Shown here piece after piece: positions 1-64,000 of a stretch of 64,000 bases of DNA. The stretch covers positions 176,366 through 240,365 of the forward strand of contig NZ_KI912183.1 of the NCBI RefSeq assembly GCF_000189755.2. The letters are read 5' to 3'. The stretch comes from Desulfotomaculum nigrificans DSM 574 (GTDB lineage Bacteria > Bacillota > Desulfotomaculia > Desulfotomaculales > Desulfotomaculaceae). The position numbers and the translations under genes were made by a program. How positions within the stretch are numbered: the stretch's first letter is position 1; each line of letters opens with the position of its first letter. Under the pieces are notes generated by a model. The model was not told where the DNA came from and did not search any database. It saw nothing but the letters and a program-made list of their open reading frames with translations.

Positions 1-107
1 CATTGAATTATCCACTAGTTTTACGTTATCTCATTAATCGTGACAATGACAAAGCATGATCGTGTCTAGTTTGAATACAGTATACACGAGGGGTTCTGCC
101 TAATAAA

Positions 108-888
108 TTAGGCCAATTGCTGCTTCTGCAACCACTCCTTTGTTTCTTTCATTCGATAGGAATTCCCATTCATATTAATTATGTATGATTGATGTGTTAA
201 ACGGTCAATCATAGCTGCAGTCATAACCGGATCCTGGAATATTTCCCCCCATCGCTCAAAAAGAAAGGTTTGTAGTGATAATAGTGGATTTTCTCCCGGC
301 CCGAAGTGACAGGTGGGTAAACAACAGCTCAGAACCTTCTTTGTCGAAGGAGATGTAGCCCATCTCGTCCGCGATAACCAGGTCATATTTCTCGAATCTG
401 TTTTGGAAGGTGCGTAATGTCTGTTCTGCTCTGCATTCCTTGATCCGGCTAATTAGTAGGGGAACTGTTGTAAACCATACTTTGTAGCCCTCCAGGCAGG
501 CTTTGATGCCAAGTCCTATGGCAACATGGGTTTTACCGGTGCCGGGACTACCTGCTAATATTACGTTCCGCCCTTCCCTAAGGAAATCCAACGTCTTAAG
601 TATCTTCAGTTTCTTCTGTGCGTCCTCCGGTAGATCCTTAATTGATAAGTCCTCCAAATATTTCTTATGGGTAAATTGGGCCAGGCGAATACGGTTGTAC
701 CGTGAGGCCTCCCGCCTTGCATCACACTCCTTTTGCAGCAGTTGTGCCAGAAATTCTTCATAACAGGCATCACGCTGACAGGCTTCTTGAACATATTCAT
801 CAAGGTATTTGCGAATAGCAGGTAGTTTTAATTCTTTGCTGTATTCTATTATGGCTTCTTTCCACTCTTTACGGGTCGCAGCACTCAC
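108..888 (-). pseudogene. istB: IS21 helper ATPase IstB, frameshifted near its C-terminus
   Basis: IstB is the AAA+ ATPase that partners the IstA transposase in IS21 transposition. The first 210 codons, from a GTG at 886-888 overlapping the istA stop, contain the N-terminal helical domain and a Walker A motif GSPGTGKTH, then a Walker B-like VIADEMGY. The frame stops right after TTNLSF at about 256. A different frame continues ERWGEIFQDPVMTAAMIDRL to the real end near 108. Together they give about 260 residues, the usual family length. The shift sits in a run of five T on the coding strand (TCT TTT TGA) and needs one base removed, or a +1 slip on TTT T. Given the other indels in the element, decay is the simplest reading. 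Confidence 0.85.
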
Positions 889-2471
889 GCAATGGCCTCC
901 TTGGGTGCTAAGTTTTGGGTATTAAACAATTTATCGTACATTTTTAAATGTTGTATAGCTTGGTCAGTTATATCCTGTGCGACCTGTGAAATGATTGCAA
1001 TCTCCGGGGTATTTTCCCGGCGTTTAGCGCACAATGCTTTAATTTTATCCGTAGTTACATGGCTTGGGTGGACCTTACACAGTTCAGTTATACTTTTCTC
1101 TACATCCGAAAGTGATGTCCCGTCCTTTATATATTGCATTAGCTCTATAAATTCTTTCTCTTTCTTGGTATAATAGGTTTCAAGATTTGTTTAATTTTTT
1201 GGTCTGCCTGCTGCAAAGCCATACTACCGGCTAATGCACCAGGTTTTTCTTTAATGTCTCCAGGTAGTGACTAAGTTCCAATCGCCACTCATGGCAGCCG
1301 GTAAGCCTGGCATGTTCAGCAATTTTTGCATCTTTGTAGAAGCAGCAGATTCGGCTGGAGTAGATTTTAACCATGACAAGTTCACCAACTAAATGATCAG
1401 GAACTGAGTAATGGTTTTGGTCTACCACAATGGTGGCACACTTGTCCACACGGGCATTTACTACACGGGCTGAATCAAACATTGGGGGTAAGGTTAACAG
1501 GTTGGCACGTTCCTGCTCTAAACAAGCCAGTGCTGACTGTCCATCACGGGTATCTTGGGGCTTAGCATTTAGTTTATTACATATCTTCAACAGGTAATTA
1601 TTGGCCTCGTCCAAGCTCTCGAATGTATCCTTGAATGCAAAGGCTTTACGGCGGATCACATCTACGCTACGCTCAACATGACCTTTTTCATTACCCCTAC
1701 GGACATTGCAAAACCGGTAAAGTAAGCCATAGTAGATGGATAATTGTAACAATCCTTCAGTGGGCTCTTTTTCTGTGCCAACAAATCGTTTAACAGCCAC
1801 CTTCATGTTGTCATACACTAGGGTCTGGTATACCCCACCTACTTCTTGAAAGAACCGGGCATGTGCCTCCTGAAAACATTCAGTTTTCTGTTTAGTAAAC
1901 AAATATGCATATCGGTAATTACCATAGGCAGATGTAAATGCAGCCATTTGAAGTATCTGGAGCTTTCCGCCAATTGTCAGTTTTACTTCTCCCCAGTCGA
2001 ACTCGCAGACATCACCCGGTATGTAAGACTCTTTAATAAAGGCTTCTTTGGCTTTCTGTTCCAGCGATCGTACAATTCGTTTAACGCTGCTATAGCTGAT
2101 GTCTATATTGTCTTCCACTAGGGCTTCATAAATATCAATTATTTTTTTAACTTGTTTATGTTGGCCATTCCTCCGTTTCTGTTCATTTTCATCCAAATGT
2201 TTTTTTATTAGGCTTTGAATATCTTCAGTAACTTTCCGCTTGGGCCTGTTTCCTACGGTATACTTGGGGGTTCTACAATTTCCTGAATTAGTTCCCCGGG
2301 ATCTACTAGGCCAGAGGATTGTTCCAACTCCTTTCGCTTTTCTTCGTATTTATTGATGTATCTGCGGACCGTTTTTCGATCCACACCCAACAATCTGGCA
2401 ATTTCCCGCTGGGACTTTCCCTCCCGGTAATACATGATGAGTATATTTTGTTTTTGAATCAACTTGATCAT
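885..2471 (-). pseudogene. istA: IS21 transposase IstA, broken by three single-base frameshifts
   Basis: IstA is the DDE transposase of IS21 elements. The pieces are in order. An N-terminal helix-turn-helix (SQREIARLLGVDRKTVRRYI) lies at 2471-2253. The catalytic core, with CEFDWGEVK and the YDNMK segment, lies at 2253-1231. A C-terminal tail ends at 885. Joining them needs one extra base at the five-C run (plus-strand G run 2266-2270), one at the five-A run (plus-strand T run 1244-1248) and one near 1181. With these corrected the protein would be about 525 residues, normal for IstA. It overlaps istB by GTGA, so the two were translationally coupled. No other gene in the window shows such breaks. 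Confidence 0.85.
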
Positions 2472-2578
2472 CTCTCCCGGCTCCTCACATAGCTGTAATT
2501 TTGCTCTATGAGGATTATCGGCTAAGGTGGGGGTTTTTTCAATAACCTTTGTGGTGTACTTTTAAATTACCATAAACA

Positions 2579-2995
2579 TCCTACAAAGAGCAGAAGGCAG
2601 TAATGACTGACCTTAAGAAGGTTTACCAGGCTTTGACCCTTGAAGAGGCTGAATTTGCCTTTGAGGAATTTAAAGAGAAGTGGGGCAAGAAACACCCTAT
2701 CATAATCAAGTCTTGGGAAAACAACTGGCTGGAACTAACGGCTTATTTTGAATATCCTTATGAGATCAGGAAGATGATCTACACGACCAACATTATCGAA
2801 GGTTACCATCGGCAGTTAAGGAAAGTGACCAAAACAAAAACTGCTTACCCAACTGACGATGCTTTAAGAAAGATTATTTACTTGGCAACAGAATCAATCT
2901 CAAAGAAGTGGACTATGCCAATCCGGGAATGGAGGAATTGTATCTCCCAACTTGCAATATACTTTGGGGATAGAGTTCAGCCAGGGATTGCCTAA
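2579..2995 (+). pseudogene. IS256-family (mutator-type) transposase, C-terminal fragment
   Basis: About 138 codons of the C-terminal third of an IS256-type transposase are open from the IS21 junction. The frame reads SYKEQKAVMTDLKKVYQA, then the conserved TTNIIEGYHRQLRKVTK segment, ending GDRVQPGIA. In this family the TTN-x-IE-x-x-(N/H)-x-x-(I/L)-R motif holds the last catalytic acidic residue, which is the E of IIEG here. The N-terminal two thirds are absent. Because the frame starts exactly at the IS21 boundary, the IS21 probably inserted into this gene and the 5' part would lie left of the window. The fragment cannot be active. The ATG at 2603 is internal, not a real start. Confidence 0.85.
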
Positions 2996-3192
2996 AAACA
3001 ATGGGTTAGATAACGGGTTTATCGCTTTAGTTCTCCCGGAGATAGTCATAAAAGGAAGAAAGCTGGGAATAATATCCTCAGCTATCTCCGGCAGAACCCT
3101 GCGGGCGCTCGGGTTGCTCCCCAGCATTGCCCTATCCTCCCGACAGGTAAGAGCCACTATAAGCCTACCCAATATCTGACGGAATAATCCAA
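2996..3192. other. intergenic region with a 10-bp inverted repeat
   Basis: This stretch separates the IS256 remnant from the 3' end of csrA. It contains an inverted repeat, CCGGAGATAG at 3036-3045 and CTATCTCCGG at 3082-3091, with a 36-base spacer. No T-tract follows on either strand, so a classical terminator is not obvious. It may be part of the IS256 end or a stem-loop downstream of csrA. Small open frames here have no recognisable content. Confidence 0.35.
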
Positions 3193-3441
3193 TTACACAA
3201 AATTTTGTACACTCCCGAAATCTTCCAACAATTTAGCCAAATCTTCGGGGGCTGCTTTAGCCAAAGCAGCCTTTTTATTTTCCTCTTCGATAGCCTTAAA
3301 CACTTCACTGCGATATACTTGTATATTTTTAGGGGCTTCGATGCCGATTTTTACATTATCACTGGCCACGTCCAGAATGGTGATTACTATATTGTCTCCA
3401 ATATGTATGGCCTGATTTTTCTTACGGGAGAGTATCAGCAT
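3193..3441 (-). CDS. csrA: carbon storage/translational regulator CsrA
   Basis: CsrA is a small dimeric RNA-binding protein that represses translation by binding GGA motifs near ribosome-binding sites; in Firmicutes the main known target is flagellin mRNA. The 82 residues start with the family signature MLILSRKKNQAIHIGD, followed by the strands IVITILDV and VKIGIEAPKNIQVYR that form the beta-barrel. The C-terminal tail is somewhat longer than in the enterobacterial protein, as is usual in this group. The ATG lies immediately after the fliW stop (TAAATG), so the two are translated as a unit. Its antagonist FliW is the upstream gene. Confidence 0.95.
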   Translation of the reverse strand: MLILSRKKNQAIHIGDNIVITILDVASDNVKIGIEAPKNIQVYRSEVFKAIEEENKKAALAKAAPEDLAKLLEDFGSVQNFV

Positions 3442-3864
3442 TTATTTAACCACCTTTCCCTGAAGCAGGTTTTTTAGTGGTTCCCGTAAATTTAAACCGG
3501 GGTCGTTTAAAACAACTTGCATTCCTTTATGGTTAACTATATTTATCACCAACGGGGCCTGCAGGTTAACTGTGGCGCTGGCTAAATCCCCACGGACATT
3601 AACAATATTAAATACCACAATGTCAGAGGGACTTTTAATTTCAAGGCTTTCTGATACAGAGTCCGGCAGGTCAAATTCATAACTTTGGGTAAGGGCAAAG
3701 GGGTTGACGATTAAAAAGCAGATTTCTGCTTCTTCCACTGATTGCAGGTAATAAAAGGGGTTGTCTTCAAAAGGACTGGAAATAATGAAATATCTCAAGT
3801 GTGTAAAGCCCGGCAGCCCCTGTTCAAATAAAAATTTAGCTTCATTTAACTGGTCCTGGTTCAC
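3442..3864 (-). CDS. fliW: flagellar assembly factor FliW
   Basis: FliW binds either flagellin or CsrA. When flagellin accumulates, FliW is titrated away and CsrA shuts down flagellin translation. The protein has the typical opening FLFEQGLPGFTHLRYFIIS, the FLIVNPFAL segment and the C-terminal ANVLQAPLVINI-like stretch (VNLQAPLVINIVNHKGMQVVL). The chosen GTG start at 3864 has a strong GGGAGGG site seven bases upstream and gives 140 residues; an ATG further out at 3888 would lie before that site. It is directly followed by csrA. Flagellin itself is not in the window. Confidence 0.93.
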   Translation of the reverse strand: MNQDQLNEAKFLFEQGLPGFTHLRYFIISSPFEDNPFYYLQSVEEAEICFLIVNPFALTQSYEFDLPDSVSESLEIKSPSDIVVFNIVNVRGDLASATVNLQAPLVINIVNHKGMQVVLNDPGLNLREPLKNLLQGKVVK

Positions 3865-4009
3865 TAAGTAACCCTCCCTGTAGCACACAAATAGTAAGTA
3901 ACTTATCTCTAATGTACCATAAAGTACTCAAGATTTATATGAAATTACCGAAAATCACTATAGTAACATGGAGAATAAATAATGCCTATAACCTTATGGG
4001 GGGAAATAT

Positions 4010-4402
4010 ATGATCGCCAAAAATCCTTATCAAAATTATCAGCAAAATGCCATCATGAGCGCCGGACCGGAGGAACTGACCACCATGCTGTATAACCGGT
4101 TGGTGAAAGATTTAAAACTGGCCCGGGAACATGTGGAGAATAGAGATATCGAAGGTGCCCACAGCTCAATAGTTCATGCCCAGGATATCTTGAGCCACCT
4201 CATGCACACTTTGGACACCAGTTATGAAGTGGGACAAAACTTAATGGCCATGTATGATTATATGTACAGGTGTTTAGTACAGGCAAATTTAAAAAAGGAT
4301 GCCAATCTAATCCAGGAAGTGACCGGTTATGCCGAAGAAATCAGGGATACCTGGATACAGGCGGTAAAACTGGCCAAATCCAGCGCAGCTATGGGGAATT
4401 AG
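4010..4402 (+). CDS. fliS: flagellar export chaperone FliS
   Basis: FliS is the cytosolic chaperone that caps the C-terminus of flagellin and hands it to the FlhA export gate. The 130-residue protein has the family hallmark NPYQNYQQNAIMSAGPEELT near the N-terminus, followed by MLYNRLVKDLKLAREHV and a helical bundle containing the HAQDILSHLMHTLD stretch. The ATG is preceded by GGGGGGAAAT. It is the first rightward gene of the locus, divergent from fliW. The next chaperone gene starts two bases after its stop, so they are one operon with flaG. Confidence 0.95.
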   Translation: MIAKNPYQNYQQNAIMSAGPEELTTMLYNRLVKDLKLAREHVENRDIEGAHSSIVHAQDILSHLMHTLDTSYEVGQNLMAMYDYMYRCLVQANLKKDANLIQEVTGYAEEIRDTWIQAVKLAKSSAAMGN

Positions 4403-4404
4403 GG

Positions 4405-4824
4405 ATGGAGCAATTAGAACACCTTTATACCATCAAAAAGAAAAAGATAGAAAAGATTCTAAAACTAACCACCCAGCAGAAATTGGCCATTGAAAGCCAA
4501 GATGTTGAACAATTACACAATCTGTTGGCAGAACGGCAAACAGTTATGGATGAGGTAGACGGGCTAAATGGGGAGATTGGCCGGTTGGAAAGGTCCGGGT
4601 TAAGTTCAGCAATGGCAGAATCAATTAGAATTCTCAAGAGAGAAATTGATACTTTATGGCAGCAAATTGCTGTTCTGGACGAACAAAACAAGGCTGCCTT
4701 AAACCGGCAGTTTTTGGAAGTTAAACGTAAAATTATTGGTCTTAAGAACAGTAAAACAGTGCAACAGGCCTATTTCCCCAACAGGCAGCAGAATTTTGGG
4801 TATTTTGTAGATAACAAAAAGTAA
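4405..4824 (+). CDS. FliT/FlgN-like flagellar chaperone
   Basis: A 139-residue, almost entirely helical protein with heptad-like spacing (IEKILKLTTQQKLAIESQD; VDGLNGEIGRLE), the size and character of FliT or FlgN export chaperones. Its position directly after fliS supports FliT, which chaperones the cap protein FliD, but sequence alone does not separate the two. The open frame extends upstream into fliS; the ATG at 4405, two bases after the fliS stop and preceded by TTAGGG, is the natural start. It ends 19 bases before flaG. Confidence 0.7.
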   Translation: MEQLEHLYTIKKKKIEKILKLTTQQKLAIESQDVEQLHNLLAERQTVMDEVDGLNGEIGRLERSGLSSAMAESIRILKREIDTLWQQIAVLDEQNKAALNRQFLEVKRKIIGLKNSKTVQQAYFPNRQQNFGYFVDNKK

Positions 4825-4843
4825 GGGCACGGGGGGTGAAAAT

Positions 4844-5230
4844 ATGGTAGAGGGAATCAGTCCGGTAACAAATCTTGTCCAGGATTATACGCAACGTCCT
4901 GTGTCCCTGGAGAATGATTTTACGGCAGTTACCAAAGGGGTTGAACCCACTGATAAAAAGGCTGAGGAATCTACGCCAGACAGCCAAAAGAGTGCCGGTG
5001 AGTTTAATCAGGATCAGGTGCGGCAGGCTGTTGACAAAATGAACAAAACCGTGGAAACCTATAACACCGAGTTGCGTTTCCAACTCCATGAAAAGAGCGG
5101 CGAGTATATGGTTAAGATTATTAATACCAAGGATAATTCGGTTATCAGGGAGATCCCGCCGGAGAAGATCTTAGATATGGTGGCTTACTTTAAAGAGTTG
5201 GTCGGGATTGTAATTGATAAGTTTGCTTAA
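4844..5230 (+). CDS. flaG: FlaG-family flagellar protein
   Basis: FlaG proteins influence filament length in some bacteria; the molecular role is not well known. This 128-residue protein has a variable, polar N-terminal half and the conserved FlaG C-terminal domain: ELRFQLHEKSGEYMVKIIN, then VIREIPPEKILDMVAYFKELVGIVIDKFA. The ATG at 4844 follows a GGGGGGTG ribosome site. It is the last gene of the fliS group. The next gene is on the opposite strand and its stop overlaps the flaG stop by a few bases. Confidence 0.9.
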   Translation: MVEGISPVTNLVQDYTQRPVSLENDFTAVTKGVEPTDKKAEESTPDSQKSAGEFNQDQVRQAVDKMNKTVETYNTELRFQLHEKSGEYMVKIINTKDNSVIREIPPEKILDMVAYFKELVGIVIDKFA

Positions 5231-5634
5231 TCTATTTGCAGCAGTTTTTCAGTAAATAATTCGAAGTCTCCCAGGTGTATCTCGATAATCTTTTGTAAAA
5301 TATGAAGATTAATAGATTGGTAATCATGAACTGCTATGTTTCGAAATCCCACCATTGCTTTCAAACGTTCCGCCAGTTCTTTATCAATGATATTGTTTTC
5401 ATAGAGTAATTCAAAGGCTTGCCGGCTACTTTGCGGCAGGCCTAAATTTTTTTCTGCCACAATATGCATAGCCAGGTCAATGGCGGCCTCACAGGCCCTT
5501 TGAATGTTAAGAATGATGGAATCTTGCTTGGTGTAATTATCCAGGTTGCCGGGGTTGTTATCGTATTCTTCATGGATTCTTTTTAGGCACCGTTTTATAA
5601 CTTGCGTCTTATTTAATATTATATCATTAACCAT
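5227..5634 (-). CDS. HepT-like HEPN-domain toxin (DUF86), orphan
   Basis: HepT proteins are HEPN-fold ribonucleases that act as toxins of MNT/HepT systems. The 135-residue protein has the DUF86 layout: ILNIQRACEAAIDLAMHIVAEKNLG, then SRQAFELLYENNIID and the catalytic R-x4-H-x-Y motif in FRNIAVHDYQSIN, which is intact. The ATG at 5634 overlaps the stop of the antitoxin remnant (ATGGTTAA), as expected for a coupled pair; an upstream ATG at 5685 would lie inside that remnant. The partner antitoxin is internally deleted, so the toxin stands alone. It is transcribed against the flagellar genes. Confidence 0.85.
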   Translation of the reverse strand: MVNDIILNKTQVIKRCLKRIHEEYDNNPGNLDNYTKQDSIILNIQRACEAAIDLAMHIVAEKNLGLPQSSRQAFELLYENNIIDKELAERLKAMVGFRNIAVHDYQSINLHILQKIIEIHLGDFELFTEKLLQID

Positions 5635-5771
5635 TGATGGTACCTCTTTCTTCCAGCTGATTAAAGATATATTGTCTTTCCTCATTTAGCTTGGCGTATT
5701 TTTTTAATGTTAGGGGATATTCTTTGGATTAAATAATCTGTTATTAGAGCATTATTTTCAATGCACATCAT
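5627..5771 (-). pseudogene. MNT-type nucleotidyltransferase antitoxin, internally deleted remnant
   Basis: Two short pieces remain. From ATG ATG at 5766-5771, behind an AGAGGG site, a frame reads MMCIENNALITDYLIQRISPNIKKIRQAK and stops at 5682. It resembles the first helix of MNT antitoxins, before their GS-x10-DxD core. In another frame, KKYAKLNEERQYIFNQL and then EERGTING end at a TAA that overlaps the hepT start, like the C-terminal tail of these antitoxins. The GSYARG and DxD nucleotidyltransferase core, about 80 residues, is missing; the two frames meet at a run of A. Assignment rests on position and on the ends, so it is moderate. Confidence 0.55.
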
Positions 5772-5929
5772 TATAGACCCTCTTTACTAATCTGCATTTG
5801 GCAAGTCTAGTTTAAAATATTATATACCCAGCCAATGAATCAGTCCAATGGGCTGTTTTTATTTTGCTTGTTTGCATGACGATTTTGGCAATATAATATA
5901 TTTTGTAATTCTGATGCAAAGGAGCCATT

Positions 5930-7012
5930 GTGATGGAGCAAAGGATAAAAAAGGTAAGGGAATTTGAAACGGCCTTTGCCAATTATCTTGGGGTAAAATA
6001 TGCTGTGGCCGTTTCTTCGGGGACTGCTGCTTTACACGCCGCACTTTATGCAGCGGGGGTTAGCCATAAGGATGAGGTGATTCTTTCGCCGCTGGCCCAC
6101 CCGGAGACGGCCCATGTGATACGTTACTTTGACGGGGTGCCAATATATACAGACATTGATCTTGCCACCGGTTGTTTAGATCCTGATGCTGTGCGCTGGC
6201 GTATTTCCGGTAACACCAAAGCTATCATTGCCACCCATTATGCCGGCCGTCCCTGTGGCATGGAGGCCCTGGCTAAATTGACCGCAGATAAGGATATTGT
6301 GATCATAGAAAATGCTGCCCAGGCCCTGGGGGCCGGTTATAAGGGAAAGAAAGTGGGGACTGTTAGTTCCTTAACCACCTTTGATTTTTCTCATCCCCAG
6401 GGTGTTTATACCGAAATAGGCGGCATGGTGGTAACTAATTCGGAAGAGTATTACGGCTGGCTCAAGTTATTTAGAGATACCGGTATGATGTACCGGCGGG
6501 AGGAATTGGTGAAGGATGAAGGACCCTGGCATTTTGAGGCCCAGGAGATAGGCTTTAATTACCGGCTTACCGGTATGCAGGCAGCAGCTGGTTTAAGCCA
6601 ACTGGAAAAGGCAGACGCCATGCAAATTCAGCGCAGTCAAATAGCCCGGTCATATTATACAGGGCTGGCTGGCGTAGCAGGGCTGCAGTTACCACCGCAG
6701 ACTAATGAATATGAGCCGGCCTGGTATTCCTTCCCGGTGCTGTTAGAGGGAGAGTTTATCAGTAAACGGCGGCAAATTGTGGAATACCTGTTGGGGCATG
6801 GTATTCCGGTGGATGTGCAGTATTATCCCATTTACCTGCACCCTATTTACTTATGGCAGGGGCACCCGGACATTTGCACCATCGAAGGCCCTCTTTGCCC
6901 CAGGGCAGAGGAGTTTTACAGCAGGGTTGTAAATCTACCGGTATATCCCGGGATGGACGAGCGAAAAGTTATGCAGATAATAACTCACTTTAAAAAAGTA
7001 TTAGGACAATAG
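5930..7012 (+). CDS. DegT/DnrJ/EryC1-family protein lacking the PLP lysine (probable pseudoenzyme)
   Basis: This 360-residue protein has the full fold of sugar aminotransferases of the DegT/ArnB group: EFETAFANYLGVKYAVAVSSGTAALHAAL near the N-terminus, the ATHYAGRPCGMEAL segment, and the C-terminal half with GFNYRLTGMQAAAGLSQLEK. Family members usually bind PLP through a lysine in an SFHxxKxxTTGEGG motif and an aspartate in an EDAAxA motif. Here the two sites read FDFSHPQGVYTEIGG (glutamine near 157) and IENAAQALGA (asparagine near 128). Normal transamination is therefore unlikely. Start is GTG 5930 or ATG 5933 after AAAGGAG. It lies between flaG and flgB, where DegT enzymes often serve flagellin glycosylation. 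Confidence 0.8.
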   Translation: MMEQRIKKVREFETAFANYLGVKYAVAVSSGTAALHAALYAAGVSHKDEVILSPLAHPETAHVIRYFDGVPIYTDIDLATGCLDPDAVRWRISGNTKAIIATHYAGRPCGMEALAKLTADKDIVIIENAAQALGAGYKGKKVGTVSSLTTFDFSHPQGVYTEIGGMVVTNSEEYYGWLKLFRDTGMMYRREELVKDEGPWHFEAQEIGFNYRLTGMQAAAGLSQLEKADAMQIQRSQIARSYYTGLAGVAGLQLPPQTNEYEPAWYSFPVLLEGEFISKRRQIVEYLLGHGIPVDVQYYPIYLHPIYLWQGHPDICTIEGPLCPRAEEFYSRVVNLPVYPGMDERKVMQIITHFKKVLGQ

Positions 7013-7410
7013 TCCTAAAATAATAAGCCATTAGTCGCATGGTAAATAATGGACTTTTAAGCCCTTTTTAGCATAAAATTACAACATAATTATTTTTTTG
7101 AGGTTATCTTACAGACTTTGTTTGACTATGACAAATTAAGCAAACCAAATACAAACAAGCAAACGTCTATACTTATAAGGTACAGACGTTTTGTCTTACA
7201 TAGTATTTCAAGTGTTGTTACAAAAACATTAAAAATTCGCCGTAAACTACCTTTTTAGGAGGGATTTAGTAATATTTGTGGAAACAAATAAGACGGTAAG
7301 CTTTGCTTTCTGTCGAGTAATTACCCCAAGAATCACTTTACAGTTAATATCGTAATCTTGACTCATAACTTTAGATACAACTGTAAAAATTTTTCTAAGG
7401 GAATGGTGTT
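7013..7410. other. 398-bp intergenic leader upstream of flgB
   Basis: The region holds no supported gene. It contains a hairpin at 7161-7191 (AAACGTCT and AGACGTTT arms, loop 15, then TTTTG), which may end DegT-gene transcription. At 7239-7246 is GCCGTAAA, close to the sigma-D -10 box GCCGATAA, with CAAA 14 bases upstream; this is a weak candidate promoter for the long flagellar operon. A strong AGGAGGG site at 7257-7263 is not followed by a start at a normal distance; the nearest frame is a 25-codon GTG frame from 7278. The rest is AT-rich. Confidence 0.4.
7161..7191 (+). terminator. possible terminator hairpin after the DegT-family gene
   Basis: Eight-base arms AAACGTCT (7161-7168) and AGACGTTT (7184-7191) enclose a 15-base loop, with TTTTGTCTT overlapping and following. 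The T-tract is interrupted and the stem has only three G-C pairs, so termination would be weak. Confidence 0.35.
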
Positions 7411-7809
7411 ATGGATATTTTCAATAGCCCCATGTTTAATCTGCTGCAGCGGGGGTTGGATGCCAGTGCCCTGCGGCAGCGGGTGATTGCCAATAATGTG
7501 GCTAACCTTAATACACCGGGATTTAAAAAATCCTACGTCAGCTTTGAGGAACAACTAAAGGCAGCCATGGAAAGCGGTGGCGGGCCTCTAAAGGGGACAC
7601 ACCCCCTGCACATTGGAGTTAGCAATATGGATGTTAAACCTGAGGTGAAACAAGTCAAAGACACCACCATGCGCTATGATGGCAATAACGTGGATATAGA
7701 TGAGGAAATGGTTAACCTGGCGGCCACCACCATTGAATATGATGTCATCTCCCAGGGCTTAATTGATCGTTTCAATGTCCTGAGCATGGTCATTGGAGGT
7801 AGGAGGTAG
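7411..7809 (+). CDS. flgB: flagellar basal-body rod protein FlgB
   Basis: FlgB is a proximal rod subunit exported through the flagellar type III apparatus. The 132-residue protein carries the rod-family N-terminal motif LRQRVIANNVANLNTPGFKKSYVSFEEQL and the C-terminal helix DEEMVNLAATTIEYDVISQGLIDRFNVL that packs with it. Length is normal. The ATG at 7411 is preceded by AAGGGAATGGTGTT. It opens the long basal-body operon and is followed 7 bases later by flgC. Confidence 0.96.
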   Translation: MDIFNSPMFNLLQRGLDASALRQRVIANNVANLNTPGFKKSYVSFEEQLKAAMESGGGPLKGTHPLHIGVSNMDVKPEVKQVKDTTMRYDGNNVDIDEEMVNLAATTIEYDVISQGLIDRFNVLSMVIGGRR

Positions 7810-7816
7810 ATAATTT

Positions 7817-8254
7817 ATGGGGTTATTTGACAGCTTTGCCATCAGTGCCTCGGGTATGACTTCTGAGCGGCTGCGGTTGGACCTAATTGCCAACAACGTG
7901 GCCAACATGAATACCGCCGGGCGGCCCAATGATCCCAATAACCCGGTATATCGCCGCCGGGTGCCCGTCTTTGCGGAACAGCTACGGCAAACCATGGCTG
8001 CCAACAGTACGGAACCCAGGGGAGCGGGAGTAAGGGTTAAAGCCATTGTGGAAGACCCGGCACCCCCCAGAATAGTTCACGAACCCGATAATCCGCTGGC
8101 CGATCAGGACGGCAATGTAGCTTATCCCAACATTAACATTGTCAATGAGATGGTAGATATGATTACGGCCAGCCGGGCCTATGAAGCCAATGTAACAGCC
8201 TTAAACGCGGCCAAAAGTATGGCCCTGAAGGCCCTGGAAATTTCTCGGGGGTAG
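7817..8254 (+). CDS. flgC: flagellar basal-body rod protein FlgC
   Basis: FlgC is a second proximal rod subunit. The 145-residue sequence starts with FDSFAISASGMTSERLRLDLIANNVANMNTAG, the rod signature, and ends with the conserved MVDMITASRAYEANVTALNAAKSMALKALEI helix. The central part contains EDPAPPRIVHEPDNPLAD, typical of FlgC. The start ATG at 7817 lies after AGGAGG at about 7800. The gene is packed between flgB and fliE with short gaps, consistent with one transcript. Confidence 0.97.
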   Translation: MGLFDSFAISASGMTSERLRLDLIANNVANMNTAGRPNDPNNPVYRRRVPVFAEQLRQTMAANSTEPRGAGVRVKAIVEDPAPPRIVHEPDNPLADQDGNVAYPNINIVNEMVDMITASRAYEANVTALNAAKSMALKALEISRG

Positions 8255-8266
8255 GGAGGATGATTT

Positions 8267-8557
8267 ATGAATATCATGCCGGTGGCTATGCCCATGCAAA
8301 TACCGGAAACCAACTCTAAAGCGCAGACCGATGGAGGGACCGGTTTTGCTGAGCTTCTTAATAATGCCATTAATAAGTTAAATGACAGTCAGCTTAAGGC
8401 TGATGAGGTAATGCAAAAATTTTTGGTTGGTGATGTACAAGATATTCACCAGGTTACCATTGCCATGCAGGAAGCAAAGCTAACCATGCAGCTGGCCGTG
8501 GAAGTAAGAAATAAGATCGTGGAAGCATATCAGGAAATTTCCCGGATGCAGTTATAA
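8267..8557 (+). CDS. fliE: flagellar hook-basal body complex protein FliE
   Basis: FliE joins the MS ring (FliF) to the proximal rod and is among the first exported substrates. The 96-residue protein has the family core FAELLNNAINKLNDSQLKADEVMQKFLVGDVQDIHQVTIAMQEAKLTMQLAVEVRNKIVEAYQEISRMQL, running to the very C-terminus as in other FliE proteins. A short N-terminal segment is variable. The ATG at 8267 follows AGGGAGGATGATTT. It is 12 bases after flgC and just before fliF. Confidence 0.96.
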   Translation: MNIMPVAMPMQIPETNSKAQTDGGTGFAELLNNAINKLNDSQLKADEVMQKFLVGDVQDIHQVTIAMQEAKLTMQLAVEVRNKIVEAYQEISRMQL

Positions 8558-8578
8558 TCCCTCTACGAGGTGGTTTTG

Positions 8579-10123
8579 TTGAACTTGAAAAACCTGCTGG
8601 ATAAATTAAAACAGCGGTGGCGGGAGACAAATCAAAATAAAAAAGCACTCATTATCCTGGCCGGTGCAGTTGTTCTGGCAGGTGTGTTTTATTTGGTTCT
8701 AACCCTTACGCGACCCAGATATGCTGTTTTGTTGGGTGACTTGGAGCCTAGGGACGCCGGAAACATTGTGGCCCAGTTGGAAAGTGATAAAATTCCTTAC
8801 CAGTTAACCGATCAAGGTAAAACCATTATGGTACCCGAGGATCAGGTTGATGAAGTAAGAATAAAGCTGGCCAGCAAGGGATTACTGAACGGTATGGGCC
8901 AGGGGTTTGAACTGTTCGATAAGAGTAAATTTGGTGAGACCGACTTTGAACAACAAGTTAGTTATCAAAGGGCCCTGCAGGAAGAATTGAGACGCACCAT
9001 AACCAGTGTGGAGGGTGTGGAACAAGCCCGCGTACACCTGGTTATTCCCACCAAAAGCGTATTTTTGGATGATCAAGGTACCCCCTCTGCATCAGTGGTG
9101 ATTAAATTAAAACCCGGGGCCAGTCTAAAACCGGAACAGGTAAAGGGCCTTAATGACTTGATTATCGGCAGTGTAGAAGGGCTTAAGCCAGAAAATGTAC
9201 ATATCATTGATACCGAAGGCCATGTCCTCAATGATTTTCTTAAGGATTCTTCTGATGTGGCCGGGGCCTTTGGCGGTACCGCGGTGGAGCGGCAGCAGCA
9301 GATCCGTCGGGCCTATGAGAAGGAATTGGAAAACCGCGTCCAGCAAATGCTGACTAAACTTTTAGGCCCCAATAAGGCGGTGGCCATGGTTACAGCTGAC
9401 TTGGATTTTAACCAGCAGCAAACCAACACCACCGAAGTGCTTCCCGGTCCGGTGGTAAGTGAACGCAGCACCAAGGAAAGCGGTAATGATGCCGGCGGCG
9501 GTGGAACCGCCGGGTCAACGGCCCAAATGCCCGGGCAGAGTGTGCCAGGCATAAATAATGGCCAAAGCAGCTATACCAAATCCGATGATATTAAGAACTA
9601 TCAAAACGGCACCAGGGTACAATCAGTGGTACAAGCCCCGGGTAAGGTATTGCGGCTGTCCACTGCGGTGGTCCTAGATGAGTCAGTAAAAAATCTGGAT
9701 AAAACGCAAATTCAAGATATCGTCACCGCGGCCATTGGTTTTAACCCCCAGCGTGGTGATCAGATTACTGTTTCCACCATGACTTTTGACCACAGTGAAT
9801 TGGATCTGGCCAAGGAAATGGAGCAAGAGGCCAAGCAGCAGGATAATATCAGGTTATATCTTATCATCGGGGCTGCGGCAGCCGGAGTTCTTCTCCTATT
9901 AACCACCATATTTATGTTAATTAGACGTCGGCGGCGCCGCCAAAAGGCTGAGCAGCAATTGCTGCAAGCCCAGGATGCTGTGGTCGATGAGGTAGCAGAA
10001 GAACCTCCGGCTCCTAAATGGGAAATTCCCCCGCCGGTGGATAAACAGAAAGAATTAAAGAAAATTGCCGAGGAACGGCCTGCCGATATTGCCCAAGTAC
10101 TTAAAGTTTGGCTAAAGGAATAA
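8579..10123 (+). CDS. fliF: flagellar MS-ring protein FliF
   Basis: FliF builds the inner-membrane MS ring that houses the export gate and carries the C-ring. Two membrane segments frame a large periplasmic part: ALIILAGAVVLAGVFYLVL near the N-terminus and LYLIIGAAAAGVLLLLTTIF near residue 430. Between them are the ring-building motifs, with FELFDKSKFGETDFEQQVSYQRALQEELRRTI as the clear signature. The cytosolic tail RPADIAQVLKVWLKE binds FliG. A GTG at 8570 overlaps the AGGTGG ribosome site, so the TTG at 8579 is the more likely start, giving 514 residues. A Gly/Gln-rich stretch near residue 300 is the usual unstructured loop. Confidence 0.96.
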   Translation: MNLKNLLDKLKQRWRETNQNKKALIILAGAVVLAGVFYLVLTLTRPRYAVLLGDLEPRDAGNIVAQLESDKIPYQLTDQGKTIMVPEDQVDEVRIKLASKGLLNGMGQGFELFDKSKFGETDFEQQVSYQRALQEELRRTITSVEGVEQARVHLVIPTKSVFLDDQGTPSASVVIKLKPGASLKPEQVKGLNDLIIGSVEGLKPENVHIIDTEGHVLNDFLKDSSDVAGAFGGTAVERQQQIRRAYEKELENRVQQMLTKLLGPNKAVAMVTADLDFNQQQTNTTEVLPGPVVSERSTKESGNDAGGGGTAGSTAQMPGQSVPGINNGQSSYTKSDDIKNYQNGTRVQSVVQAPGKVLRLSTAVVLDESVKNLDKTQIQDIVTAAIGFNPQRGDQITVSTMTFDHSELDLAKEMEQEAKQQDNIRLYLIIGAAAAGVLLLLTTIFMLIRRRRRRQKAEQQLLQAQDAVVDEVAEEPPAPKWEIPPPVDKQKELKKIAEERPADIAQVLKVWLKE

Positions 10124-10135
10124 GGGGTTTAAGAC

Positions 10136-11146
10136 ATGCAGTATGAAAGACTTTCCGGAGAACAAAAAGCAGCCATATTGCTCATATCCCTGGGCGCTGA
10201 TATATCCTCGAAAATCCTAAAGTATGATTTTACTGAGGAAGAAGTGGAGCGAATCACCGCCTCCATTGCGGAAATGGATAAAGTGCCAAATGACATTCAA
10301 GAACAGGTGGTACAGGAGTTTGTTTATTTAATTCAGGCCCGGGACTACCTGATTAACGGTGGTGTAAGCTATGCCAAGGAATTGCTGGAAAAAACCTATG
10401 GCTACCAAAAGAGTGCGGAGATATTGGAAAGAATCAGTTCCACCATGCAATCCATGCCCTTTAGTTCCTTGCGAAAAAGCGATCCCCGGCATATTTTAAG
10501 CTTTATTAAGGATGAACACCCCCAGACCATTGCCTTTGTTTTATCTTATTTAAAACCGGATCAGGCAGCCGTCATTCTTTCGGAACTGGATCCGCAAATG
10601 CAAAGTGAGGTGGCCAGAAGGGTGGCCATTTTAGACCGCATATCACCGGATGTGGCTAAAGAGGTGGAGAAGGTACTGGAGAAAAAACTTTCTACCGTGG
10701 CCCAACAGGAAGAAACCGTAGTGGGCGGTATTCAGTGTCTGGTGAATATCCTTAACCGGGTGGATCGCGCCACTGAAAAGACCATTTTTGACCATCTGGA
10801 GCGGATGGATCCCAACCTCAGCGAAGAAGTCCGCCGCATGATGTTTATCTTTGAAGATATTGTTAAGCTTCATGATATCTCTATTCAAAAAGTATTGCGG
10901 GAAGTTGATAATAAAGACCTGGCGCTGGCTATGAAGGGTGCTAACCAGGAAGTTAACAACCGCATTTACAAAAACATGTCCAAGCGTGCTGCTGATATGT
11001 TGAAGGAAGAAATCGAATACATGGGTCCGGTTCGCCTGAAGGATGTGGAAGAGGCGCAGCAGCGGATCGTGAATGTAATCAGGAGGTTAGAGGAAGCCGG
11101 CGAGATTGTCATTTCCCGTGGTGGGGAGGACGCAATTATTGTTTAA
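10136..11146 (+). CDS. fliG: flagellar motor switch protein FliG
   Basis: FliG is the rotor protein that touches the stator and transmits torque and switching. The 336-residue protein has the three FliG domains: an N-terminal FliF-binding region (LSGEQKAAILLISLGAD), the middle domain with the EHPQTIAFVLSYLKPDQAA motif that binds FliM, and the C-terminal torque helix region (MFIFEDIVKLHDISIQKVLREVDNKDLALAMKG). Charged residues in this last segment are those expected to meet MotA. Start ATG 10136 follows AAGGGGTTTAAG. The 3' end overlaps fliH by eight bases, suggesting coupling. Confidence 0.97.
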   Translation: MQYERLSGEQKAAILLISLGADISSKILKYDFTEEEVERITASIAEMDKVPNDIQEQVVQEFVYLIQARDYLINGGVSYAKELLEKTYGYQKSAEILERISSTMQSMPFSSLRKSDPRHILSFIKDEHPQTIAFVLSYLKPDQAAVILSELDPQMQSEVARRVAILDRISPDVAKEVEKVLEKKLSTVAQQEETVVGGIQCLVNILNRVDRATEKTIFDHLERMDPNLSEEVRRMMFIFEDIVKLHDISIQKVLREVDNKDLALAMKGANQEVNNRIYKNMSKRAADMLKEEIEYMGPVRLKDVEEAQQRIVNVIRRLEEAGEIVISRGGEDAIIV

Positions 11147-11849
11147 AGTTATCAAAAGTGCCCCGGTAGAAAAAAGTGACCATATTTTACCTTTACGCCA
11201 ACTGCCGGTTAAGGCAGTTGGTGAAGGGGAGGCAAGCCTTTCGCCGGAAGAACTTTTGCACCAGGCCAAACGTCAGGCCGCCGATATTTTAAATCAGGCC
11301 CGGGCCCAGGCAGCGGAAATTCTGCAACAGGCCAGGTCCGAAGCAGAACTGCAGGCCCGGCAAATCAAAGAGCAGGCCAAAGAGTCGGGTTGGCAGGAGG
11401 GCATCCACGCTGCCGAAACGGAGGCTGAGAAAATCAGGGAGCAGGCCCGGCAGGTGCTGGGACAGGCCCGGGAAGTGTATCGACAAACCCTGGAGCAAAT
11501 GGAGTCCGACATTGTGGACCTGGCGGTGGATATAGCTGAGCGAGTGGTCATGGCCCAACTGGCTGTTGAGCCCCAGACAATAATGCAAATTGCCCAGGAA
11601 GCTTTGGAACTGGTTAAGAACCGGCCGGTGGTAACTATTTATGTAAGTGAGGCTGACCTGGCCATCATTGAAAGCAATCGAGCCAGGCTGCTGCATGGGC
11701 TGCCGGGTAAGGTTGAGTTAAATATATTAGTAGATAACATGGTGCAGCCCGGGGGCTGCCGGGTGGAGACTGACCAGGGGCAGGTTGATGCCACCCTGGA
11801 AACCCGCTGGCAAGAGACCATTAAGGCCCTTTACGGACAAGAGGAGTGA
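11139..11849 (+). CDS. fliH: flagellar assembly protein FliH
   Basis: FliH is the elongated stator-like partner of the FliI ATPase at the export gate. The protein is dominated by Ala/Gln/Arg repeats (QARAQAAEILQQARSEAELQ) that form a long coiled coil in residues 40-120. A conserved C-terminal domain follows, with DLAVDIAERVVMAQL and VRLLVDNMVQPGGCRVET-like residues. The open frame begins inside fliG, but the TTG at 11139, eight bases after GGGGAGGA, is the likely start and gives 236 residues. It overlaps the fliG stop, and fliI follows four bases after its own stop. Confidence 0.92.
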   Translation: MFKVIKSAPVEKSDHILPLRQLPVKAVGEGEASLSPEELLHQAKRQAADILNQARAQAAEILQQARSEAELQARQIKEQAKESGWQEGIHAAETEAEKIREQARQVLGQAREVYRQTLEQMESDIVDLAVDIAERVVMAQLAVEPQTIMQIAQEALELVKNRPVVTIYVSEADLAIIESNRARLLHGLPGKVELNILVDNMVQPGGCRVETDQGQVDATLETRWQETIKALYGQEE

Positions 11850-11853
11850 AAAT

Positions 11854-13185
11854 ATGGCGGTTAAGGTTGACATAAACCTTAATCCATATAAAGAACGGGT
11901 TAACCGGGCCAGGGTGCTGAAGCCCATTGGTATGGTCACCAGAGTAATAGGATTAATGATCGAAGTGCAGGGCATCAGTGCTCGTATTGGCGAGGTCTGC
12001 GATATTCTGGTGGACGGGGAGCCCGAGCCGGTCAGAGCCGAGGTGGTGGGCTTTCGGGACCAGCACTCGCTGTTAATGCCCCTGGGTGAGCTGCGAGGTA
12101 TCTACCCCGGCAGTGCAGTGGTCCCCAGTGGTCGCACATTAACCGTTAAAGTAGGGGAACACCTGCGGGGTAAGGTACTGGATGGTCTGGGTCGGCCTTT
12201 GGAAGGGGATATTCATAACGGCCAGGCCGAGGACTTCCCGGTGGATAACCGCCCCCCCAACCCCTTAAAACGTAAACGTATTGATACCGTGCTGCCCACC
12301 GGGGTGCGGGCGGTGGACGCCTTGCTTACCTGTGGTAAAGGCCAGCGGATTGGTATATTTGCCGGCAGCGGCGTGGGTAAAAGTACCCTTTTGGGTATGA
12401 TTGCCAGGCATGGCGGCGCTGATGTAAACGTGATTGGTTTAATCGGTGAGCGTGGCCGGGAGGTGCTGGAATTTTTAGAGGAAGACCTGGGACCGGAAGG
12501 GATGGCTAAATCCATTGTGGTGGCAGCCACCTCGGATCAACCGGCACTGGTCAGATTAAAGGGGGCCTTTGTGGCCACCGCCATCGCCGAGTATTTTCGG
12601 GACCGTGGACTGGATGTGATGCTGATGATGGATTCGGTCACCCGTTTTGCCATGGCCCAGCGGGAAGTTGGCCTGGCGGTGGGGGAACCGCCGGCCACCA
12701 AAGGTTATACTCCTTCGGTATTTGCCCTGCTGCCTAAACTGTTGGAACGGTCCGGCATGGGCCAAAATGGTTCCATTACCGCCTTTTACACGGTGCTGGT
12801 GGATGGTGATGACCTCAACGAGCCCATTGCCGATGCAGTGCGGGGGATTTTGGACGGCCACATTGTGCTGAATCGTTCATTGGCCTCCCGTAACCATTAC
12901 CCGGCCATTGATGTGCTGCAGAGTGTCAGCCGTTTAATGCCTGATATAGTTTCAGAAGAACACAAGGCCCAGGCCGGCATGGTCAAGGATTTGCTGGCTG
13001 CATACCTGCAGGCAGAGGATTTAATCAACATCGGTGCCTATGTTAAGGGGTCTAACCCCAAAATTGATGCTGCTATTGCTAAGTATGACGGCATCATAAA
13101 CTTTTTAAGGCAACAACCGGGGGAATTTAGCAGCTACGAAGAAACATTGAATGGATTAGCCTCACTGGTGGCGGAGGATAGATAA
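11854..13185 (+). CDS. fliI: flagellum-specific ATP synthase FliI
   Basis: FliI is the hexameric ATPase that energises and orders flagellar protein export; it resembles the F1 beta subunit. The 443-residue protein has the Walker A motif GSGVGKSTLLG, the VIGLIGERGREVLEF segment, the Walker B strand LMMDSVTRFAMAQREVGLAVGEPPATKGYTPSVFALLPKLLERSG and the C-terminal SVSRLMPDI region. The long open frame extends upstream into fliH; the ATG at 11854 is after GAGGAGTG and matches the normal FliI N-terminus. fliJ follows after two bases. Confidence 0.97.
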   Translation: MAVKVDINLNPYKERVNRARVLKPIGMVTRVIGLMIEVQGISARIGEVCDILVDGEPEPVRAEVVGFRDQHSLLMPLGELRGIYPGSAVVPSGRTLTVKVGEHLRGKVLDGLGRPLEGDIHNGQAEDFPVDNRPPNPLKRKRIDTVLPTGVRAVDALLTCGKGQRIGIFAGSGVGKSTLLGMIARHGGADVNVIGLIGERGREVLEFLEEDLGPEGMAKSIVVAATSDQPALVRLKGAFVATAIAEYFRDRGLDVMLMMDSVTRFAMAQREVGLAVGEPPATKGYTPSVFALLPKLLERSGMGQNGSITAFYTVLVDGDDLNEPIADAVRGILDGHIVLNRSLASRNHYPAIDVLQSVSRLMPDIVSEEHKAQAGMVKDLLAAYLQAEDLINIGAYVKGSNPKIDAAIAKYDGIINFLRQQPGEFSSYEETLNGLASLVAEDR

Positions 13186-13187
13186 CC

Positions 13188-13616
13188 GTGAAAAAGTTTC
13201 AATTTAGGCTGGAACAGGTGCTGCAACAAAGAATTAAACGGGAAGAGGCGACTTTACTGGAACAAGCCAGGGCGGAGCAAGAATGTGACCGATGTCAGCG
13301 AGAACTTGCGGCCAGTGAACGAAAGTTAGAAGAAGCACTACAGGCTGCCACCGCCTTTGTTCGTCCGGATGAGCAAATGCAATCCCTGATCTACCGGGAA
13401 CATCTACAGCAAGTAATTGCCCGCCAGAGAAGGCTGTTACAAAGGTCCCAGGAAATACTGCAGTTGCGCCAAGCAGCAACTATGAAGGCCCGCCAGGAGC
13501 GCATGGTACTGGAGAAATTAAAGGAGAAAAAGTTCAGAGAGTATCAAGAATTGGAAATGTACCTGGAGCAAAGGGAAATTGATGAACTGGCCGCATTAAG
13601 GTTTGGCCGGGGATAA
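13188..13616 (+). CDS. fliJ: flagellar export protein FliJ
   Basis: FliJ is the coiled-coil stalk of the FliI hexamer, analogous to the gamma subunit of F1. The 142-residue protein is highly charged and almost wholly helical (RLEQVLQQRIKREEATLLEQ; VLEKLKEKKFREYQELEMYLEQREIDELA), with the basic-aromatic start KKFQFRLEQVL typical of FliJ. It begins with GTG at 13188, two bases after the fliI stop. Family sequences are poorly conserved, so the call leans on position as well as on the opening motif. Confidence 0.9.
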   Translation: MKKFQFRLEQVLQQRIKREEATLLEQARAEQECDRCQRELAASERKLEEALQAATAFVRPDEQMQSLIYREHLQQVIARQRRLLQRSQEILQLRQAATMKARQERMVLEKLKEKKFREYQELEMYLEQREIDELAALRFGRG

Positions 13617-13659
13617 CTGTGGGTATGGCAGAAGACATTAGTGAAAGGAGGTGAAACCA

Positions 13660-15285
13660 GTGCAAATAGGAAAAGTAATTCAGGGGCAAGGTGAACTGAC
13701 CCTGGGCCTGGGAAATAGCACAGCTGGTGTTGGCGGAGAGGGTTTTGCTAATTTACTACAAGCTCTGATTAGTTTACGGCCGCCAGTGATGGCAGGTCCG
13801 GTAAATTACCATCCACAACGGGAGTTTAACCCTGGTGATGCCCAGGGAAATGTGCCGGAGACAGGAATTAGCGGGCTGATGTTACCCGTAACTGCCTCAG
13901 ACAGCCAGGAATGTTGCCCAATTGATACCCTGACCATAGGAAATACTGCAGAGGGTAAAGACTACCAGGATTCAGGTAATTCCTGGGATGACAGTTTTCA
14001 AGACAGTAATGCCGGTTTAATATTCCCGCATATTTCCGGTGTAGAAAATATCCCTCTAAATCAGGAAAATACTAATACTCCTATTAATGAAGACCCCGCT
14101 AATAAAGACACAGCGGTGGAACAATTATTTTCCCAATTGATACCCCCCGGATATAATTTACCGCGCCAGGGGATTTCGACAGAGGCAAAGGGGTATAGTG
14201 AAAATGTATTGTTGGCCAAGAACCAAAATGACCTAAACCAACAACCTCTTTTTATGTACGGTGGTATTTCTCTGGATCAATCCATTATAAATGATACGGG
14301 TAATCCTGCTGTAGACTCTAAACCGGAGCAATTTTTAACTAAGCAGGACACCGTAGTTACACCAAAGCCCCCTGTTTTGCTGCCTGTCGTTGAGTCGGAA
14401 ATGGCCCAGAATTTAACCGGAGCCAGCCAGCCGATTAGCCAACCGCAGCTGTTGCCAGGTATTGGACCATATCAATTTCAGGTGTTAGCAAGTTCTTTAA
14501 ACCGACCAGACTCTGGTCAGATGCAGGATTTAACTGAAGCAGGCCAACCTCAGCCGCAGCCGTTGCCAAATATTGCACCTCATCAACTGCAGGTATTTCC
14601 AGATAAGCAGCCCGGCACCCAGGACCCAGTCAATGGAGTTAATGCAGCTGACGGACCGGTTGATTTTGATACAGATTTAAACCCACAGGGTTCTGGTGTA
14701 CAGTCTAACCAAACTCCACCACCAGGAAATCAGGATGGTCGAGATAACCAGGATAACCAACCACCCGTGCATAACAATTTGGTTTTTGATCCCAAAGTTA
14801 AAGCACCGGAACCTGTGGTCACCATCACTGTAAACCGGGAAATACCGCTAACCCAGTTGCCGGCAAGATTGTCTGAGATGGTACGGACTTTGCTGGTAGA
14901 ACATAACCCCGGGCAAACCACTTTAAAAATGAAGTTGCAGCCTGAGCACCTGGGTGAGGTTACCGTAAAGTTAACCTGGTCCAAAGGCGAACTTTCGGCC
15001 CATTTTATTACTGCTTCCACCACTGCCAGGGAGCTGCTGGAAACATCTGTGCCGAGGTTAAGAGAATTACTAGCCCAGCAGGATATTCGCCTAAATGAGG
15101 CCGCTGTATTTACCGGGCAGCAAAATAGTTCAGGTTATCAAAATTATCCTGGTCAGGGTCAGCAATGGGCAGCTAGAGGTGGCCAAATTCTTAAAGGCGG
15201 GTATTATCAGGTTGATACTCCGGTGGAGACCAAAGCAGTACCCCAAGTATTAACCACCCACTCGGAGCTTGATATCGTAGTGTAA
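13660..15285 (+). CDS. fliK: flagellar hook-length control protein FliK
   Basis: FliK measures hook length and switches export specificity through FlhB. The 541-residue protein has a long, low-complexity N-terminal part rich in Pro, Gln and Asn, and a folded C-terminal hook-length domain: GQTTLKMKLQPEHLGEVTVKLTWSKGELSAHF, then ARELLETSVPRLRELLAQQDIRLNEAAV. The LxPexLGxVxV pattern is the family signature. The GTG at 13660 stands seven bases after AAAGGAGGTG and is preferred over a GTG at 13651 that lies within that site. flgD starts a few bases after the stop, the usual order. Confidence 0.92.
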   Translation: MQIGKVIQGQGELTLGLGNSTAGVGGEGFANLLQALISLRPPVMAGPVNYHPQREFNPGDAQGNVPETGISGLMLPVTASDSQECCPIDTLTIGNTAEGKDYQDSGNSWDDSFQDSNAGLIFPHISGVENIPLNQENTNTPINEDPANKDTAVEQLFSQLIPPGYNLPRQGISTEAKGYSENVLLAKNQNDLNQQPLFMYGGISLDQSIINDTGNPAVDSKPEQFLTKQDTVVTPKPPVLLPVVESEMAQNLTGASQPISQPQLLPGIGPYQFQVLASSLNRPDSGQMQDLTEAGQPQPQPLPNIAPHQLQVFPDKQPGTQDPVNGVNAADGPVDFDTDLNPQGSGVQSNQTPPPGNQDGRDNQDNQPPVHNNLVFDPKVKAPEPVVTITVNREIPLTQLPARLSEMVRTLLVEHNPGQTTLKMKLQPEHLGEVTVKLTWSKGELSAHFITASTTARELLETSVPRLRELLAQQDIRLNEAAVFTGQQNSSGYQNYPGQGQQWAARGGQILKGGYYQVDTPVETKAVPQVLTTHSELDIVV

Positions 15286-15297
15286 GGAGGTGTGATA

Positions 15298-15714
15298 ATG
15301 GCCGTAAACTCAGTAAATAATGACCTTTTTTATGATAATAACAAAAGCCCAAGGAAACCGGTTAAAACTCTGGACAAAGATGCCTTTCTGCAAATTATGG
15401 TGGCCCAGTTAAAGTATCAGGATCCTACCAGCCCGATGGATAACGATAAAATGATTGAACAAATTGCTCAGTTCACCACCTTGGAGCAAATTACCAACCT
15501 GAACAGCAATTTTGAGAAGCTTTATTCCTTACAACAACTTGGTTACGGATCTTCACTGATTGGTTATGGGGTAACTCTGCAAAACGGCGATGAGAATATT
15601 AGTGGAACTGTGCAGAAAGTGACTATGGATGCCACCGGAGTAAAAATTTGGGTGGCAGATAAGCCCTATGATCTAAGCCAAATTACCTCCGTGGAAAAGG
15701 GGAGTGTCTGGTGA
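15298..15714 (+). CDS. flgD: flagellar hook assembly (scaffold) protein FlgD
   Basis: FlgD caps the growing hook and is needed for FlgE polymerisation. The 138-residue protein contains the diagnostic N-terminal block DKDAFLQIMVAQLKYQDPTSPMDNDKMIEQIAQFTTLEQITNLN, then a short beta-rich part (GTVQKVTMDATGVKIWV). It is the short type found in many Firmicutes; the extra Ig-like domain of enterobacterial FlgD is absent. ATG 15298 follows TAAGGAGGTG. The last bases overlap the next gene by GTGA. Confidence 0.94.
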   Translation: MAVNSVNNDLFYDNNKSPRKPVKTLDKDAFLQIMVAQLKYQDPTSPMDNDKMIEQIAQFTTLEQITNLNSNFEKLYSLQQLGYGSSLIGYGVTLQNGDENISGTVQKVTMDATGVKIWVADKPYDLSQITSVEKGSVW

Positions 15715-16124
15715 AACTGAAGAACTATAGTCAATTTCAACCGATGATAACTCCCAACAGCCGGCTGGCGGCAGCAACGCAAGTCAAACCGACTCAGGGG
15801 AACCGGACCAGTCAACCCAATAATATTTCCTTTGAGGAACTGCTACACCGGGAGGTTAGCCGTCAGCAGGAGGTTAAACTATCAGCTCATGCGGAAAAAA
15901 GACTTAAAGAGAGAAATATCTCTTTAACGGCGGAAGATTTTACTAAGATTAACCAGGCGGTACAGCGGGCGGCGGCAAAGGGGGCCAAAGACTCACTGCT
16001 ACTTTACGGTGACTTGGCCTTAATTACCAGTATCACTAACCGTACCGTAGTTACTGCCGTTGATGGTAAAAATATGTCGGATCATGTATTTACCAACATT
16101 GACAGTGCAGTTATCATTAAATAG
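15711..16124 (+). CDS. flagellar operon protein of the TIGR02530 type
   Basis: A 137-residue protein of a family found only between flgD and flgE in Firmicutes flagellar operons; its role is not established. The N-terminal half is polar and variable. The C-terminal part has the conserved stretch LSAHAEKRLKERNISLTAEDFTKINQAV, followed by KGAKDSLLLYGDLALITSITNRTVVTAVD. The GTG start overlaps the flgD stop (GTGA). It ends about 50 bases before the hook-gene ribosome site, with a stem-loop in the gap. Confidence 0.85.
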   Translation: MKLKNYSQFQPMITPNSRLAAATQVKPTQGNRTSQPNNISFEELLHREVSRQQEVKLSAHAEKRLKERNISLTAEDFTKINQAVQRAAAKGAKDSLLLYGDLALITSITNRTVVTAVDGKNMSDHVFTNIDSAVIIK

Positions 16125-16151
16125 GCGGCCGGCCCGAAAGGAAGCTGCCTC

Positions 16152-16179
16152 TCACCCACCGACTGACTGACGTGGGTGA
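16152..16179 (+). other. stem-loop between the TIGR02530-type gene and flgE
   Basis: Perfect eight-base arms TCACCCAC (16152-16159) and GTGGGTGA (16172-16179) enclose a 12-base loop with a GACTGACTGAC repeat. No T-tract follows; the next element is the AAAGGAGG ribosome site of flgE. It is better explained as an RNA-processing, mRNA-stability or translation-control structure than as a terminator. Confidence 0.5.
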
Positions 16180-16202
16180 TAAACAAAAGGAGGAAATTTA
16201 GT

Positions 16203-16973
16203 ATGATTCGTTCACTTTATTCGGGTGTTTCAGGATTAAAAAACCATCAGATTCGCATGGATGTGGTAGGTAATAACATTGCCAACGTGAATACCAACGG
16301 TTTTAAAGCTTCCAGGGTGAATTTTCAGGATGCCATCAGTCAAACCATGCGTAGCGCTAGTGGTACCCCCGCTATTAACCCCAGTCAGATTGGTACCGGT
16401 GTTAAGGTAGGCGGGATCAGCATTAACGCCGGGCAAGGCCCTCTACAAAATACCGGGCGTACTTTAGATTTGGCCATTCAAGGCAACGGTTATTTTATTT
16501 TAACGGATGGAACAAACAAATATTATACAAGAGAAGGAACATTTTTTATTGACATTAACAATAACCTTATTAATTCTGACGGGTTACAGGTATGTGACAC
16601 CAGTGGGAAGGCTATTACTCTACAAACTACTCCAGTCAATACAATCTCAATTAATGACCAGGGTGAAATATTTGTAAATGGGAAAACAACTAGTGAAGGT
16701 CAAGTTGGTATTGCCACTTGTAATAACCCTGCAGGATTAGAGAGGGTAGGTAATAACTTGTACAAAGAATCCCTGGCCTCAGGTACTCCTACCCCCGGTA
16801 CGGCTAGAGCAGCGGGCAGTACCATTAACTCCGGCTACCTGGAAATGTCCAACGTAGACTTAACTGAGGAAATGACCAACATGATTACCACCCAGCGCGG
16901 CTACCAGGCAAACGCCAGGGTAATTACAGTATCTGATACTTTGCTGGAGGAACTTATCCAGCTTAAACGATAA
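16203..16973 (+). CDS. flgE: flagellar hook protein FlgE (short, FlgG-like)
   Basis: The protein has the rod/hook family architecture: SLYSGVSGLKNHQIRMDVVGNNIANVNTNGFKASRVNFQD at the N-terminus, LDLAIQGNGYFIL in the middle and EMSNVDLTEEMTNMITTQRGYQANARVITVSDTLLEELIQLKR at the end. The position after flgD and the TIGR02530-type gene is that of the hook gene flgE. At 256 residues it is much shorter than most hook proteins and close to FlgF/FlgG in size, so the family is sure but the exact name is partly by context. ATG 16203 follows AAAGGAGG. Confidence 0.8.
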   Translation: MIRSLYSGVSGLKNHQIRMDVVGNNIANVNTNGFKASRVNFQDAISQTMRSASGTPAINPSQIGTGVKVGGISINAGQGPLQNTGRTLDLAIQGNGYFILTDGTNKYYTREGTFFIDINNNLINSDGLQVCDTSGKAITLQTTPVNTISINDQGEIFVNGKTTSEGQVGIATCNNPAGLERVGNNLYKESLASGTPTPGTARAAGSTINSGYLEMSNVDLTEEMTNMITTQRGYQANARVITVSDTLLEELIQLKR

Positions 16974-17025
16974 TCTATATAGTTAGTCAGTAATCCAAAT
17001 TACAATTGCAAAGGGTGAGAGTATA

Positions 17026-17514
17026 GTGCCGGCATCATCGCAGGAGACAGCACCGCAGGTGCCAAAGAAAAAATTCTTTACAGTAAAGACATTGCTTATT
17101 ATTTTAATTATTCTGTTGTTGGCTGTTTTTGGGGCAGGGGGTTATATTTATTTAAAAAGCACCAATAATGATAATAAGAAAACCGGCCCGGACCCCAATA
17201 AGTTAATGACCTTTAGCATAGGCAGTTTACTGGTCAACCTGGCTGATCCCGGCGGTGCCAACTTCATGCGTCTCACTCCGGTGCTGGAATATGAGGATAA
17301 CAAGCAAAATAAAAAGCTGGCGGAAGAACTTACTAAGAAAAAATACGTTTTACAGGACGCCATTATTAGGGTAATCCGGACAAAAAAGATAGCTGACGTG
17401 CAACCGCCCCAAAGCATAGATAAAATAGCAGTTGAGTTAAAGAACGAGGTAAATAAGAACCTCCACGAGGGGCAGATTTACCGGGTTTATTTTACAGAAT
17501 ATCTCACTCAGTAA
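17026..17514 (+). CDS. fliL: flagellar basal-body-associated protein FliL
   Basis: FliL is a single-pass inner-membrane protein that surrounds or supports the MotAB stator. After a basic N-terminus (VPKKKFF) comes a membrane helix (TLLIILIILLLAVFGAGGYIYL, residues about 20-42). The periplasmic domain contains FSIGSLLVNLADPGGANFMRLTPVLEYE and the C-terminal VYFTEYLTQ, close to the family consensus VYFTEFVVQ. It starts with GTG 17026, and fliN follows within the usual few bases. Confidence 0.93.
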   Translation: MPASSQETAPQVPKKKFFTVKTLLIILIILLLAVFGAGGYIYLKSTNNDNKKTGPDPNKLMTFSIGSLLVNLADPGGANFMRLTPVLEYEDNKQNKKLAEELTKKKYVLQDAIIRVIRTKKIADVQPPQSIDKIAVELKNEVNKNLHEGQIYRVYFTEYLTQ

Positions 17515-17525
17515 AGGTGATAAAC

Positions 17526-17921
17526 ATGATGACAGAAAAAGAAATTGAAAATTTCCTGAGTGAGTTGGGAGATGGAGTAAATAAGGGGGAAGCGACCGTT
17601 AAAAAGGTCCGCTTTCCTCCCTTAGATTCTTTTCGCCCGGAACGAACCATCAGTACCAGTTTAAGCCATTTGGCAGATGTACAGATCACCATCAGCGCGG
17701 AACTGGGTGAAACCACATTGAAGCTTCGGGAGGTACTTAATCTGGATGTGGGCTCAGTGATTGACCTGAATAAATCCGCCGGTGACGCCATTAATATTTA
17801 TTTTAATGATCGGAAAGCAGCCAAAGGGGAAGTAATTGTGGTGAATGACAGCTTTGCTGTCAGAATAAACTCAATTATACCGCCTAAAACAATAAAGCGT
17901 GGGAAACATGATGGACAGTGA
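17526..17921 (+). CDS. fliN: flagellar motor switch protein, short FliN type
   Basis: A 131-residue protein with one FliN/FliM C-terminal domain: LADVQITISAELGETTLKLREVLNLDVGSVIDLNKSAGDAINIYFNDRKAAKGEVIVVNDSFAVRI. This matches FliN, which forms the bottom of the C-ring. A second FliN domain is present in FliY at the end of the operon, so the organism has two FliN-type proteins, this one lying next to fliL and the export genes. The ATG at 17526 follows AAAGGTGATAAAC. The 3' end overlaps fliO. Confidence 0.88.
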   Translation: MMTEKEIENFLSELGDGVNKGEATVKKVRFPPLDSFRPERTISTSLSHLADVQITISAELGETTLKLREVLNLDVGSVIDLNKSAGDAINIYFNDRKAAKGEVIVVNDSFAVRINSIIPPKTIKRGKHDGQ

Positions 17922-18339
17922 AATCCTTTGGTTATTTATCCGGGTAATTGTACTTTTACCCCTTATTCTGGCTCTGGCCTATTTCACCATTAAGTATGGA
18001 CTAGCCCGCAGCCGGGGCTTCACCGCCACCGGGGGCAGGCGGATGAAGGTGGTGGAGCATTTGGCCCTGGGGCCCAAGGCGGGCCTGGCTCTGGTGGAAA
18101 TCGGCGGTCGTTATTATTTAGTGGCCTTTCAGGAACACAGTATCCAATTACTAAAAGAGTTTGATTCTCTACCGGAACCAATATCCGAACCTAATCCAGA
18201 CATTAGATCAACCACTGACTTTAAAGAACTTTTGTCCCACAAGATAAAGCAGTTGTCACAACAATACTTGCCCGGCAGTGGACGGCAAGGTAAAAGCGGG
18301 AGTGGGTGTCCGGAAAGTGAAGAAAGTAAAAAAGATTAG
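17908..18339 (+). CDS. fliO: flagellar biosynthetic protein FliO (FliZ type)
   Basis: FliO is a small membrane protein that helps assemble the FliP-FliQ-FliR export core. The 143-residue sequence has one membrane helix (LWLFIRVIVLLPLILALAYFTIKYG) and the cytosolic FliO domain GGRRMKVVEHLALGPKAGLALVEIGGRYYLVAFQEHSIQLLKEF. The LGPKxxLxLVxxGxRYxLxG pattern is the family hallmark. Start ATG 17908 overlaps the end of fliN; the 3' end overlaps fliP by about 60 bases. Confidence 0.9.
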   Translation: MMDSEILWLFIRVIVLLPLILALAYFTIKYGLARSRGFTATGGRRMKVVEHLALGPKAGLALVEIGGRYYLVAFQEHSIQLLKEFDSLPEPISEPNPDIRSTTDFKELLSHKIKQLSQQYLPGSGRQGKSGSGCPESEESKKD

Positions 18340-19090
18340 TTTAGTAACAGTACTGATTCTAATACCGTTATTTATACTTATGCTGCCGTCCGGAGTTTCG
18401 GCGGCCCCCTTGATTCCCATACCAAATATTAATTTAAATGTGGAAACAGCCAGCCAACCCCAGCAGGTGGTGGACAGTGTTAAGCTGCTGATATTCCTGT
18501 CCTTACTGGCCATGGTACCGGCTTTCTTGATTATGCTCACTTCTTTTACCCGTATTGTGGTGGTGCTGTCCTTTTTACGCAGTGCCTTGGGCACACAACA
18601 GACGCCACCCAACCAGGTGCTGGTGGGTTTGGCTTTATTCCTAACCATTTTTATCATGTCCCCGGTGTATAAGGACATGAATAAAAATGCCATACAACCT
18701 TACTTGGCTAACCAACTAACCTACGAGCAGGCCGCGGATAAGGCCATACAGCCCCTTAAAGCCTTTATGGCCCGCCAGACCAGAGAGAAAGACCTGGGAT
18801 TGTTTATCAGTGTGGCTAAGATGGATAAACCCAAAAATATAAATGAGGTTCCCATGAGCGTCTTGGTGCCGGCCTTTGTTATAAGTGAGCTGAAAACAGC
18901 CTTTCAAATTGGTTTTATCATTTTCGTTCCCTTTTTGGTGATTGATATGGTGGTGGCCAGTACCTTAATGTCTATGGGCATGTTTATGTTACCGCCGGTG
19001 ATGGTTTCCTTACCCTTTAAATTGTTGCTGTTTGTGATGGTGGATGGCTGGTATTTGGTGGTTAAATCGCTGGTGGAAAGTTTTCGGTAG
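18278..19090 (+). CDS. fliP: flagellar export apparatus protein FliP
   Basis: FliP forms, as a pentamer, the core pore of the flagellar type III export gate. The 270-residue protein starts with a signal-type hydrophobic stretch (LVTVLILIPLFILMLPSGVSA), and has the family motifs FLSLLAMVPAFLIMLTSFTRIVVVLSFLRSALGTQQTPPNQVLVGLALFLTIF and PAFVISELKTAFQIGFIIFVPFLVIDMVVASTLMSMGMFMLPPV. GTG 18278 is the first start; a GTG at 18302 is also possible. It overlaps fliO and is followed by fliQ. Confidence 0.96.
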   Translation: MDGKVKAGVGVRKVKKVKKISLVTVLILIPLFILMLPSGVSAAPLIPIPNINLNVETASQPQQVVDSVKLLIFLSLLAMVPAFLIMLTSFTRIVVVLSFLRSALGTQQTPPNQVLVGLALFLTIFIMSPVYKDMNKNAIQPYLANQLTYEQAADKAIQPLKAFMARQTREKDLGLFISVAKMDKPKNINEVPMSVLVPAFVISELKTAFQIGFIIFVPFLVIDMVVASTLMSMGMFMLPPVMVSLPFKLLLFVMVDGWYLVVKSLVESFR

Positions 19091-19102
19091 GGGGGTATTG
19101 GA

Positions 19103-19372
19103 GTGACGGAAACCTTTGTAATTCACGTAGCCCGGGAGGCTTTAATGATGGTGGTCATTCTGTCCCTGCCGGCCCTGGGGGTAGCTATGCTGGTGGGCCT
19201 CATTATCAGTATTTTACAGGCCACCACCCAAATTCAAGAGCAAACCCTTTCCTTTGTACCTAAAATGGTGGCGGTTTTTGTAACTTTATTGATTGCCGCC
19301 TCCTGGCTTTTGAACATTGCCGTTAACTTTACCACCCGGTTGTACCAACAGATACCAAATATTGTCCGCTAG
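19103..19372 (+). CDS. fliQ: flagellar export apparatus protein FliQ
   Basis: FliQ is a two-helix membrane subunit of the export gate. The 89-residue sequence has both helices, MMVVILSLPALGVAMLVGLIISILQATTQIQEQTLSFVPK and MVAVFVTLLIAASWLLNIAVNF, with the conserved QATTQIQEQTLSFVPK loop between them. It starts with GTG 19103 after GGGGGG, and fliR begins 11 bases after its stop. Confidence 0.96.
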   Translation: MTETFVIHVAREALMMVVILSLPALGVAMLVGLIISILQATTQIQEQTLSFVPKMVAVFVTLLIAASWLLNIAVNFTTRLYQQIPNIVR

Positions 19373-19383
19373 GAGTGCAATAG

Positions 19384-20151
19384 GTGTTAGATTTAACTTT
19401 AATCACAACCTTTTTTCTGGTGTTTATGAGAATGGTTTCGTTTACTTTTGCTTGTCCCCTGTATGCCATCCCTGGCATTCCGCCGCTGGTTAAAGCCGGG
19501 CTTTCTTTTATCCTGGCCATTTTAATCACTCCTATGGTTAAACCGGTGTCTGCGGATTTACCCGGGGGGTTGTGGGGCTTTGGTCTGGTGGTGTTCAGCG
19601 AAGTGGGCGTCGGTCTGGTCCTGGGATTGGTATGTACCTTTGTCTTTAACGTCATTAGAATGGCCGGGCAATTGCTGGACTTTCAAATCGGTTTTGCCAT
19701 GGCCTCGGTAATGGATCCCTTAAGTGGCAGTGTAAATACCCTGGTTTCCCGGTTTCTTTATTTCTTAACGTTAGTTTTATTCCTCAATGTAGACGGCCAT
19801 CATGTCCTGATCAGGGCCCTGGCCAAAAGTTACGAGTTAGTACCACTGAACGCAGCGGGTATTAATGGTGAAGTTACCCTGCTGATTATTCGTATATTTG
19901 CCGATACCTTTGCCCTGGCGGTACAAATTTGTGCCCCGGTGGTGGCGGTTTTAGTCATCACAGACCTGGCCATGGGCCTGGTGGGCAAAACCGCTCCCCA
20001 AATGAACATCTTTCAACTGGGTTTTCCTTTGAAAATTGCGGTGGGGGTGGCGTCTCTGGCTATTTTGCTGCCGGCGCTAACCTCTGTCTTTAAGATATTG
20101 TTTGATACCCTGGAAAAAGATCTATATCTCTTGATGAAAGGATTAGCCTGA
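19384..20151 (+). CDS. fliR: flagellar export apparatus protein FliR
   Basis: FliR is the single-copy membrane subunit that completes the FliPQR gate. The 255-residue protein has six hydrophobic segments and the family pattern MVSFTFACPLYAIPGIPPLVKAGLSFILA, then GQLLDFQIGFAMASVMDPLSG and DLAMGLVGKTAPQMNIFQLGFPLKI. The start is GTG 19384 behind AGGAGTG. The stop overlaps the flhB start (TGATG), which suggests translational coupling; in some bacteria the two are even fused. Confidence 0.96.
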   Translation: MLDLTLITTFFLVFMRMVSFTFACPLYAIPGIPPLVKAGLSFILAILITPMVKPVSADLPGGLWGFGLVVFSEVGVGLVLGLVCTFVFNVIRMAGQLLDFQIGFAMASVMDPLSGSVNTLVSRFLYFLTLVLFLNVDGHHVLIRALAKSYELVPLNAAGINGEVTLLIIRIFADTFALAVQICAPVVAVLVITDLAMGLVGKTAPQMNIFQLGFPLKIAVGVASLAILLPALTSVFKILFDTLEKDLYLLMKGLA

Positions 20152-21215
20152 TGCCAGAAGGTTCTCAGGAAAAAACAGAACAGGCGACACCCCGGCGGCT
20201 GCAGGAAGCCAGGCGGAAAGGTCAGGTGCCTAAAAGTGCTGATCTTAATGGGGCTCTCTTGCTGTTAGCTGCCGGCATCTTCGCTCTGATGGCCAAGGAC
20301 AGTCTCATCAGCCACACCCAACGGGCATTCTTTGGCTATTTTAACAACCTGGTGGTGCGCCGGCCGCAGGACAGTCAACTGGTTGAATACTTAATAGATT
20401 TTACCGTTAATATATTTGCATCCTTTATGCCCTTTTTCTTGATTCTCATGGTGGTGGCGGTGGGGGCTAACATGGCCCAGGTGGGGTTTTTATTTGCTCC
20501 CGAGGTGATTCTGCCCAAACTGGAACACTTGAACCCCATTAACGGCTTAAAAAGGATTTTCAGTGGCCGTTCCCTGTTTGAACTGGTTAAGTCCATTTTA
20601 AAGGTAATCCTGGTGGGCTGGGTCATTTATGCGGCGGTAAGGGGGGAATTTGCCAACCTGCTGGCCATTTTCCAGTCACCGCCCCAGACCATGCTGGATC
20701 AGGTACTGACGGTGGCCCTCAAGGTAATTATTTGGGGTACTGCTGCTTATCTGGCGCTGTCCATATTGGATTTAATGTATCAGCGCTATGCCTTTCAAAA
20801 GCAGATGCGCATGAGTAAACAAGAGGTTAAAGAAGAATACAAGCAGACTGAAGGTGACCCACAAATTAAGGGCTGGCTGCGACGCAGGCAGCGGCAATTA
20901 TTGATGAACTTGGTGCGTAAAGAAGTGCCACAGGCCACTGTGGTGGTAACCAACCCCACCCACTATGCCGTGGCGTTGAAATATGAACGGGATATGGATG
21001 CCCCGGTGGTGGTGGCCAAGGGTGTTGACCTGTTGGCCAAACAAATCCGGGAAGTGGCCCGGGAGCATGACATTCCCGTAATTGAGAATGTGGAAGTGGC
21101 CCGTTTTCTATATGCCCATGTGGAAATCGGGCAAGCCATTCCTGTGGAGATGTACCAGGCGGTAGCAGAGATTTTGGCCATGGTTTACCGCCTTAAAGCC
21201 AAGCAGCGTTATTAA
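20151..21215 (+). CDS. flhB: flagellar export switch protein FlhB
   Basis: FlhB controls export specificity after contact with FliK. The 354-residue protein starts with EKTEQATPRRLQEARRKGQVPKSADLN, typical of the family, followed by four membrane segments and a cytosolic domain with the self-cleaving NPTH motif (VVVTNPTHYAVALKY). The end, VEVARFLYAHVEIGQAIPVEMYQAVAEILAMVY, is also conserved. ATG 20151 overlaps the fliR stop. The NPTH site is intact, so the normal substrate switch should work. Confidence 0.97.
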   Translation: MPEGSQEKTEQATPRRLQEARRKGQVPKSADLNGALLLLAAGIFALMAKDSLISHTQRAFFGYFNNLVVRRPQDSQLVEYLIDFTVNIFASFMPFFLILMVVAVGANMAQVGFLFAPEVILPKLEHLNPINGLKRIFSGRSLFELVKSILKVILVGWVIYAAVRGEFANLLAIFQSPPQTMLDQVLTVALKVIIWGTAAYLALSILDLMYQRYAFQKQMRMSKQEVKEEYKQTEGDPQIKGWLRRRQRQLLMNLVRKEVPQATVVVTNPTHYAVALKYERDMDAPVVVAKGVDLLAKQIREVAREHDIPVIENVEVARFLYAHVEIGQAIPVEMYQAVAEILAMVYRLKAKQRY

Positions 21216-21251
21216 GGATGAAAATAGCAGATATCTGGAGGTTGGCAAAAA

Positions 21252-23324
21252 ATGGCAGCACGGTCATCCCTGACATACAATATGAAACGTCATAGTGACT
21301 TGATTATAGCAGGATTAATTATTGGCATCGTGCTGCTGATTATTATTCCCTTGCCTCCGGGGGCATTGGATTTCTTTTTGACATTAAGCATGGCCCTGGG
21401 GCTGGTTATTTTGCTGATAACCATGTTTACCACCGAGCCATTACAATTTTCCATTTTTCCGTCCTTACTGCTGGTTACCACTCTGTACCGGCTGGCCCTG
21501 AATATTTCTTCCACCCGCTTAATTTTGGGCCAGGGGGCGGCAGGTAAGGTTATTGAGGCCTTTGGCCAGTTTGTGGTGGGCGGCAACTATGTGGTTGGCG
21601 CAGTGGTATTTATCATTATTACCGTGATTCAGTTCGTGGTGATTACCAACGGTTCCGGCCGGGTGGCCGAAGTGGCGGCCCGCTTTACGCTGGATGCCAT
21701 GCCCGGTAAACAAATGAGTATTGATGCAGACTTAAATTCCGGCTTAATTACCGAGGATGAAGCCAGGGCCAGGCGGGAGCGTCTGCAAAAAGAAGCCGAC
21801 TTTTTTGGTGCTATGGACGGTGCCAGTAAGTTTGTCCGGGGTGATGCCATTGCCGGTATCGTCATTATCATTGTCAACGTGTTGGGTGGCTTTGTTATTG
21901 GTGTGGTCCAAATGGGTATGCCCATGACTGAGGCCCTACAACGATTTACCATTTTAACCATTGGTGACGGCCTGGTGGCGCAAATTCCCGCTTTGTTAAT
22001 CTCTACGGCGGCAGGTATTTTGGTCACCCGGGCTACCTCGGACGGCACCTTCGGTAAAGATATCTCCAGGCAGTTTTTAAACTTCCCCAAGGTGTTGCTG
22101 TTGGCTGGCACTATTATTGGCGCCATCGGTTTAATTCCGGCCATGCCCAACATTTTATTCCTGTCCATGGCCGCGGCGCTTCTTTATACCTCCCGCATGT
22201 TAAGCCGGGAGCGGCAAAAAGAAGCCATGCAAGCAGCCCGGCAGGCAGCAGAGCAACAGGCCCGTCAGCAAAGGCGGGAGCCGGAAAATGTATTTACCTA
22301 CTTCCAGGTTGACCCCCTGGAAATTGAGATTGGCTATAACCTGATTTCCCTGACTGACGAATCCCAGGGTGGTGATCTGCTGCAAAGATTGGCGGCAGTG
22401 CGGCGCCAGTGTGCTGCAGAACTGGGTATTTTGGTGCGGCCCATTCGCATTAGGGATAACATGCAGTTAGGATACAACAGTTATGTGATTAAAATAAGAG
22501 GAGTGCAGGTGGCCGGGGGCGAATTAATGCCAGGACACCATCTGGCCATGGACCCCCTGGGGCAGGATTTAAAGTTCAATGGTATTCCCACCACCGAGCC
22601 CACCTTCAATTTACCGGCCTGGTGGGTCAGCGGTGAGGACCGGGAGTTTGTGGAACTCAATGGCTTTACAGTGGTGGATTGCTCCACTGTGCTGGTAACT
22701 CACCTGACTGAGGTTATTAAACAACATGCCCATGAGTTGCTGGGACGGCAGGAAGTTAAAGAACTCATTGATGTGGTAAAGGAAAAGAATCCCGCTGTGG
22801 TGGAGGAATTGCTGCCGGATTTACTTTCCCTGGGTGAAGTGCAAAAGGTATTGCAGAATTTACTTAAGGAAAAAGTACCCGTGCGTGATCTGGTTACTAT
22901 CCTGGAGGCCATTGCTGACGGGGCCAGATTAAATAAAGACCCGGATTATTTAACCGATTGTGTGCGCCAGGCATTGGCCAGAACCATTTGCCAGCGTTAC
23001 AGTGACGAAAAAGGGAAGTTATCGGTGATTACCCTGCATCCCCGGCTGGAACAAAATCTGCAAGATGCCATTCAGCAAACCCAGTTTGGTGCTTATCCGG
23101 TGCTGGAGCCGCAAATGGCCAGAAGATTATTGGATAAATTAAATACCGTGGTGGAGGATGTTACCTTACGGGGGGCAAACCCGGTGGTACTTTGCTCACC
23201 CCGGGTACGGTTACCCTTTAGAAGGTTGATTGAACGATATTTACCCAATTTGGCTGTACTTTCTTTAAATGAAATACCGGCCAACGTAGAAGTGGAAGCC
23301 ATTGGGACGGTGAGCATTGATTGA
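21252..23324 (+). CDS. flhA: flagellar export gate protein FlhA
   Basis: FlhA forms the nonameric ring that receives chaperone-substrate complexes and couples export to proton flow. The 690-residue protein has about eight membrane helices in the first 330 residues and the FHIPEP-type signature region TLDAMPGKQMSIDADLNSGLITEDEARARRERLQKEADFFGAMDGASKFVRGDAIAG. The large cytosolic domain follows. The first ATG (21252) is used; another at 21282 would also preserve the membrane part. A GGAGG lies at about 21238. The stop overlaps the TTG of flhF. Confidence 0.97.
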   Translation: MAARSSLTYNMKRHSDLIIAGLIIGIVLLIIIPLPPGALDFFLTLSMALGLVILLITMFTTEPLQFSIFPSLLLVTTLYRLALNISSTRLILGQGAAGKVIEAFGQFVVGGNYVVGAVVFIIITVIQFVVITNGSGRVAEVAARFTLDAMPGKQMSIDADLNSGLITEDEARARRERLQKEADFFGAMDGASKFVRGDAIAGIVIIIVNVLGGFVIGVVQMGMPMTEALQRFTILTIGDGLVAQIPALLISTAAGILVTRATSDGTFGKDISRQFLNFPKVLLLAGTIIGAIGLIPAMPNILFLSMAAALLYTSRMLSRERQKEAMQAARQAAEQQARQQRREPENVFTYFQVDPLEIEIGYNLISLTDESQGGDLLQRLAAVRRQCAAELGILVRPIRIRDNMQLGYNSYVIKIRGVQVAGGELMPGHHLAMDPLGQDLKFNGIPTTEPTFNLPAWWVSGEDREFVELNGFTVVDCSTVLVTHLTEVIKQHAHELLGRQEVKELIDVVKEKNPAVVEELLPDLLSLGEVQKVLQNLLKEKVPVRDLVTILEAIADGARLNKDPDYLTDCVRQALARTICQRYSDEKGKLSVITLHPRLEQNLQDAIQQTQFGAYPVLEPQMARRLLDKLNTVVEDVTLRGANPVVLCSPRVRLPFRRLIERYLPNLAVLSLNEIPANVEVEAIGTVSID

Positions 23325-24625
23325 AAATAAAAAAGTATACCGTTGGACAGATGCAGGAGGCCATCCAATTAATCAAACAGGAATTGGGGCCCGAGGCGGT
23401 TATTGTCAGCAGTCACCGGGTGAAAGGACCCGGTTGGCTGGGGTGGTTTAAAAGAAATCTGGAAGTGACGGCGGTGCTGGACGATACTCCGCTGCCGGAA
23501 CCGGTAGTCAAAACATTACCCCCGCCGGAGGAACCGGTGGTACAACCGGAACCTGAACCGGCACCCCCGAAACCATCACAACCGGTAATGCCTGCTGAAC
23601 AGCGGGTCAAAGAAGCAGGAGCCAGAGATGTATTCTACACCAGCTATCAGCTGATGCGCAGCCAGATTCCCGGGGCCCAGGGTTTTACCGGTTACATAGA
23701 AAGAGTGAAGTTACCCGAAACCAAATTTCAACCATTACTTGATGAGGCTTTGTTAAAAATGGCTGAAAACGACCTTGAAGCGAAGGTGAAACCAATGACC
23801 AATCAGGGGCTAAATCATAATTCCGGCAATGAGACTTACCGGCGGTGGCTGGAAACCCTGCTGGATATAGACATTCAAGAGGGAGTGGCCAGGGCCCTGT
23901 TGGATGCCGCTTTACGGGACCTGAAAGGCGAAGTGAGCGATGATTTAATCCGTATTGCCTTGATCAATAAAACCACGGAAATTTTAAAATCAGCCTACCG
24001 CCGACCGGAGGATGCCCGTTTCATGACCTTTGTGGGGCCACCGGGGGTAGGGAAAACCACTACCTTAACCAAATTGGCCACCAAGTTCAAGTTGCTGGAA
24101 AAAAAGAAGGTGGCACTGATTACTGTTTACACCTATCGTTACGGCAGTGCTGATCAATTAAAAATATACGGCGAAACATTGGATGTGCCGGTGGAAGTGG
24201 TGATGACCCCGGCCGAGTTAAGGCAGGCAGTGGAGCAGCATGCCGATAAAGACCATATCTTAATAGATACCGTGGGCCGCACCTCTAAGAATACCGGGCA
24301 AGTATTGGAGTTAAAGGGCTTTTTAGAGGTTATTCCGGAACAACAGGATATTTTCCTGGTACTGGCCGCCAGTACCAAAGACCGGGATTTATTCCGCACC
24401 ATTCGGGATTTTCGCATTGCCCATTTTAACAAATTTATCTTTACCAAAACCGATGAAACTGAAACATTGGGCTCCATGTTGAATGTGGTGAGCCGCACCG
24501 GATTACCAATTGCCTATTACACCGATGGGCAAAGTATCCCCGATGACTTGGAAAAGGCTTACCCTAAAAAGTTAGCCCATTTGTTATTTAGGAGTGCAGA
24601 CCGCTATGAGGAGTCCCAAACTTAA
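23321..24625 (+). CDS. flhF: flagellar GTPase FlhF (SRP-like)
   Basis: FlhF is a signal-recognition-type GTPase that sets flagellar placement and number with FlhG. The 434-residue protein has a basic start MKIKKYTVGQMQEAIQLIKQELGPEAVIVSS, a Pro/Glu-rich linker (residues about 65-95) and the NG domain with the P-loop GPPGVGKTTTLTKLA, ITVYTYRYGSADQLKIYGE and the G3 box DTVGR, then TKTDET. It starts at TTG 23321, overlapping the flhA stop, and its own end overlaps flhG. Confidence 0.95.
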   Translation: MKIKKYTVGQMQEAIQLIKQELGPEAVIVSSHRVKGPGWLGWFKRNLEVTAVLDDTPLPEPVVKTLPPPEEPVVQPEPEPAPPKPSQPVMPAEQRVKEAGARDVFYTSYQLMRSQIPGAQGFTGYIERVKLPETKFQPLLDEALLKMAENDLEAKVKPMTNQGLNHNSGNETYRRWLETLLDIDIQEGVARALLDAALRDLKGEVSDDLIRIALINKTTEILKSAYRRPEDARFMTFVGPPGVGKTTTLTKLATKFKLLEKKKVALITVYTYRYGSADQLKIYGETLDVPVEVVMTPAELRQAVEQHADKDHILIDTVGRTSKNTGQVLELKGFLEVIPEQQDIFLVLAASTKDRDLFRTIRDFRIAHFNKFIFTKTDETETLGSMLNVVSRTGLPIAYYTDGQSIPDDLEKAYPKKLAHLLFRSADRYEESQT

Positions 24626-25466
24626 TCTGGAGAGGACATCTTGGGGACCAGGCGACTCCGGGTCCAGGGTAATAGCCGTCGCCAGCGGTAAAGGCGGGGT
24701 TGGCAAAACCAACCTGGTGGTTAACCTGGCGGTAGAGTTAAGGCGGCGGGGCAAACGGGTGGCTATCTTTGATGCTGACCTGGGTATGGCCAACGCCGAG
24801 GTGTTGTTAGGTATAGTGCCGCAATACACTATGTATGATTTTTTGTTCAAGGGTAAAAGCGTCAAGGACATTATGGTATGTGCCGAGCAGGGCATTTATG
24901 TAATCTCCGGCGGTTCCGGCTTTTTGGAACTGGCCAATCTGGATTCCCGGTCCAGGCAAAGGCTGAGCCAATGTTTGCAAGAGCTGGAAGATGATTTTGA
25001 CTATATTTTAGTTGATACCGGGGCCGGCATATCCAAAACTGTGCTGGGTTTTGTGGCGGCCGCCGATGAGGTTATTGTGGTTATTACACCGGAACCTACT
25101 TCACTGACGGATGCTTATGGATTAATTAAAATTCTGGCCAAGTATCATGTGCATGATGAAATTATGGTGACAGTCAACCGGGCCGCCGACGAAAAGGAAG
25201 CCCAACGCACTTTTAAGCGACTGGAATTAACTGCCAGCCGGTTTTTGCAAATTAAACTAATTAATTTAGGATTTATCCCCGAGGATCATGCTGTGGTCAG
25301 GGCGGTAAAAAATCAGCAACCCTTTATGATTATGAACCCGTCGTCCTGGGCATCCCAAAATTTAGCCAGAATTACTGATTACCTGGTATTGGATCAGGGT
25401 GGGCCGCCTGCCGGTTTAAATGGATTCTTGGATAAATTAATGCGCTTGTTTGGCCAAGGGAGTTGA
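24606..25466 (+). CDS. flhG: MinD-like ATPase FlhG (YlxH)
   Basis: FlhG is the MinD/ParA-type ATPase that activates the FlhF GTPase and limits flagellar number. The sequence has the deviant Walker A motif SGKGGVGKTNLVVNLA, the switch region FDADLGMANAEVLLG and the Walker B strand YILVDTGAGIS, then ITPEPTSLTDAYGLIK. The ATG at 24606 gives 286 residues; a GTG at 24594 sits too close to the AGGAG site. It overlaps flhF at its start and the PilZ gene at its end, so the four genes form a coupled group. Confidence 0.94.
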   Translation: MRSPKLNLERTSWGPGDSGSRVIAVASGKGGVGKTNLVVNLAVELRRRGKRVAIFDADLGMANAEVLLGIVPQYTMYDFLFKGKSVKDIMVCAEQGIYVISGGSGFLELANLDSRSRQRLSQCLQELEDDFDYILVDTGAGISKTVLGFVAAADEVIVVITPEPTSLTDAYGLIKILAKYHVHDEIMVTVNRAADEKEAQRTFKRLELTASRFLQIKLINLGFIPEDHAVVRAVKNQQPFMIMNPSSWASQNLARITDYLVLDQGGPPAGLNGFLDKLMRLFGQGS

Positions 25467-25470
25467 GTCT

Positions 25471-26136
25471 GTGGCGGTGGAGAAGCTTAAAGTAGGGCAA
25501 AAAATTTTTATTTCGCTACTTAATGAAAATGAACAATACTTGAGCTCAGTGCACGATATGGATGACCGGGTAATTTACATCCCTGTTCCCTTTGCTCAGA
25601 ACCGCCCATTGGTGCTTAGCCGGGGGGATAAGGTTAATGTCAAATACATGGGCGAACAATGTGCCTATACCTTTGTGGCTAAGGCCATTGGCAGGAAAGT
25701 TGAAGATCAAAAACTACCTATGTATATTCTTACACAACCCGGGGAATCGGATATTACCAGGGTGCAGCTGCGACAATTTGTACGGGTGCCGGTCTCCCTT
25801 GATGTAAACTATGCCCTGCCACCAGCCAATAATGAACCGCCTACTTTTGAAAAAGGATTTACCGTGGATTTAAGTGCCGGAGGCATGAAGTTAGCAACTA
25901 AACAGTCAATCAGACCAGGTACCACCATATTGGTGTGTTTCACTATAAAAGCAAGAAAGCAAAAACAGCCCGAAGAATTAAAACTGTTAGGTAAAGTGAT
26001 CCGGTCGGAACTGGTGGATCCGGAATTAAATACATATCACTCAGGCATTCAGTTTATTGATATTACCCGGCAGCAGCAAGATTTAATCATGGCGTTTTTA
26101 TTTGAACGAATGGCGCAAATAAAACGCAAGCGATAA
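25471..26136 (+). CDS. YcgR-type flagellar brake protein with PilZ domain
   Basis: Proteins of this layout bind c-di-GMP and slow the motor by touching the switch. The N-terminal half (EKLKVGQKIFISLLNENEQYLSSV, then IPVPFAQNRPLVLSRGDKV) matches the YcgR-N domain. The PilZ domain has both ligand motifs, RQFVR (RxxxR) and DLSAGGM (D/N-x-S-x-x-G). The GTG at 25471, behind AAGGGAG, gives 221 residues. Its place between flhG and sigD agrees with a role in motility control. It is comparable to B. subtilis DgrA/YpfA in layout. Confidence 0.88.
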   Translation: MAVEKLKVGQKIFISLLNENEQYLSSVHDMDDRVIYIPVPFAQNRPLVLSRGDKVNVKYMGEQCAYTFVAKAIGRKVEDQKLPMYILTQPGESDITRVQLRQFVRVPVSLDVNYALPPANNEPPTFEKGFTVDLSAGGMKLATKQSIRPGTTILVCFTIKARKQKQPEELKLLGKVIRSELVDPELNTYHSGIQFIDITRQQQDLIMAFLFERMAQIKRKR

Positions 26137-26150
26137 CTGGAAGTGAAAAG

Positions 26151-26906
26151 ATGTCTATTGAAGAGTTATGGGACACTTATATTACCAGCCGTGATGAAAG
26201 GGCCAGACAACAATTGATACTACATTACTTACCCCTGGTAAAACACCTGGCCGGTCGGTTGGCGGTGAAACTGCCATCATTTATCCAGCGGGAGGACCTG
26301 GAGGGTTATGGCGTCATCGGATTAATGGAAGCCCTGGATAAGTTTGATCATACCATGGGTAATAGTTTTGATGCCTATGCCTATCACCGTATCCGCGGGG
26401 CCATACTGGACCAGGTGCGGCGGCAGAATTGGCTGCCACGGACAGCCTGGCAAAAACTGCAGCATCTCAAGCAGACCCGGGAGCGCCTGGAACGGGAATT
26501 GGGCGGCGCTGTACCGGATGAAATATTAGCCAGGGAAATGGGTATTAGTGTTGATGAGTTAAATCACCTGGCTTCCAGTGCCGGTAAAATGTATCTAATG
26601 TCTTTGGATGAAGAAGTGCCGGGCAGTGATGGCAGCGTGGTGCGTAAACTGGATCTGGTGGAGGATACCGGCAGCCCGGATCCTTTGAGTATAGTGGAAG
26701 AGAAAGAAAATAGAAAACTCTTGGCCCGGGCCATAGAAAAGTTGGGCCAGAGAGATCAGTTAATCCTGTCTTTGTATTACACTGAGGGCCTGACCCTGAA
26801 GGAAATAGGGCAGGTTTTGGAGGTATCCGAATCCAGGGTATGTCAACTGCACGGTCAAGTGATGCGGAAGCTAAGAAAAACTTTGCAGGAAATGCTAAAT
26901 AGTTAG
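26151..26906 (+). CDS. sigD: flagellar RNA polymerase sigma factor SigD/FliA
   Basis: This 251-residue sigma-28 type factor directs late flagellar and chemotaxis promoters. Region 2 reads HLAGRLAVKLPSFIQREDLEGYGVIGLMEALDKFD and FDAYAYHRIRGAILDQVRRQNWLPR, region 3 covers ELGGAVPDEILAREMGISVDEL, and region 4 has LGQRDQLILSLYYTEGLTLKEIGQVLEVSESRVCQLHGQVMRKLR, a helix-turn-helix. The ATG follows GGAAGTGAAAAG. As in Bacillus it lies in the fla/che operon itself; the anti-sigma gene flgM is not in this window. Confidence 0.95.
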   Translation: MSIEELWDTYITSRDERARQQLILHYLPLVKHLAGRLAVKLPSFIQREDLEGYGVIGLMEALDKFDHTMGNSFDAYAYHRIRGAILDQVRRQNWLPRTAWQKLQHLKQTRERLERELGGAVPDEILAREMGISVDELNHLASSAGKMYLMSLDEEVPGSDGSVVRKLDLVEDTGSPDPLSIVEEKENRKLLARAIEKLGQRDQLILSLYYTEGLTLKEIGQVLEVSESRVCQLHGQVMRKLRKTLQEMLNS

Positions 26907-26920
26907 CTGGAGGTAACGAT

Positions 26921-27694
26921 ATGCTGCGGGGACTCTATATTGCCATGAACAGCATGGATGTTCAGCAGGCTAAATTAAATAACATAGCCAACAATTTGGC
27001 TAACCTGGCCACTCCGGGGTACAAAAAAACTAACGTGGTGGTGGATAAATTTGCCGCAACCCTGCAACTGGCTGTGGAGGCCAATGGTCCTAAAGGTAAA
27101 AGAGAACCAATCGGTGCAGGTAACCTGGGTAACATGGTGGCCCGGGTGTCAACAGACTTTTCCCCCGGTGCTTTAACCGAGACCGGTAGCCCCACCGATT
27201 TGGCCCTGGATGGTAATGGTTTCTTTGCTGTAGAAGGACCAAACGGTGAACAGCTTTATACCCGGGACGGTTCTTTTCACCTGGATGCGGAGGGAAACCT
27301 GCTGACCAGTGACGGTTATAAAGTGCTGGGTGAGGGTGGACCCATTACTATTGGGGATGCCAAGCATGTAACGGTTAAAGAAAACGGCACCATTGTGGTG
27401 GGTCAGGGGGAAGAAATGACTGAAGTTGATAAACTTCAGTTGGTGGAGTTTGCTGACCCTTCCCGGTTACAGAAGGCAGAAGGTAATTACTTTGCTGACC
27501 CGCAGGGAACCGGGCAACCGGCAGCAACCACCAGGGTATCCCAGGGGTGGTTGGAAAAGGCCAATGTTGATCCGGTACAAGAAATGATTAACATTATTCC
27601 GGCCACCCGGATTTACGAGTCCAGCCAGCGGTTAGTACAGATTAGTGATGAACTTTTGGATAAATCAATCAACCAGGTTGGTCGCGTTAAGTAA
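26921..27694 (+). CDS. flgF: flagellar rod protein FlgF (FlhO-type)
   Basis: A distal or proximal rod subunit of the FlgF/FlgG group. The 257-residue protein has GLYIAMNSMDVQQAKLNNIANNLANLATPGYKKTNV at the N-terminus, LALDGNGFFAVEGPNGEQLYTRDGSF in the middle and GWLEKANVDPVQEMINIIPATRIYESSQRLVQISDELLD at the C-terminus. Compared with the next gene its N-terminal ANNLANLATPGYKK is more divergent, typical of FlgF. Start ATG 26921 follows GCTGGAGG. The two rod genes are adjacent in one transcript. Confidence 0.87.
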   Translation: MLRGLYIAMNSMDVQQAKLNNIANNLANLATPGYKKTNVVVDKFAATLQLAVEANGPKGKREPIGAGNLGNMVARVSTDFSPGALTETGSPTDLALDGNGFFAVEGPNGEQLYTRDGSFHLDAEGNLLTSDGYKVLGEGGPITIGDAKHVTVKENGTIVVGQGEEMTEVDKLQLVEFADPSRLQKAEGNYFADPQGTGQPAATTRVSQGWLEKANVDPVQEMINIIPATRIYESSQRLVQISDELLDKSINQVGRVK

Positions 27695-27738
27695 AAGATA
27701 ATCCTTTAATAATAAAATTTTAATAAGTGGGTGATTTA

Positions 27739-28521
27739 ATGATTATTAAAACCCTGGCCACCGGGGCTTCCGGCATGCGGGCTTTCCAGATGAAGTTGGA
27801 TACCATTGGCAACAACATTGCTAATATTAATACCACCGCCTATAAACGGAGCCGCATCGAATTTGCTGAAATGATGCGGCAGGCCATGGGGGATCAAGGT
27901 ATTCCCGCTGCCAGTGACCCCAGGCCGGCAGGGGGCAGCGGTGTAAAGATGGTGTCCGTTGCCAGGTTGGTGGAGCAAGGAGATTTGCTGCAAACCGGCC
28001 GGGATTTGGATCTGGCCATAGAAGGCGAAGGTTATTTTAAAGTTATATCACCCGAGGACGACAGGGAATATTATACCAGGGACGGTTGTTTTTACCTTAA
28101 CAATGAAGGTGTTGTAGTTAATGCCAACGGTTATAAACTGGAACCGGAAATTAACCTCAAGGACGGTAATTATGTGGCCATCCGGATAGATGAGAAGGGG
28201 AAGGTGCAGGGAAAGACTGCTGAAGGAGACTTTCAGGATATTGACGAGATTACGTTGTATACCTTTCCGGCTCCGGCCAATTTGCTAGATGAAGGCAACA
28301 ACCTTTATTCACCCACCACGGCCAGTGGCGAAGCCACCGAAGGAACGCCCGGCGAAGATGGGGTAGGTCTCATCAGGCAAGGATATTTGGAACGTTCCAA
28401 TGTAGATCTGGCCCAGGAAATGCTTGGTATGATAGAAGCCCAGCGGGCTTATGCAGCCAATGCCCGCACCATCCAAACAGCCGATGAAATGTGGGATAGG
28501 GCCAATAACTTACGCAAGTAG
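27739..28521 (+). CDS. flgG: flagellar distal rod protein FlgG
   Basis: FlgG builds the distal rod. The 260-residue protein has LATGASGMRAFQMKLDTIGNNIANINTTAYKRSRIEFAEMM at the N-terminus, LDLAIEGEGYFKV centrally, and the C-terminal QGYLERSNVDLAQEMLGMIEAQRAYAANARTIQTADEMWDRANNL, close to the FlgG consensus. The ATG at 27739 follows GTGGGTGATTTA; a GTG at 27727 lies within that site. This is the third protein of the rod/hook axial family in the operon after flgE and flgF. Confidence 0.92.
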   Translation: MIIKTLATGASGMRAFQMKLDTIGNNIANINTTAYKRSRIEFAEMMRQAMGDQGIPAASDPRPAGGSGVKMVSVARLVEQGDLLQTGRDLDLAIEGEGYFKVISPEDDREYYTRDGCFYLNNEGVVVNANGYKLEPEINLKDGNYVAIRIDEKGKVQGKTAEGDFQDIDEITLYTFPAPANLLDEGNNLYSPTTASGEATEGTPGEDGVGLIRQGYLERSNVDLAQEMLGMIEAQRAYAANARTIQTADEMWDRANNLRK

Positions 28522-28568
28522 TAAAAATAAAAGCAGTAAACATAGAATAGAGCTAAAGGGGGGCAGAC

Positions 28569-29069
28569 ATGGAGCTGGCAAAGGCAAGTGAGGAAATTCA
28601 GGTAGGTATAGCCGACTACAAGGTCACCATATCCCCCCAGCGTTTGATAACCCTTGGTTTGGGTTCCTGTGTTGGGGTGGCGCTGTATGACCCGGTGGTA
28701 AAGGTGGGGGGGCTGCTGCACATTATGCTTCCTGATAGTACCCAGTTCAGTAATGTAACAAAACCGGCCAAATTTGCAGATACCGGTATTCCTCTGATGA
28801 TTGATGAGATGCAGCGTCGGGGCGGTAAATTGAGCCGCCTGACGGCTAAACTGGCCGGTGGAGCCCAAATGTTTTCCGGCCTGGATAAAAAATTTGTTTT
28901 AAATATTGGAGAACGAAATTCAGAGATGGTAAAGCAAATTTTAAATAAGCTGGGCATCCGTATTTTAGCTGAGGAACTGGGTGGCAACCGCGGCAGAACC
29001 ATGATTTTTGATACTGCTACGGGGCAGGTAACTATACGCACCATTGGCGCGCCCCTAAAGGTGATGTAG
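28569..29069 (+). CDS. cheD: chemoreceptor glutamine deamidase CheD
   Basis: CheD deamidates glutamines in methyl-accepting receptors and, in Gram-positive bacteria, binds and stimulates CheC. The 166-residue protein has the catalytic cysteine in TLGLGSCVGVALYD, the histidine in GGLLHIMLPDS, and the KPAKFADTGIPLMIDEM segment that carries the third active residue. The start ATG follows AAAGGGGGGCAGAC. cheR follows at once and cheC is next but one, which fits a CheC-CheD pair. Confidence 0.95.
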   Translation: MELAKASEEIQVGIADYKVTISPQRLITLGLGSCVGVALYDPVVKVGGLLHIMLPDSTQFSNVTKPAKFADTGIPLMIDEMQRRGGKLSRLTAKLAGGAQMFSGLDKKFVLNIGERNSEMVKQILNKLGIRILAEELGGNRGRTMIFDTATGQVTIRTIGAPLKVM

Positions 29070-29070
29070 C

Positions 29071-29841
29071 ATGACAGACTTTCTGAGATTTAAAGATCGG
29101 GTACATCAAACCTTTGGGCTGGATCTGAACAGCTATAAAGAAAATCAGTTAAAAAGGCGTTTGGATAATTTTTTAACCCGCCATAACTTTACTGATTACC
29201 AGGCTTTCTTTAACTATTTAACTGCTAACCGAAATGCCTGGCATGAGTTTCTGGATTATTTAACCATTAATGTTTCAGAATTTTTTCGGGACATCAAAAT
29301 GTGGCAAACCCTGGAAAGCAAAGTATTACCGGTACTATTGCAAAAAAAGAATAGTCTAAAGATTTGGAGTGCGGCCTGTTCCAACGGGTGTGAACCGTAC
29401 ACCATTGCCATTATACTGGAAGAACTGGCTCCGGGTAAAAGACACCAAATAGATGCCACTGATTTGGATAACACCATCCTGCAGGCTGCCGCTATGGGCA
29501 CTTACGGTCCGGATGCCGTGCGTAATGTACCGCAGGATCGTTTAAAGAAGTACTTTACTTTGGAAAAGGATAAATACCACATCGTCGGTTCCATTAAAGC
29601 AAAAGTTAATTTTAGGCAACATAACCTGTTGTCTGATAATTATCCCAGGGGTTATGATTTAATTGCCTGTAGAAATGTGACCATTTACTTTACCAGGGAA
29701 GCCCAGGATAAAGTCAATGCCAGGTTTGCCCAATCCCTTAATTCAGGAGGATATTTATTTATTGGTGGCAGTGAAACAATTTTTAATTATGCGGAATTGG
29801 GGTTTGATAAAGTGGCTCCTTGCTTTTATCGTAAAAAATAA
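29071..29841 (+). CDS. cheR: chemotaxis protein methyltransferase CheR
   Basis: CheR uses SAM to methylate glutamates on chemoreceptors. The 256-residue protein has the N-terminal helical domain ending LTINVSEFFRD and the methyltransferase domain with IWSAACSNGCEPYTIAI, DATDLDNTIL and DLIACRNVTIYFTREAQ. The usual GEEPY in motif I reads GCEPY here, a change that may be tolerated. The ATG starts one base after the cheD stop. It has no C-terminal TPR extension. Confidence 0.94.
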   Translation: MTDFLRFKDRVHQTFGLDLNSYKENQLKRRLDNFLTRHNFTDYQAFFNYLTANRNAWHEFLDYLTINVSEFFRDIKMWQTLESKVLPVLLQKKNSLKIWSAACSNGCEPYTIAIILEELAPGKRHQIDATDLDNTILQAAAMGTYGPDAVRNVPQDRLKKYFTLEKDKYHIVGSIKAKVNFRQHNLLSDNYPRGYDLIACRNVTIYFTREAQDKVNARFAQSLNSGGYLFIGGSETIFNYAELGFDKVAPCFYRKK

Positions 29842-29870
29842 CTAGCCAGTGGCTGAAAGGATGGGATGTA

Positions 29871-30488
29871 ATGACTGCAAACCGGGGAATCACTGATACT
29901 CATCTTGATGTGTTAAAAGAAATAGGGAATATAGGTATTGGTAATGCAGCAACCGCCCTGGCTACCATGATCAATAAGCGTATTGATATGGCCGTACCCC
30001 AAAGTAAATTTCTTTCTTTAGATGAAGTAATGTCCCTGGTGGGTGGTTTGGAGGAGGTTGTGGCCTGCGTAAATTTACGGCTGGAAGGAGATGTACCGGG
30101 CCAGATTTTGTTTTTATTTAACTTGGAAAGTACCCTAAAATTGATTGATATGTTAATGGGCCTGGAAAATGGCACAACCACTGAGCTTGATGAAATGGGT
30201 GAGTCCGTGGTCAAGGAAATCGGCAATGTATTAACCGGTTCCTTTGTCAGTGCCATTGGCACCATGACTGGCCTTAATTTAATTCCCACTGTCCCTATGT
30301 TTGCTACGGATATGCTGGGGGCTGTCCTGAGTGCTTCGTTGGTGGCGGGTGGCTATGTCCAGGAAAACATTTTAATGATTGAAACCTTGTTTTTTGAAAA
30401 CAATGAGGAAATAAAAGGACACTTTTTCTTAATTACCGAAGAAGAATCATTAGCAACCTTATTTAACTCTTTAGGTCTTACAATTTAA
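29871..30488 (+). CDS. cheC: CheY-P phosphatase CheC
   Basis: CheC dephosphorylates CheY-P and is stimulated by CheD. The 205-residue protein has two copies of the D/S-x3-E-x2-N-x22-P active-site motif: DVLKEIGN followed 22 residues later by P (helix 1), and SVVKEIGN with P at the same distance (second half). Both are intact, so two active sites are expected. The ATG lies after GGCTGAAAGGATGG. CheY is encoded directly downstream, and FliY later in the operon has the same phosphatase fold. Confidence 0.95.
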   Translation: MTANRGITDTHLDVLKEIGNIGIGNAATALATMINKRIDMAVPQSKFLSLDEVMSLVGGLEEVVACVNLRLEGDVPGQILFLFNLESTLKLIDMLMGLENGTTTELDEMGESVVKEIGNVLTGSFVSAIGTMTGLNLIPTVPMFATDMLGAVLSASLVAGGYVQENILMIETLFFENNEEIKGHFFLITEEESLATLFNSLGLTI

Positions 30489-30506
30489 TTTTAGGGGGAT
30501 TAACAG

Positions 30507-30875
30507 ATGGGTAAGCGAGTTCTTATTGTAGATGATGCCGCTTTTATGCGAATGATGATTAAAAACATATTAACAAAAAATGGCTATGAGGTGGCCGGAG
30601 AAGCTGAAAACGGGGCTGTGGCAGTACAACTATATAAAGAGCTGAAACCCGATTTGGTTACTATGGATATTACCATGCCTGAGATGGACGGCATTCAAGG
30701 GGTTAAGGCTATTCGAGCCGTTGATCCCAATGCCAATATTATTATGTGCAGTGCCATGGGTCAACAGACCATGGTTATGGAAGCAATCCAAGCCGGGGCC
30801 AAGGACTTTATTGTTAAGCCGTTCCAGCAAGATCGTATTTTACAGGCCATTGAGCGGGTACTGGCCAGGGGTTAA
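30507..30875 (+). CDS. cheY: chemotaxis response regulator CheY
   Basis: CheY is the diffusible single-domain response regulator that binds the switch when phosphorylated. The 122-residue protein carries the acidic pair in LIVDDAAFMRMM, the phospho-acceptor aspartate in LVTMDITMPEMDGI, the threonine/serine switch residue in IIMCSAMGQQ (S in this case) and the lysine in DFIVKPF. The ATG is after AGGGGGAT. It lies between the phosphatase gene cheC and the switch gene fliM. The kinase gene cheA is not in this window. Confidence 0.95.
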   Translation: MGKRVLIVDDAAFMRMMIKNILTKNGYEVAGEAENGAVAVQLYKELKPDLVTMDITMPEMDGIQGVKAIRAVDPNANIIMCSAMGQQTMVMEAIQAGAKDFIVKPFQQDRILQAIERVLARG

Positions 30876-30912
30876 GTAATCCAATGCCCGGGAAAGAAAG
30901 GAGGGGGAATAG

Positions 30913-31905
30913 TTGTCCAAGGAAGTTCTCAGCCAGGGGGAAATTGATTCACTGTTAGAGGCCTTGATGTCAGGTACGGTCTCCGATGAACCGGTAGAGA
31001 TCAAGGATCAGAAAAAGCTAAAAGTTTACGATTTCCGCCGACCCAATAAATTTACCAAGGAACAGCTGCGTACCCTCCAGGTTTTACATGAGGGTTATGC
31101 CCGGTTGTTGTCAAACTTTCTATCCGGATATTTGCGAACTACCATCACCATTGAAGTGGCCTCCATCGGCCAGTTTACATACGAAGAGTTTATTAATTCC
31201 GTTCCCACTCCGACGGTGATGACTATCTTTAGCCTGTCACCCCTGAAGGGGACAGCATTGATGGAAACAAATCTGCAGTTTTTATTTCCCTTAATTGATC
31301 TGCAGTTTGGTGGTTCCGGAGACATGCCCATGAAGGTTCGGGAGTTAACGGACATTGAGCTTTCGGTGGCTAATCGGATTATTAAGCGGTTGTTGGATCA
31401 CTTGACTGTTACCTGGAAAGATATTGCCACGATAACCCCTAAAATTGAATCCATCGATGCCAACCCGCACCTGCACCAGTTAATGTCGCCCAATGATATT
31501 GTGGCGGTGCTTACCTTTTCCACCGCGGTGGGCAATGAGGTAAAAGGTTTAATTAATATGTGTCTGCCCTATAACTTTTTAGACCCGGTATTGGCCAAGT
31601 TTTCAGCGGCCAACCAATTTACCCGGGATAACGAGCAGAAGGAGCAGGATCTGGAGGCATTGGAGTTCTGGTTGGGTGAATCAGATGTGGAAATCAGTGT
31701 GGTGGTTGGTGAAACTGACATAAGTGTCAAGGATTTTCTGCAGTTGCAGGTTGGTGATGTTTTACCCCTGGCCAGAGGATTTAATCAAGATTTGGATATG
31801 TATGTTGATAACGAACTAAAGTATAAAGTGCAAGTGGGAACGGTGGGCCAGAGCCTGGCAGTTCAGGTGACCTCACTGGCCGAGGAGGCGTGGGAAATTG
31901 TCTAA
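30913..31905 (+). CDS. fliM: flagellar motor switch protein FliM
   Basis: FliM is the C-ring subunit that receives CheY-P. The N-terminal peptide LSQGEIDSLLEALMSG is the CheY-binding motif; the middle domain contains DFRRPNKFTKEQLRTLQVLHEGYARLLSNFLSGYLR; the C-terminal FliN-like domain has LQVGDVLPLARGFNQDLDMYVDNELKYKVQVGTVG. It starts at TTG 30913 behind AAAGGAGGGGG, giving 330 residues. The stop overlaps the TTG start of fliY by a few bases, so the two switch proteins are coupled. Confidence 0.95.
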   Translation: MSKEVLSQGEIDSLLEALMSGTVSDEPVEIKDQKKLKVYDFRRPNKFTKEQLRTLQVLHEGYARLLSNFLSGYLRTTITIEVASIGQFTYEEFINSVPTPTVMTIFSLSPLKGTALMETNLQFLFPLIDLQFGGSGDMPMKVRELTDIELSVANRIIKRLLDHLTVTWKDIATITPKIESIDANPHLHQLMSPNDIVAVLTFSTAVGNEVKGLINMCLPYNFLDPVLAKFSAANQFTRDNEQKEQDLEALEFWLGESDVEISVVVGETDISVKDFLQLQVGDVLPLARGFNQDLDMYVDNELKYKVQVGTVGQSLAVQVTSLAEEAWEIV

Positions 31906-33070
31906 TCTTTTAAGTCAAGAAGAAATTGATGCTTTAATGCGGGGTCAGCTTCTAAATAATGCTAATCAACCGGAGCAGGGGAGCAATCAGGCCACCTTAC
32001 CACCGGACAGTGGGGAAATGTCCACCTTATTGACAGATGAGGAGAAGGATGCCCTGGGTGAAATTGGTAATATTTCCATGGGATCCGCCTCCACCACCCT
32101 TTCGGAATTGTTAAATCAAAAGGTTAGCATTACCAGCCCCCGGGTAAGGGTCATGACCAAAACGGAGCTGTTTGATTCCTTTGAAGTGCCTTATCTGGTC
32201 ATTAAGGTTGATTTTAGTGAAGGTTTAAACGGTTACAATTTGTTAATTATTCGGCTGTCTGATGCTGCCGTCATGGCCAGCTTAATGATGGGGGGAGACG
32301 GTACCACCATGTCTGAAGAAATTTCTGAATTGGAAATCAGCGCTGCAGCAGAGGCCATGAATATGATGATTGGTACTGCGGCCACGTCCCTGTCGCAGAT
32401 GTTTCATCGCCCAATTAATATTTCACCGCCGCAAACCAATTTATTAAAAACAAAATCAGATCCCCTGGTCCATCCGCCGGAACAAATTGAAGAAACCATT
32501 GTGGTGGTCTCCTTTTCCTTAAAAATTGGGGATCTGGTAGATACCGATATCATGCAAATTATGGGAGTAGAGACGGCAAAAGAAGAAGCCAACCTGCTCC
32601 TTATGGATATAATGGGTTTAGCCCAGGATGAAACACCGGCACCGGAAACAGCACCTGCCGGTGCAGCAAATGCTAACCCGGTCAGCCCACCAGTGGGAAA
32701 TATGGCAGAAACGCCTGCCCCGACAGCACCAATGCCGACGTCCCCGGGTATTGCCGGTTTTTCCGGGGAGGAGACTTTCCGACCGCAGAACCTGGGCTCC
32801 CTGGAGCAGAGAAACCTGGAATTAATTTTGGATATTCCCTTGAAAGTAAGTGTTGTACTGGGCCGCACTAAACGTCCCATCAAAGATGTACTGAGGATTG
32901 CTCCAGGTTCTGTAGTGGAGTTGGACTCCCTGGCTGATGAGCCGGTGGAGATTTTAGTTAATGGTACCCTGGTAGCCACCGGTGAAGTGGTGGTGGTCAA
33001 TGAAAACTTCGGGGTGCGGATTACCAATATTATTAGTCCCATGGAAAGAATTAAGCGGCTGGGCAGATGA
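31898..33070 (+). CDS. fliY: flagellar motor switch phosphatase FliY
   Basis: FliY combines a CheY-P phosphatase and a FliN domain in the C-ring of Firmicutes. The 390-residue protein has an N-terminal CheY-binding peptide (LLSQEEIDALMRG), a CheC-like domain with two intact motifs (DALGEIGN and SAAAEAMN, each with P 23 residues after the N), a Pro/Ala-rich linker (residues about 245-285) and a C-terminal FliN domain (LNLEL-type LELILDIPLKVSVVLGRTKRPIKDVLR). It starts at TTG 31898 inside the end of fliM. It is the last gene of the operon. Confidence 0.95.
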   Translation: MSNLLSQEEIDALMRGQLLNNANQPEQGSNQATLPPDSGEMSTLLTDEEKDALGEIGNISMGSASTTLSELLNQKVSITSPRVRVMTKTELFDSFEVPYLVIKVDFSEGLNGYNLLIIRLSDAAVMASLMMGGDGTTMSEEISELEISAAAEAMNMMIGTAATSLSQMFHRPINISPPQTNLLKTKSDPLVHPPEQIEETIVVVSFSLKIGDLVDTDIMQIMGVETAKEEANLLLMDIMGLAQDETPAPETAPAGAANANPVSPPVGNMAETPAPTAPMPTSPGIAGFSGEETFRPQNLGSLEQRNLELILDIPLKVSVVLGRTKRPIKDVLRIAPGSVVELDSLADEPVEILVNGTLVATGEVVVVNENFGVRITNIISPMERIKRLGR

Positions 33071-33110
33071 GAGGCGAGAGGTTAGAAGTTAGAGTTAGAA
33101 GTGAAAGGTT
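33071..33110. repeat. short degenerate purine-rich tandem repeat
   Basis: Directly after the fliY stop the plus strand is almost pure purine plus T, built from variants of GTTAGAAGT and GAGAGGT (GAGGCGAGAGGTTAGAAGT and so on). A similar tract appears at 61141-61180, after hisF. It leads into the terminator stem that follows. Confidence 0.6.
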
Positions 33111-33155
33111 AGAGGTGAGAGGGTAGTTTTGTTGTAAATTACCTTTCTCACCTCT
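33111..33155. terminator. bidirectional terminator between fliY and the minus-strand pair
   Basis: Perfect ten-base arms AGAGGTGAGA (33111-33120) and TCTCACCTCT (33146-33155) flank a 25-base spacer and are followed by TATTATTTT on the plus strand. It lies between two converging transcription units, 30 bases before the end of the minus-strand gene, and so can serve both. Confidence 0.6.
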
Positions 33156-33184
33156 TATTATTTTCAGACGGTGGATATGACTTT

Positions 33185-33622
33185 CTAATTATTTAGTATA
33201 AACAGATATTGATATTGGCCCTGGTCAACTGATTGCAGAGCAGACTTAATATCATCGGTAATTATAAAATCATCCTGCTGCTCGGGGTGCAAGTCCAATA
33301 AACCTTGAAAGATAACTTCTTTAAGAATCTTCAGGTCCCTTTCCTTTACTTCTGCAGCACCGGCAGCCACAGGTTTTAACAGGCTGCTGTTTTCTTTCAT
33401 GGCTACAATGAAGGCACAGTCACCTCCGGCAAAAATGGTATAAACCGGACGGGTGAGGCCGGCGGGCAGTCGGCTTAAGTTGTTCATCCTGAATGCTAAA
33501 ACATCCAGGTTATCATAATTGTTGGCCAGGATAAAATCTTCTTGCACAAAGTTCTTAGCCAGGCTGTCCACCAGGGAAAGCGGATGCATGGCCGCCTGTT
33601 TTACCAGGATTCCCTGTTTCAT
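33185..33622 (-). CDS. hypothetical protein resembling the C-terminal half of DUF1015
   Basis: I do not recognise this 145-residue protein with certainty. It has the sequence flavour of the middle and C-terminal parts of DUF1015 proteins: LAKNFVQEDFILANN, then FAGGDCAFIVAM, DLKILKEVIFQGLLDL and a last segment with ALQSVDQGQYQYLFILNN. Full DUF1015 proteins are about 400 residues, so this would be a stand-alone half. The ATG overlaps the stop of the MazG-like gene, so both are one operon. No signal peptide or membrane segment is seen. Confidence 0.55.
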   Translation of the reverse strand: MKQGILVKQAAMHPLSLVDSLAKNFVQEDFILANNYDNLDVLAFRMNNLSRLPAGLTRPVYTIFAGGDCAFIVAMKENSSLLKPVAAGAAEVKERDLKILKEVIFQGLLDLHPEQQDDFIITDDIKSALQSVDQGQYQYLFILNN

Positions 33623-33963
33623 TATATCTCCTCCCGGGTTTGTTCAGGTTTTATGCGGGTCCAGCGGTTGCTGTCCCGTTGGCGGTATTTTTCCATCATG
33701 TCACTGAAGGCCTGATCCAAATCAATATTTAGGGAGTTGGCAAAGCAACCGATAATGAAAAGAATATCGGCTAATTCCAGGGCTAAATTTCCTTCGGCTT
33801 CGCCTTCCTTTTTAGGTTTTTGGCCATAAAGGTGGTTAACCTCCCGGGCTACCTCACCCACCTCCTCAGTTAAACGGGCCAGCATCGCCAGGGGATGCCA
33901 GTAACCTTCCTCGAATTGGCTGATCCAGCCATCTACTTCACGCTGCATGTCCTTAAGACTCAC
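33622..33963 (-). CDS. MazG-like nucleotide pyrophosphohydrolase
   Basis: All-alpha NTP pyrophosphohydrolases of this type hydrolyse (d)NTPs to monophosphates. The 113-residue protein has both metal-binding motifs: LTEEVGEVAREVNH (E-E-x-x-E) and LALELADILFIIG (E-x-x-D), plus the family start SLKDMQREVDGWISQF. The frame runs upstream to 34122, but the GTG at 33963 with GGGAG seven bases before gives the usual single-domain length. The gene is divergent from the membrane-protein gene at 34229 and coupled to the DUF1015-like gene. Confidence 0.85.
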   Translation of the reverse strand: MSLKDMQREVDGWISQFEEGYWHPLAMLARLTEEVGEVAREVNHLYGQKPKKEGEAEGNLALELADILFIIGCFANSLNIDLDQAFSDMMEKYRQRDSNRWTRIKPEQTREEI

Positions 33964-34095
33964 GGTATCACTCCCAATTTGGTGAAAAATCACAGGTACA
34001 TTATACCATTGACTACCTATTATTGTTACCCCTGGCGTCTTTTTCATGTGTAATTGGTATAAAGAGGACTTTGCCACAGTATTATTTAGCATATC

Positions 34096-34222
34096 GGAAA
34101 GTGTAAACTTTCCCACATGCACAGGGGCAACTAAGGCTGCCGCCGGCTTGTGCCCCTTGTGGGTACGCCCAAGGGCTTGGCGCCAGCCAGGTTTTCCTTG
34201 AAAAGACTTTAGCCTGGGGGGA
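34096..34222 (+). promoter_or_regulatory. structured GC-rich leader upstream of the LolA/LppX-like gene
   Basis: The leader contains several nested or successive stems: GGAAAGT/ACTTTCC (34096-34113, loop 4); GGGGCA (34124-34129) with TGCCCC (34151-34156) around a GC-rich interior; CCTTG (34155-34159) with CAAGG around GGGTACGCC; and CCAGG (34187-34191) with CCTGG (34213-34217). The last one touches the GGGGGGAT ribosome site of the next gene. I match it to no riboswitch class that I know. It may control translation. Confidence 0.45.
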
Positions 34223-34228
34223 TTTTTT

Positions 34229-34948
34229 GTGCTGGTACCTAGATGGTTTGTTTTAAATAAGCGTAGACTTGGTCCGGTTGCCCTGGCCGGGGCATTAATT
34301 TTGCTGGTGGTGGCCGGTATTTGGTCATTTTCCGGCGAGAGTCAAGCTGATATGCAAAAGAATTTTGAAACAGCTCATCAAAACACTCTCAGCAGCCGCA
34401 GCTTTCGGTTTGCGGTTGAGTCCAAATTGTTAGGTGAAAATGAGTTTTACAGCAAAGTTGAGGGAGAAAGCGCTATGCCGGACAAAGTCCATATCAAAGG
34501 TACAGTGCTGAAGACACCGGTGGAATTTACTCAGATTAATGACAGTACTTACATCAGAGATCCTTTCTCCGGCAAATGGCTGTCTTTGCAAGGTAATAAT
34601 TTGTCTAAATGGGAGCTCTTTATGAGCGAGTTAAACCCGTTAAGTAATTTTAATTTCAAGGATATTCCGGAAATCAGGTATGTGGGTGAAGAAGAGGTAG
34701 ACGGTGAGAAGCTGTTGGCCTATGAATTAAAGCCCAATGTGGAGAATGTATTTTTAGAAAATCAATTTGATGACTTTAATTATAAGATTTGGGTTAGTAA
34801 AAGTGATTTAACCATTCGTAAAGCGCTGATTAAAGCCAGTAAGGCCGGTGATGAAAAAGGCGGGTTAGAAATTTCCATAAAGTTATGGGATTATAACCGT
34901 AGCCTGCGCATTGATGTACCCCAGGAAAGTAATGTAACCACCCAATAA
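34229..34948 (+). CDS. membrane-anchored LolA/LppX-like exported protein
   Basis: The 239-residue protein has a basic N-terminus and one hydrophobic segment (LGPVALAGALILLVVAGIWSF, residues about 14-34) without a lipobox cysteine, so it is probably anchored outside the membrane. The rest is beta-rich (FRFAVESKLLGENEFYSKVEGE, IRYVGEEEVDGEKLLAYEL, YKIWVSKSDLTIRKALIK), as in LolA/LppX/outer-membrane lipoprotein carrier folds. That is a fold guess. It starts at GTG 34229 after GGGGGGAT and is followed by an intrinsic terminator; it is a single-gene unit. Confidence 0.6.
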   Translation: MLVPRWFVLNKRRLGPVALAGALILLVVAGIWSFSGESQADMQKNFETAHQNTLSSRSFRFAVESKLLGENEFYSKVEGESAMPDKVHIKGTVLKTPVEFTQINDSTYIRDPFSGKWLSLQGNNLSKWELFMSELNPLSNFNFKDIPEIRYVGEEEVDGEKLLAYELKPNVENVFLENQFDDFNYKIWVSKSDLTIRKALIKASKAGDEKGGLEISIKLWDYNRSLRIDVPQESNVTTQ

Positions 34949-34962
34949 ATAATAGCCCTAAG

Positions 34963-34992
34963 TGTCACTCTAATTTTGGAGTGGCATTTTTT
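34963..34992 (+). terminator. intrinsic terminator
   Basis: Arms TGTCACTC (34963-34970) and GAGTGGCA (34979-34986), eight pairs with one G-T, loop 8, followed by six T. It ends the LolA/LppX-like unit, before the hpt promoter. Confidence 0.85.
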
Positions 34993-35034
34993 CGTCCATA
35001 TAGGAAAACCTAAATTAAGAATTTACCACAGCTA

Positions 35035-35064
35035 TTGACGAAAAAAGGATACTTTTGTTATGCT
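35035..35064 (+). promoter_or_regulatory. sigma-A type promoter of hpt-guaA
   Basis: TTGACG at 35035-35040 is followed after 18 bases by TATGCT (35059-35064), about 37 bases before the hpt start. It lies just after a terminator, so it is the natural promoter of the two-gene unit. Confidence 0.6.
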
Positions 35065-35100
35065 CAGTTGGTGGGCAATATATGGCAAGGAGTGAAAAAC

Positions 35101-35640
35101 ATGCATCCCCATGTGGAAAAAATACTTTTAAGCGAAGAGCAAATTAAGGAACGGGTATATCAACTGGGGCAAGAAATAACTAAGGACTATCAAGATAAAG
35201 ATATTTTAGTGGTGGGCATTCTTAAAGGAGCTATGATTTTTTTGGCCGATTTGGTACGCAACATTGAAGTGCCGACATTCTTTGATTTCATGGCGGTTTC
35301 CAGCTATGGTGCCGGCACTGTTTCTTCCGGTGCGGTTCGTATTTTGAAAGATTTGGACAAGAGTATTGAGGGTAAGCATGTTATTATTGTAGAGGATATT
35401 GTGGATACCGGGTTAACCCTGCAATATCTGGTTGAGAACATGAAGGCCCGGGGTCCCGCCAGTTTAAAAATATGTACCTTGCTGGATAAACCAAGCCGCC
35501 GTAAAGTAGATGTGACAGTGGATTATAACGGTTTTAGTATTCCCGATGAATTTGTGGTGGGCTATGGTTTAGATTTTAATGAGCGTTATCGCAACTTACC
35601 CTACATTGCTGTACTAAAACCCGAAATATACCGGGGTTAG
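35101..35640 (+). CDS. hpt: hypoxanthine phosphoribosyltransferase
   Basis: Hpt salvages hypoxanthine and guanine with PRPP to form IMP and GMP. The 179-residue protein has the PRPP-binding loop [14 protein letters not shown], the [18 protein letters not shown] segment and the catalytic-loop region [14 protein letters not shown]. The frame opens earlier, but the ATG at 35101, six bases after AAGGAGTG, gives the normal length. guaA starts 11 bases downstream, which couples salvage with GMP synthesis. Confidence 0.96.
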
Positions 35641-35651
35641 GGGGACGAGCT

Positions 35652-37193
35652 ATGTCTTTAGCAGAGCAAGAGTTAATTTTAGTTTTGGATTTCGGTGGGC
35701 AATATACTCAGTTAATTGCCCGGCGCATCCGGGATTGCAACGTCTACTGTGAGATCGAGCCCTATAACACACCGCTGCAAAAAATTAAAGATAAAAAGCC
35801 TAAGGGGATTGTCTTTTCCGGTGGCCCCTCCAGTGTTTACGGGGAGAACGCCCCCGCAGTTGATCCCGCCATTTACAACCTGGATGTGCCTATATTAGGT
35901 ATTTGCTATGGTATGCAGCTTATGACTCACCAGTTAAACGGTAAAGTAGTTCCGGCGGAGCAGCATGAATACGGGCGTACTAAGCTTAACATCAGTCGGT
36001 GTGAAAATATCCTCAAGGGGCTTGGCCCTGATGAGGAATGCTGGATGAGCCACGGCGACCGGGTGGAAGAGGCCCCGCCGGGATTTGTGGTAACCGCCAG
36101 TACCGAGCAGGCTCCGGTGGCGGCTATGGCCAATGAGGAAAGAAAACTTTATGCTGTTCAGTTTCACCCGGAGGTGGTTCATACCCCCAGGGGAATAGAA
36201 ATATTAAAGAGTTTTCTCTTTGATATTTGCGGCTGCTCCGGTTCCTGGAACATGGGTTCTTTTTTGGAAGAGGCCATCGCCGATATTAAGCGGCAGGTGG
36301 GAGATCGCCATGTGTTGTGTGCCTTAAGCGGCGGAGTGGATTCCTCTGTGGCGGCAGTTCTGGTACACCGGGCGGTAGGCGATAAATTGACCTGCGTTTT
36401 TGTGGATCACGGCCTATTAAGAAAAAACGAAGCAGCACAGGTTGTCCACACCTTCCGGAATTTGTTTAATATTAAATTAGTCCATGTGGATGCCTCTGAG
36501 CGTTTTTTAGGGAAATTAAAAGGTGTAACCGACCCCGAGGAAAAGCGAAAAATTATCGGTGCCGAGTTTATCCGTGTCTTTGAAGAGGAAGCCAGGAAGT
36601 TAGGTGATATTGATTTCCTGGTGCAGGGTACCCTATATCCCGATGTGGTGGAAAGCGGCACAGGAACAGCGGCGGTGATTAAGTCTCACCACAACGTAGG
36701 CGGTTTACCGGAGGATATGAAATTTGAGCTGGTGGAACCGCTGCGCTGGTTGTTTAAGGACGAGGTGCGCCGGTTGGGTGAGCAATTGGGCCTGCCCGAG
36801 GAAATTGTTTGGCGCCAACCCTTCCCTGGGCCAGGTTTAGCGGTGCGGATTTTGGGTGAGGTAACCAGGCATAAGCTTGATATCCTGAGAGATGCTGATT
36901 TTATCGTTACCGATGAGATTAAAAAAGCCGGTCTGGATAAAGAAATTTGGCAGTATTTTGCGGTGCTGCCGGATATGCGCACCGTGGGTGTCATGGGTGA
37001 CGGGCGTACCTATGCCTATGCTGTGGTGGTGCGGGCTGTCTACAGCCATGACGGTATGACCGCCGATTGGGCCCGCATACCTTATGAGGTGTTGGAGAAG
37101 ATCTCAGTTCGTCTGGTTAACCAGGTGCAGGAAGTTAACCGGGTGGTATACGACATCACTTCCAAGCCCCCCGGGACAATTGAGTGGGAGTAA
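35652..37193 (+). CDS. guaA: GMP synthase (glutamine-hydrolysing)
   Basis: GuaA converts XMP to GMP with glutamine and ATP. The 513-residue protein has the class I glutamine amidotransferase domain with the catalytic cysteine in GICYGMQLM, the histidine-glutamate pair in FHPEVVHT, the ATP pyrophosphatase loop [11 protein letters not shown], and the dimerisation domain ending [11 protein letters not shown] 35652 is preceded by AGGGGGACGAGCT. It shares the hpt promoter. Downstream lie the riboswitch-controlled permease and purine operon. Confidence 0.98.
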
Positions 37194-37247
37194 AAATTCC
37201 TTCCCCAAAATTTTGTTAGATTTTATCTAAATTGCACTTTTTTCTCG

Positions 37248-37276
37248 TTGACAAAAGTTCACTGGCTTGTTAGTAT
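37248..37276 (+). promoter_or_regulatory. sigma-A promoter of the permease/purine operon
   Basis: TTGACA at 37248-37253, a 17-base spacer, and TAGTAT at 37271-37276. Transcription would start about 10 bases before the P1 stem of the riboswitch, as expected for riboswitch leaders. Confidence 0.75.
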
Positions 37277-37296
37277 GTGATTGTACAAGTTAATAG

Positions 37297-37365
37297 TTCC
37301 GTATATGCTTGAGGATATGGCTCAAGTGTCTCTACCGGGCCGCCGTAAATGGCCTGACTACGGAA
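37297..37365 (+). promoter_or_regulatory. guanine (purine) riboswitch aptamer
   Basis: P1 pairs TTCCGTA with TACGGAA. P2 pairs CTTGAG with CTCAAG around the GATATGG loop; TCTCTACC joins to P3, whose loop holds CCGTAAA; then GACTACGG closes. These are the conserved parts of the purine class (xpt type). The discriminating pyrimidine in J3/1 is C at 37358 (GACTACG), which predicts guanine or hypoxanthine rather than adenine recognition. Ligand binding would favour the terminator at 37454-37508 and lower expression of the permease and the following pur genes. Confidence 0.93.
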
Positions 37366-37453
37366 GGGAAAGTGTACCTAGGGTTCCACAGCCCGCGCGG
37401 GTTGGTTCGGTCCAAGCGGTACAGGCGTTTTACGCTACACCGATAGGGATAAA

Positions 37454-37508
37454 AGCCCAGGCGGTAGGTTTCACTTCTGAAATGAAACCTGCCGCGCTGG
37501 GCTTTTTT
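37454..37508 (+). terminator. riboswitch-controlled intrinsic terminator
   Basis: A long stem pairs AGCCCAGGCGGTAGGTTTCA with TGAAACCTGCCGCGCTGGGCT (one bulge), loop about 7 bases, followed by a T run. It lies about 90 bases after the aptamer, the right place for an OFF-switch platform. Confidence 0.88.
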
Positions 37509-37637
37509 GTCGTTGTCAGTTGTAAAACTCTGTTAATGCATGATGATTTTTCAAGCGGCAATAATACTTGGAGATGAACCGACCCAAAGGAATCACTTCC
37601 CAACGGAAAACCTATTTAGGCCAAGGAGGAAGTCGAA

Positions 37638-39014
37638 GTGCTGGAACAGTTGTTTAAACTCAAGGAGAACAAAACCAACGTAAGGACAGAGATTATAGCC
37701 GGTCTGACAACATTTATGACCATGGCCTATATCCTGTTCCTTAACCCCTCCATCTTATCCGCCACCGGGATGGATAAGAATGCTGTCTTCTTTGCCACTT
37801 GCGTTGCTGCCGGTATTGTCACCATGGCCATGGGTCTGTTTGTTAACTTCCCCATTGCGCTGGCACCAGGTATGGGTCTTAATGCCTTTTTTGCTGTAGT
37901 TGCTGCTAAGGGAGTGGGCATGCCCTGGGAGCAAGCTCTGGGCGCCGTATTTATTTCCGGTATTATCTTTATTATTTTAACTGTGACCAAGGTGCGCCAG
38001 ATCTTAGTTGTGGCTGTGCCCAATTCTTTGAAACGGGCCATCACTGTAGGTATTGGCTTATTCATTACCATCATCGGTTTGAAAAACTCAGAGCTCATGG
38101 TTGCTCTGGTAGGCCCGGTAATTCCTCCCACCATGGAAGCCTTAAAGCAGGCAAACGGAGTAGCCACTCTAAAATTTTTCGAATGGAACATTAGTCTTGG
38201 CTCATTCGTTAACCCCTCTACTTTGTTAACCTTAATTGGTCTGGCCATTACCGCTGTATTGATGGCTAACCGGGTTAAGGGAGCCATCTTAATTGGCATT
38301 CTTGCCTCCACTATTATTGGTATTCCTATGGGAGTTACCGTCATTCCTGAACATTTCAGTATCTTTGCCCTGCCTGACTTCAGCAACTTAAACGTTTTTA
38401 AACTTGATATTCCTGGCGCCCTGCATATGGGTATCTGGACCGTGGTATTCACATTTACCTTTGTGGAGTTATTTGATACCTTTGGTACCCTGGTGGGAAC
38501 CGCTGATAAGGCCGGCTTGCTGGATGAGCGGGGTCAGTCCCCGAAAATCGGTAAGGCCATGCTGGTAGATGCCCTGGGTGTTTCCTTCGGCGCCTTGATG
38601 GGCACCAGTACTGTAACTGCTTATGTGGAAAGTGCCGCCGGTATTGGTGCAGGTGGCCGCACCGGTCTAACGGCTGTTACCACCGGCGTGATGTTCCTGC
38701 TAGCCCTGGTTCTATCCCCGCTGGCTGGCTTGATCCCTGGTGCCGCCACTGCTCCGGCCCTGATCATCGTAGGGGTTTTAATGGCCTCGGCAGTACGGGA
38801 AATTGACTTTGATGACTTTACAGAAGGCTTTCCGGCTTTCTTAACCTTTGCGCTAATGCCCTTTACCTACAGTATTGCCAACGGCATTGCCGCCGGGATT
38901 GTATTCTACACCGGATTAAAAGTTCTGTCCGGTCGGGCCAAAGAAGTTCACTGGATGATGTACATCTTATTTGTTCTGGTATTGGCCCGTTATATTTTCC
39001 TGGCTACCGAATAA
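37638..39014 (+). CDS. purine (hypoxanthine/guanine) permease, NCS2 AzgA/PbuG family
   Basis: This 458-residue integral membrane protein has 12-14 hydrophobic segments and the AzgA-type marks: EIIAGLTTFMTMAYILFLNP at the N-terminus, APGMGLNAFFA, and FTFVELFDTFGTLVGTADKAGLLD in the second half. Such carriers import guanine and hypoxanthine by proton symport. The guanine riboswitch upstream supports a guanine/hypoxanthine substrate. GTG start 37638 after GGAGGAAG. purE follows in 18 bases, so it is probably the first gene of the purine operon. Confidence 0.93.
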   Translation: MLEQLFKLKENKTNVRTEIIAGLTTFMTMAYILFLNPSILSATGMDKNAVFFATCVAAGIVTMAMGLFVNFPIALAPGMGLNAFFAVVAAKGVGMPWEQALGAVFISGIIFIILTVTKVRQILVVAVPNSLKRAITVGIGLFITIIGLKNSELMVALVGPVIPPTMEALKQANGVATLKFFEWNISLGSFVNPSTLLTLIGLAITAVLMANRVKGAILIGILASTIIGIPMGVTVIPEHFSIFALPDFSNLNVFKLDIPGALHMGIWTVVFTFTFVELFDTFGTLVGTADKAGLLDERGQSPKIGKAMLVDALGVSFGALMGTSTVTAYVESAAGIGAGGRTGLTAVTTGVMFLLALVLSPLAGLIPGAATAPALIIVGVLMASAVREIDFDDFTEGFPAFLTFALMPFTYSIANGIAAGIVFYTGLKVLSGRAKEVHWMMYILFVLVLARYIFLATE

Positions 39015-39032
39015 AGCTAAGGAGGGTCGTTG

Positions 39033-39548
39033 ATGACAGCCCAAGTTGGAATTGTGCTGGGCAGTGATTCTGATCTGCCATTAATGCAAGATGCGGTTAA
39101 GATGTTAGATAAGTTAGGTATTAATTATGAAATAACAATCTCCTCAGCCCACCGGGCGCCTGATAAAACAGCTGCCTATGCCCGTACAGCTGAGGCCAGG
39201 GGACTTAAAGTAATAATTGCGGCGGCCGGTTTGGCCGCCCATTTACCCGGGGTGATAGCTGCCCATACTATTCTGCCCGTCATTGGGGTGCCGGTAAAAT
39301 CCGGTGCCTTAAACGGGGTGGATGCCCTTTATGCCATAGTGCAAATGCCGCCGGGGATACCGGTGGCCTCGGTGGCCATTAACGGAGCCAAAAATGCAGC
39401 CATTCTGGCCGCCCAAATCATTGCTGCCAGTGATAACCTGGTACGAGAAAAACTTCTCCAATTGAAAGAAGATTTGGCCCGGGAAGTGGAAGCCAGGGAT
39501 GCCAGACTAAAGGAATTAGGGGTAGCAGAGTATTTGGCTCAAAAGTAA
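39033..39548 (+). CDS. purE: N5-carboxyaminoimidazole ribonucleotide mutase PurE
   Basis: PurE converts N5-CAIR (class I) or AIR with CO2 (class II) to CAIR. The 171-residue protein has GSDSDLPLM, the SSAHRAPDK motif and AGLAAHLPGVIAAHT, the last close to the class I AGGAAHLPG pattern with leucine in place of the second glycine. PVKSGALNGVDALYAIVQMPPGIPVASVAI follows. The ATG at 39033 is placed after AAGGAGGG; a TTG lies one codon earlier. No purK gene follows: purB is next. Confidence 0.95.
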   Translation: MTAQVGIVLGSDSDLPLMQDAVKMLDKLGINYEITISSAHRAPDKTAAYARTAEARGLKVIIAAAGLAAHLPGVIAAHTILPVIGVPVKSGALNGVDALYAIVQMPPGIPVASVAINGAKNAAILAAQIIAASDNLVREKLLQLKEDLAREVEARDARLKELGVAEYLAQK

Positions 39549-39620
39549 AATATGGTAAATTATTATTGTGCCAAAATTTTTAGCACCAATAGTTTAACGA
39601 AACGGAGGCCTTTGACTTAA

Positions 39621-40913
39621 ATGATCGAACGCTACACCTTACCAGAAATGAAGCACATCTGGTCTGACCAAAACAAATTCCAAAAATGGCTGGATGTGGA
39701 GATTGCGGCCTGTGAAGCTATGGCTGAGCTGGGCCAGATCCCCCGGCAGGCTTTAGAAAATATCAAGGCCAGGGCTTCCTTTACCGTAGAGCGAATCCTG
39801 GAAATTGAGGAAGTAACCCGGCATGATGTGATAGCCTTTTTAACCTGCGTGGCTGAAAATGTGGGAGAAGACTCCAAATATATCCACATGGGTTTAACAT
39901 CTTCGGATGTGGTGGACACAGCTCAGTCCGTGCGCATGAAGGAAGCCGGTGAAATCCTCCTTAAGCGACTGGAGAAATTGCGCTCGGTACTTTTAGATAA
40001 AGCGGTGGAACACCGGCAAACCTTGATGATCGGCCGTACTCACGGTATCCATGCTGAACCCATGACCTTTGGGTTAAAAATGCTACTTTGGGTAGCGGAA
40101 ACAGAACGCAATATTGAACGCCTGCAAAAGGCTATTAAAACCATTAGCGTTGGTGCCATCTCGGGTGCTGTGGGTACCTATGCCAATATTGATCCCAAGG
40201 TTGAAGCCTATGTTTGTCGGAAACTGGGTCTCAAGCCTGCCCGGGTGTCTACCCAAATTCTCCAGCGGGATCGCCACGCCGAATATCTCACTACCATGGC
40301 TATTATTGCTTCATCATTGGATAAGTTTGCCACAGAAATTCGTAATTTGCAGCGGACCGATATATTAGAAGCCGAGGAATATTTCAATAAAGGCCAAAAG
40401 GGTTCATCCGCTATGCCTCATAAACGCAACCCCATTACGGCGGAAAATGTGTCCGGATTGGCCAGGGTGGTGCGGGCCAATGCTATGGCGGCCCTGGAGA
40501 ATGTACCCCTGTGGCATGAGCGGGATATATCCCATTCTTCCGCAGAACGAGTTATCATACCAGATAGTACCACAGCTTTGGACTTTATGCTATACCGTTT
40601 TACCGGTATTATGGAAAAACTTTTGGTTTATCCGGAAAATATGAAGCGCAACCTGGAAAAAACTCTGGGTCTGGTGTTCTCTCAGCGGGTTTTGCTGGCC
40701 CTGGTGGATAAGGGATTAACCAGGGAAAGGGCCTATGAGTTAGTTCAACGTAACGCCATGGAGGCCTGGCATTCCGGTAAGAAATTTAAAGATTTATTGC
40801 TGGCCGACCAGGATATTATGGCTCTTTTGACCCCGGAGGAACTGGCCGGACTGTTTGATTATAGCTATCACTTAAAACATATTGACGATATTTACGCTCG
40901 CTTTGGTTTATAA
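39621..40913 (+). CDS. purB: adenylosuccinate lyase
   Basis: PurB catalyses two steps: SAICAR to AICAR and adenylosuccinate to AMP. The 430-residue protein has the fumarase/lyase superfamily signature GSSAMPHKRNPITAEN, the HMGLTSSDVVDTA segment with the substrate-binding threonine-serine pair, and GRTHGIHAEPMTFG with the catalytic histidine. ATG 39621 follows GAAACGGAGG. The next gene, purC, is the enzyme that makes the first PurB substrate. Confidence 0.97.
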   Translation: MIERYTLPEMKHIWSDQNKFQKWLDVEIAACEAMAELGQIPRQALENIKARASFTVERILEIEEVTRHDVIAFLTCVAENVGEDSKYIHMGLTSSDVVDTAQSVRMKEAGEILLKRLEKLRSVLLDKAVEHRQTLMIGRTHGIHAEPMTFGLKMLLWVAETERNIERLQKAIKTISVGAISGAVGTYANIDPKVEAYVCRKLGLKPARVSTQILQRDRHAEYLTTMAIIASSLDKFATEIRNLQRTDILEAEEYFNKGQKGSSAMPHKRNPITAENVSGLARVVRANAMAALENVPLWHERDISHSSAERVIIPDSTTALDFMLYRFTGIMEKLLVYPENMKRNLEKTLGLVFSQRVLLALVDKGLTRERAYELVQRNAMEAWHSGKKFKDLLLADQDIMALLTPEELAGLFDYSYHLKHIDDIYARFGL

Positions 40914-40940
40914 ATTGAAATACAAGGGGAGGAATTCCAC

Positions 40941-41645
40941 ATGAATAAACTGGAAATGATGTATGAGGGTAAGGCCAAAAAGGTTTACCGTACTGACAAC
41001 CCTGATTATTACTGGGTGGAGTACAAAGACGATGCCACTGCTTTTAACGGGCAAAAGAAAGGTACCATTGAAAACAAAGGTGTAGTTAATAACAAGGTAT
41101 CAGCGGTGCTTTTTCAACTGATGGAAAGTAAGGGGATTCCTACCCACTTTGTGGAACTGGTTAACGACCGGGAGATGATTGTTAAAGCTCTGGATATTAT
41201 TAAGGTTGAGGTAGTGGTACGCAATATTGTGGCCGGTTCCCTGGCCAAAAGGATTGGTCTGCCGGAGGGTACTGTTCTGCCGAAAACCGTACTGGAATAT
41301 TATTATAAGGATGACGAATTAGGTGACCCATTAATTAACGACTATCACATTGCCGCCTTGGGGTTAGCCACTCCGGAGCAAATGGAGTATATTAGCACCA
41401 CTGCTTTAAAAGTAAACAATATTTTACGAGAATATCTGGCTCCGATTAACATTGACCTGGTTGACTTCAAGTTGGAATTTGGCCTCCATCATGGTCAAGT
41501 ACTGTTGGGAGACGAAATTTCCCCCGATACCTGCCGCTTCTGGGATAAAACCACCGGCGAAAAATTAGATAAGGACCGTTTCCGCCGGGATCTGGGTAAT
41601 GTAGAAGGGGCTTATCAAGAAGTGCTGCGGAGACTGCAAGCTTAG
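40941..41645 (+). CDS. purC: SAICAR synthetase
   Basis: PurC joins aspartate to CAIR with ATP. The 234-residue protein opens with [34 protein letters not shown], the family N-terminus, and continues [18 protein letters not shown] and the conserved [25 protein letters not shown] pattern. ATG 40941 follows AGGGGAGG. Downstream is an unusual 179-base gap with a large imperfect palindrome before purS. Confidence 0.97.
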
Positions 41646-41654
41646 ATTGACTTA

Positions 41655-41805
41655 AGGGTATTCCTTTTTGGTCCGGTCGTTAGCCTAAGGAGCCTTTCTT
41701 AAGGTCATGTCGTTAGTATTTGGTATTCCCTTAAGGAAATTGCTTGGACTAACGATTAATGACTAACGACAGGACCCCAAAGTATTACCCCACAGTACTA
41801 ACGAC
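41655..41805. repeat. imperfect palindrome with five copies of CTAACGAC in the purC-purS gap
   Basis: Left arm AGGGTATTCC-TTTTTGGTCC-GGTCGTTAG (41655-41683) is imperfectly complementary to 41763-41793 (CTAACGAC, AGGACCCCAAAG, TATTACCCC). Inside, CTAAGGAGCCTTTCTTAAGG pairs loosely with CCTTAAGGAAATTGCTTGG. The eight-base core occurs as GTCGTTAG at 41676 and 41709 and as CTAACGA(C/T) at 41749, 41763 and 41798. No ORF of substance is inside. It may be a miniature transposable element or an RNA processing hairpin. Confidence 0.55.
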
Positions 41806-41824
41806 TAAAAAGGGAGGGTTTAGC

Positions 41825-42073
41825 GTGTTTCAAGCTAAGATTTACGTAACCCTTAGAAAAAGCGTATTGGATCCCCAGGGCACTGCGGTGCGTAAATCCT
41901 TGTATGCCCTTGGCTGGCACAACGTACCGGATGTCCGCATTGGCCGTTATATGGTGGTTGATATAGAGGCGGCCGACCGGTCCGCAGCGGAAGAACAAGT
42001 TAAAGATATGTGTGATAAGTTGCTGGTTAACCCGGTAATTGAGGATTATACTTTTGAGCTTGTGGAGGTGTAG
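41825..42073 (+). CDS. purS: phosphoribosylformylglycinamidine synthase subunit PurS
   Basis: PurS is the small dimeric subunit that bridges PurL and PurQ in Gram-positive bacteria. The 82-residue protein has AKIYVTLRKSVLDPQGTAVRKSLYALGW and VPDVRIGRYMVVDIEAAD, ending VIEDYTFELVEV, all typical. The frame runs further upstream, but the GTG at 41825 after AAGGGAGGG gives the normal length. purQ starts four bases after the stop. Confidence 0.96.
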   Translation: MFQAKIYVTLRKSVLDPQGTAVRKSLYALGWHNVPDVRIGRYMVVDIEAADRSAAEEQVKDMCDKLLVNPVIEDYTFELVEV

Positions 42074-42076
42074 AGC

Positions 42077-42778
42077 GTGAAATTTGGAGTGGTGGTTTTC
42101 CCCGGCTCCAATTGTGACGCCGACTGCCTGCACGCCATTAAAACTGTTACCGGGCAGCCGGTGGAATACATTTGGCATAAATCCGGCAGTGTTGATGGCT
42201 TCGACTGCATCGTACTGCCGGGCGGTTTTTCTTATGGCGATTACTTAAGATGCGGCGCCATCGCCCGTTTTTCGCCGGTGATGACACCCATCATTAAGTT
42301 TGCCCAAAAGGGTGGACTGGTCATAGGGATTTGTAATGGATTCCAGATCCTCACCGAGGCCGGGCTGTTACCCGGGGCGTTACACAGAAATAATAACTTA
42401 AAGTTTATATGTAAGGACAGTTTTCTGCGGGTAGAAAACAATCAGACCCCTTTTACCTGTCAAGCCGGTGCAAGAGCGGTAATTAAAGTTCCCATTGCCC
42501 ATGGTGAGGGTAACTATTATGCCGACCAGGAGACTTTAAATGCCTTAGAGGAAAATGGACAAGTTGTTTTCCGTTACTGTGATGCGAACGGCGAAATAAC
42601 CCCGGCAGCCAATCCCAATGGCTCCGTTAACAACATTGCCGGTATCTGTAATAAACAAGGCAATGTGCTGGGTATGATGCCGCACCCGGAGCGGTGTGCC
42701 GAGGCAGTTTTGGGTAATACCGACGGACAAGTTATTTTTAAATCTTTGTTAGAGTATTGGCAGAGGAGGTGTGGTTAG
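42077..42778 (+). CDS. purQ: FGAM synthase glutaminase subunit PurQ
   Basis: PurQ supplies ammonia from glutamine to PurL. The 233-residue protein has the class I amidotransferase nucleophile in [19 protein letters not shown] and the histidine-glutamate pair in [14 protein letters not shown], with [18 protein letters not shown] at the N-terminus and [16 protein letters not shown]. Start GTG 42077 is immediately after purS. Its stop overlaps the GTG of purL by one base. Confidence 0.97.
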
Positions 42779-44988
42779 TGGAGGCAAAGATCTGGCGTGA
42801 GATGGGCCTCACCGATGCAGAATATGAAAAAATTAAACAGATTCTGGGCCGGGAGCCTAACTATGTGGAAGTGGGAATTTTTGCTGTGATGTGGTCCGAA
42901 CACTGCAGCTATAAGACCTCCCGTCCGGCCTTGAAAACCCTGCCCACCGATGGACCGGCCATTTTACAGGGACCCGGTGAAAATGCCGGTATTGTAGATA
43001 TCGGCGATGGTCAAGCGGTGGTATTTAAGATTGAAAGCCACAATCACCCTTCCGCCATTGAGCCCTACCAGGGGGCTGCCACCGGCGTCGGCGGTATTTT
43101 GCGCGATGTATTTACCATGGGTGCCAGGCCCATTGCCGTACTGGACAGCCTGCGCTTTGGAGATTTGCGCCATCCACGGGTGCGGTACCTGTTTGACGGA
43201 GTTGTGGCCGGCATTAGCGGCTACGGCAACTGTATCGGGGTACCCACCGTTGGCGGAGAAGTTTATTTTGCTGATAGTTACGAAGATAATTGTCTGGTTA
43301 ATGTTATGTGTGTGGGTCTAATTGACCAGAAAGATATAAAAAAGGGAATAGCATCCGGTATTGGTAACCCGGTGATGGTGGTGGGGGCCAAGACCGGTCG
43401 GGACGGTATTCACGGGGCCACCTTTGCCTCAGAGGAACTTTCCGAGGCAGCAGCCGAAAAACGACCGGCGGTGCAAGTGGGCGACCCCTTTATGGAAAAG
43501 CTGCTTTTAGAAGCCTGCCTGGAAGTGATCAAGACCGGTTATGTGGTGGGCATTCAGGATATGGGTGCCGCCGGTTTAACCAGTTCCTCATGCGAAATGG
43601 CCAGCCGGGCCGGAACCGGCCTGGAAATGGACTTAGCTCTGGTACCCCGCCGGGAAGAGGGGATGACCCCTTATGAATTGATGCTTTCCGAATCCCAGGA
43701 GCGCATGCTGCTGGTGGTACAGAAAGGGACTGAAGATAAGGTTAAAGAGATTTTTGCTAAATGGGATCTGGATGCAGTGGTGGTTGGTCAGGTAACTGAT
43801 GACGGTATGCTGCGCCTCAAAGAAGGTGACCAGGTGGTGGCCGAGATCCCGGCCCGGGCACTGACCGATGAAGCACCTGTATATCATCGCCCCACAAAAA
43901 CCCCTGCCTATCTGCAAGAAGTGCAAAATTACCCGGTGGATAGCTTGAACCTGCCGGACGATTATAACGAAATACTTCTGAAGCTTTTATCCTCACCCAA
44001 TATTGCCAGTAAAGAATATGCCTATCGCCAATATGACTATATGGTCGGCTTAAATACGGTGTTAACCCCGGGCACGGACGCAGCGGTTTTACGGGTTAAA
44101 GGCACTAACAAAGGCATTGCCATGACCACCGATTGCAACGGCCGCTACTGCTACCTGGATCCCAAAACCGGTGCCGCCATTGCGGTGGCCGAAGCTGCCC
44201 GCAACCTGGTTTGTGCCGGAGCTAAGCCACTGGCCATCACCAACTGCTTGAACTTTGGCAATCCGGAAAAACCGGAAGTGATGTGGACCTTCTGGCGGTG
44301 TATTGAGGGTATGGCTGAAGCCTGTCGTGTCTTGGAAACCCCTGTTACCGGTGGTAACGTCAGTTTTTATAATGAGTCTAAGGGTAACGCTGTCTACCCC
44401 ACTCCCACCATTGGTATGGTTGGCCTGGTGGAAGACCTGGATAAAGTTTGCACCCAGGGTTTTAAACAAGAGGGAGATGCCATATTCCTCATTGGCGAGA
44501 ACCGGCCGGAACTGGGCGGTAGCGAATACCTCAAGGTGCATTTTGGGCTGGAAACAGGCAAACCTCCGGCTTTGGATTTAGAGTTGGAGAAAAAGGTGCA
44601 GAACTTTGTCCTGCAAGAGATTAAGTCCGGTTTAATTAAATCCGCCCACGACTGCTCCGATGGCGGCCTGGCGGTGGCCCTGGCCGAGTGTTGTATTTCC
44701 GGCGGGATTGGCGCTGATGTTACTATGGTGCGCCGGTTCCGGGGTGACGCCCTGCTGTTTGGCGAGACCCAATCCCGCATAGTGATAACGGTTGATAATA
44801 ACCGGGGCGTAGAGTTAGTTCAGAAATTGGTGGATGCGGGAGTACCCTACACCCATTTGGGTAAAGTGGGTGGCCAGGAACTGGTGATTAATGTGGTTAA
44901 CCCGGGTTGTACCGGTTGTGGCGGTAACCTGGTGAAACTGCCCGTGACCAAATTAGAAGAAACCTGGCGGGGGCGATTGAATGTTTAA
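42778..44988 (+). CDS. purL: FGAM synthase subunit PurL
   Basis: PurL is the ATP-dependent catalytic subunit that makes FGAM from FGAR. The 736-residue protein is the short Gram-positive type that needs PurS and PurQ. It has [38 protein letters not shown] and the second-half repeat with [16 protein letters not shown]. An upstream TTG at 42757 exists in frame, but the GTG at 42778 follows GAGGAGGTG at a good distance. The end overlaps the purF start by eight bases. Confidence 0.97.
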
Positions 44989-46405
44989 TGAAGTAAGCCC
45001 CTTTGTGCTCCCGGACAAGCCCGTTGAAGAGTGTGGCGTATTTGGTATCTACGGCCCGGGGTTGGATGTAGCCAGGTTAACCTATTACGGATTATATGCT
45101 CTGCAGCACCGGGGCCAGGAAAGCGCCGGTATTGCCGTAGCAGATGGCCGGCATGTGGAACTAAAGAAGGGCATGGGATTGGTGCCGGAGGTTTTTACCG
45201 GCCATAGTATGGACCGGCTCACCGGCCATGTGGCCATTGGTCATGTAAGGTACTCCACCACCGGTGCCAGTCAACCGCTGAATGCCCAACCGCTGGTATT
45301 TCGTTATGCTAAGGGTATGCTGGGGCTGGCCCATAACGGCAACCTCACCAATGTTACAGAGTTAAAATCCATGTTGGCCTCCACCGGCTCAGTGTTTCAG
45401 TCTTCCACCGACAGTGAAGTGTTGGTCAACCTGATTGCCAGGTATAACGCCAACAGTTTGGAAGAGGCTTTGATGAAATGTATGATTGATGTGAAAGGGG
45501 CCTATTCGTTACTGATCATCACGGAGCAAAACCTTTATGCGGCCCGGGACCCGCATGGTTTTCGCCCCCTGTGCCTGGGGCGCCTGGCTGACGGTTATGT
45601 AGTGGCTTCGGAATCCTGTGCCTTAACTACGGTGGGTGCCACATTTATCAGGGATGTGGAACCAGGGGAGATCATTCGCATTGATCAGAATGGTATTACC
45701 TCCACCCAGGGGATTAAGGCCCCCAGTCCGGCCCACTGTATTTTTGAATATATTTACTTTGCTCGGCCCGACAGCACCATGGATGGTTTTAACGTCAACC
45801 GGGTGCGCCGGGAAATGGGACGCCAGCTGGCCCGGGAATATCCGGTGGATGCAGATATTGTCATACCGGTTCCCGATTCTGGCATTGCCGCTGCCAGGGG
45901 TTATGCCGAGGAGTCCGGCATCCCCTTTGAAGAGGGATTAATGAAGAACCGCTATATTGGCCGAACCTTTATTCAACCCACCCAGCAAATGAGAGAAATT
46001 GGGGTGCGGTTGAAGTTAAGTCCCATCCGGGAAGTCTTAAATGGTAAAAGAGTGGTCTTGGTGGATGATTCCATTGTTCGCGGTACCACCAGTCAAAAAA
46101 TCGTGGCTATGCTCAGGGAAGCCGGGGCCAGGGAAGTGCACCTGTGCATCAGTTCTCCCCCGGTGATCCGTTCTTGCTACTTTGGCATTGACACCTCGGA
46201 TGAACATGAACTTATTGCCGCCCAGCAGCCTCTGGAGGAAATTAGACGCATGATTAATGCTGACGGTCTGCATTATTTGAGTCTGGAGGGACTGTTAGGG
46301 CTCTTTAATCCCAGGAGCGACCATTTCTGCACCGCCTGCTTTGACGGCCGGTACCCGGTGGAGGTACCCAAGCCCAAGGAAAGCGGTAAATTCAGTCTGG
46401 AATAA
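44981..46405 (+). CDS. purF: amidophosphoribosyltransferase PurF
   Basis: PurF commits PRPP to purine synthesis. The 474-residue protein has a propeptide ending before Cys18 ([10 protein letters not shown]), which becomes the N-terminal nucleophile. The PRPP loop reads [13 protein letters not shown]. The cysteines of the 4Fe-4S, oxygen-sensitive type are present ([22 protein letters not shown] and the final CTAC). This is the B. subtilis-like form, suited to an anaerobe and typically feedback-inhibited by AMP and GMP. ATG 44981 overlaps purL. Confidence 0.97.
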
Positions 46406-46417
46406 GGGAGGGTACCC

Positions 46418-47473
46418 ATGTCAGAGCAGAAATCCCAACCCCTTACCTATGCCGGAGCAGGGGTAGATATAGCAGCCGGTAACCGGGCGGTGGATTTAAT
46501 GAAACAAGCTGTACGCAGTACATTTCGCCCGGGGGTTCTTACCGACATAGGCGGATTTGGCGGCCTATTTGCCCTGGATACGAAAAAATACCCGGAACCG
46601 GTACTGGTCTCCGGCACCGATGGAGTAGGTACTAAACTTAAGTTGGCCCAGTTAACGGATGTGCACCATACCATTGGCATTGATGCGGTGGCCATGTGCG
46701 TTAATGATATCCTGGTACAGGGAGCGGAGCCCCTGTTTTTCCTGGACTATCTGGCGGTGGGAAAACTGGTGCCGGAAAAGGTGGCAGATATCGTTAACGG
46801 GGTGGCGGCAGGATGCCGCCAGGCCGGCTGTGCCTTGATTGGCGGCGAAACTGCTGAAATGCCCGGTTTTTATAATGAAGACGAATATGATATTGCCGGC
46901 TTTGCCGTTGGTGTGGTGGACCGCAGTAAACTCATTGACGGCAGCACCATTACAGCCGGTGATGTGGTGATTGGGCTACCCTCCTCCGGGCTGCATAGCA
47001 ATGGTTATTCCCTGGCCCGTAAGGCTCTGCTGGAGGTGGCCGGTTACCGGACAGATACTTATATAGATGAGTTGGGCTGCACAGTGGGAGAGGAAATGCT
47101 GCGACCTACCCGTATTTATGTAAAAACAGTGCTGCCCTTGATTAATGAATTTAACATCAAGGGCTTGGCCCACATCACCGGCGGCGGGTTGACTGAAAAT
47201 ATCCCCAGAATTTTGCCCCCGGGGGTTAAGGTGGTGCTGGACCGGTCACAGTGGCCGGTGCCACCGGTTTTCACTTTAATTCAACGTATCGGCCAAGTAG
47301 CCGAACAAGAAATGTTACGGACCTTTAACATGGGGATCGGGTTGGTTATGATTGTGCCGGCTGACCAGTCTGCCAATATCATGCAAGCATTGCATAACCG
47401 GGGCGAAGTTGCTTATCTCATTGGCAGAGTGGAAGCAGGTTCCCCGGTGGTAGAATATACCGTTAGTATTTAG
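46418..47473 (+). CDS. purM: AIR synthetase PurM
   Basis: PurM cyclises FGAM to AIR with ATP. The 351-residue protein opens [21 protein letters not shown], has [18 protein letters not shown] and the conserved [27 protein letters not shown], then [15 protein letters not shown] and [16 protein letters not shown]. Length and motifs are normal. ATG 46418 lies after AAGGGAGGG. It sits between purF and purN as in the Bacillus operon. Confidence 0.98.
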
Positions 47474-47513
47474 CTGTGGTATTCCTTTAATTGTTGCGTA
47501 GGAGATTAAGTAT

Positions 47514-48146
47514 ATGGAGAAGTTACGGCTGGGAGTTTTAGCCTCCGGGCGTGGGTCTAACCTGCAATCCATCATGGATGCCTGTCGGCAAGGGGCCATA
47601 CCGGCGGAGGTAGTAGTAGTGATCAGTGATAAAGCAACTGCTCTGGCCCTGGAACGGGCCAGGGCAGCCGGTATCGCGGCCCATTTTGTGGACATAAAAT
47701 CCTTTCCGGATAAAGCGGCTTATGAGCAAGTTATTGTTGATATTTTAAAGGAGCATCGGGTACAACTGGTTTGCCTGGCGGGCTATATGCGGTTAGTGGG
47801 ACCCACCCTGCTGAAGGCCTACCACAACCAAATAATGAATATCCACCCGGCTTTGTTGCCGTCCTTTCCGGGACGGCATGGCCAGCTGGATGCCCTAAAT
47901 TATGGTGTAAAAATTTCTGGTTGTACCGTGCATTTTGTTGATGAAGGCATGGATACCGGACCAATTATCCTGCAAGCAGCCGTGCCGGTACTGGACGATG
48001 ATACCGAAGACACCCTGGCGGCCAGAATCCTGGAACAGGAACACCGGTTGTATCCCCAGGCCATTAAACTTTTTGCCGAAGGACGGTTGCAGTTACAGGG
48101 ACGCCGGGTAATGATCAAAAAGGCGTCTGCAATAGGGAATGATTGA
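47514..48146 (+). CDS. purN: GAR formyltransferase PurN
   Basis: PurN transfers a formyl group from 10-formyl-THF to GAR. The 210-residue protein has LGVLASGRGSNLQSIMDA, the catalytic histidine in MNIHPALLPSFPG, and CTVHFVDEGMDTGPIILQ with the aspartate. The ATG at 47514 follows GTAGGAGATTAAGT. It is followed by purH, which uses the same cofactor. Confidence 0.97.
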   Translation: MEKLRLGVLASGRGSNLQSIMDACRQGAIPAEVVVVISDKATALALERARAAGIAAHFVDIKSFPDKAAYEQVIVDILKEHRVQLVCLAGYMRLVGPTLLKAYHNQIMNIHPALLPSFPGRHGQLDALNYGVKISGCTVHFVDEGMDTGPIILQAAVPVLDDDTEDTLAARILEQEHRLYPQAIKLFAEGRLQLQGRRVMIKKASAIGND

Positions 48147-48182
48147 TTAAAGGTTTGATTTTAACAGAAAGAGGGCGTGGTT

Positions 48183-49730
48183 ATGATGAAAGTTAAACGC
48201 GCTTTAATTAGTGTTTCAGATAAATCCGGCCTGGTGGAATTTGCCCGTCGGCTGGCAGCGCTGGGCGTAGAGATTGTTTCCACCGGGGGTACGGCCAAAA
48301 CCCTGCGGGAGGCCGGTGTGCCGGTTACTTATATTTCAAATGTTACCGGCTTTCCAGAGATTCTGGACGGCCGGGTCAAAACCTTGCATCCTAAAGTGCA
48401 CGGCGGTATTCTGGCCCTGCGCACCGAAGAGCATCTAAGCCAACTAAAGGAACACAATATCACCCCCATTGATTTAGTGGTGGTTAACCTGTATCCCTTC
48501 CGGCAAACCGTTGCCAAACCGGATGTCACCCTGGCCGAGGCCATTGAAAACATTGATATTGGTGGTCCTACCATGGTGCGGGCGGCGGCCAAGAACCATG
48601 CCTATGTGGGTATTGTAGTAAACCCGGCCCGTTATGAGCAGGTTATTGCGGCTCTGGAGCAGGAGGGGGAACTGTCTGATGCCCTCCGGCTGGAGTTGGC
48701 CCGGGAAGCCTTTGCCCATACCGCCGGTTATGATACAGCCATTGCTGATTATTTAGCCGGGGTTACCGGTAACACAGGTGAATTTGCTGCTCAGTTCAAC
48801 ATTTCCCTGGAGAAGGCCCAGGACCTGCGTTACGGTGAAAACCCTCACCAGAAAGCAGCTTTTTATAAGGATCCCACTGTTACCGGGGCCTGTATTGCCA
48901 ACGCAGTGCAATTGCATGGTAAGGAACTTTCCTACAATAATATTTTGGATGCCAACAGTGCATTGGAGTTAGTGCGGGAATTTAATACTCCCACTGTGGT
49001 AATTATCAAGCATAACAACCCCTGCGGCACGGCCACCGCTAACTCCCTGGTGGAGGCCTATCAAAAGGCTCTGGCCGCTGATCCGGTTTCTGCCTTTGGC
49101 GGCATTGTGGCCCTTAACCGTACCCTTGATGCAGCCGTGGCTAGCGAAATGGCTAAGATTTTTTTGGAGGCTGTGATTGCACCGGACTTTACTGATGAGG
49201 CCTTGGAGATCCTGACCAAGAAAGCCAACTTACGAATTTTAAAAACCGGGGATTTGACTCACCAAACCCGGGATGTGCTGGAAGTCAGAAAAGTGAACGG
49301 TGGTTTACTGGTACAACAGGCCGACCGGGTGGTGCTAAATCCTGATCAACTAAAGGTAGTAACCGAGAAACAACCTTCACCGGACGAAATACAGGAATTA
49401 ATTTTTGCCATGACGGTGGTTAAACATGTTAAGTCAAATGCCATTGTCATAAGCAAAAACGGTCAGATCATTGGTGTGGGGGCCGGCCAAATGAACCGGG
49501 TTGGTGCTGCCCGCATTGCCCTGGAGCAGGCCGGGGAAAAGGCCAAAGGGGCAGTAATGGCATCTGATGCCTTCTTCCCCTTCCGGGATACCATTGACGA
49601 GGCAGCCAGGGCCGGTATAACTGCTGTTATTCAACCGGGCGGTTCCATCCGGGATGAAGAGTCCATTCAGGCCTGCAATGAACATGGCATGGCCATGGTA
49701 TTTACCGGTATGCGGCACTTCAAACACTAA
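48183..49730 (+). CDS. purH: bifunctional AICAR formyltransferase/IMP cyclohydrolase PurH
   Basis: PurH performs the last two steps to IMP. The N-terminal cyclohydrolase domain (MGS-like fold) has [16 protein letters not shown] and [13 protein letters not shown]; the transformylase domain has the catalytic Lys-His segment [13 protein letters not shown] and ends [25 protein letters not shown]. The ATG at 48183 is six to seven bases after GAGGG. Length is 515, normal. purD follows 32 bases later. Confidence 0.97.
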
Positions 49731-49762
49731 ATCCAATTCCACCATCCTGGGAGGTATAAATA

Positions 49763-51040
49763 ATGAAGATTTTAGTGGTTGGCGGGGGCGGCCGGGAACA
49801 TGCCTTGGTGTGGAAGTTAAGGCAAAGCCCCAAGGTTGATCAAATATTCTGTGCCCCAGGCAATGCCGGTATTAGCCAAATAGCCACCTGTGTTAATATC
49901 CCGGCCGGGGACGTTTATGGTCTGCTTAATTTTGCTCAGCAACAGCAAATTGATCTTACGGTGGTGGGCCCGGAGATACCTTTAACCAACGGTATTGTAG
50001 ATATTTTTGAACAGGCAGGGCTAAAAATATTTGGCCCTACCCGGGCAGCCGCTGAAATTGAGGGCAGTAAAGCCCTGGCCAAAGAAATTATGGCCAAATA
50101 TAATATTCCCACTGCCCGCTATGGTATCTTTGCAGATGCGGCACAGGCCAAAGAATATATCAAACAATACGGTGCTCCCTGTGTGGTTAAAGCAGACGGT
50201 TTGGCCGCAGGCAAGGGTGTTATTGTGGCTATGGATGAAGAGACGGCCCTGGCCGCTGTGGACATTATTATGGCCCAACGGGCCTTTGGTCAGGCTGGGG
50301 ACAAAGTGGTCATTGAAGAATATTTGCAGGGTGAAGAAGTCAGTGTACTGGCCTTTGTGGAGGGCGATACCATTATTCCCATGGTGGCCTCCCAGGATCA
50401 CAAGCGGGTGGGGGATCACGATACCGGACCTAACACCGGCGGGATGGGTGCCTATGCACCGGCTCCCCTGTATACTCCGGAGTTGGCAGAGATCGTAGAG
50501 CGGGATATCCTGCAGCCCACGGTAAAGGCTCTGGCGGCCGAAGGACGGCCTTACCGGGGAGTGCTGTATGCGGGGCTGATGATTACCGATGCCGGCCCCA
50601 AAGTATTAGAATTTAACGCCCGGTTTGGTGACCCTGAGACCCAGCCGGTACTGAGTTTGTTGGAAACAGACCTGGTGGATATTATTGAAGCCATACTGGA
50701 AGGAAGATTGGCCAGCCAACCTGTTACCTGGAAGAATGGTGCTGCCGTTTGCGTGGTGATGGCAGCCCAGGGCTATCCCGGCAATTATGAACGAGGACAG
50801 GAAATTAAAGGACTAAACAACCTGCCCTCGGGAATAGAGGTTTTCCATGCAGGTACCGCTCTCAAGGATGGCAAAATAGTGACCGACGGAGGCCGGGTAT
50901 TAGGGGTAACCGCTGTAGGTACAGACATTGCAGATGCCATTAAGAAGGCCTATCAAGGTGTGGCGGCCATTCACTTTGCCGGTGCCCATTACCGCACAGA
51001 CATTGGGCAAAAGGCACTAGAAAAACTAAAAGGGGCCTAA
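49763..51040 (+). CDS. purD: GAR synthetase PurD
   Basis: PurD ligates glycine to phosphoribosylamine. The 425-residue ATP-grasp protein opens KILVVGGGGREHALVWKL, has VKADGLAAGKGVIVA, the ATP-grasp glycine-rich loop, DHKRVGDHDTGPNTGGMGAYAPAP, and EFNARFGDPETQPVL. The ATG at 49763 is after GGGAGG. It is the last gene of the purine operon: a terminator stem overlaps its stop codon. Confidence 0.98.
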   Translation: MKILVVGGGGREHALVWKLRQSPKVDQIFCAPGNAGISQIATCVNIPAGDVYGLLNFAQQQQIDLTVVGPEIPLTNGIVDIFEQAGLKIFGPTRAAAEIEGSKALAKEIMAKYNIPTARYGIFADAAQAKEYIKQYGAPCVVKADGLAAGKGVIVAMDEETALAAVDIIMAQRAFGQAGDKVVIEEYLQGEEVSVLAFVEGDTIIPMVASQDHKRVGDHDTGPNTGGMGAYAPAPLYTPELAEIVERDILQPTVKALAAEGRPYRGVLYAGLMITDAGPKVLEFNARFGDPETQPVLSLLETDLVDIIEAILEGRLASQPVTWKNGAAVCVVMAAQGYPGNYERGQEIKGLNNLPSGIEVFHAGTALKDGKIVTDGGRVLGVTAVGTDIADAIKKAYQGVAAIHFAGAHYRTDIGQKALEKLKGA

Positions 51041-51051
51041 AACCCCTTTTT
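51028..51051 (+). terminator. intrinsic terminator of the purine operon
   Basis: Arms AAAAGGGG (51028-51035) and CCCCTTTT (51043-51050), loop of seven bases that includes the purD stop codon, with a T run formed by the right arm. Confidence 0.85.
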
Positions 51052-51081
51052 GATTTTTAATGTATCCTTCTAAATTGCAAG

Positions 51082-51182
51082 GTACTTTTGTTATCCTGTA
51101 GTGAACCCCTATCAGAGCACCGCAAGTGAGTCTTAGCACTTTCGGTGCGGAGATCGGGGTGAACGGTGGATAACAGAAGTAC
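51082..51182 (+). ncRNA. candidate structured RNA / 101-nt rod-like inverted repeat
   Basis: Outer arms pair GTACTTTTGTTATCC (51082-51096) with GGATAACAGAAGTAC (51168-51182), 15 pairs with one G-T. Inside, GTGAAC (51101-51106) faces GTGAAC (51159-51164), which gives a tandem G-A pair flanked by Watson-Crick pairs. CCCTATC pairs with GATCGGG; GCACCG (51117-51122) pairs with CGGTGC (51143-51148); AAGTG pairs with CACTT around the end loop. The left 41 bases recur at 61936-61976 with five differences. An intrinsic terminator follows at 51209-51229. Function is unknown. Confidence 0.5.
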
Positions 51183-51208
51183 CCCCAGGCTTGATAAACA
51201 TATGACTG

Positions 51209-51229
51209 AGGGGTTTAGGCCCCTTTTTT
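51209..51229 (+). terminator. intrinsic terminator after the structured repeat
   Basis: AGGGGT (51209-51214) pairs with GCCCCT (51219-51224), loop of four, followed by six T. It is the second terminator after purD and could end a separate transcript of the repeat. Confidence 0.75.
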
Positions 51230-51362
51230 CTTTTGCCTCTTTAAAATAATAAAATAATAAAGGATTTTAACTTGCTAACGTCGAAAAGGCTTACTACAAT
51301 AAACGTATAGATGAGGAAGGCTTTTCCTGGTCATAATAAAAGTATTCACGGGAGGGATTTCC
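51230..51362 (+). promoter_or_regulatory. histidine operon promoter region
   Basis: TTGCTA at 51272-51277, a 17-base spacer and TACAAT at 51295-51300 make a good sigma-A promoter about 60 bases before the first gene. The sequence is AT-rich with ATAATAAAATAATAAA before it. The GGGAGGG ribosome site of the TrpR-like gene is at the end. No T-box specifier or His-codon leader was recognised. Confidence 0.6.
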
Positions 51363-51683
51363 TTGGCGTATGACGGTAAGCTGAAAGACGTCCTCCATGA
51401 CCGGCTTTTTGAGGCGATTCTTACCTTAAAAGATATCGATGAGTGCTACCGGTTCTTTGAAGATATTTGTACTGTTTCGGAGCTGCATTCACTGGCTCAA
51501 CGCTTGGAAGTGGCCAAGATGCTGGAGGCTAACCGGACCTATGGTGAAATTGCCAGTAAAACCGGCGCCAGTACCGCCACCATTAGCCGGGTTAAACGCT
51601 GCTTGAACTATGGTGCAGATGGGTATAAGTTGGTTTTATCCAGACTGGCTGATCCCAGCCCTTTAAGCGGGGACAATAAATAA
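51363..51683 (+). CDS. YerC/YecD-family TrpR-like regulator
   Basis: This 106-residue protein belongs to the TrpR-fold family often found before his genes in Firmicutes. It has LFEAILTLKDIDECYRFFEDICTVSELHSLAQRLEVAKML and a helix-turn-helix: RTYGEIASKTGASTATISRVKRCLNYG. The ligand and operators are not established from sequence; control of histidine genes is inferred from position. It starts at TTG 51363 after GGGAGGG. hisZ follows 27 bases after its stop. Confidence 0.85.
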   Translation: MAYDGKLKDVLHDRLFEAILTLKDIDECYRFFEDICTVSELHSLAQRLEVAKMLEANRTYGEIASKTGASTATISRVKRCLNYGADGYKLVLSRLADPSPLSGDNK

Positions 51684-51710
51684 CAGAAATCATTGACAAG
51701 AGGTGATCCT

Positions 51711-52916
51711 ATGACATCCAGTCGATTTGGTCGTTTAGCTCCGGGGGTAAGGGATCTGTTACCGGCAGAGGCCTATCGCATGCGGGGGTTACAAGATAAG
51801 TTTCTACAGCTGGTTAGCGCCTGGGGTTATCAAGAAGTGATTACCCCCACCTTTGAATACCTGGAAAATGTGGCTTCCGAGGAGTTACAGGAAGATAAGT
51901 TGTTTAAATTTTTGGATCGGCAGGGTCATTTAATGGCTCTGCGGCCCGATATGACCAGACCTATGGCGCGCCTGGTTGCCACCAGAATGAAAGGTGTCAC
52001 CCCACCACTGCGTCTTTTTTATTTGGCTAACGTGTTTAATTACGAGGAACCACAGGTGGGTCGACAGCGAGAATTTTGCCAGGCTGGTGTAGAATTAATG
52101 GGTTATTCCACTCCCCAGGCAGATGCCGAAGTGGTGGCCCTGGTCACCGAGTATTTAAGCAGCACCGGATTAAGTGATTTTCAAATTAGTGTTGGCCATG
52201 TGGGCATATTTCACGGACTGGTGCAGCAATTAGGGCTGGCCAAAGAGGAAGCCCAAAGTCTTAAAGAGGCTCTGGGTAATAAGGATTTTGTCAAGGTGGA
52301 GGAAATTCTGTCCAACCATGCAGCAACCCCGGCAGAAGCCAGGCGAGCCCTGGACTTGATAGAACTGCGGGGCGGCCCGGAAATTTTAAACAAGGCTATG
52401 GAACTGGCCGCGGATGGACCGGCCGCCGATGCCCTGAAAAACTTGCGTTCCCTGTACCAGGGGCTGCAGGATCACGGGGTAGAGCAGTATATTACTTTGG
52501 ATTTGGGCCTTTTAAGGGGCCTGGACTATTATACCGGCCTGGTATTTGAAGGATATTCAGTAGCCATGGGCTTTCCCATTTGCGGCGGCGGGCGTTATAA
52601 CCAGTTGCTGTCCACCTTTGGCCATCCATTGCCGGCCACCGGATTTGCGGTGAATTTGGAAAGAGTGCTGGTGGCCTTGGAACGCCTGCAGGGGCCTCCC
52701 CAGGACCCGGCCCCGGATGTGCTGGTGGCCTGGGAGGAAGGTGGTTACGCCAACGCTCTGGCCGAGGCCGGCAGGCTCAGAAACCAGGGGTTAAAGGTAA
52801 TTACCGCTTTAGCTGAGTTACCCCCGGCCAAAGCCAAGTCCGAGGCTGTGAGCCAGGGAGTAAGAAAGATGATTTATTTTCGGGGTGACGGTACCAGCGA
52901 GGAAACTTTAATCTAA
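51711..52916 (+). CDS. hisZ: ATP phosphoribosyltransferase regulatory subunit HisZ
   Basis: HisZ is a catalytically inactive histidyl-tRNA synthetase paralogue that activates the short HisG and binds histidine for feedback. The 401-residue protein has the class II synthetase core: GVRDLLPAEAYRMRGLQDKF, then RPDMTRPMARLVATRM, QVGRQREFCQAGVELMG and GLDYYTGLVFEGY with GGRYNQLL. ATG 51711 is six bases after AGAGGTGATCC; a TTG lies further upstream. It is separated from hisG by a terminator and a new promoter. Confidence 0.94.
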   Translation: MTSSRFGRLAPGVRDLLPAEAYRMRGLQDKFLQLVSAWGYQEVITPTFEYLENVASEELQEDKLFKFLDRQGHLMALRPDMTRPMARLVATRMKGVTPPLRLFYLANVFNYEEPQVGRQREFCQAGVELMGYSTPQADAEVVALVTEYLSSTGLSDFQISVGHVGIFHGLVQQLGLAKEEAQSLKEALGNKDFVKVEEILSNHAATPAEARRALDLIELRGGPEILNKAMELAADGPAADALKNLRSLYQGLQDHGVEQYITLDLGLLRGLDYYTGLVFEGYSVAMGFPICGGGRYNQLLSTFGHPLPATGFAVNLERVLVALERLQGPPQDPAPDVLVAWEEGGYANALAEAGRLRNQGLKVITALAELPPAKAKSEAVSQGVRKMIYFRGDGTSEETLI

Positions 52917-52921
52917 TGATT

Positions 52922-52945
52922 AACGCCGATGATCCGGCGTTTTTT
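52922..52945 (+). terminator. intrinsic terminator between hisZ and hisG
   Basis: AACGCCG (52922-52928) pairs with CGGCGTT (52935-52941), loop of six, then TTTTC. It lies four bases after the hisZ stop, so hisZ and hisG may be partly uncoupled. Confidence 0.8.
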
Positions 52946-52964
52946 CATCTTAGGAAAAAAGTTC

Positions 52965-53002
52965 TTGACACCATCATAATGCTATTTTACCATATCATTA
53001 TG
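52965..53002 (+). promoter_or_regulatory. hisG promoter with an overlapping inverted repeat
   Basis: TTGACA (52965-52970), 17-base spacer, TACCAT (52988-52993). An inverted repeat CATAATG (52975-52981) and CATTATG (52996-53002), 14 bases apart, covers the spacer and the -10. Centres lie two helical turns apart, as expected for a dimeric repressor. The YerC-like gene upstream is one candidate regulator. Confidence 0.55.
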
Positions 53003-53036
53003 TTAGTAATTTAATAAACTAAAGGGGGCCGGGTTT

Positions 53037-53699
53037 TTGGTTGCTGATAGAGATATTTTAACCGTGGCCTTGCCAAAGGGCACACTTTACCATAATTCAG
53101 TTAAATTACTGGGTTTGGCCGGACTGGACACAGAGTTTGTACAGGACCCGGGACGCCAGTTATTGCTTTATTCCGTGAAGGATGCGGTGCGTTTTATCAT
53201 TTGCCGCCCTACGGATATTCCCACCTATGTGGAATATGGAGCAGCGGATTTAGGTCTGGTTGGTAAGGACACCATTGTCGAACAACAAAAGGATGTCTAT
53301 GAATTATTAGATTTAAAATTTGGTGGTTGCCGCTTTATGGTGGCCGTGCCTGAAGGTGCCGAGCAAGACCTGCATAAGTGGAATCAGGCCAGGGTGGCTA
53401 CTAAATTCCCCCGCATTGCCGAAGCATTTTTCCGGCAACAGGGCATGCAGATGGAAATTATCAAACTACACGGCAACATTGAATTGGCCCCTATTGTTGG
53501 TTTGGCCGAAATGATTGTGGACCTGGTATCCACCGGACGCACCTTAAGAGAAAACAAGCTGGTACCGGTGGCCGAGGTATTAAATTCAACCACCCGTCTC
53601 ATTGCTAACCGGGTCAGTCACCGGCTGAAGAATGAGCGGATCAATCCGCTGGTGGAGAAAATTCGCCAGGTGGTGGAGGAGGGAAAACTTGAGGCATGA
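53037..53699 (+). CDS. hisG: ATP phosphoribosyltransferase, short form, HisG
   Basis: HisG catalyses the first step of histidine synthesis: ATP and PRPP to PR-ATP. The 220-residue protein is the short form that lacks the C-terminal regulatory domain and needs HisZ. It has [18 protein letters not shown], the [21 protein letters not shown] motif and [22 protein letters not shown] with the PRPP loop. The start is TTG 53037 behind AAAGGGGG. Its stop overlaps the hisD start. Confidence 0.96.
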
Positions 53700-54985
53700 T
53701 TAGAATTATCCGGTCGACAGATGCTGAGGCCGTAAATTCCCTGCTAAACAGCCGGACTGCAGAGCGACCGGAATTGGCCGCTCAGGTTAGCCGGATTATG
53801 GCTGAGGTGCGGGCTAACGGGGATAACGCTCTGTGTGAAATGGCCCGGCGCTTTGATGGAGCCAGTCTTACCCCAGACCAATTACGGGTAACTGCGGAAG
53901 AAATAAATGAAGCTTATACTAAGGTAGACGGGGAAGTCCTCAAATCATTAAGGTTAGCCCGGGAGCGTATTGCCGCATTTCATCAAAAGCAGTTGAGTCG
54001 GTCCTGGTTTCAACCCGAAGCGGATGGCACAGTACTGGGCCAGTTGATTACCCCCTTGGACCGGGTGGGCATTTATGTGCCGGGAGGCCGGGCCTCTTAC
54101 CCGTCATCGGTATTAATGAATGCAGTGCCGGCTAAAGTGGCCGGAGTGGCAGAGATTGTCATGGTCACCCCGCCTATGGCTGATGGCAAAGTAAACCCCT
54201 ATACCCTGGTGGCTGCGGCCGAGGCCGGCGTTAACGAAATTTACAAGGTGGGTGGGGCCCAGGCGGTGGCAGCCTTGGCCTACGGTACCCCCACCATTAA
54301 ACCGGTGGATAAAATCACCGGGCCGGGTAACATTTACGTCACCCTGGCCAAACGGATGGTATACGGACAGGTGGATATTGATATGTTGGCCGGCCCCAGT
54401 GAAGTACTGGTGGTGGCCGACAGTTCGGCCAACCCGGTCTATGCCGCGGCGGACATGCTCTCACAAGCCGAACACGACCCCATGGCCTCGGCGGTGCTGG
54501 TAACTCACGATGCGGAATTGGCCGCATCAGTTAGCCGGGAACTGGCTCGCCAGCTAAGCGAACTACCCCGCCGGCAGGTGGCCGGGGAGGCCCTGGCTAA
54601 CCACGGGGCCATCATTATAACTAAGGATTTGATGGAGTCGGTGCAACTGGCCAACCGGTTGGCACCGGAACACCTGGAATTGCTGGTACAGGAGCCATTT
54701 AAGCTGTTAGGTCAGATTAAACATGCCGGGGCCATCTTTTTAGGTCACCATTCGCCTGAACCGGTGGGTGACTATTTGGCCGGCCCCAATCATGTGCTGC
54801 CCACAGGTGGCACGGCCCGGTTTTATTCTCCCTTAAATGTGGATACCTTTATGAAAAAATCCAGTGTCATTGCCTTTTCCCAGCAGAGCTTAAACCAACT
54901 GGGTGACGATATTATCCGTCTGGCCGAGGTTGAGGGCCTGCAGGCCCATGCCAACGCAGTCAGGGTCAGACTGGCACGAGGATAA
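53696..54985 (+). CDS. hisD: histidinol dehydrogenase
   Basis: HisD oxidises histidinol to histidine in two NAD-linked steps with zinc. The 429-residue protein has [62 protein letters not shown] and the zinc/catalytic segment [10 protein letters not shown], plus [26 protein letters not shown] 53696 overlaps the hisG stop. It is followed by hisC after 24 bases. Confidence 0.97.
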
Positions 54986-55009
54986 ATTATTAAATAAGGA
55001 TGTGATCGG

Positions 55010-56134
55010 GTGCGTGAGATGTTTGATTTACAAAAGTTAGTACGTCCAGGGTTGGATAAACTGGTGCCCTACGATGCGCACCTGTATACCGGGGTCATCA
55101 AGTTGGATGCCAACGAGAATCCCTATCCCTTTCCGGCGGAAGCAGCTCAAAAGATAGGTGCCCTGGCCGCCGGGGATGTACTGAGCCGTTACCCGGATGC
55201 CGGGGCAACTGAACTGCGGCAGGCCATCGCCAAGTACACCGGTGTGCAACCGGAGCAGGTGATGGTGGGTAACGGGTCAGACGAATTGATCCTGAATATA
55301 TTGCTGACCTTTGGCACCGGTGGCCGGGTGTTAATTACTAACCCCACTTTTTCCATGTATAAAATCCACTCTCTGGTGGCCGGTGCCAGGCCTATACCGG
55401 TGCCCCGGCGAAGTGATTTTTCTTTGGATGTACCGGCAGTGATAAATTATGCCCGGCAATCGGAGTCACGGGTGATCTTTATTTGTTCCCCCAACAATCC
55501 CACCGGCAATGGTTCTACCCTGGAAGAAATAGAAGCGGTGTTAAGTCAGGTTAACTGCCTGGTGGTGGTGGATCAGGCTTACCTGGAGTTTGGCGGCGCT
55601 GACTGCCGGCCTTTATTGGATAAATACCCCCAGCTCATTATTTTAAGGACCTTCTCCAAGGCCTTTTCCCTGGCTGGTTTACGGGTAGGATATATGCTGG
55701 CCAATGCTGATGTGCTGCGGCAGATCCAAAAGGTAAAGCAGCCCTATAATTTAAACTCCTTTTCCCAGGCCGCTGCCCTGGCAGTGTTAACCAACCGGGA
55801 ACCCTTTTTAAAACAAATACAGGACATCATAACCGAACGTAAGGCCCTGCAGGAAGGACTGCAATCCATCCCAGGGGTAACCACCTATCCATCGGTAACT
55901 AACTTCATTATGTTCCGGACCAACTACGACAGTAAATTAATCTACCAGCAGTTACTGGACCGGAAAATTTTGATCCGGAAACTGGGTGGCCCTGAACTGC
56001 CCGGATGTCTCCGGGTAACGGTGGGTACGGCTGAGGAAAACAAACTGTTTTTACAGGCCCTGGGCCAAGTGATGGATGAACTGGGGAGGTTTGTAACAGC
56101 TACCTTATTTCCGACAAACCTTAACAAAACATGA
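55010..56134 (+). CDS. hisC: histidinol-phosphate aminotransferase
   Basis: HisC is the PLP enzyme that makes histidinol phosphate. The 374-residue protein has KLDANENPYPFP, GNGSDELILNILLTF, the FICSPNNPTGNG segment and the PLP lysine in LRTFSKAFSLAGLRVGYML. The start is GTG 55010 after AAGGATGTGATCG. The last 16 or so residues (after QVMDEL) look unlike a HisC end and run into the insertion element, so the native C-terminus may have been altered. Otherwise complete. Confidence 0.95.
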   Translation: MREMFDLQKLVRPGLDKLVPYDAHLYTGVIKLDANENPYPFPAEAAQKIGALAAGDVLSRYPDAGATELRQAIAKYTGVQPEQVMVGNGSDELILNILLTFGTGGRVLITNPTFSMYKIHSLVAGARPIPVPRRSDFSLDVPAVINYARQSESRVIFICSPNNPTGNGSTLEEIEAVLSQVNCLVVVDQAYLEFGGADCRPLLDKYPQLIILRTFSKAFSLAGLRVGYMLANADVLRQIQKVKQPYNLNSFSQAAALAVLTNREPFLKQIQDIITERKALQEGLQSIPGVTTYPSVTNFIMFRTNYDSKLIYQQLLDRKILIRKLGGPELPGCLRVTVGTAEENKLFLQALGQVMDELGRFVTATLFPTNLNKT

Positions 56135-56474
56135 CCAAAAACGCCGCGGTCTGACAAACGTGCTCAAGTTGGCCGAGCGGGGTGAGTACAAAAAACTAAT
56201 TATCGAATATCCCGACCGGCTGGCCCGGTTCGGGTATTCGTACATTGAGCGGCATTTAAGGTACTGTGGCGTAGAGATCGTAGCCATAGCTGAAAAAGAG
56301 CCGGAAGACGCACAATCCGAATTGGTCAGGGACTTATTGGCAATAGTCACGTCTTTTTCGGCCCGGCTGTATGGCGCCAGGGGCGGGAAGAAGGTCAGGC
56401 AGGGTTTTCGGGAACTGATAGCGGAGGCATCTCAAAGTGAAAAAACGGAAGAACAACAAGAAGAAGCCGACTAA
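56133..56474 (+). pseudogene. IS607-type serine recombinase TnpA, N-terminally truncated
   Basis: The frame reads DQKRRGLTNVLKLAERGEYKK, then LIIEYPDRLARFGYSYIERHL and VRDLLAIVTSFSARLYGARGGKKVRQGFRELI. These are the conserved C-terminal two thirds of IS607 TnpA, which follow the MerR-like DNA-binding domain and the catalytic serine (YARVSS). Those upstream parts, some 90 residues, are missing and a stop is met at 56094. No proper start codon is present, only an internal GTG at 56160. The 3' end overlaps tnpB by 38 bases as in intact elements. Confidence 0.85.
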
Positions 56475-58146
56475 GACTGGCGGCGGCATAAGTTACACCG
56501 TCTGCGGCGAATTTTTTCCAGAGGTCTACCCTGCCTTCCGCTCTCAAAAGTGGAGCCGCGGGATGGAGGACCCATTAGACACCGAGATGCGGCTGTTCTG
56601 CTCCTGCACCCGCTGGGCCTTCAATCGGTTACAGGAAGATAATTCCCGCCAAGAGCTAAAGAAGCAGGGTCAAGGAACATTCGGCATAAACTCCCGCTAT
56701 TGCGACGACGCCATACTGAAGGCCAAAGCCGTAATTGAATCGCAAAAAGAGCTGCTTGAATTGGAGATCGAAGAAACAGAAGCAAAGTTAGTCCGTGCCA
56801 AGAAGAAACTCAGTTGGGCAGAAAAAGACCTGGACAGGGCTGTTAAAGCAAACAATCCGGCTAAAATCGAGGACTTTAAGCACACCGTACACGGCCGCAA
56901 AGCCAGGGTAAAAAAGCTGGCTGACAAGCTGGACGAGCTAAAGGTCCACCGGGACAACGGCACCATACCAAAAGTAATTTTCGGAGGCCGTTCTCTGTGG
57001 AAGCGAGTGTGCAGAGGCAGGGTTTCGAGAGAAGAATGGCGGCAGGCCCGGCAGGACAGGCTATACGCCCGCGGCGACGAGACCAAAGGAGGCAACCCGA
57101 ATCTCAAAATAAGCTGGCATAATGGAGAGTTCACCCTGTCTGTGACCATCTCTCACCTGTCCGAACAGAAAGGGACAGACAAGAAGGGTAGACCCATAAT
57201 GACCAGGGCCCCCCGGGTAACGGGCAAGCTCTGGCTGCCTGAGAAGCACCGGCAAAAAGTGCTGGAGCTGCTCTTATCAGGTGTGCCTTACACTGTGGAG
57301 CTAATCAAAGGTAGGGACAGCCGGTATAGGGTGCACATCACCTTTGCCGTTACAGCCCCCGTTTTAGTGACCAACCCCAACCAGGGTTACCTGGGTGTAG
57401 ACACCAACCCCGACGGAGCAGCGCTGGCCAACGTCGGTTACACCGGACAGCCCGCGCCCTGGCCGGAAGGTTTCACCGTACCCTATCCGAAAGCACTGCA
57501 CAAATTCGCCGGGGAATTTCAGATAACCATGCACCCGAACGGGTTTCTTTACATCAAGGTACCCGAATTGTCCTACAGCCGGGGCTTCCGGCGCACGTAC
57601 TTAATTGGCGTGCTTGCCAAAGTAGTGGTGGACACAGCTAAAACTTTAGGCAAACCCATCGCTTTAGAGAGCCTGGACTTCGGCAAAGACCGTTTTGACA
57701 CCAACCGGAAATTCAACCGCATGGCGGCCAATTTTCCGTTCAATAAGATGGTCGAGGCCGTCATCCGTAAAGCCTTCAAAGAAGGCGTCGGTGTAAAGCA
57801 AGTCTGGCCGGCGCACACGTCCACCAACGGCTATTACAAATACATGGAGCGTTACGGCATAATTATCCACCACGCCGCGGCATTAGTGATAGCCCGCCGG
57901 GCAATCGGTTTCAAAGAGTACATAACCAAAGAGTTAAAGCAGAAAGTTCAGGCCGTCAAAGAGAAACTGAGTCAAAAGGTAAATTTCTTGCCTGGGGAAG
58001 GAAGAGGGATGACCCGAAAGGTGAAGCAACTCTTCAAGCGGCTGGACGGAAAGATTTCTGTACACAACGGTTTGACCCGTTACAAACAGGAATCGTTTCA
58101 CTCTGTCTGGCATGACTTGAAACACCTTGCTTTATCAAGTAGGTGA
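56437..58146 (+). CDS. TnpB-related RNA-guided nuclease-like protein, atypical RuvC
   Basis: TnpB proteins are the ancestors of Cas12 and cut DNA with an RNA from the element's right end. This 569-residue protein is long for TnpB; residues 95-190 add a coiled-coil-rich insert (LELEIEETEAKLVRAKKKLS). RuvC-I is YLGVDTNPDG (Asp322), RuvC-II is IALESLDFGKD (Glu411). In RuvC-III the usual DxNAA is replaced by HHAAALVIARR (His478-His479) and the four-cysteine zinc finger is absent. The HHAAA pattern also occurs in a group of larger TnpB-related proteins, by my recollection. GTG start at 56437 within the tnpA end. The frame is intact. Confidence 0.8.
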   Translation: MKKRKNNKKKPTKTGGGISYTVCGEFFPEVYPAFRSQKWSRGMEDPLDTEMRLFCSCTRWAFNRLQEDNSRQELKKQGQGTFGINSRYCDDAILKAKAVIESQKELLELEIEETEAKLVRAKKKLSWAEKDLDRAVKANNPAKIEDFKHTVHGRKARVKKLADKLDELKVHRDNGTIPKVIFGGRSLWKRVCRGRVSREEWRQARQDRLYARGDETKGGNPNLKISWHNGEFTLSVTISHLSEQKGTDKKGRPIMTRAPRVTGKLWLPEKHRQKVLELLLSGVPYTVELIKGRDSRYRVHITFAVTAPVLVTNPNQGYLGVDTNPDGAALANVGYTGQPAPWPEGFTVPYPKALHKFAGEFQITMHPNGFLYIKVPELSYSRGFRRTYLIGVLAKVVVDTAKTLGKPIALESLDFGKDRFDTNRKFNRMAANFPFNKMVEAVIRKAFKEGVGVKQVWPAHTSTNGYYKYMERYGIIIHHAAALVIARRAIGFKEYITKELKQKVQAVKEKLSQKVNFLPGEGRGMTRKVKQLFKRLDGKISVHNGLTRYKQESFHSVWHDLKHLALSSR

Positions 58147-58449
58147 CCCTGTTTAGCCGGAGTACGGGAACAACCGGTAGGCCGCATCAAACAGATCGCG
58201 GGAAGCAGAGCCGCAAGGCTTTCGCTGGACGGTCAACGCAAGACGGAAACCCCCGTGGTTTTCCATATGGCCGCGTTTTGCGCCCGTAAAGCACTGTTTT
58301 TCCGTCCGGGTGAGACTCCCGGGGCCGAGGCCCCCTGTCACCCCAGGGAAAATTTTTTATGGAGGTGTAAAGCCTGGTCATGGGGGCCGGGTTTACAAAA
58401 ATCTAACTTATTGTTAGGTATTGTGAACTTTTTTGAACCAGGAGCTAAC
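58147..58449 (+). other. 303-bp IS right end, possible omega-RNA region, and hisB leader
   Basis: The first 230 bases are GC-rich with several hairpins: GGAAACC with GGTTTTCC (about 58235-58262), CCGGG with CCCGG around TGAGACT (near 58303-58320) and CCCTG with CAGGG (58333-58348) followed by AAAATTTTTT, a terminator-like end. In TnpB elements the guide RNA scaffold comes from this place. From about 58395 the DNA is AT-rich (hairpin CTAAC/GTTAG) and holds the AGGAG site of hisB at 58437-58442. No other gene is seen. Confidence 0.4.
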
Positions 58450-59046
58450 ATGAGTCAGCAAAGAAAAGCACAGTTGGCCAGAAAAACTGCCGAAACAGAT
58501 ATTAATGTTTGTTTAAACTTGGACGGTACCGGGATCTATGAGGTACAAACAGGTGTGGGTTTTCTGGATCATATGCTGTGCCTGTGGGCCAGGCACGGGG
58601 CCCTGGACCTGACCATCAAAGCCAGGGGTGATACATATATTGATGATCACCATACGGTGGAGGACATTGGCATTACCCTGGGCCTGGCCATCAAAGAGGC
58701 CCTGGGTGACAAAGCCGGGATTAACCGGTATGGCCATGCCCTGGTGCCCATGGATGAGGCCCTGATCCTGGTGGCCCTGGATCTCAGCGGCCGGGGCCAC
58801 TTAGAACTTGATTTACCCCTGCCCAGCACCAAGGTGGGCAGCTTTGATACAGAGCTGGTGGAGGAGTTTTTCCGGGCCATGGCGGTAAACGGTGGCATTA
58901 CTCTGCATGTGCGGATGCTCAGTGGCCGCAATACCCACCACATTATCGAAGGGGCCTTTAAGGCCCTGGGCCGGGCTTTGCGCCAGGCGGTGGCCAGAGA
59001 TGAACGGCTAACCGGTATTCCTTCCACCAAGGGGGTATTGTCATGA
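58450..59046 (+). CDS. hisB: imidazoleglycerol-phosphate dehydratase
   Basis: HisB makes imidazole-acetol phosphate. The 198-residue protein is the monofunctional form with the two metal-binding repeats: [16 protein letters not shown] with [14 protein letters not shown], and [20 protein letters not shown] with [18 protein letters not shown]. The frame opens far upstream inside the insertion, but ATG 58450 after CAGGAGCTAAC gives the usual length. The stop overlaps the start of hisH. Confidence 0.97.
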
Positions 59047-59654
59047 TTGCTATTATCGACTACGGCATGGGTAATTTGCGCAGTGTACAAAAGGGTTTTG
59101 CCCAGGTGGGCTACCAGGCGGACATAGTACAGGATCCGGCGGCGGTGGAGGCTGCTCCGGCGGTGGTGTTACCTGGAGTGGGGGCCTTTGCCGATGCGAT
59201 GGAAAACTTAAAGCGGGCCGGTATGATTGAGGCCATTCATCGGGCGGTGGCGGCAGGCAAGCCCTTTTTGGGTATTTGCCTGGGCCAGCAGTTGTTGTTT
59301 GAGTCCAGTGAAGAATTTGGCGCCACCAAGGGGCTGGGGATTTTCCCCGGTGTGGTTAAGCGCTTTCCGGTCGGGGAGTTAAAGGTGCCCCATATGGGTT
59401 GGAACCAGGTGGCCATCCAACGACCCAGCCCGCTTTTGGAAGGCATTCCGGACGGTGCAGCCTTTTACTTTGTCCACTCCTATTATGTTCAACCGGCAGA
59501 CCCGGCTTTAGCCGTGACTCTTACGGAATACGGCCTGAAGTTTGCCTCCATTGTGGGCCGGGATAATGTTTTTGGCATCCAGTTTCACCCGGAAAAAAGC
59601 AGTACCCTGGGCCTAAGGATACTTAAGAATTTCGGAAGGATGGTGAGGTCATGA
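59043..59654 (+). CDS. hisH: imidazole glycerol phosphate synthase glutaminase HisH
   Basis: HisH releases ammonia that HisF uses. The 203-residue protein has [18 protein letters not shown], the [10 protein letters not shown] segment, the nucleophile in [18 protein letters not shown] and the histidine-glutamate pair in [13 protein letters not shown] 59043 overlaps hisB by four bases and the end overlaps hisA by four, so translation is coupled. Confidence 0.97.
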
Positions 59655-60391
59655 TTATTTTTCCGGCCATTGATTTAAAGGAAGGACAGTGTGTCCGACT
59701 GATTGAAGGACGTATGGACAGCGCCACCATCTATTCCCGTGATCCGGGCAGCACCGCCAGGGCCTGGCAGGAACAGGGGGCTGAGTTCATTCATGTGGTG
59801 GATTTGGACGGGGCCTTTGCCGGGCAACCACGCAACCGGGCATCCATTATGCAGATTGTCCAATCGGTGAGCATACCGGTGCAGGTAGGTGGCGGCATCC
59901 GGGATATGGAAACCATTGCGGATTTGCTGAATATGGGGGTCAACCGGGTTATTCTAGGCAGTGCGGCCATCCTGCGACCGGAGCTGGTGGCCGAAGCATG
60001 CCGCCGGTACGGTGACCGGGTGCTGGTTGGTATTGATGCCCGGGACGGCATGGTGGCTATCCAGGGTTGGGGTGAAACGGTGTCGAAAACAGCCGTTGAC
60101 CTGGCTCGGGAAGTAAAACAATTAGGTATCAAGCGGGTGGTTTTTACTGATATCAGGCGGGACGGTAAACTAAGCGGTCCCAACCTGGCTGCCACTGCTG
60201 AACTGGCCCGGGCCAGCGGCTTAAAAGTTATTGCCTCCGGTGGAGTGGCTTCTTTAGATGATATTCGGGCCGTTAAAGCCCTGGAAGCTGATGGGGTGGA
60301 AGGAGCCATCATGGGTAAAGCCCTGTACGCCGGGACGGTTAAGTTAGCCGAGGCCCTGGCCATTGCCCGGGGGGAGGATGCCACATGCTGA
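59651..60391 (+). CDS. hisA: ProFAR isomerase HisA
   Basis: HisA isomerises ProFAR to PRFAR. The 246-residue TIM-barrel protein opens [20 protein letters not shown] with the catalytic aspartate, and has [25 protein letters not shown], the second aspartate region [15 protein letters not shown] and the phosphate site [17 protein letters not shown] 59651 overlaps hisH, and the end overlaps hisF by seven bases. Confidence 0.97.
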
Positions 60392-61143
60392 TGAAGCGAA
60401 TTATTCCCTGCCTGGATGTAACGGATGGCCGAGTGGTTAAAGGAACCAATTTTGTTAACCTGAGAGACGCCGGGGATCCGGTGGAACTGGCCGCCCTGTA
60501 CGATCGGGAGGGGGCCGATGAACTGGTATTTCTGGATATCACTGCTTCTTCCGATGGCCGGGCCACCATGCTGGATGTGGTACGCCGCACCGCCGAAGAG
60601 GTGTTTATCCCTTTTACCGTGGGCGGTGGCATTCGCACCGTAGATGATATGCGGTTAATGTTGAAGGCCGGGGCGGATAAAATAGCCATTAACACCGCGG
60701 CCGTTAAAAATCCTCAAGTTATTTCCGAAGGGGCCCTCAAATTTGGCAGCCAGTGTATTGTGCTGGCCATTGATGCCCGCCAGGTGGCACCGGAAAAGTG
60801 GGAGGTTTACATCCACGGCGGCCGCACCCCCACCGGCATTGACGCGGTGGAATGGGCCCGCCGGGGTGAAGAGCTGGGAGCCGGTGAAATTTTACTCACC
60901 AGTATGGACCGGGATGGTACCAAGGAAGGATTTGACCTGGCCCTAACCAGCACCATTGCTCGGGCGGTTAAAATTCCGGTGATTGCCTCCGGCGGGGTGG
61001 GCAACCTGGAGCACATAGCCGATGGCTTAACCCGGGGAATGGCTGATGCTGCCTTAGCGGCTTCCATCTTTCACTTTGGTGAGTACACTATCAGGCAGGC
61101 CAAGGAATATTTAAAGCAGCGGGGAGTGCCGGTGAGGATTTGA
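60385..61143 (+). CDS. hisF: imidazole glycerol phosphate synthase cyclase HisF
   Basis: HisF makes imidazole glycerol phosphate and AICAR. The 252-residue TIM-barrel has [28 protein letters not shown] with the catalytic aspartate, [27 protein letters not shown] and [15 protein letters not shown]. The AICAR it releases feeds PurH from the neighbouring operon. ATG 60385 overlaps hisA. A purine-rich gap of 37 bases follows before hisIE. Confidence 0.98.
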
Positions 61144-61180
61144 GAGATGAGATTGAGAGGTTGGCAGTGAGAGATTTAGT
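61144..61180. repeat. short purine-rich degenerate repeat between hisF and hisIE
   Basis: GAGATGAGATTGAGAGGTT and GGCAGTGAGAGATTT resemble the tract after fliY at 33071-33110 (GAGAGGTTAGAAGT-type words). It interrupts an otherwise overlapping gene series. Confidence 0.5.
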
Positions 61181-61195
61181 ATGGGAGATGTTTTA

Positions 61196-61885
61196 ATGCA
61201 GTTTAACATAGATAATCTAAAATTTAATGAGGCTGGATTGATTCCGGCCATTGTACAGGACGTCAATACCAGGGAAGTATTGATGATGGCCTGGATGAAC
61301 CGTGAGGCTGTGGAAAAAACCCTGACCAGCGGGGAGACCTGGTTTTACAGCCGCAGCCGGCAAAAGATGTGGAAAAAGGGTGAAACCTCCGGGCATGTAC
61401 AAAGGGTAAAGGGATTTTACTATGACTGTGACGCGGATACTCTGCTGGTATTAGCAGAGCAGACCGGGGCTGCCTGCCACGAAGGTTACAACTCCTGCTT
61501 CCATAACCGGGTTAACCCGGACGGCTCTGTGGCAGTAGCAGGAGAGAAAAAATTTGATCCCTCCCGGGTGTATGGTAATGGCCAGGACGCCGCGGCAGCA
61601 GCCGGGCCGGAAATTATCAATGAACTGTACCAGGTGATTTTAAACCGTAAGTCGGAACGCCCTGAAGGTTCCTATACCACCTACCTGTTTGACAAAGGTG
61701 TTGATAAGATCTGCAAAAAGGTGGGGGAAGAATGCGCCGAGGTGATTATCGGGGCTAAAAATAACAGCAAAGAGGAGCTTACCTACGAGGTGGGAGATTT
61801 AATTTACCACCTACTGGTGTTGCTGGCCAATCAGGGAGTAAGCCCCCAGGAGATTTACCAGGAGTTAAAGAAAAGACGTAAATAG
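61196..61885 (+). CDS. hisIE: bifunctional PR-AMP cyclohydrolase/PR-ATP pyrophosphatase HisIE
   Basis: The fusion catalyses steps two and three of the pathway. The N-terminal HisI domain (residues about 1-115) has VLMMAWMNREAV, TWFYSRSRQKMWKKGETSGH and DCDADTLLVLAEQTGAACHEGYNSCF with the zinc cysteines. The HisE domain (residues about 135-225) has SYTTYLFDKGVDKICKKVGEECAEVIIGAKN and EVGDLIYHLLVLL, a MazG-like fold. ATG 61196 lies eight bases after GGAG. Last gene of the operon. Confidence 0.97.
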   Translation: MQFNIDNLKFNEAGLIPAIVQDVNTREVLMMAWMNREAVEKTLTSGETWFYSRSRQKMWKKGETSGHVQRVKGFYYDCDADTLLVLAEQTGAACHEGYNSCFHNRVNPDGSVAVAGEKKFDPSRVYGNGQDAAAAAGPEIINELYQVILNRKSERPEGSYTTYLFDKGVDKICKKVGEECAEVIIGAKNNSKEELTYEVGDLIYHLLVLLANQGVSPQEIYQELKKRRK

Positions 61886-61935
61886 GTAAAAAGTAAGTCA
61901 GTAAAATGTAATTTTGTAGGATACAAGTTAGCAAG

Positions 61936-61976
61936 GGACTTCTGTTATCCAGGAGTGAACCCCTATCGGAGCACCG
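61936..61976 (+). repeat. solo left half of the structured repeat found after purD
   Basis: The 41 bases match 51082-51122 at 36 positions, with the blocks CTGTTATCC, AGTGAACCCCTATC and GAGCACCG fully or nearly conserved. No right half that could pair with it follows. As with the first copy, it is placed between the end of a biosynthetic operon and a terminator. Confidence 0.7.
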
Positions 61977-62002
61977 TCAAAACACTTGTATATAAGCAAA
62001 TC

Positions 62003-62035
62003 AGTGGCTGATCTGTTCTGGGTTAGCCACTTTTT
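62003..62035 (+). terminator. intrinsic terminator of the histidine operon
   Basis: AGTGGCT (62003-62009) pairs with AGCCACT (62025-62031), loop 15, followed by five T. It comes about 120 bases after the hisIE stop and just before the pcrA promoter region. Confidence 0.8.
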
Positions 62036-62061
62036 GTGTGCAACTACAACCCCCGAAATAT

Positions 62062-62067
62062 GATATA
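62062..62067 (+). promoter_or_regulatory. probable -10 box of the helicase gene
   Basis: The sequence ATATGATATAATGTACAG contains a perfect TATAAT about 47 bases before the ATG. No convincing -35 hexamer lies 16-18 bases upstream, so an extended -10 (TGATATAAT is close) may be used. Confidence 0.5.
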
Positions 62068-62113
62068 ATGTACAGTGTTTTTTGACTATCATTTTTGCCA
62101 AACGGAGGAAGTT

Positions 62114-64000
62114 ATGGACGTTTTAGCAAACCTTAACCCTGCCCAGGCGGCGGCGGTACAACATACCGAAGGACCACTGTTGGTGTTGGCCGGGGCCGGC
62201 TCCGGCAAGACCAGGGTGCTTACCCATAGAATTGCTAAGATTTTGGAACAAGGGGTGCCCCCTTACAACATTTTGGCCATTACCTTTACCAATAAGGCAG
62301 CGGCGGAGATGAAAAGCCGGGTGGAAAATTTGGTGCCCCAGGCGGCCCGGGATCTGTGGGTAATGACCTTTCACAGCGCCTGCCTGCGGATGCTCAGGAG
62401 AGAAATTCAGGCCCTGGGTTATAACAGCAACTTTTCCATTTATGATGATGCCGACCAGCAAACACTGATTAAGGAATGCCTCAAGGAACTGGAGATTGAC
62501 GAAAAGCGCTTCCAACCAAGAGGTTTGTTAGCGGCCATTTCCGGGGCCAAAAACAAACTACAAACCCCGGACTTATATGAAAGACAAGCCTTTGACTATT
62601 TTGAGCAGGTGGCAGCCAGGGTTTACCGGCTTTATCAGGAAAAATTATTTAAAAATAACGCCCTGGATTTTGACGACCTGATCATGCTGACGGTAAAACT
62701 ATTTAAGGAACACCCCCATGTGCTGGGCTATTACCAGACCAAGTTTAAATATATTTTGGTGGACGAGTACCAGGACACCAACCATGCCCAGTATGTGTTG
62801 GTAAATATGTTGGCCGAACGGCACCGTAATATCTGCGTGGTGGGTGACCCCAATCAGTCCATTTATAAATGGCGGGGGGCAGACATAAATAACATCCTGA
62901 GTTTTGAACGTGATTATCCCGAAGCAAAAGTAGTTAAGCTGGAACAAAATTACCGGTCCACCGGCACCATTCTGCAGGCAGCCAATGCGGTAATTAAGCA
63001 TAATTTGGCGGCCAAGGACCTAGAGTTGTGGACGGCCAAGGGGGCCGGCAGCCCTATCCATGTGTACCGGGCGGAGAACGAGCGGTTTGAAGCTTACTAT
63101 GTGGCGGACAAGGTAAAAGAATTAAAACTGGCCGGTCGTCAATACAAGGATATGGTGGTGCTTTACCGCACCCATGCCCAGTCCCGGGTACTGGAAGAAG
63201 TTTTGCTGCGCGCGGGGATTCCCTATACCATCTTTGGGGGACTGAAATTCTATGAACGCAAGGAAATCAAGGATTTACTGGCTTATTTACGGGTGATTGT
63301 TAACCCGGCGGACAGCCAAAGTTTGCTGCGGATTATTAACGTACCCAAACGGGGTATTGGGGCTTCTTCCATCGAAAAGATGACCGCCTTTGCAGTGGAA
63401 CGGGATTTAAATCTGCTGCATGCCCTGGCCCTGGTGGAGGATATTCCAGGCATACCGGCCAAGGCCCGCAAGCAGTGCAACTTGCTGGTGGATTTGCTAA
63501 ATGACTTACGCCAGCAGTCACAATTCCTTTCCGTGACGGAAATTACTGAAGAAGTGCTGAACAGAACAGGTTATAAAGCTGAACTGGAGGCGGAGAATAC
63601 TGTCGAAACCAAAACAAGAATAGAAAACCTGCAGGAATTTTTATCCGTAACCAAGGAGTATGATAAGCAGCACAGTGAAGAAGGGGGCCTGGAGGATTTT
63701 CTGGGTTCCATCTCCCTGGTTACCGATATGGACAGGCATGACCCCAATGCCGACCAGCTGGTACTGATGACCCTGCACAGCGCCAAAGGCTTGGAGTATC
63801 CGGTGGTATTTATGATCGGTATGGAGGAGGGGGTTTTCCCTCACAGCAGGGCCCTGTACGACCAGGAAGAATTGGAAGAAGAAAGGCGGTTAGCCTATGT
63901 GGGTATTACCCGGGCCCAGGAACAGTTGTATTTAACCCACTGTTGGGAAAGAACCCTCTTTGGCCGCACCAATATCAATCAAAAGTCCCGCTTTTTGGAT
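62114..64000 (+). CDS. pcrA: ATP-dependent DNA helicase PcrA/UvrD, 3' end outside window
   Basis: PcrA is the superfamily 1A 3'-5' helicase needed for repair and rolling-circle replication in Firmicutes. The first 629 codons are present and the frame is open to the window end; full proteins have about 730-750. Motifs in order: Q motif LNPAQAAAVQ, Walker A LAGAGSGKTRVL, Ia AITFTNKAAAEMK, Walker B LVDEYQDTN, III VGDPNQSIYKWRGAD, IV region LEQNYRST, V TLHSAKGLEYPVVF and VI EERRLAYVGITRA. ATG 62114 follows AACGGAGGAAGTT. It appears to be a separate unit after the his operon. Confidence 0.97.
   Translation, partial: MDVLANLNPAQAAAVQHTEGPLLVLAGAGSGKTRVLTHRIAKILEQGVPPYNILAITFTNKAAAEMKSRVENLVPQAARDLWVMTFHSACLRMLRREIQALGYNSNFSIYDDADQQTLIKECLKELEIDEKRFQPRGLLAAISGAKNKLQTPDLYERQAFDYFEQVAARVYRLYQEKLFKNNALDFDDLIMLTVKLFKEHPHVLGYYQTKFKYILVDEYQDTNHAQYVLVNMLAERHRNICVVGDPNQSIYKWRGADINNILSFERDYPEAKVVKLEQNYRSTGTILQAANAVIKHNLAAKDLELWTAKGAGSPIHVYRAENERFEAYYVADKVKELKLAGRQYKDMVVLYRTHAQSRVLEEVLLRAGIPYTIFGGLKFYERKEIKDLLAYLRVIVNPADSQSLLRIINVPKRGIGASSIEKMTAFAVERDLNLLHALALVEDIPGIPAKARKQCNLLVDLLNDLRQQSQFLSVTEITEEVLNRTGYKAELEAENTVETKTRIENLQEFLSVTKEYDKQHSEEGGLEDFLGSISLVTDMDRHDPNADQLVLMTLHSAKGLEYPVVFMIGMEEGVFPHSRALYDQEELEEERRLAYVGITRAQEQLYLTHCWERTLFGRTNINQKSRFLD

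Follow-up and report, generated by a model that had tools for sequence, protein, structure and literature searches.

The window analysed here, a stretch of 64,000 nt from Desulfotomaculum nigrificans DSM 574, carries a rod-like palindrome between two terminator hairpins in the gap between purD and yerC. On the + strand, the region comprises a left terminator hairpin (AAAAGGGG-CCTAAAA-CCCCTTTTT, 51028-51051) that overlaps the purD stop codon (51038-51040), 29 nt between this hairpin and the rod that form the left end of an element (51052-51080), the rod itself (51081-51183), a right end of 25 nt (51184-51208), and a right terminator hairpin, AGGGG-TTTAGG-CCCC plus T6 (51209-51229). The rod, which the initial annotation had placed at 51082-51182 as a candidate RNA of 101 nt, is real and can be lengthened by one pair; it consists of an outer stem (GGTACTTTTGTTATCC/GGATAACAGAAGTACC), a tandem-G.A internal loop, a 3x3 purine loop and a secondary apical hairpin. 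The stretch 51082-51229 has an MFE of -64.2 kcal/mol, compared with -40.0 +/- 3.9 for dinucleotide shuffles (z -6.21), and none of 200 shuffles was as stable. The two GTGAAC copies on the 5' (51101-51106, +) and 3' (51159-51164, +) sides of the internal loop face each other and, read antiparallel, give GU[G.A][A.G]AC, which confirms the tandem G.A predicted previously, and the terminator said to follow at once corresponds to the terminator-like hairpin with its T-run at 51209-51229. The assertion that pairing is kept through G-T pairs fares poorly in this copy, as the 36 MFE pairs on the + strand include a single G-U. Folding of the 101-nt rod gives -53.0 on the + strand versus -44.3 on the - strand.

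Sequence searches of the same genome, on which its copy numbers rest, revealed about 30 related copies or fragments, mostly partial, including a second, truncated copy within the window that retains the left half only (61931-61985, +) and is located before a pcrA/uvrD-like gene. Three long copies (at 1331, 1166 and 2470 kb) contain about 100 nt more inside the rod. In the alignment with the full-length copy at 1331 kb (L060), both arms of the window copy are intact and a single clean gap of about 108 nt follows GCACCGC at 51123 (junction 51123-51124, +). The rod therefore derives from the full-length form by an internal deletion, which removed the core junction region with both GGA hairpins and left the rod with its secondary apical hairpin. 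The rod aligns with positions 1-214 of covariance model R1 (57.1 bits). In other deletion copies of this genome, all that remains is 46-60 nt from the outer stem, and deletion copies are present in a congener (G003) too, with endpoints that differ copy by copy. No second copy with the window's deletion was seen; thus, the 101-nt form, which the initial annotation had treated as the unit, is not a propagated one, and nothing points to a 101-nt RNA as the selected product. It is very probable that the rod is the deletion remnant of a mobile structured-RNA element and most likely a dead derivative with no function. One could still argue that the rod itself is a selected non-coding RNA, or a purD 3' UTR element with its own function, given its very stable fold, its intact tandem G.A loop and terminator and the better folding of the RNA strand than of its complement. 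We consider this highly improbable, because the rod arose by deletion from a larger conserved RNA and lacks both invariant GGA hairpins, because the endpoints of other deletion copies vary as decay predicts, and because the purD-yerC region of relatives has no 101-nt RNA. The window feature is an ordinary remnant, and the real interest lies in the family behind it.

At full length, members of this family are rods of 213-217 nt in which tandem-G.A loops recur in series and which bear two GGA hairpins. Of the 68 pairs in a 16-copy alignment, 45 have changed on both sides; among 57 distinct sequences, such double-sided changes affect 62 of the 68 pairs, with 94.6% of cells paired (0/500 shuffles), compared with 34-39% when partners were slid by 1-3 columns in the same sequences. 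These changes indicate that the full-length fold is selected, and the arms thus display the covariation that had been proposed as support for an RNA. Both readings offered by the initial annotation, a selected RNA fold and a palindromic mobile element, apply to the family, whose fold covaries strongly and whose unit is mobile, but not to the window copy as such, which has lost the RNA core by internal deletion. The tandem G.A is a family-wide feature whose flanking pairs covary (GYGAAC/GTGARC); inspection of the alignments by eye suggests a series of modules, namely an outer GYGAAC/GTGARC followed by CGAAC/GTGAGTC and CCGAAC/GTTGAGG. The two hairpins with A(N)GGAN loops are present in 51 and 49 of 59 copies, respectively. 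In 34 copies of the congener G003, none of the 340 positions of the two CAGGA loops has changed, while other unpaired positions vary. Among 14 intact G003 copies picked by terminal repeat alone, 10.6 changes in these loops were expected and none was observed (P 3e-5), a very decayed copy (L194) being excluded from the CAGGA counts; its inclusion gives 4 changes versus 13.7 expected (P 0.002). The G003 copies are thus either under constraint or recent descendants of constrained masters.

With the covariance model built here, and with a ceiling on the candidates scored in each genome, the family was detected in at least 55 of 113 genomes of the class and in at least 69 of 398 genomes and 50 of 266 genera across the phylum, often in multiple copies. 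The exact core pattern was absent from IMG/VR viral contigs. Three copies from another congener, G008 (L072, L077 and L080), bear in their outer rod arms tandem units like CCCTAAAGGGCACGAGATA that are matched on the opposite arm, as if the two sides of the stem had expanded in step. RNA relatives of about 260 nt with other terminal repeats (GTAAATGTTCAGTAAAACCGCTA) occur in three genomes (L225-L230 in G049, G057 and G031), and GGA hairpins were not detected in them.

Considering that the elements are mobile and that IS1182 targets hairpins, the palindrome might be a feature of the DNA only (a hairpin or cruciform serving transposition), with no RNA function even at full length. The predominance of Watson-Crick pairs over the family (3397 cells versus 111 G-U) would fit such a reading. 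However, G-U exceeds A-C both over the family (111 to 49) and among single changes within G003 (18 to 7), as expected from selection on the RNA strand, although this ratio is only supportive because the alignments came from fitting to an RNA model. Moreover, the GGA and tandem-G.A loops are conserved on one strand, and lineages with different terminal repeats retain the same core. A role confined to the DNA level is quite unlikely, and selection on full-length copies at the RNA level is clear.

The initial annotation knew no described family with this sequence, which does not hold for the full-length copies: they reach or exceed the gathering score (43 bits) of the Rfam family RF01731, TwoAYGGAY, with 46.7 bits for L002 in the window genome, 61.5 for L073 and 73.6 for L288 (best relative, G220). 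The Rfam search of the window gave no RF01731 match for the window copy, because its core is gone; the only match was a purine riboswitch (RF00167, 83.4 bits) at 37279-37380. As in TwoAYGGAY, the stem of the full-length copies contains tandem G.A and bears two GGA hairpins. Of these features, the two GGA-loop terminal hairpins are missing from the window copy by deletion, and the tandem G.A of the basal stem is present as GTGAAC/GTGAAC in the window and as GCGAAC/GTGAGC and similar pairs in many relatives. The full element differs from the Rfam model in that its outer stem is longer and its terminal ends lie outside the model. TwoAYGGAY was first listed under 'Human gut, gamma-Proteobacteria, Clostridiales', in an article whose main text is silent on mobility (Weinberg et al. 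2010, PMC2864571); in contrast to that listing, the RNA described here is dispersed and multicopy.

Sequestration of CsrA by TwoAYGGAY is a published hypothesis (PMC4333381), according to which the full-length copies would be CsrA-sequestering RNAs and the window copy a non-binding remnant. It agrees with the A(N)GGAN-loop hairpins, which are invariant in G003, with the assignment of RF01731 to the same Rfam clan as CsrB (CL00106), with the presence of csrA within the window (3283-3441, - strand; PF02599, E 5e-24), and with a layout similar to that of the E. coli rrA/B/F sRNAs, CsrA-binding RNAs flanked by dual terminators (PMC8144298). The multiple GGA loops that characterize CsrB/RsmZ are present in full-length copies, but the window copy has no GGA hairpin. 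However, the RNA occurs independently of csrA across 113 genomes of the class (30 with both, 25 with the RNA only, 32 with csrA only and 26 with neither; odds ratio 0.98, P 1.0). Two genomes, G068 (13 copies) and G089, keep a GGA hairpin and csrA was not detected in them; draft genomes could hide csrA, though G068 is 95% complete. In addition, the 260-nt subfamily occurs in csrA-positive genomes, and no GGA hairpins were detected in it. On balance, we find CsrA sequestration rather doubtful, and the only published functional proposal for this RNA is thereby weakened.

The mobility of the family is best seen in G003, in which a 17-nt terminal sequence (CAGACTGTAGACAAAGG) occurs 90 times (reversed control, 0) and a typical element spans 263-266 bp. 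In all 20 model-chosen copies, the left terminator hairpin is repeated on the right, the hairpin-to-rod distances being mostly 28-32 nt on the left and 19-24 nt on the right. Of the 27 repeat-chosen copies whose right end was detected, 23 had a flank similarity above the maximum of all swapped-flank controls, and two of the four misses (L167 and L168) had a misplaced right end and show the duplication in their printed sequences. Nearly every one of the approximately 90 G003 copies resides in a Rho-independent terminator whose whole hairpin has been duplicated on both sides. A likely mobilising enzyme, IS1182-type, was identified in G008, which harbours a 1607-bp insertion sequence (IS) whose ends (CAGACTGAAGACAAA and CAGAGTGTCGACAAA) are the same as those of the G003 element. 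All three examined copies of this IS lie between exact whole-palindrome duplications (21, 26 and 27 bp), and it encodes a 515-aa transposase of the IS1182 family (NF033551, 447.6 bits with a cut-off of 270; PF13751 and PF05598). The same ends, together with duplicated hairpins around the RNA, were also found in distantly related families of this phylum (L286, L287 and L297). We conclude that the RNA probably rides on IS1182-type MITEs. Readings as integron attC sites or REP/RAYT elements were rejected, since the ends belong to a DDE IS.

The IS1182-family elements IS1272 and TnSha1 target stem-loops or terminators without a sequence consensus, and the hairpin is lost (PMC5678879, PMC4923244); a duplicated stem-loop has been drawn as a model outcome (path 6b in Fig. 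13 of PMC5678879). The IS found here resembles them in having a DDE transposase of the same family (NF033551) and a hairpin target that is often a terminator. However, IS1272 and TnSha1 reportedly delete or replace the hairpin with no target duplication, whereas both the IS and the MITE examined here duplicate the whole hairpin, so that an insertion outcome until now drawn as a possibility for IS1182-family elements is observed. Like bacterial MITEs and REP-type intergenic repeats, the elements are short, non-coding, intergenic and multicopy, with terminal inverted repeats and truncated decay copies; unlike them, their interior is a conserved structured RNA that is found in many genera of the phylum and with differing terminal repeats. 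These observations give the Rfam family a concrete biology as a multicopy passenger of terminator-targeting elements, which can number about 90 in one genome.

Hairpin duplication was not found in G019, G049, G057, G031, G024 or G036, and in G005, G019 and G049 this RNA has other ends and lacks a duplicated hairpin, implying that IS1182 is not the only carrier and that the link is not universal. Copies in G007 have hairpins on both sides, but the left and right hairpins mostly differ from each other; the left hairpin of L216 is the same as that on the right of L221, pointing either to recombination between copies or to a misassembly. Promoter-like hexamers were noticed by eye at the left end of copies from G003 and G007 (TTGTAA-18-TATGAT and TTGAAA-17-TAATAA).

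The purD-yerC gap was also compared among relatives, G001 being left out of the empty-site comparison because its contigs are split. In G004 and G005 the gap is empty and has one terminator, and no element lies beside yerC in G002 and G008. In G003 it holds a full element with a duplicated hairpin, and in G006 and G019 it holds remnants of other subfamilies, which shows that the same terminator region has been targeted more than once. The G006 copy (L240) is truncated, and its first GGA hairpin plus T6 now resembles the gap's terminator. The two hairpins that flank the window copy (51028-51051 and 51209-51229) are near-identical but mutually inverted (best inverted local score 33, compared with 13-16 for five other copies of this genome), and their spacings from the rod, 29 and 25 nt, are near those of G003. 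The purD copy is the only one in the window genome with the same hairpin on both sides, as an inverted and not a direct copy; no clear hairpin duplication was seen around the other copies of this genome. The intact right end TAGATAAGCAAACCAAACT, of which the window copy has a diverged version, directly precedes a hairpin-forming stretch at 11 of 11 sites in the window genome, and these stretches are of varied sequence and mostly clear terminators. This subfamily is old, and its terminal repeats are degenerate and do not match CAGACTGTAGACAAA. In the window genome, a search for an IS1182 transposase that is intact and has matching ends yielded only two DUF772 fragments. Because of the degenerate repeats and the absence of an autonomous partner in this genome, extending the IS1182 mechanism to the window subfamily is an inference, namely that an IS1182-type enzyme may also have moved this older, degenerate subfamily.

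Taken at full length, the element is about 265 bp, with short terminal ends around the 213-217-nt rod, and its transcript would adopt a conserved TwoAYGGAY-type fold, i.e., a long, interrupted stem that contains a series of tandem-G.A loops, plus a core junction bearing the two GGA hairpins. Such elements could be inserted at Rho-independent terminators by an IS1182-family transposase that recognises hairpins rather than sequence. With strand joining staggered between the two feet of the hairpin, the whole hairpin may be duplicated and the RNA left between two terminators, which suggests that terminators are tolerated landing sites. The insertion behind purD would later have lost about 108 nt between its arms, probably by slippage across the palindrome, yielding the 101-nt rod without the core. 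It is conceivable, though we propose it only tentatively, that these elements belong to a Bacillota-wide mobile class in which the conserved unit is a structured RNA and not a transposase, with the same 213-217-nt core placed on different terminal repeats (IS1182-type and others) and spreading by terminator insertion with duplication of the whole terminator, and that the RNA is needed for the spread or persistence of the element. Elsewhere in the window genome, the right half of one element (L004, 2029261-2029359) is fused to the 3' end of a uvrA-like gene, apparently providing its stop codon.
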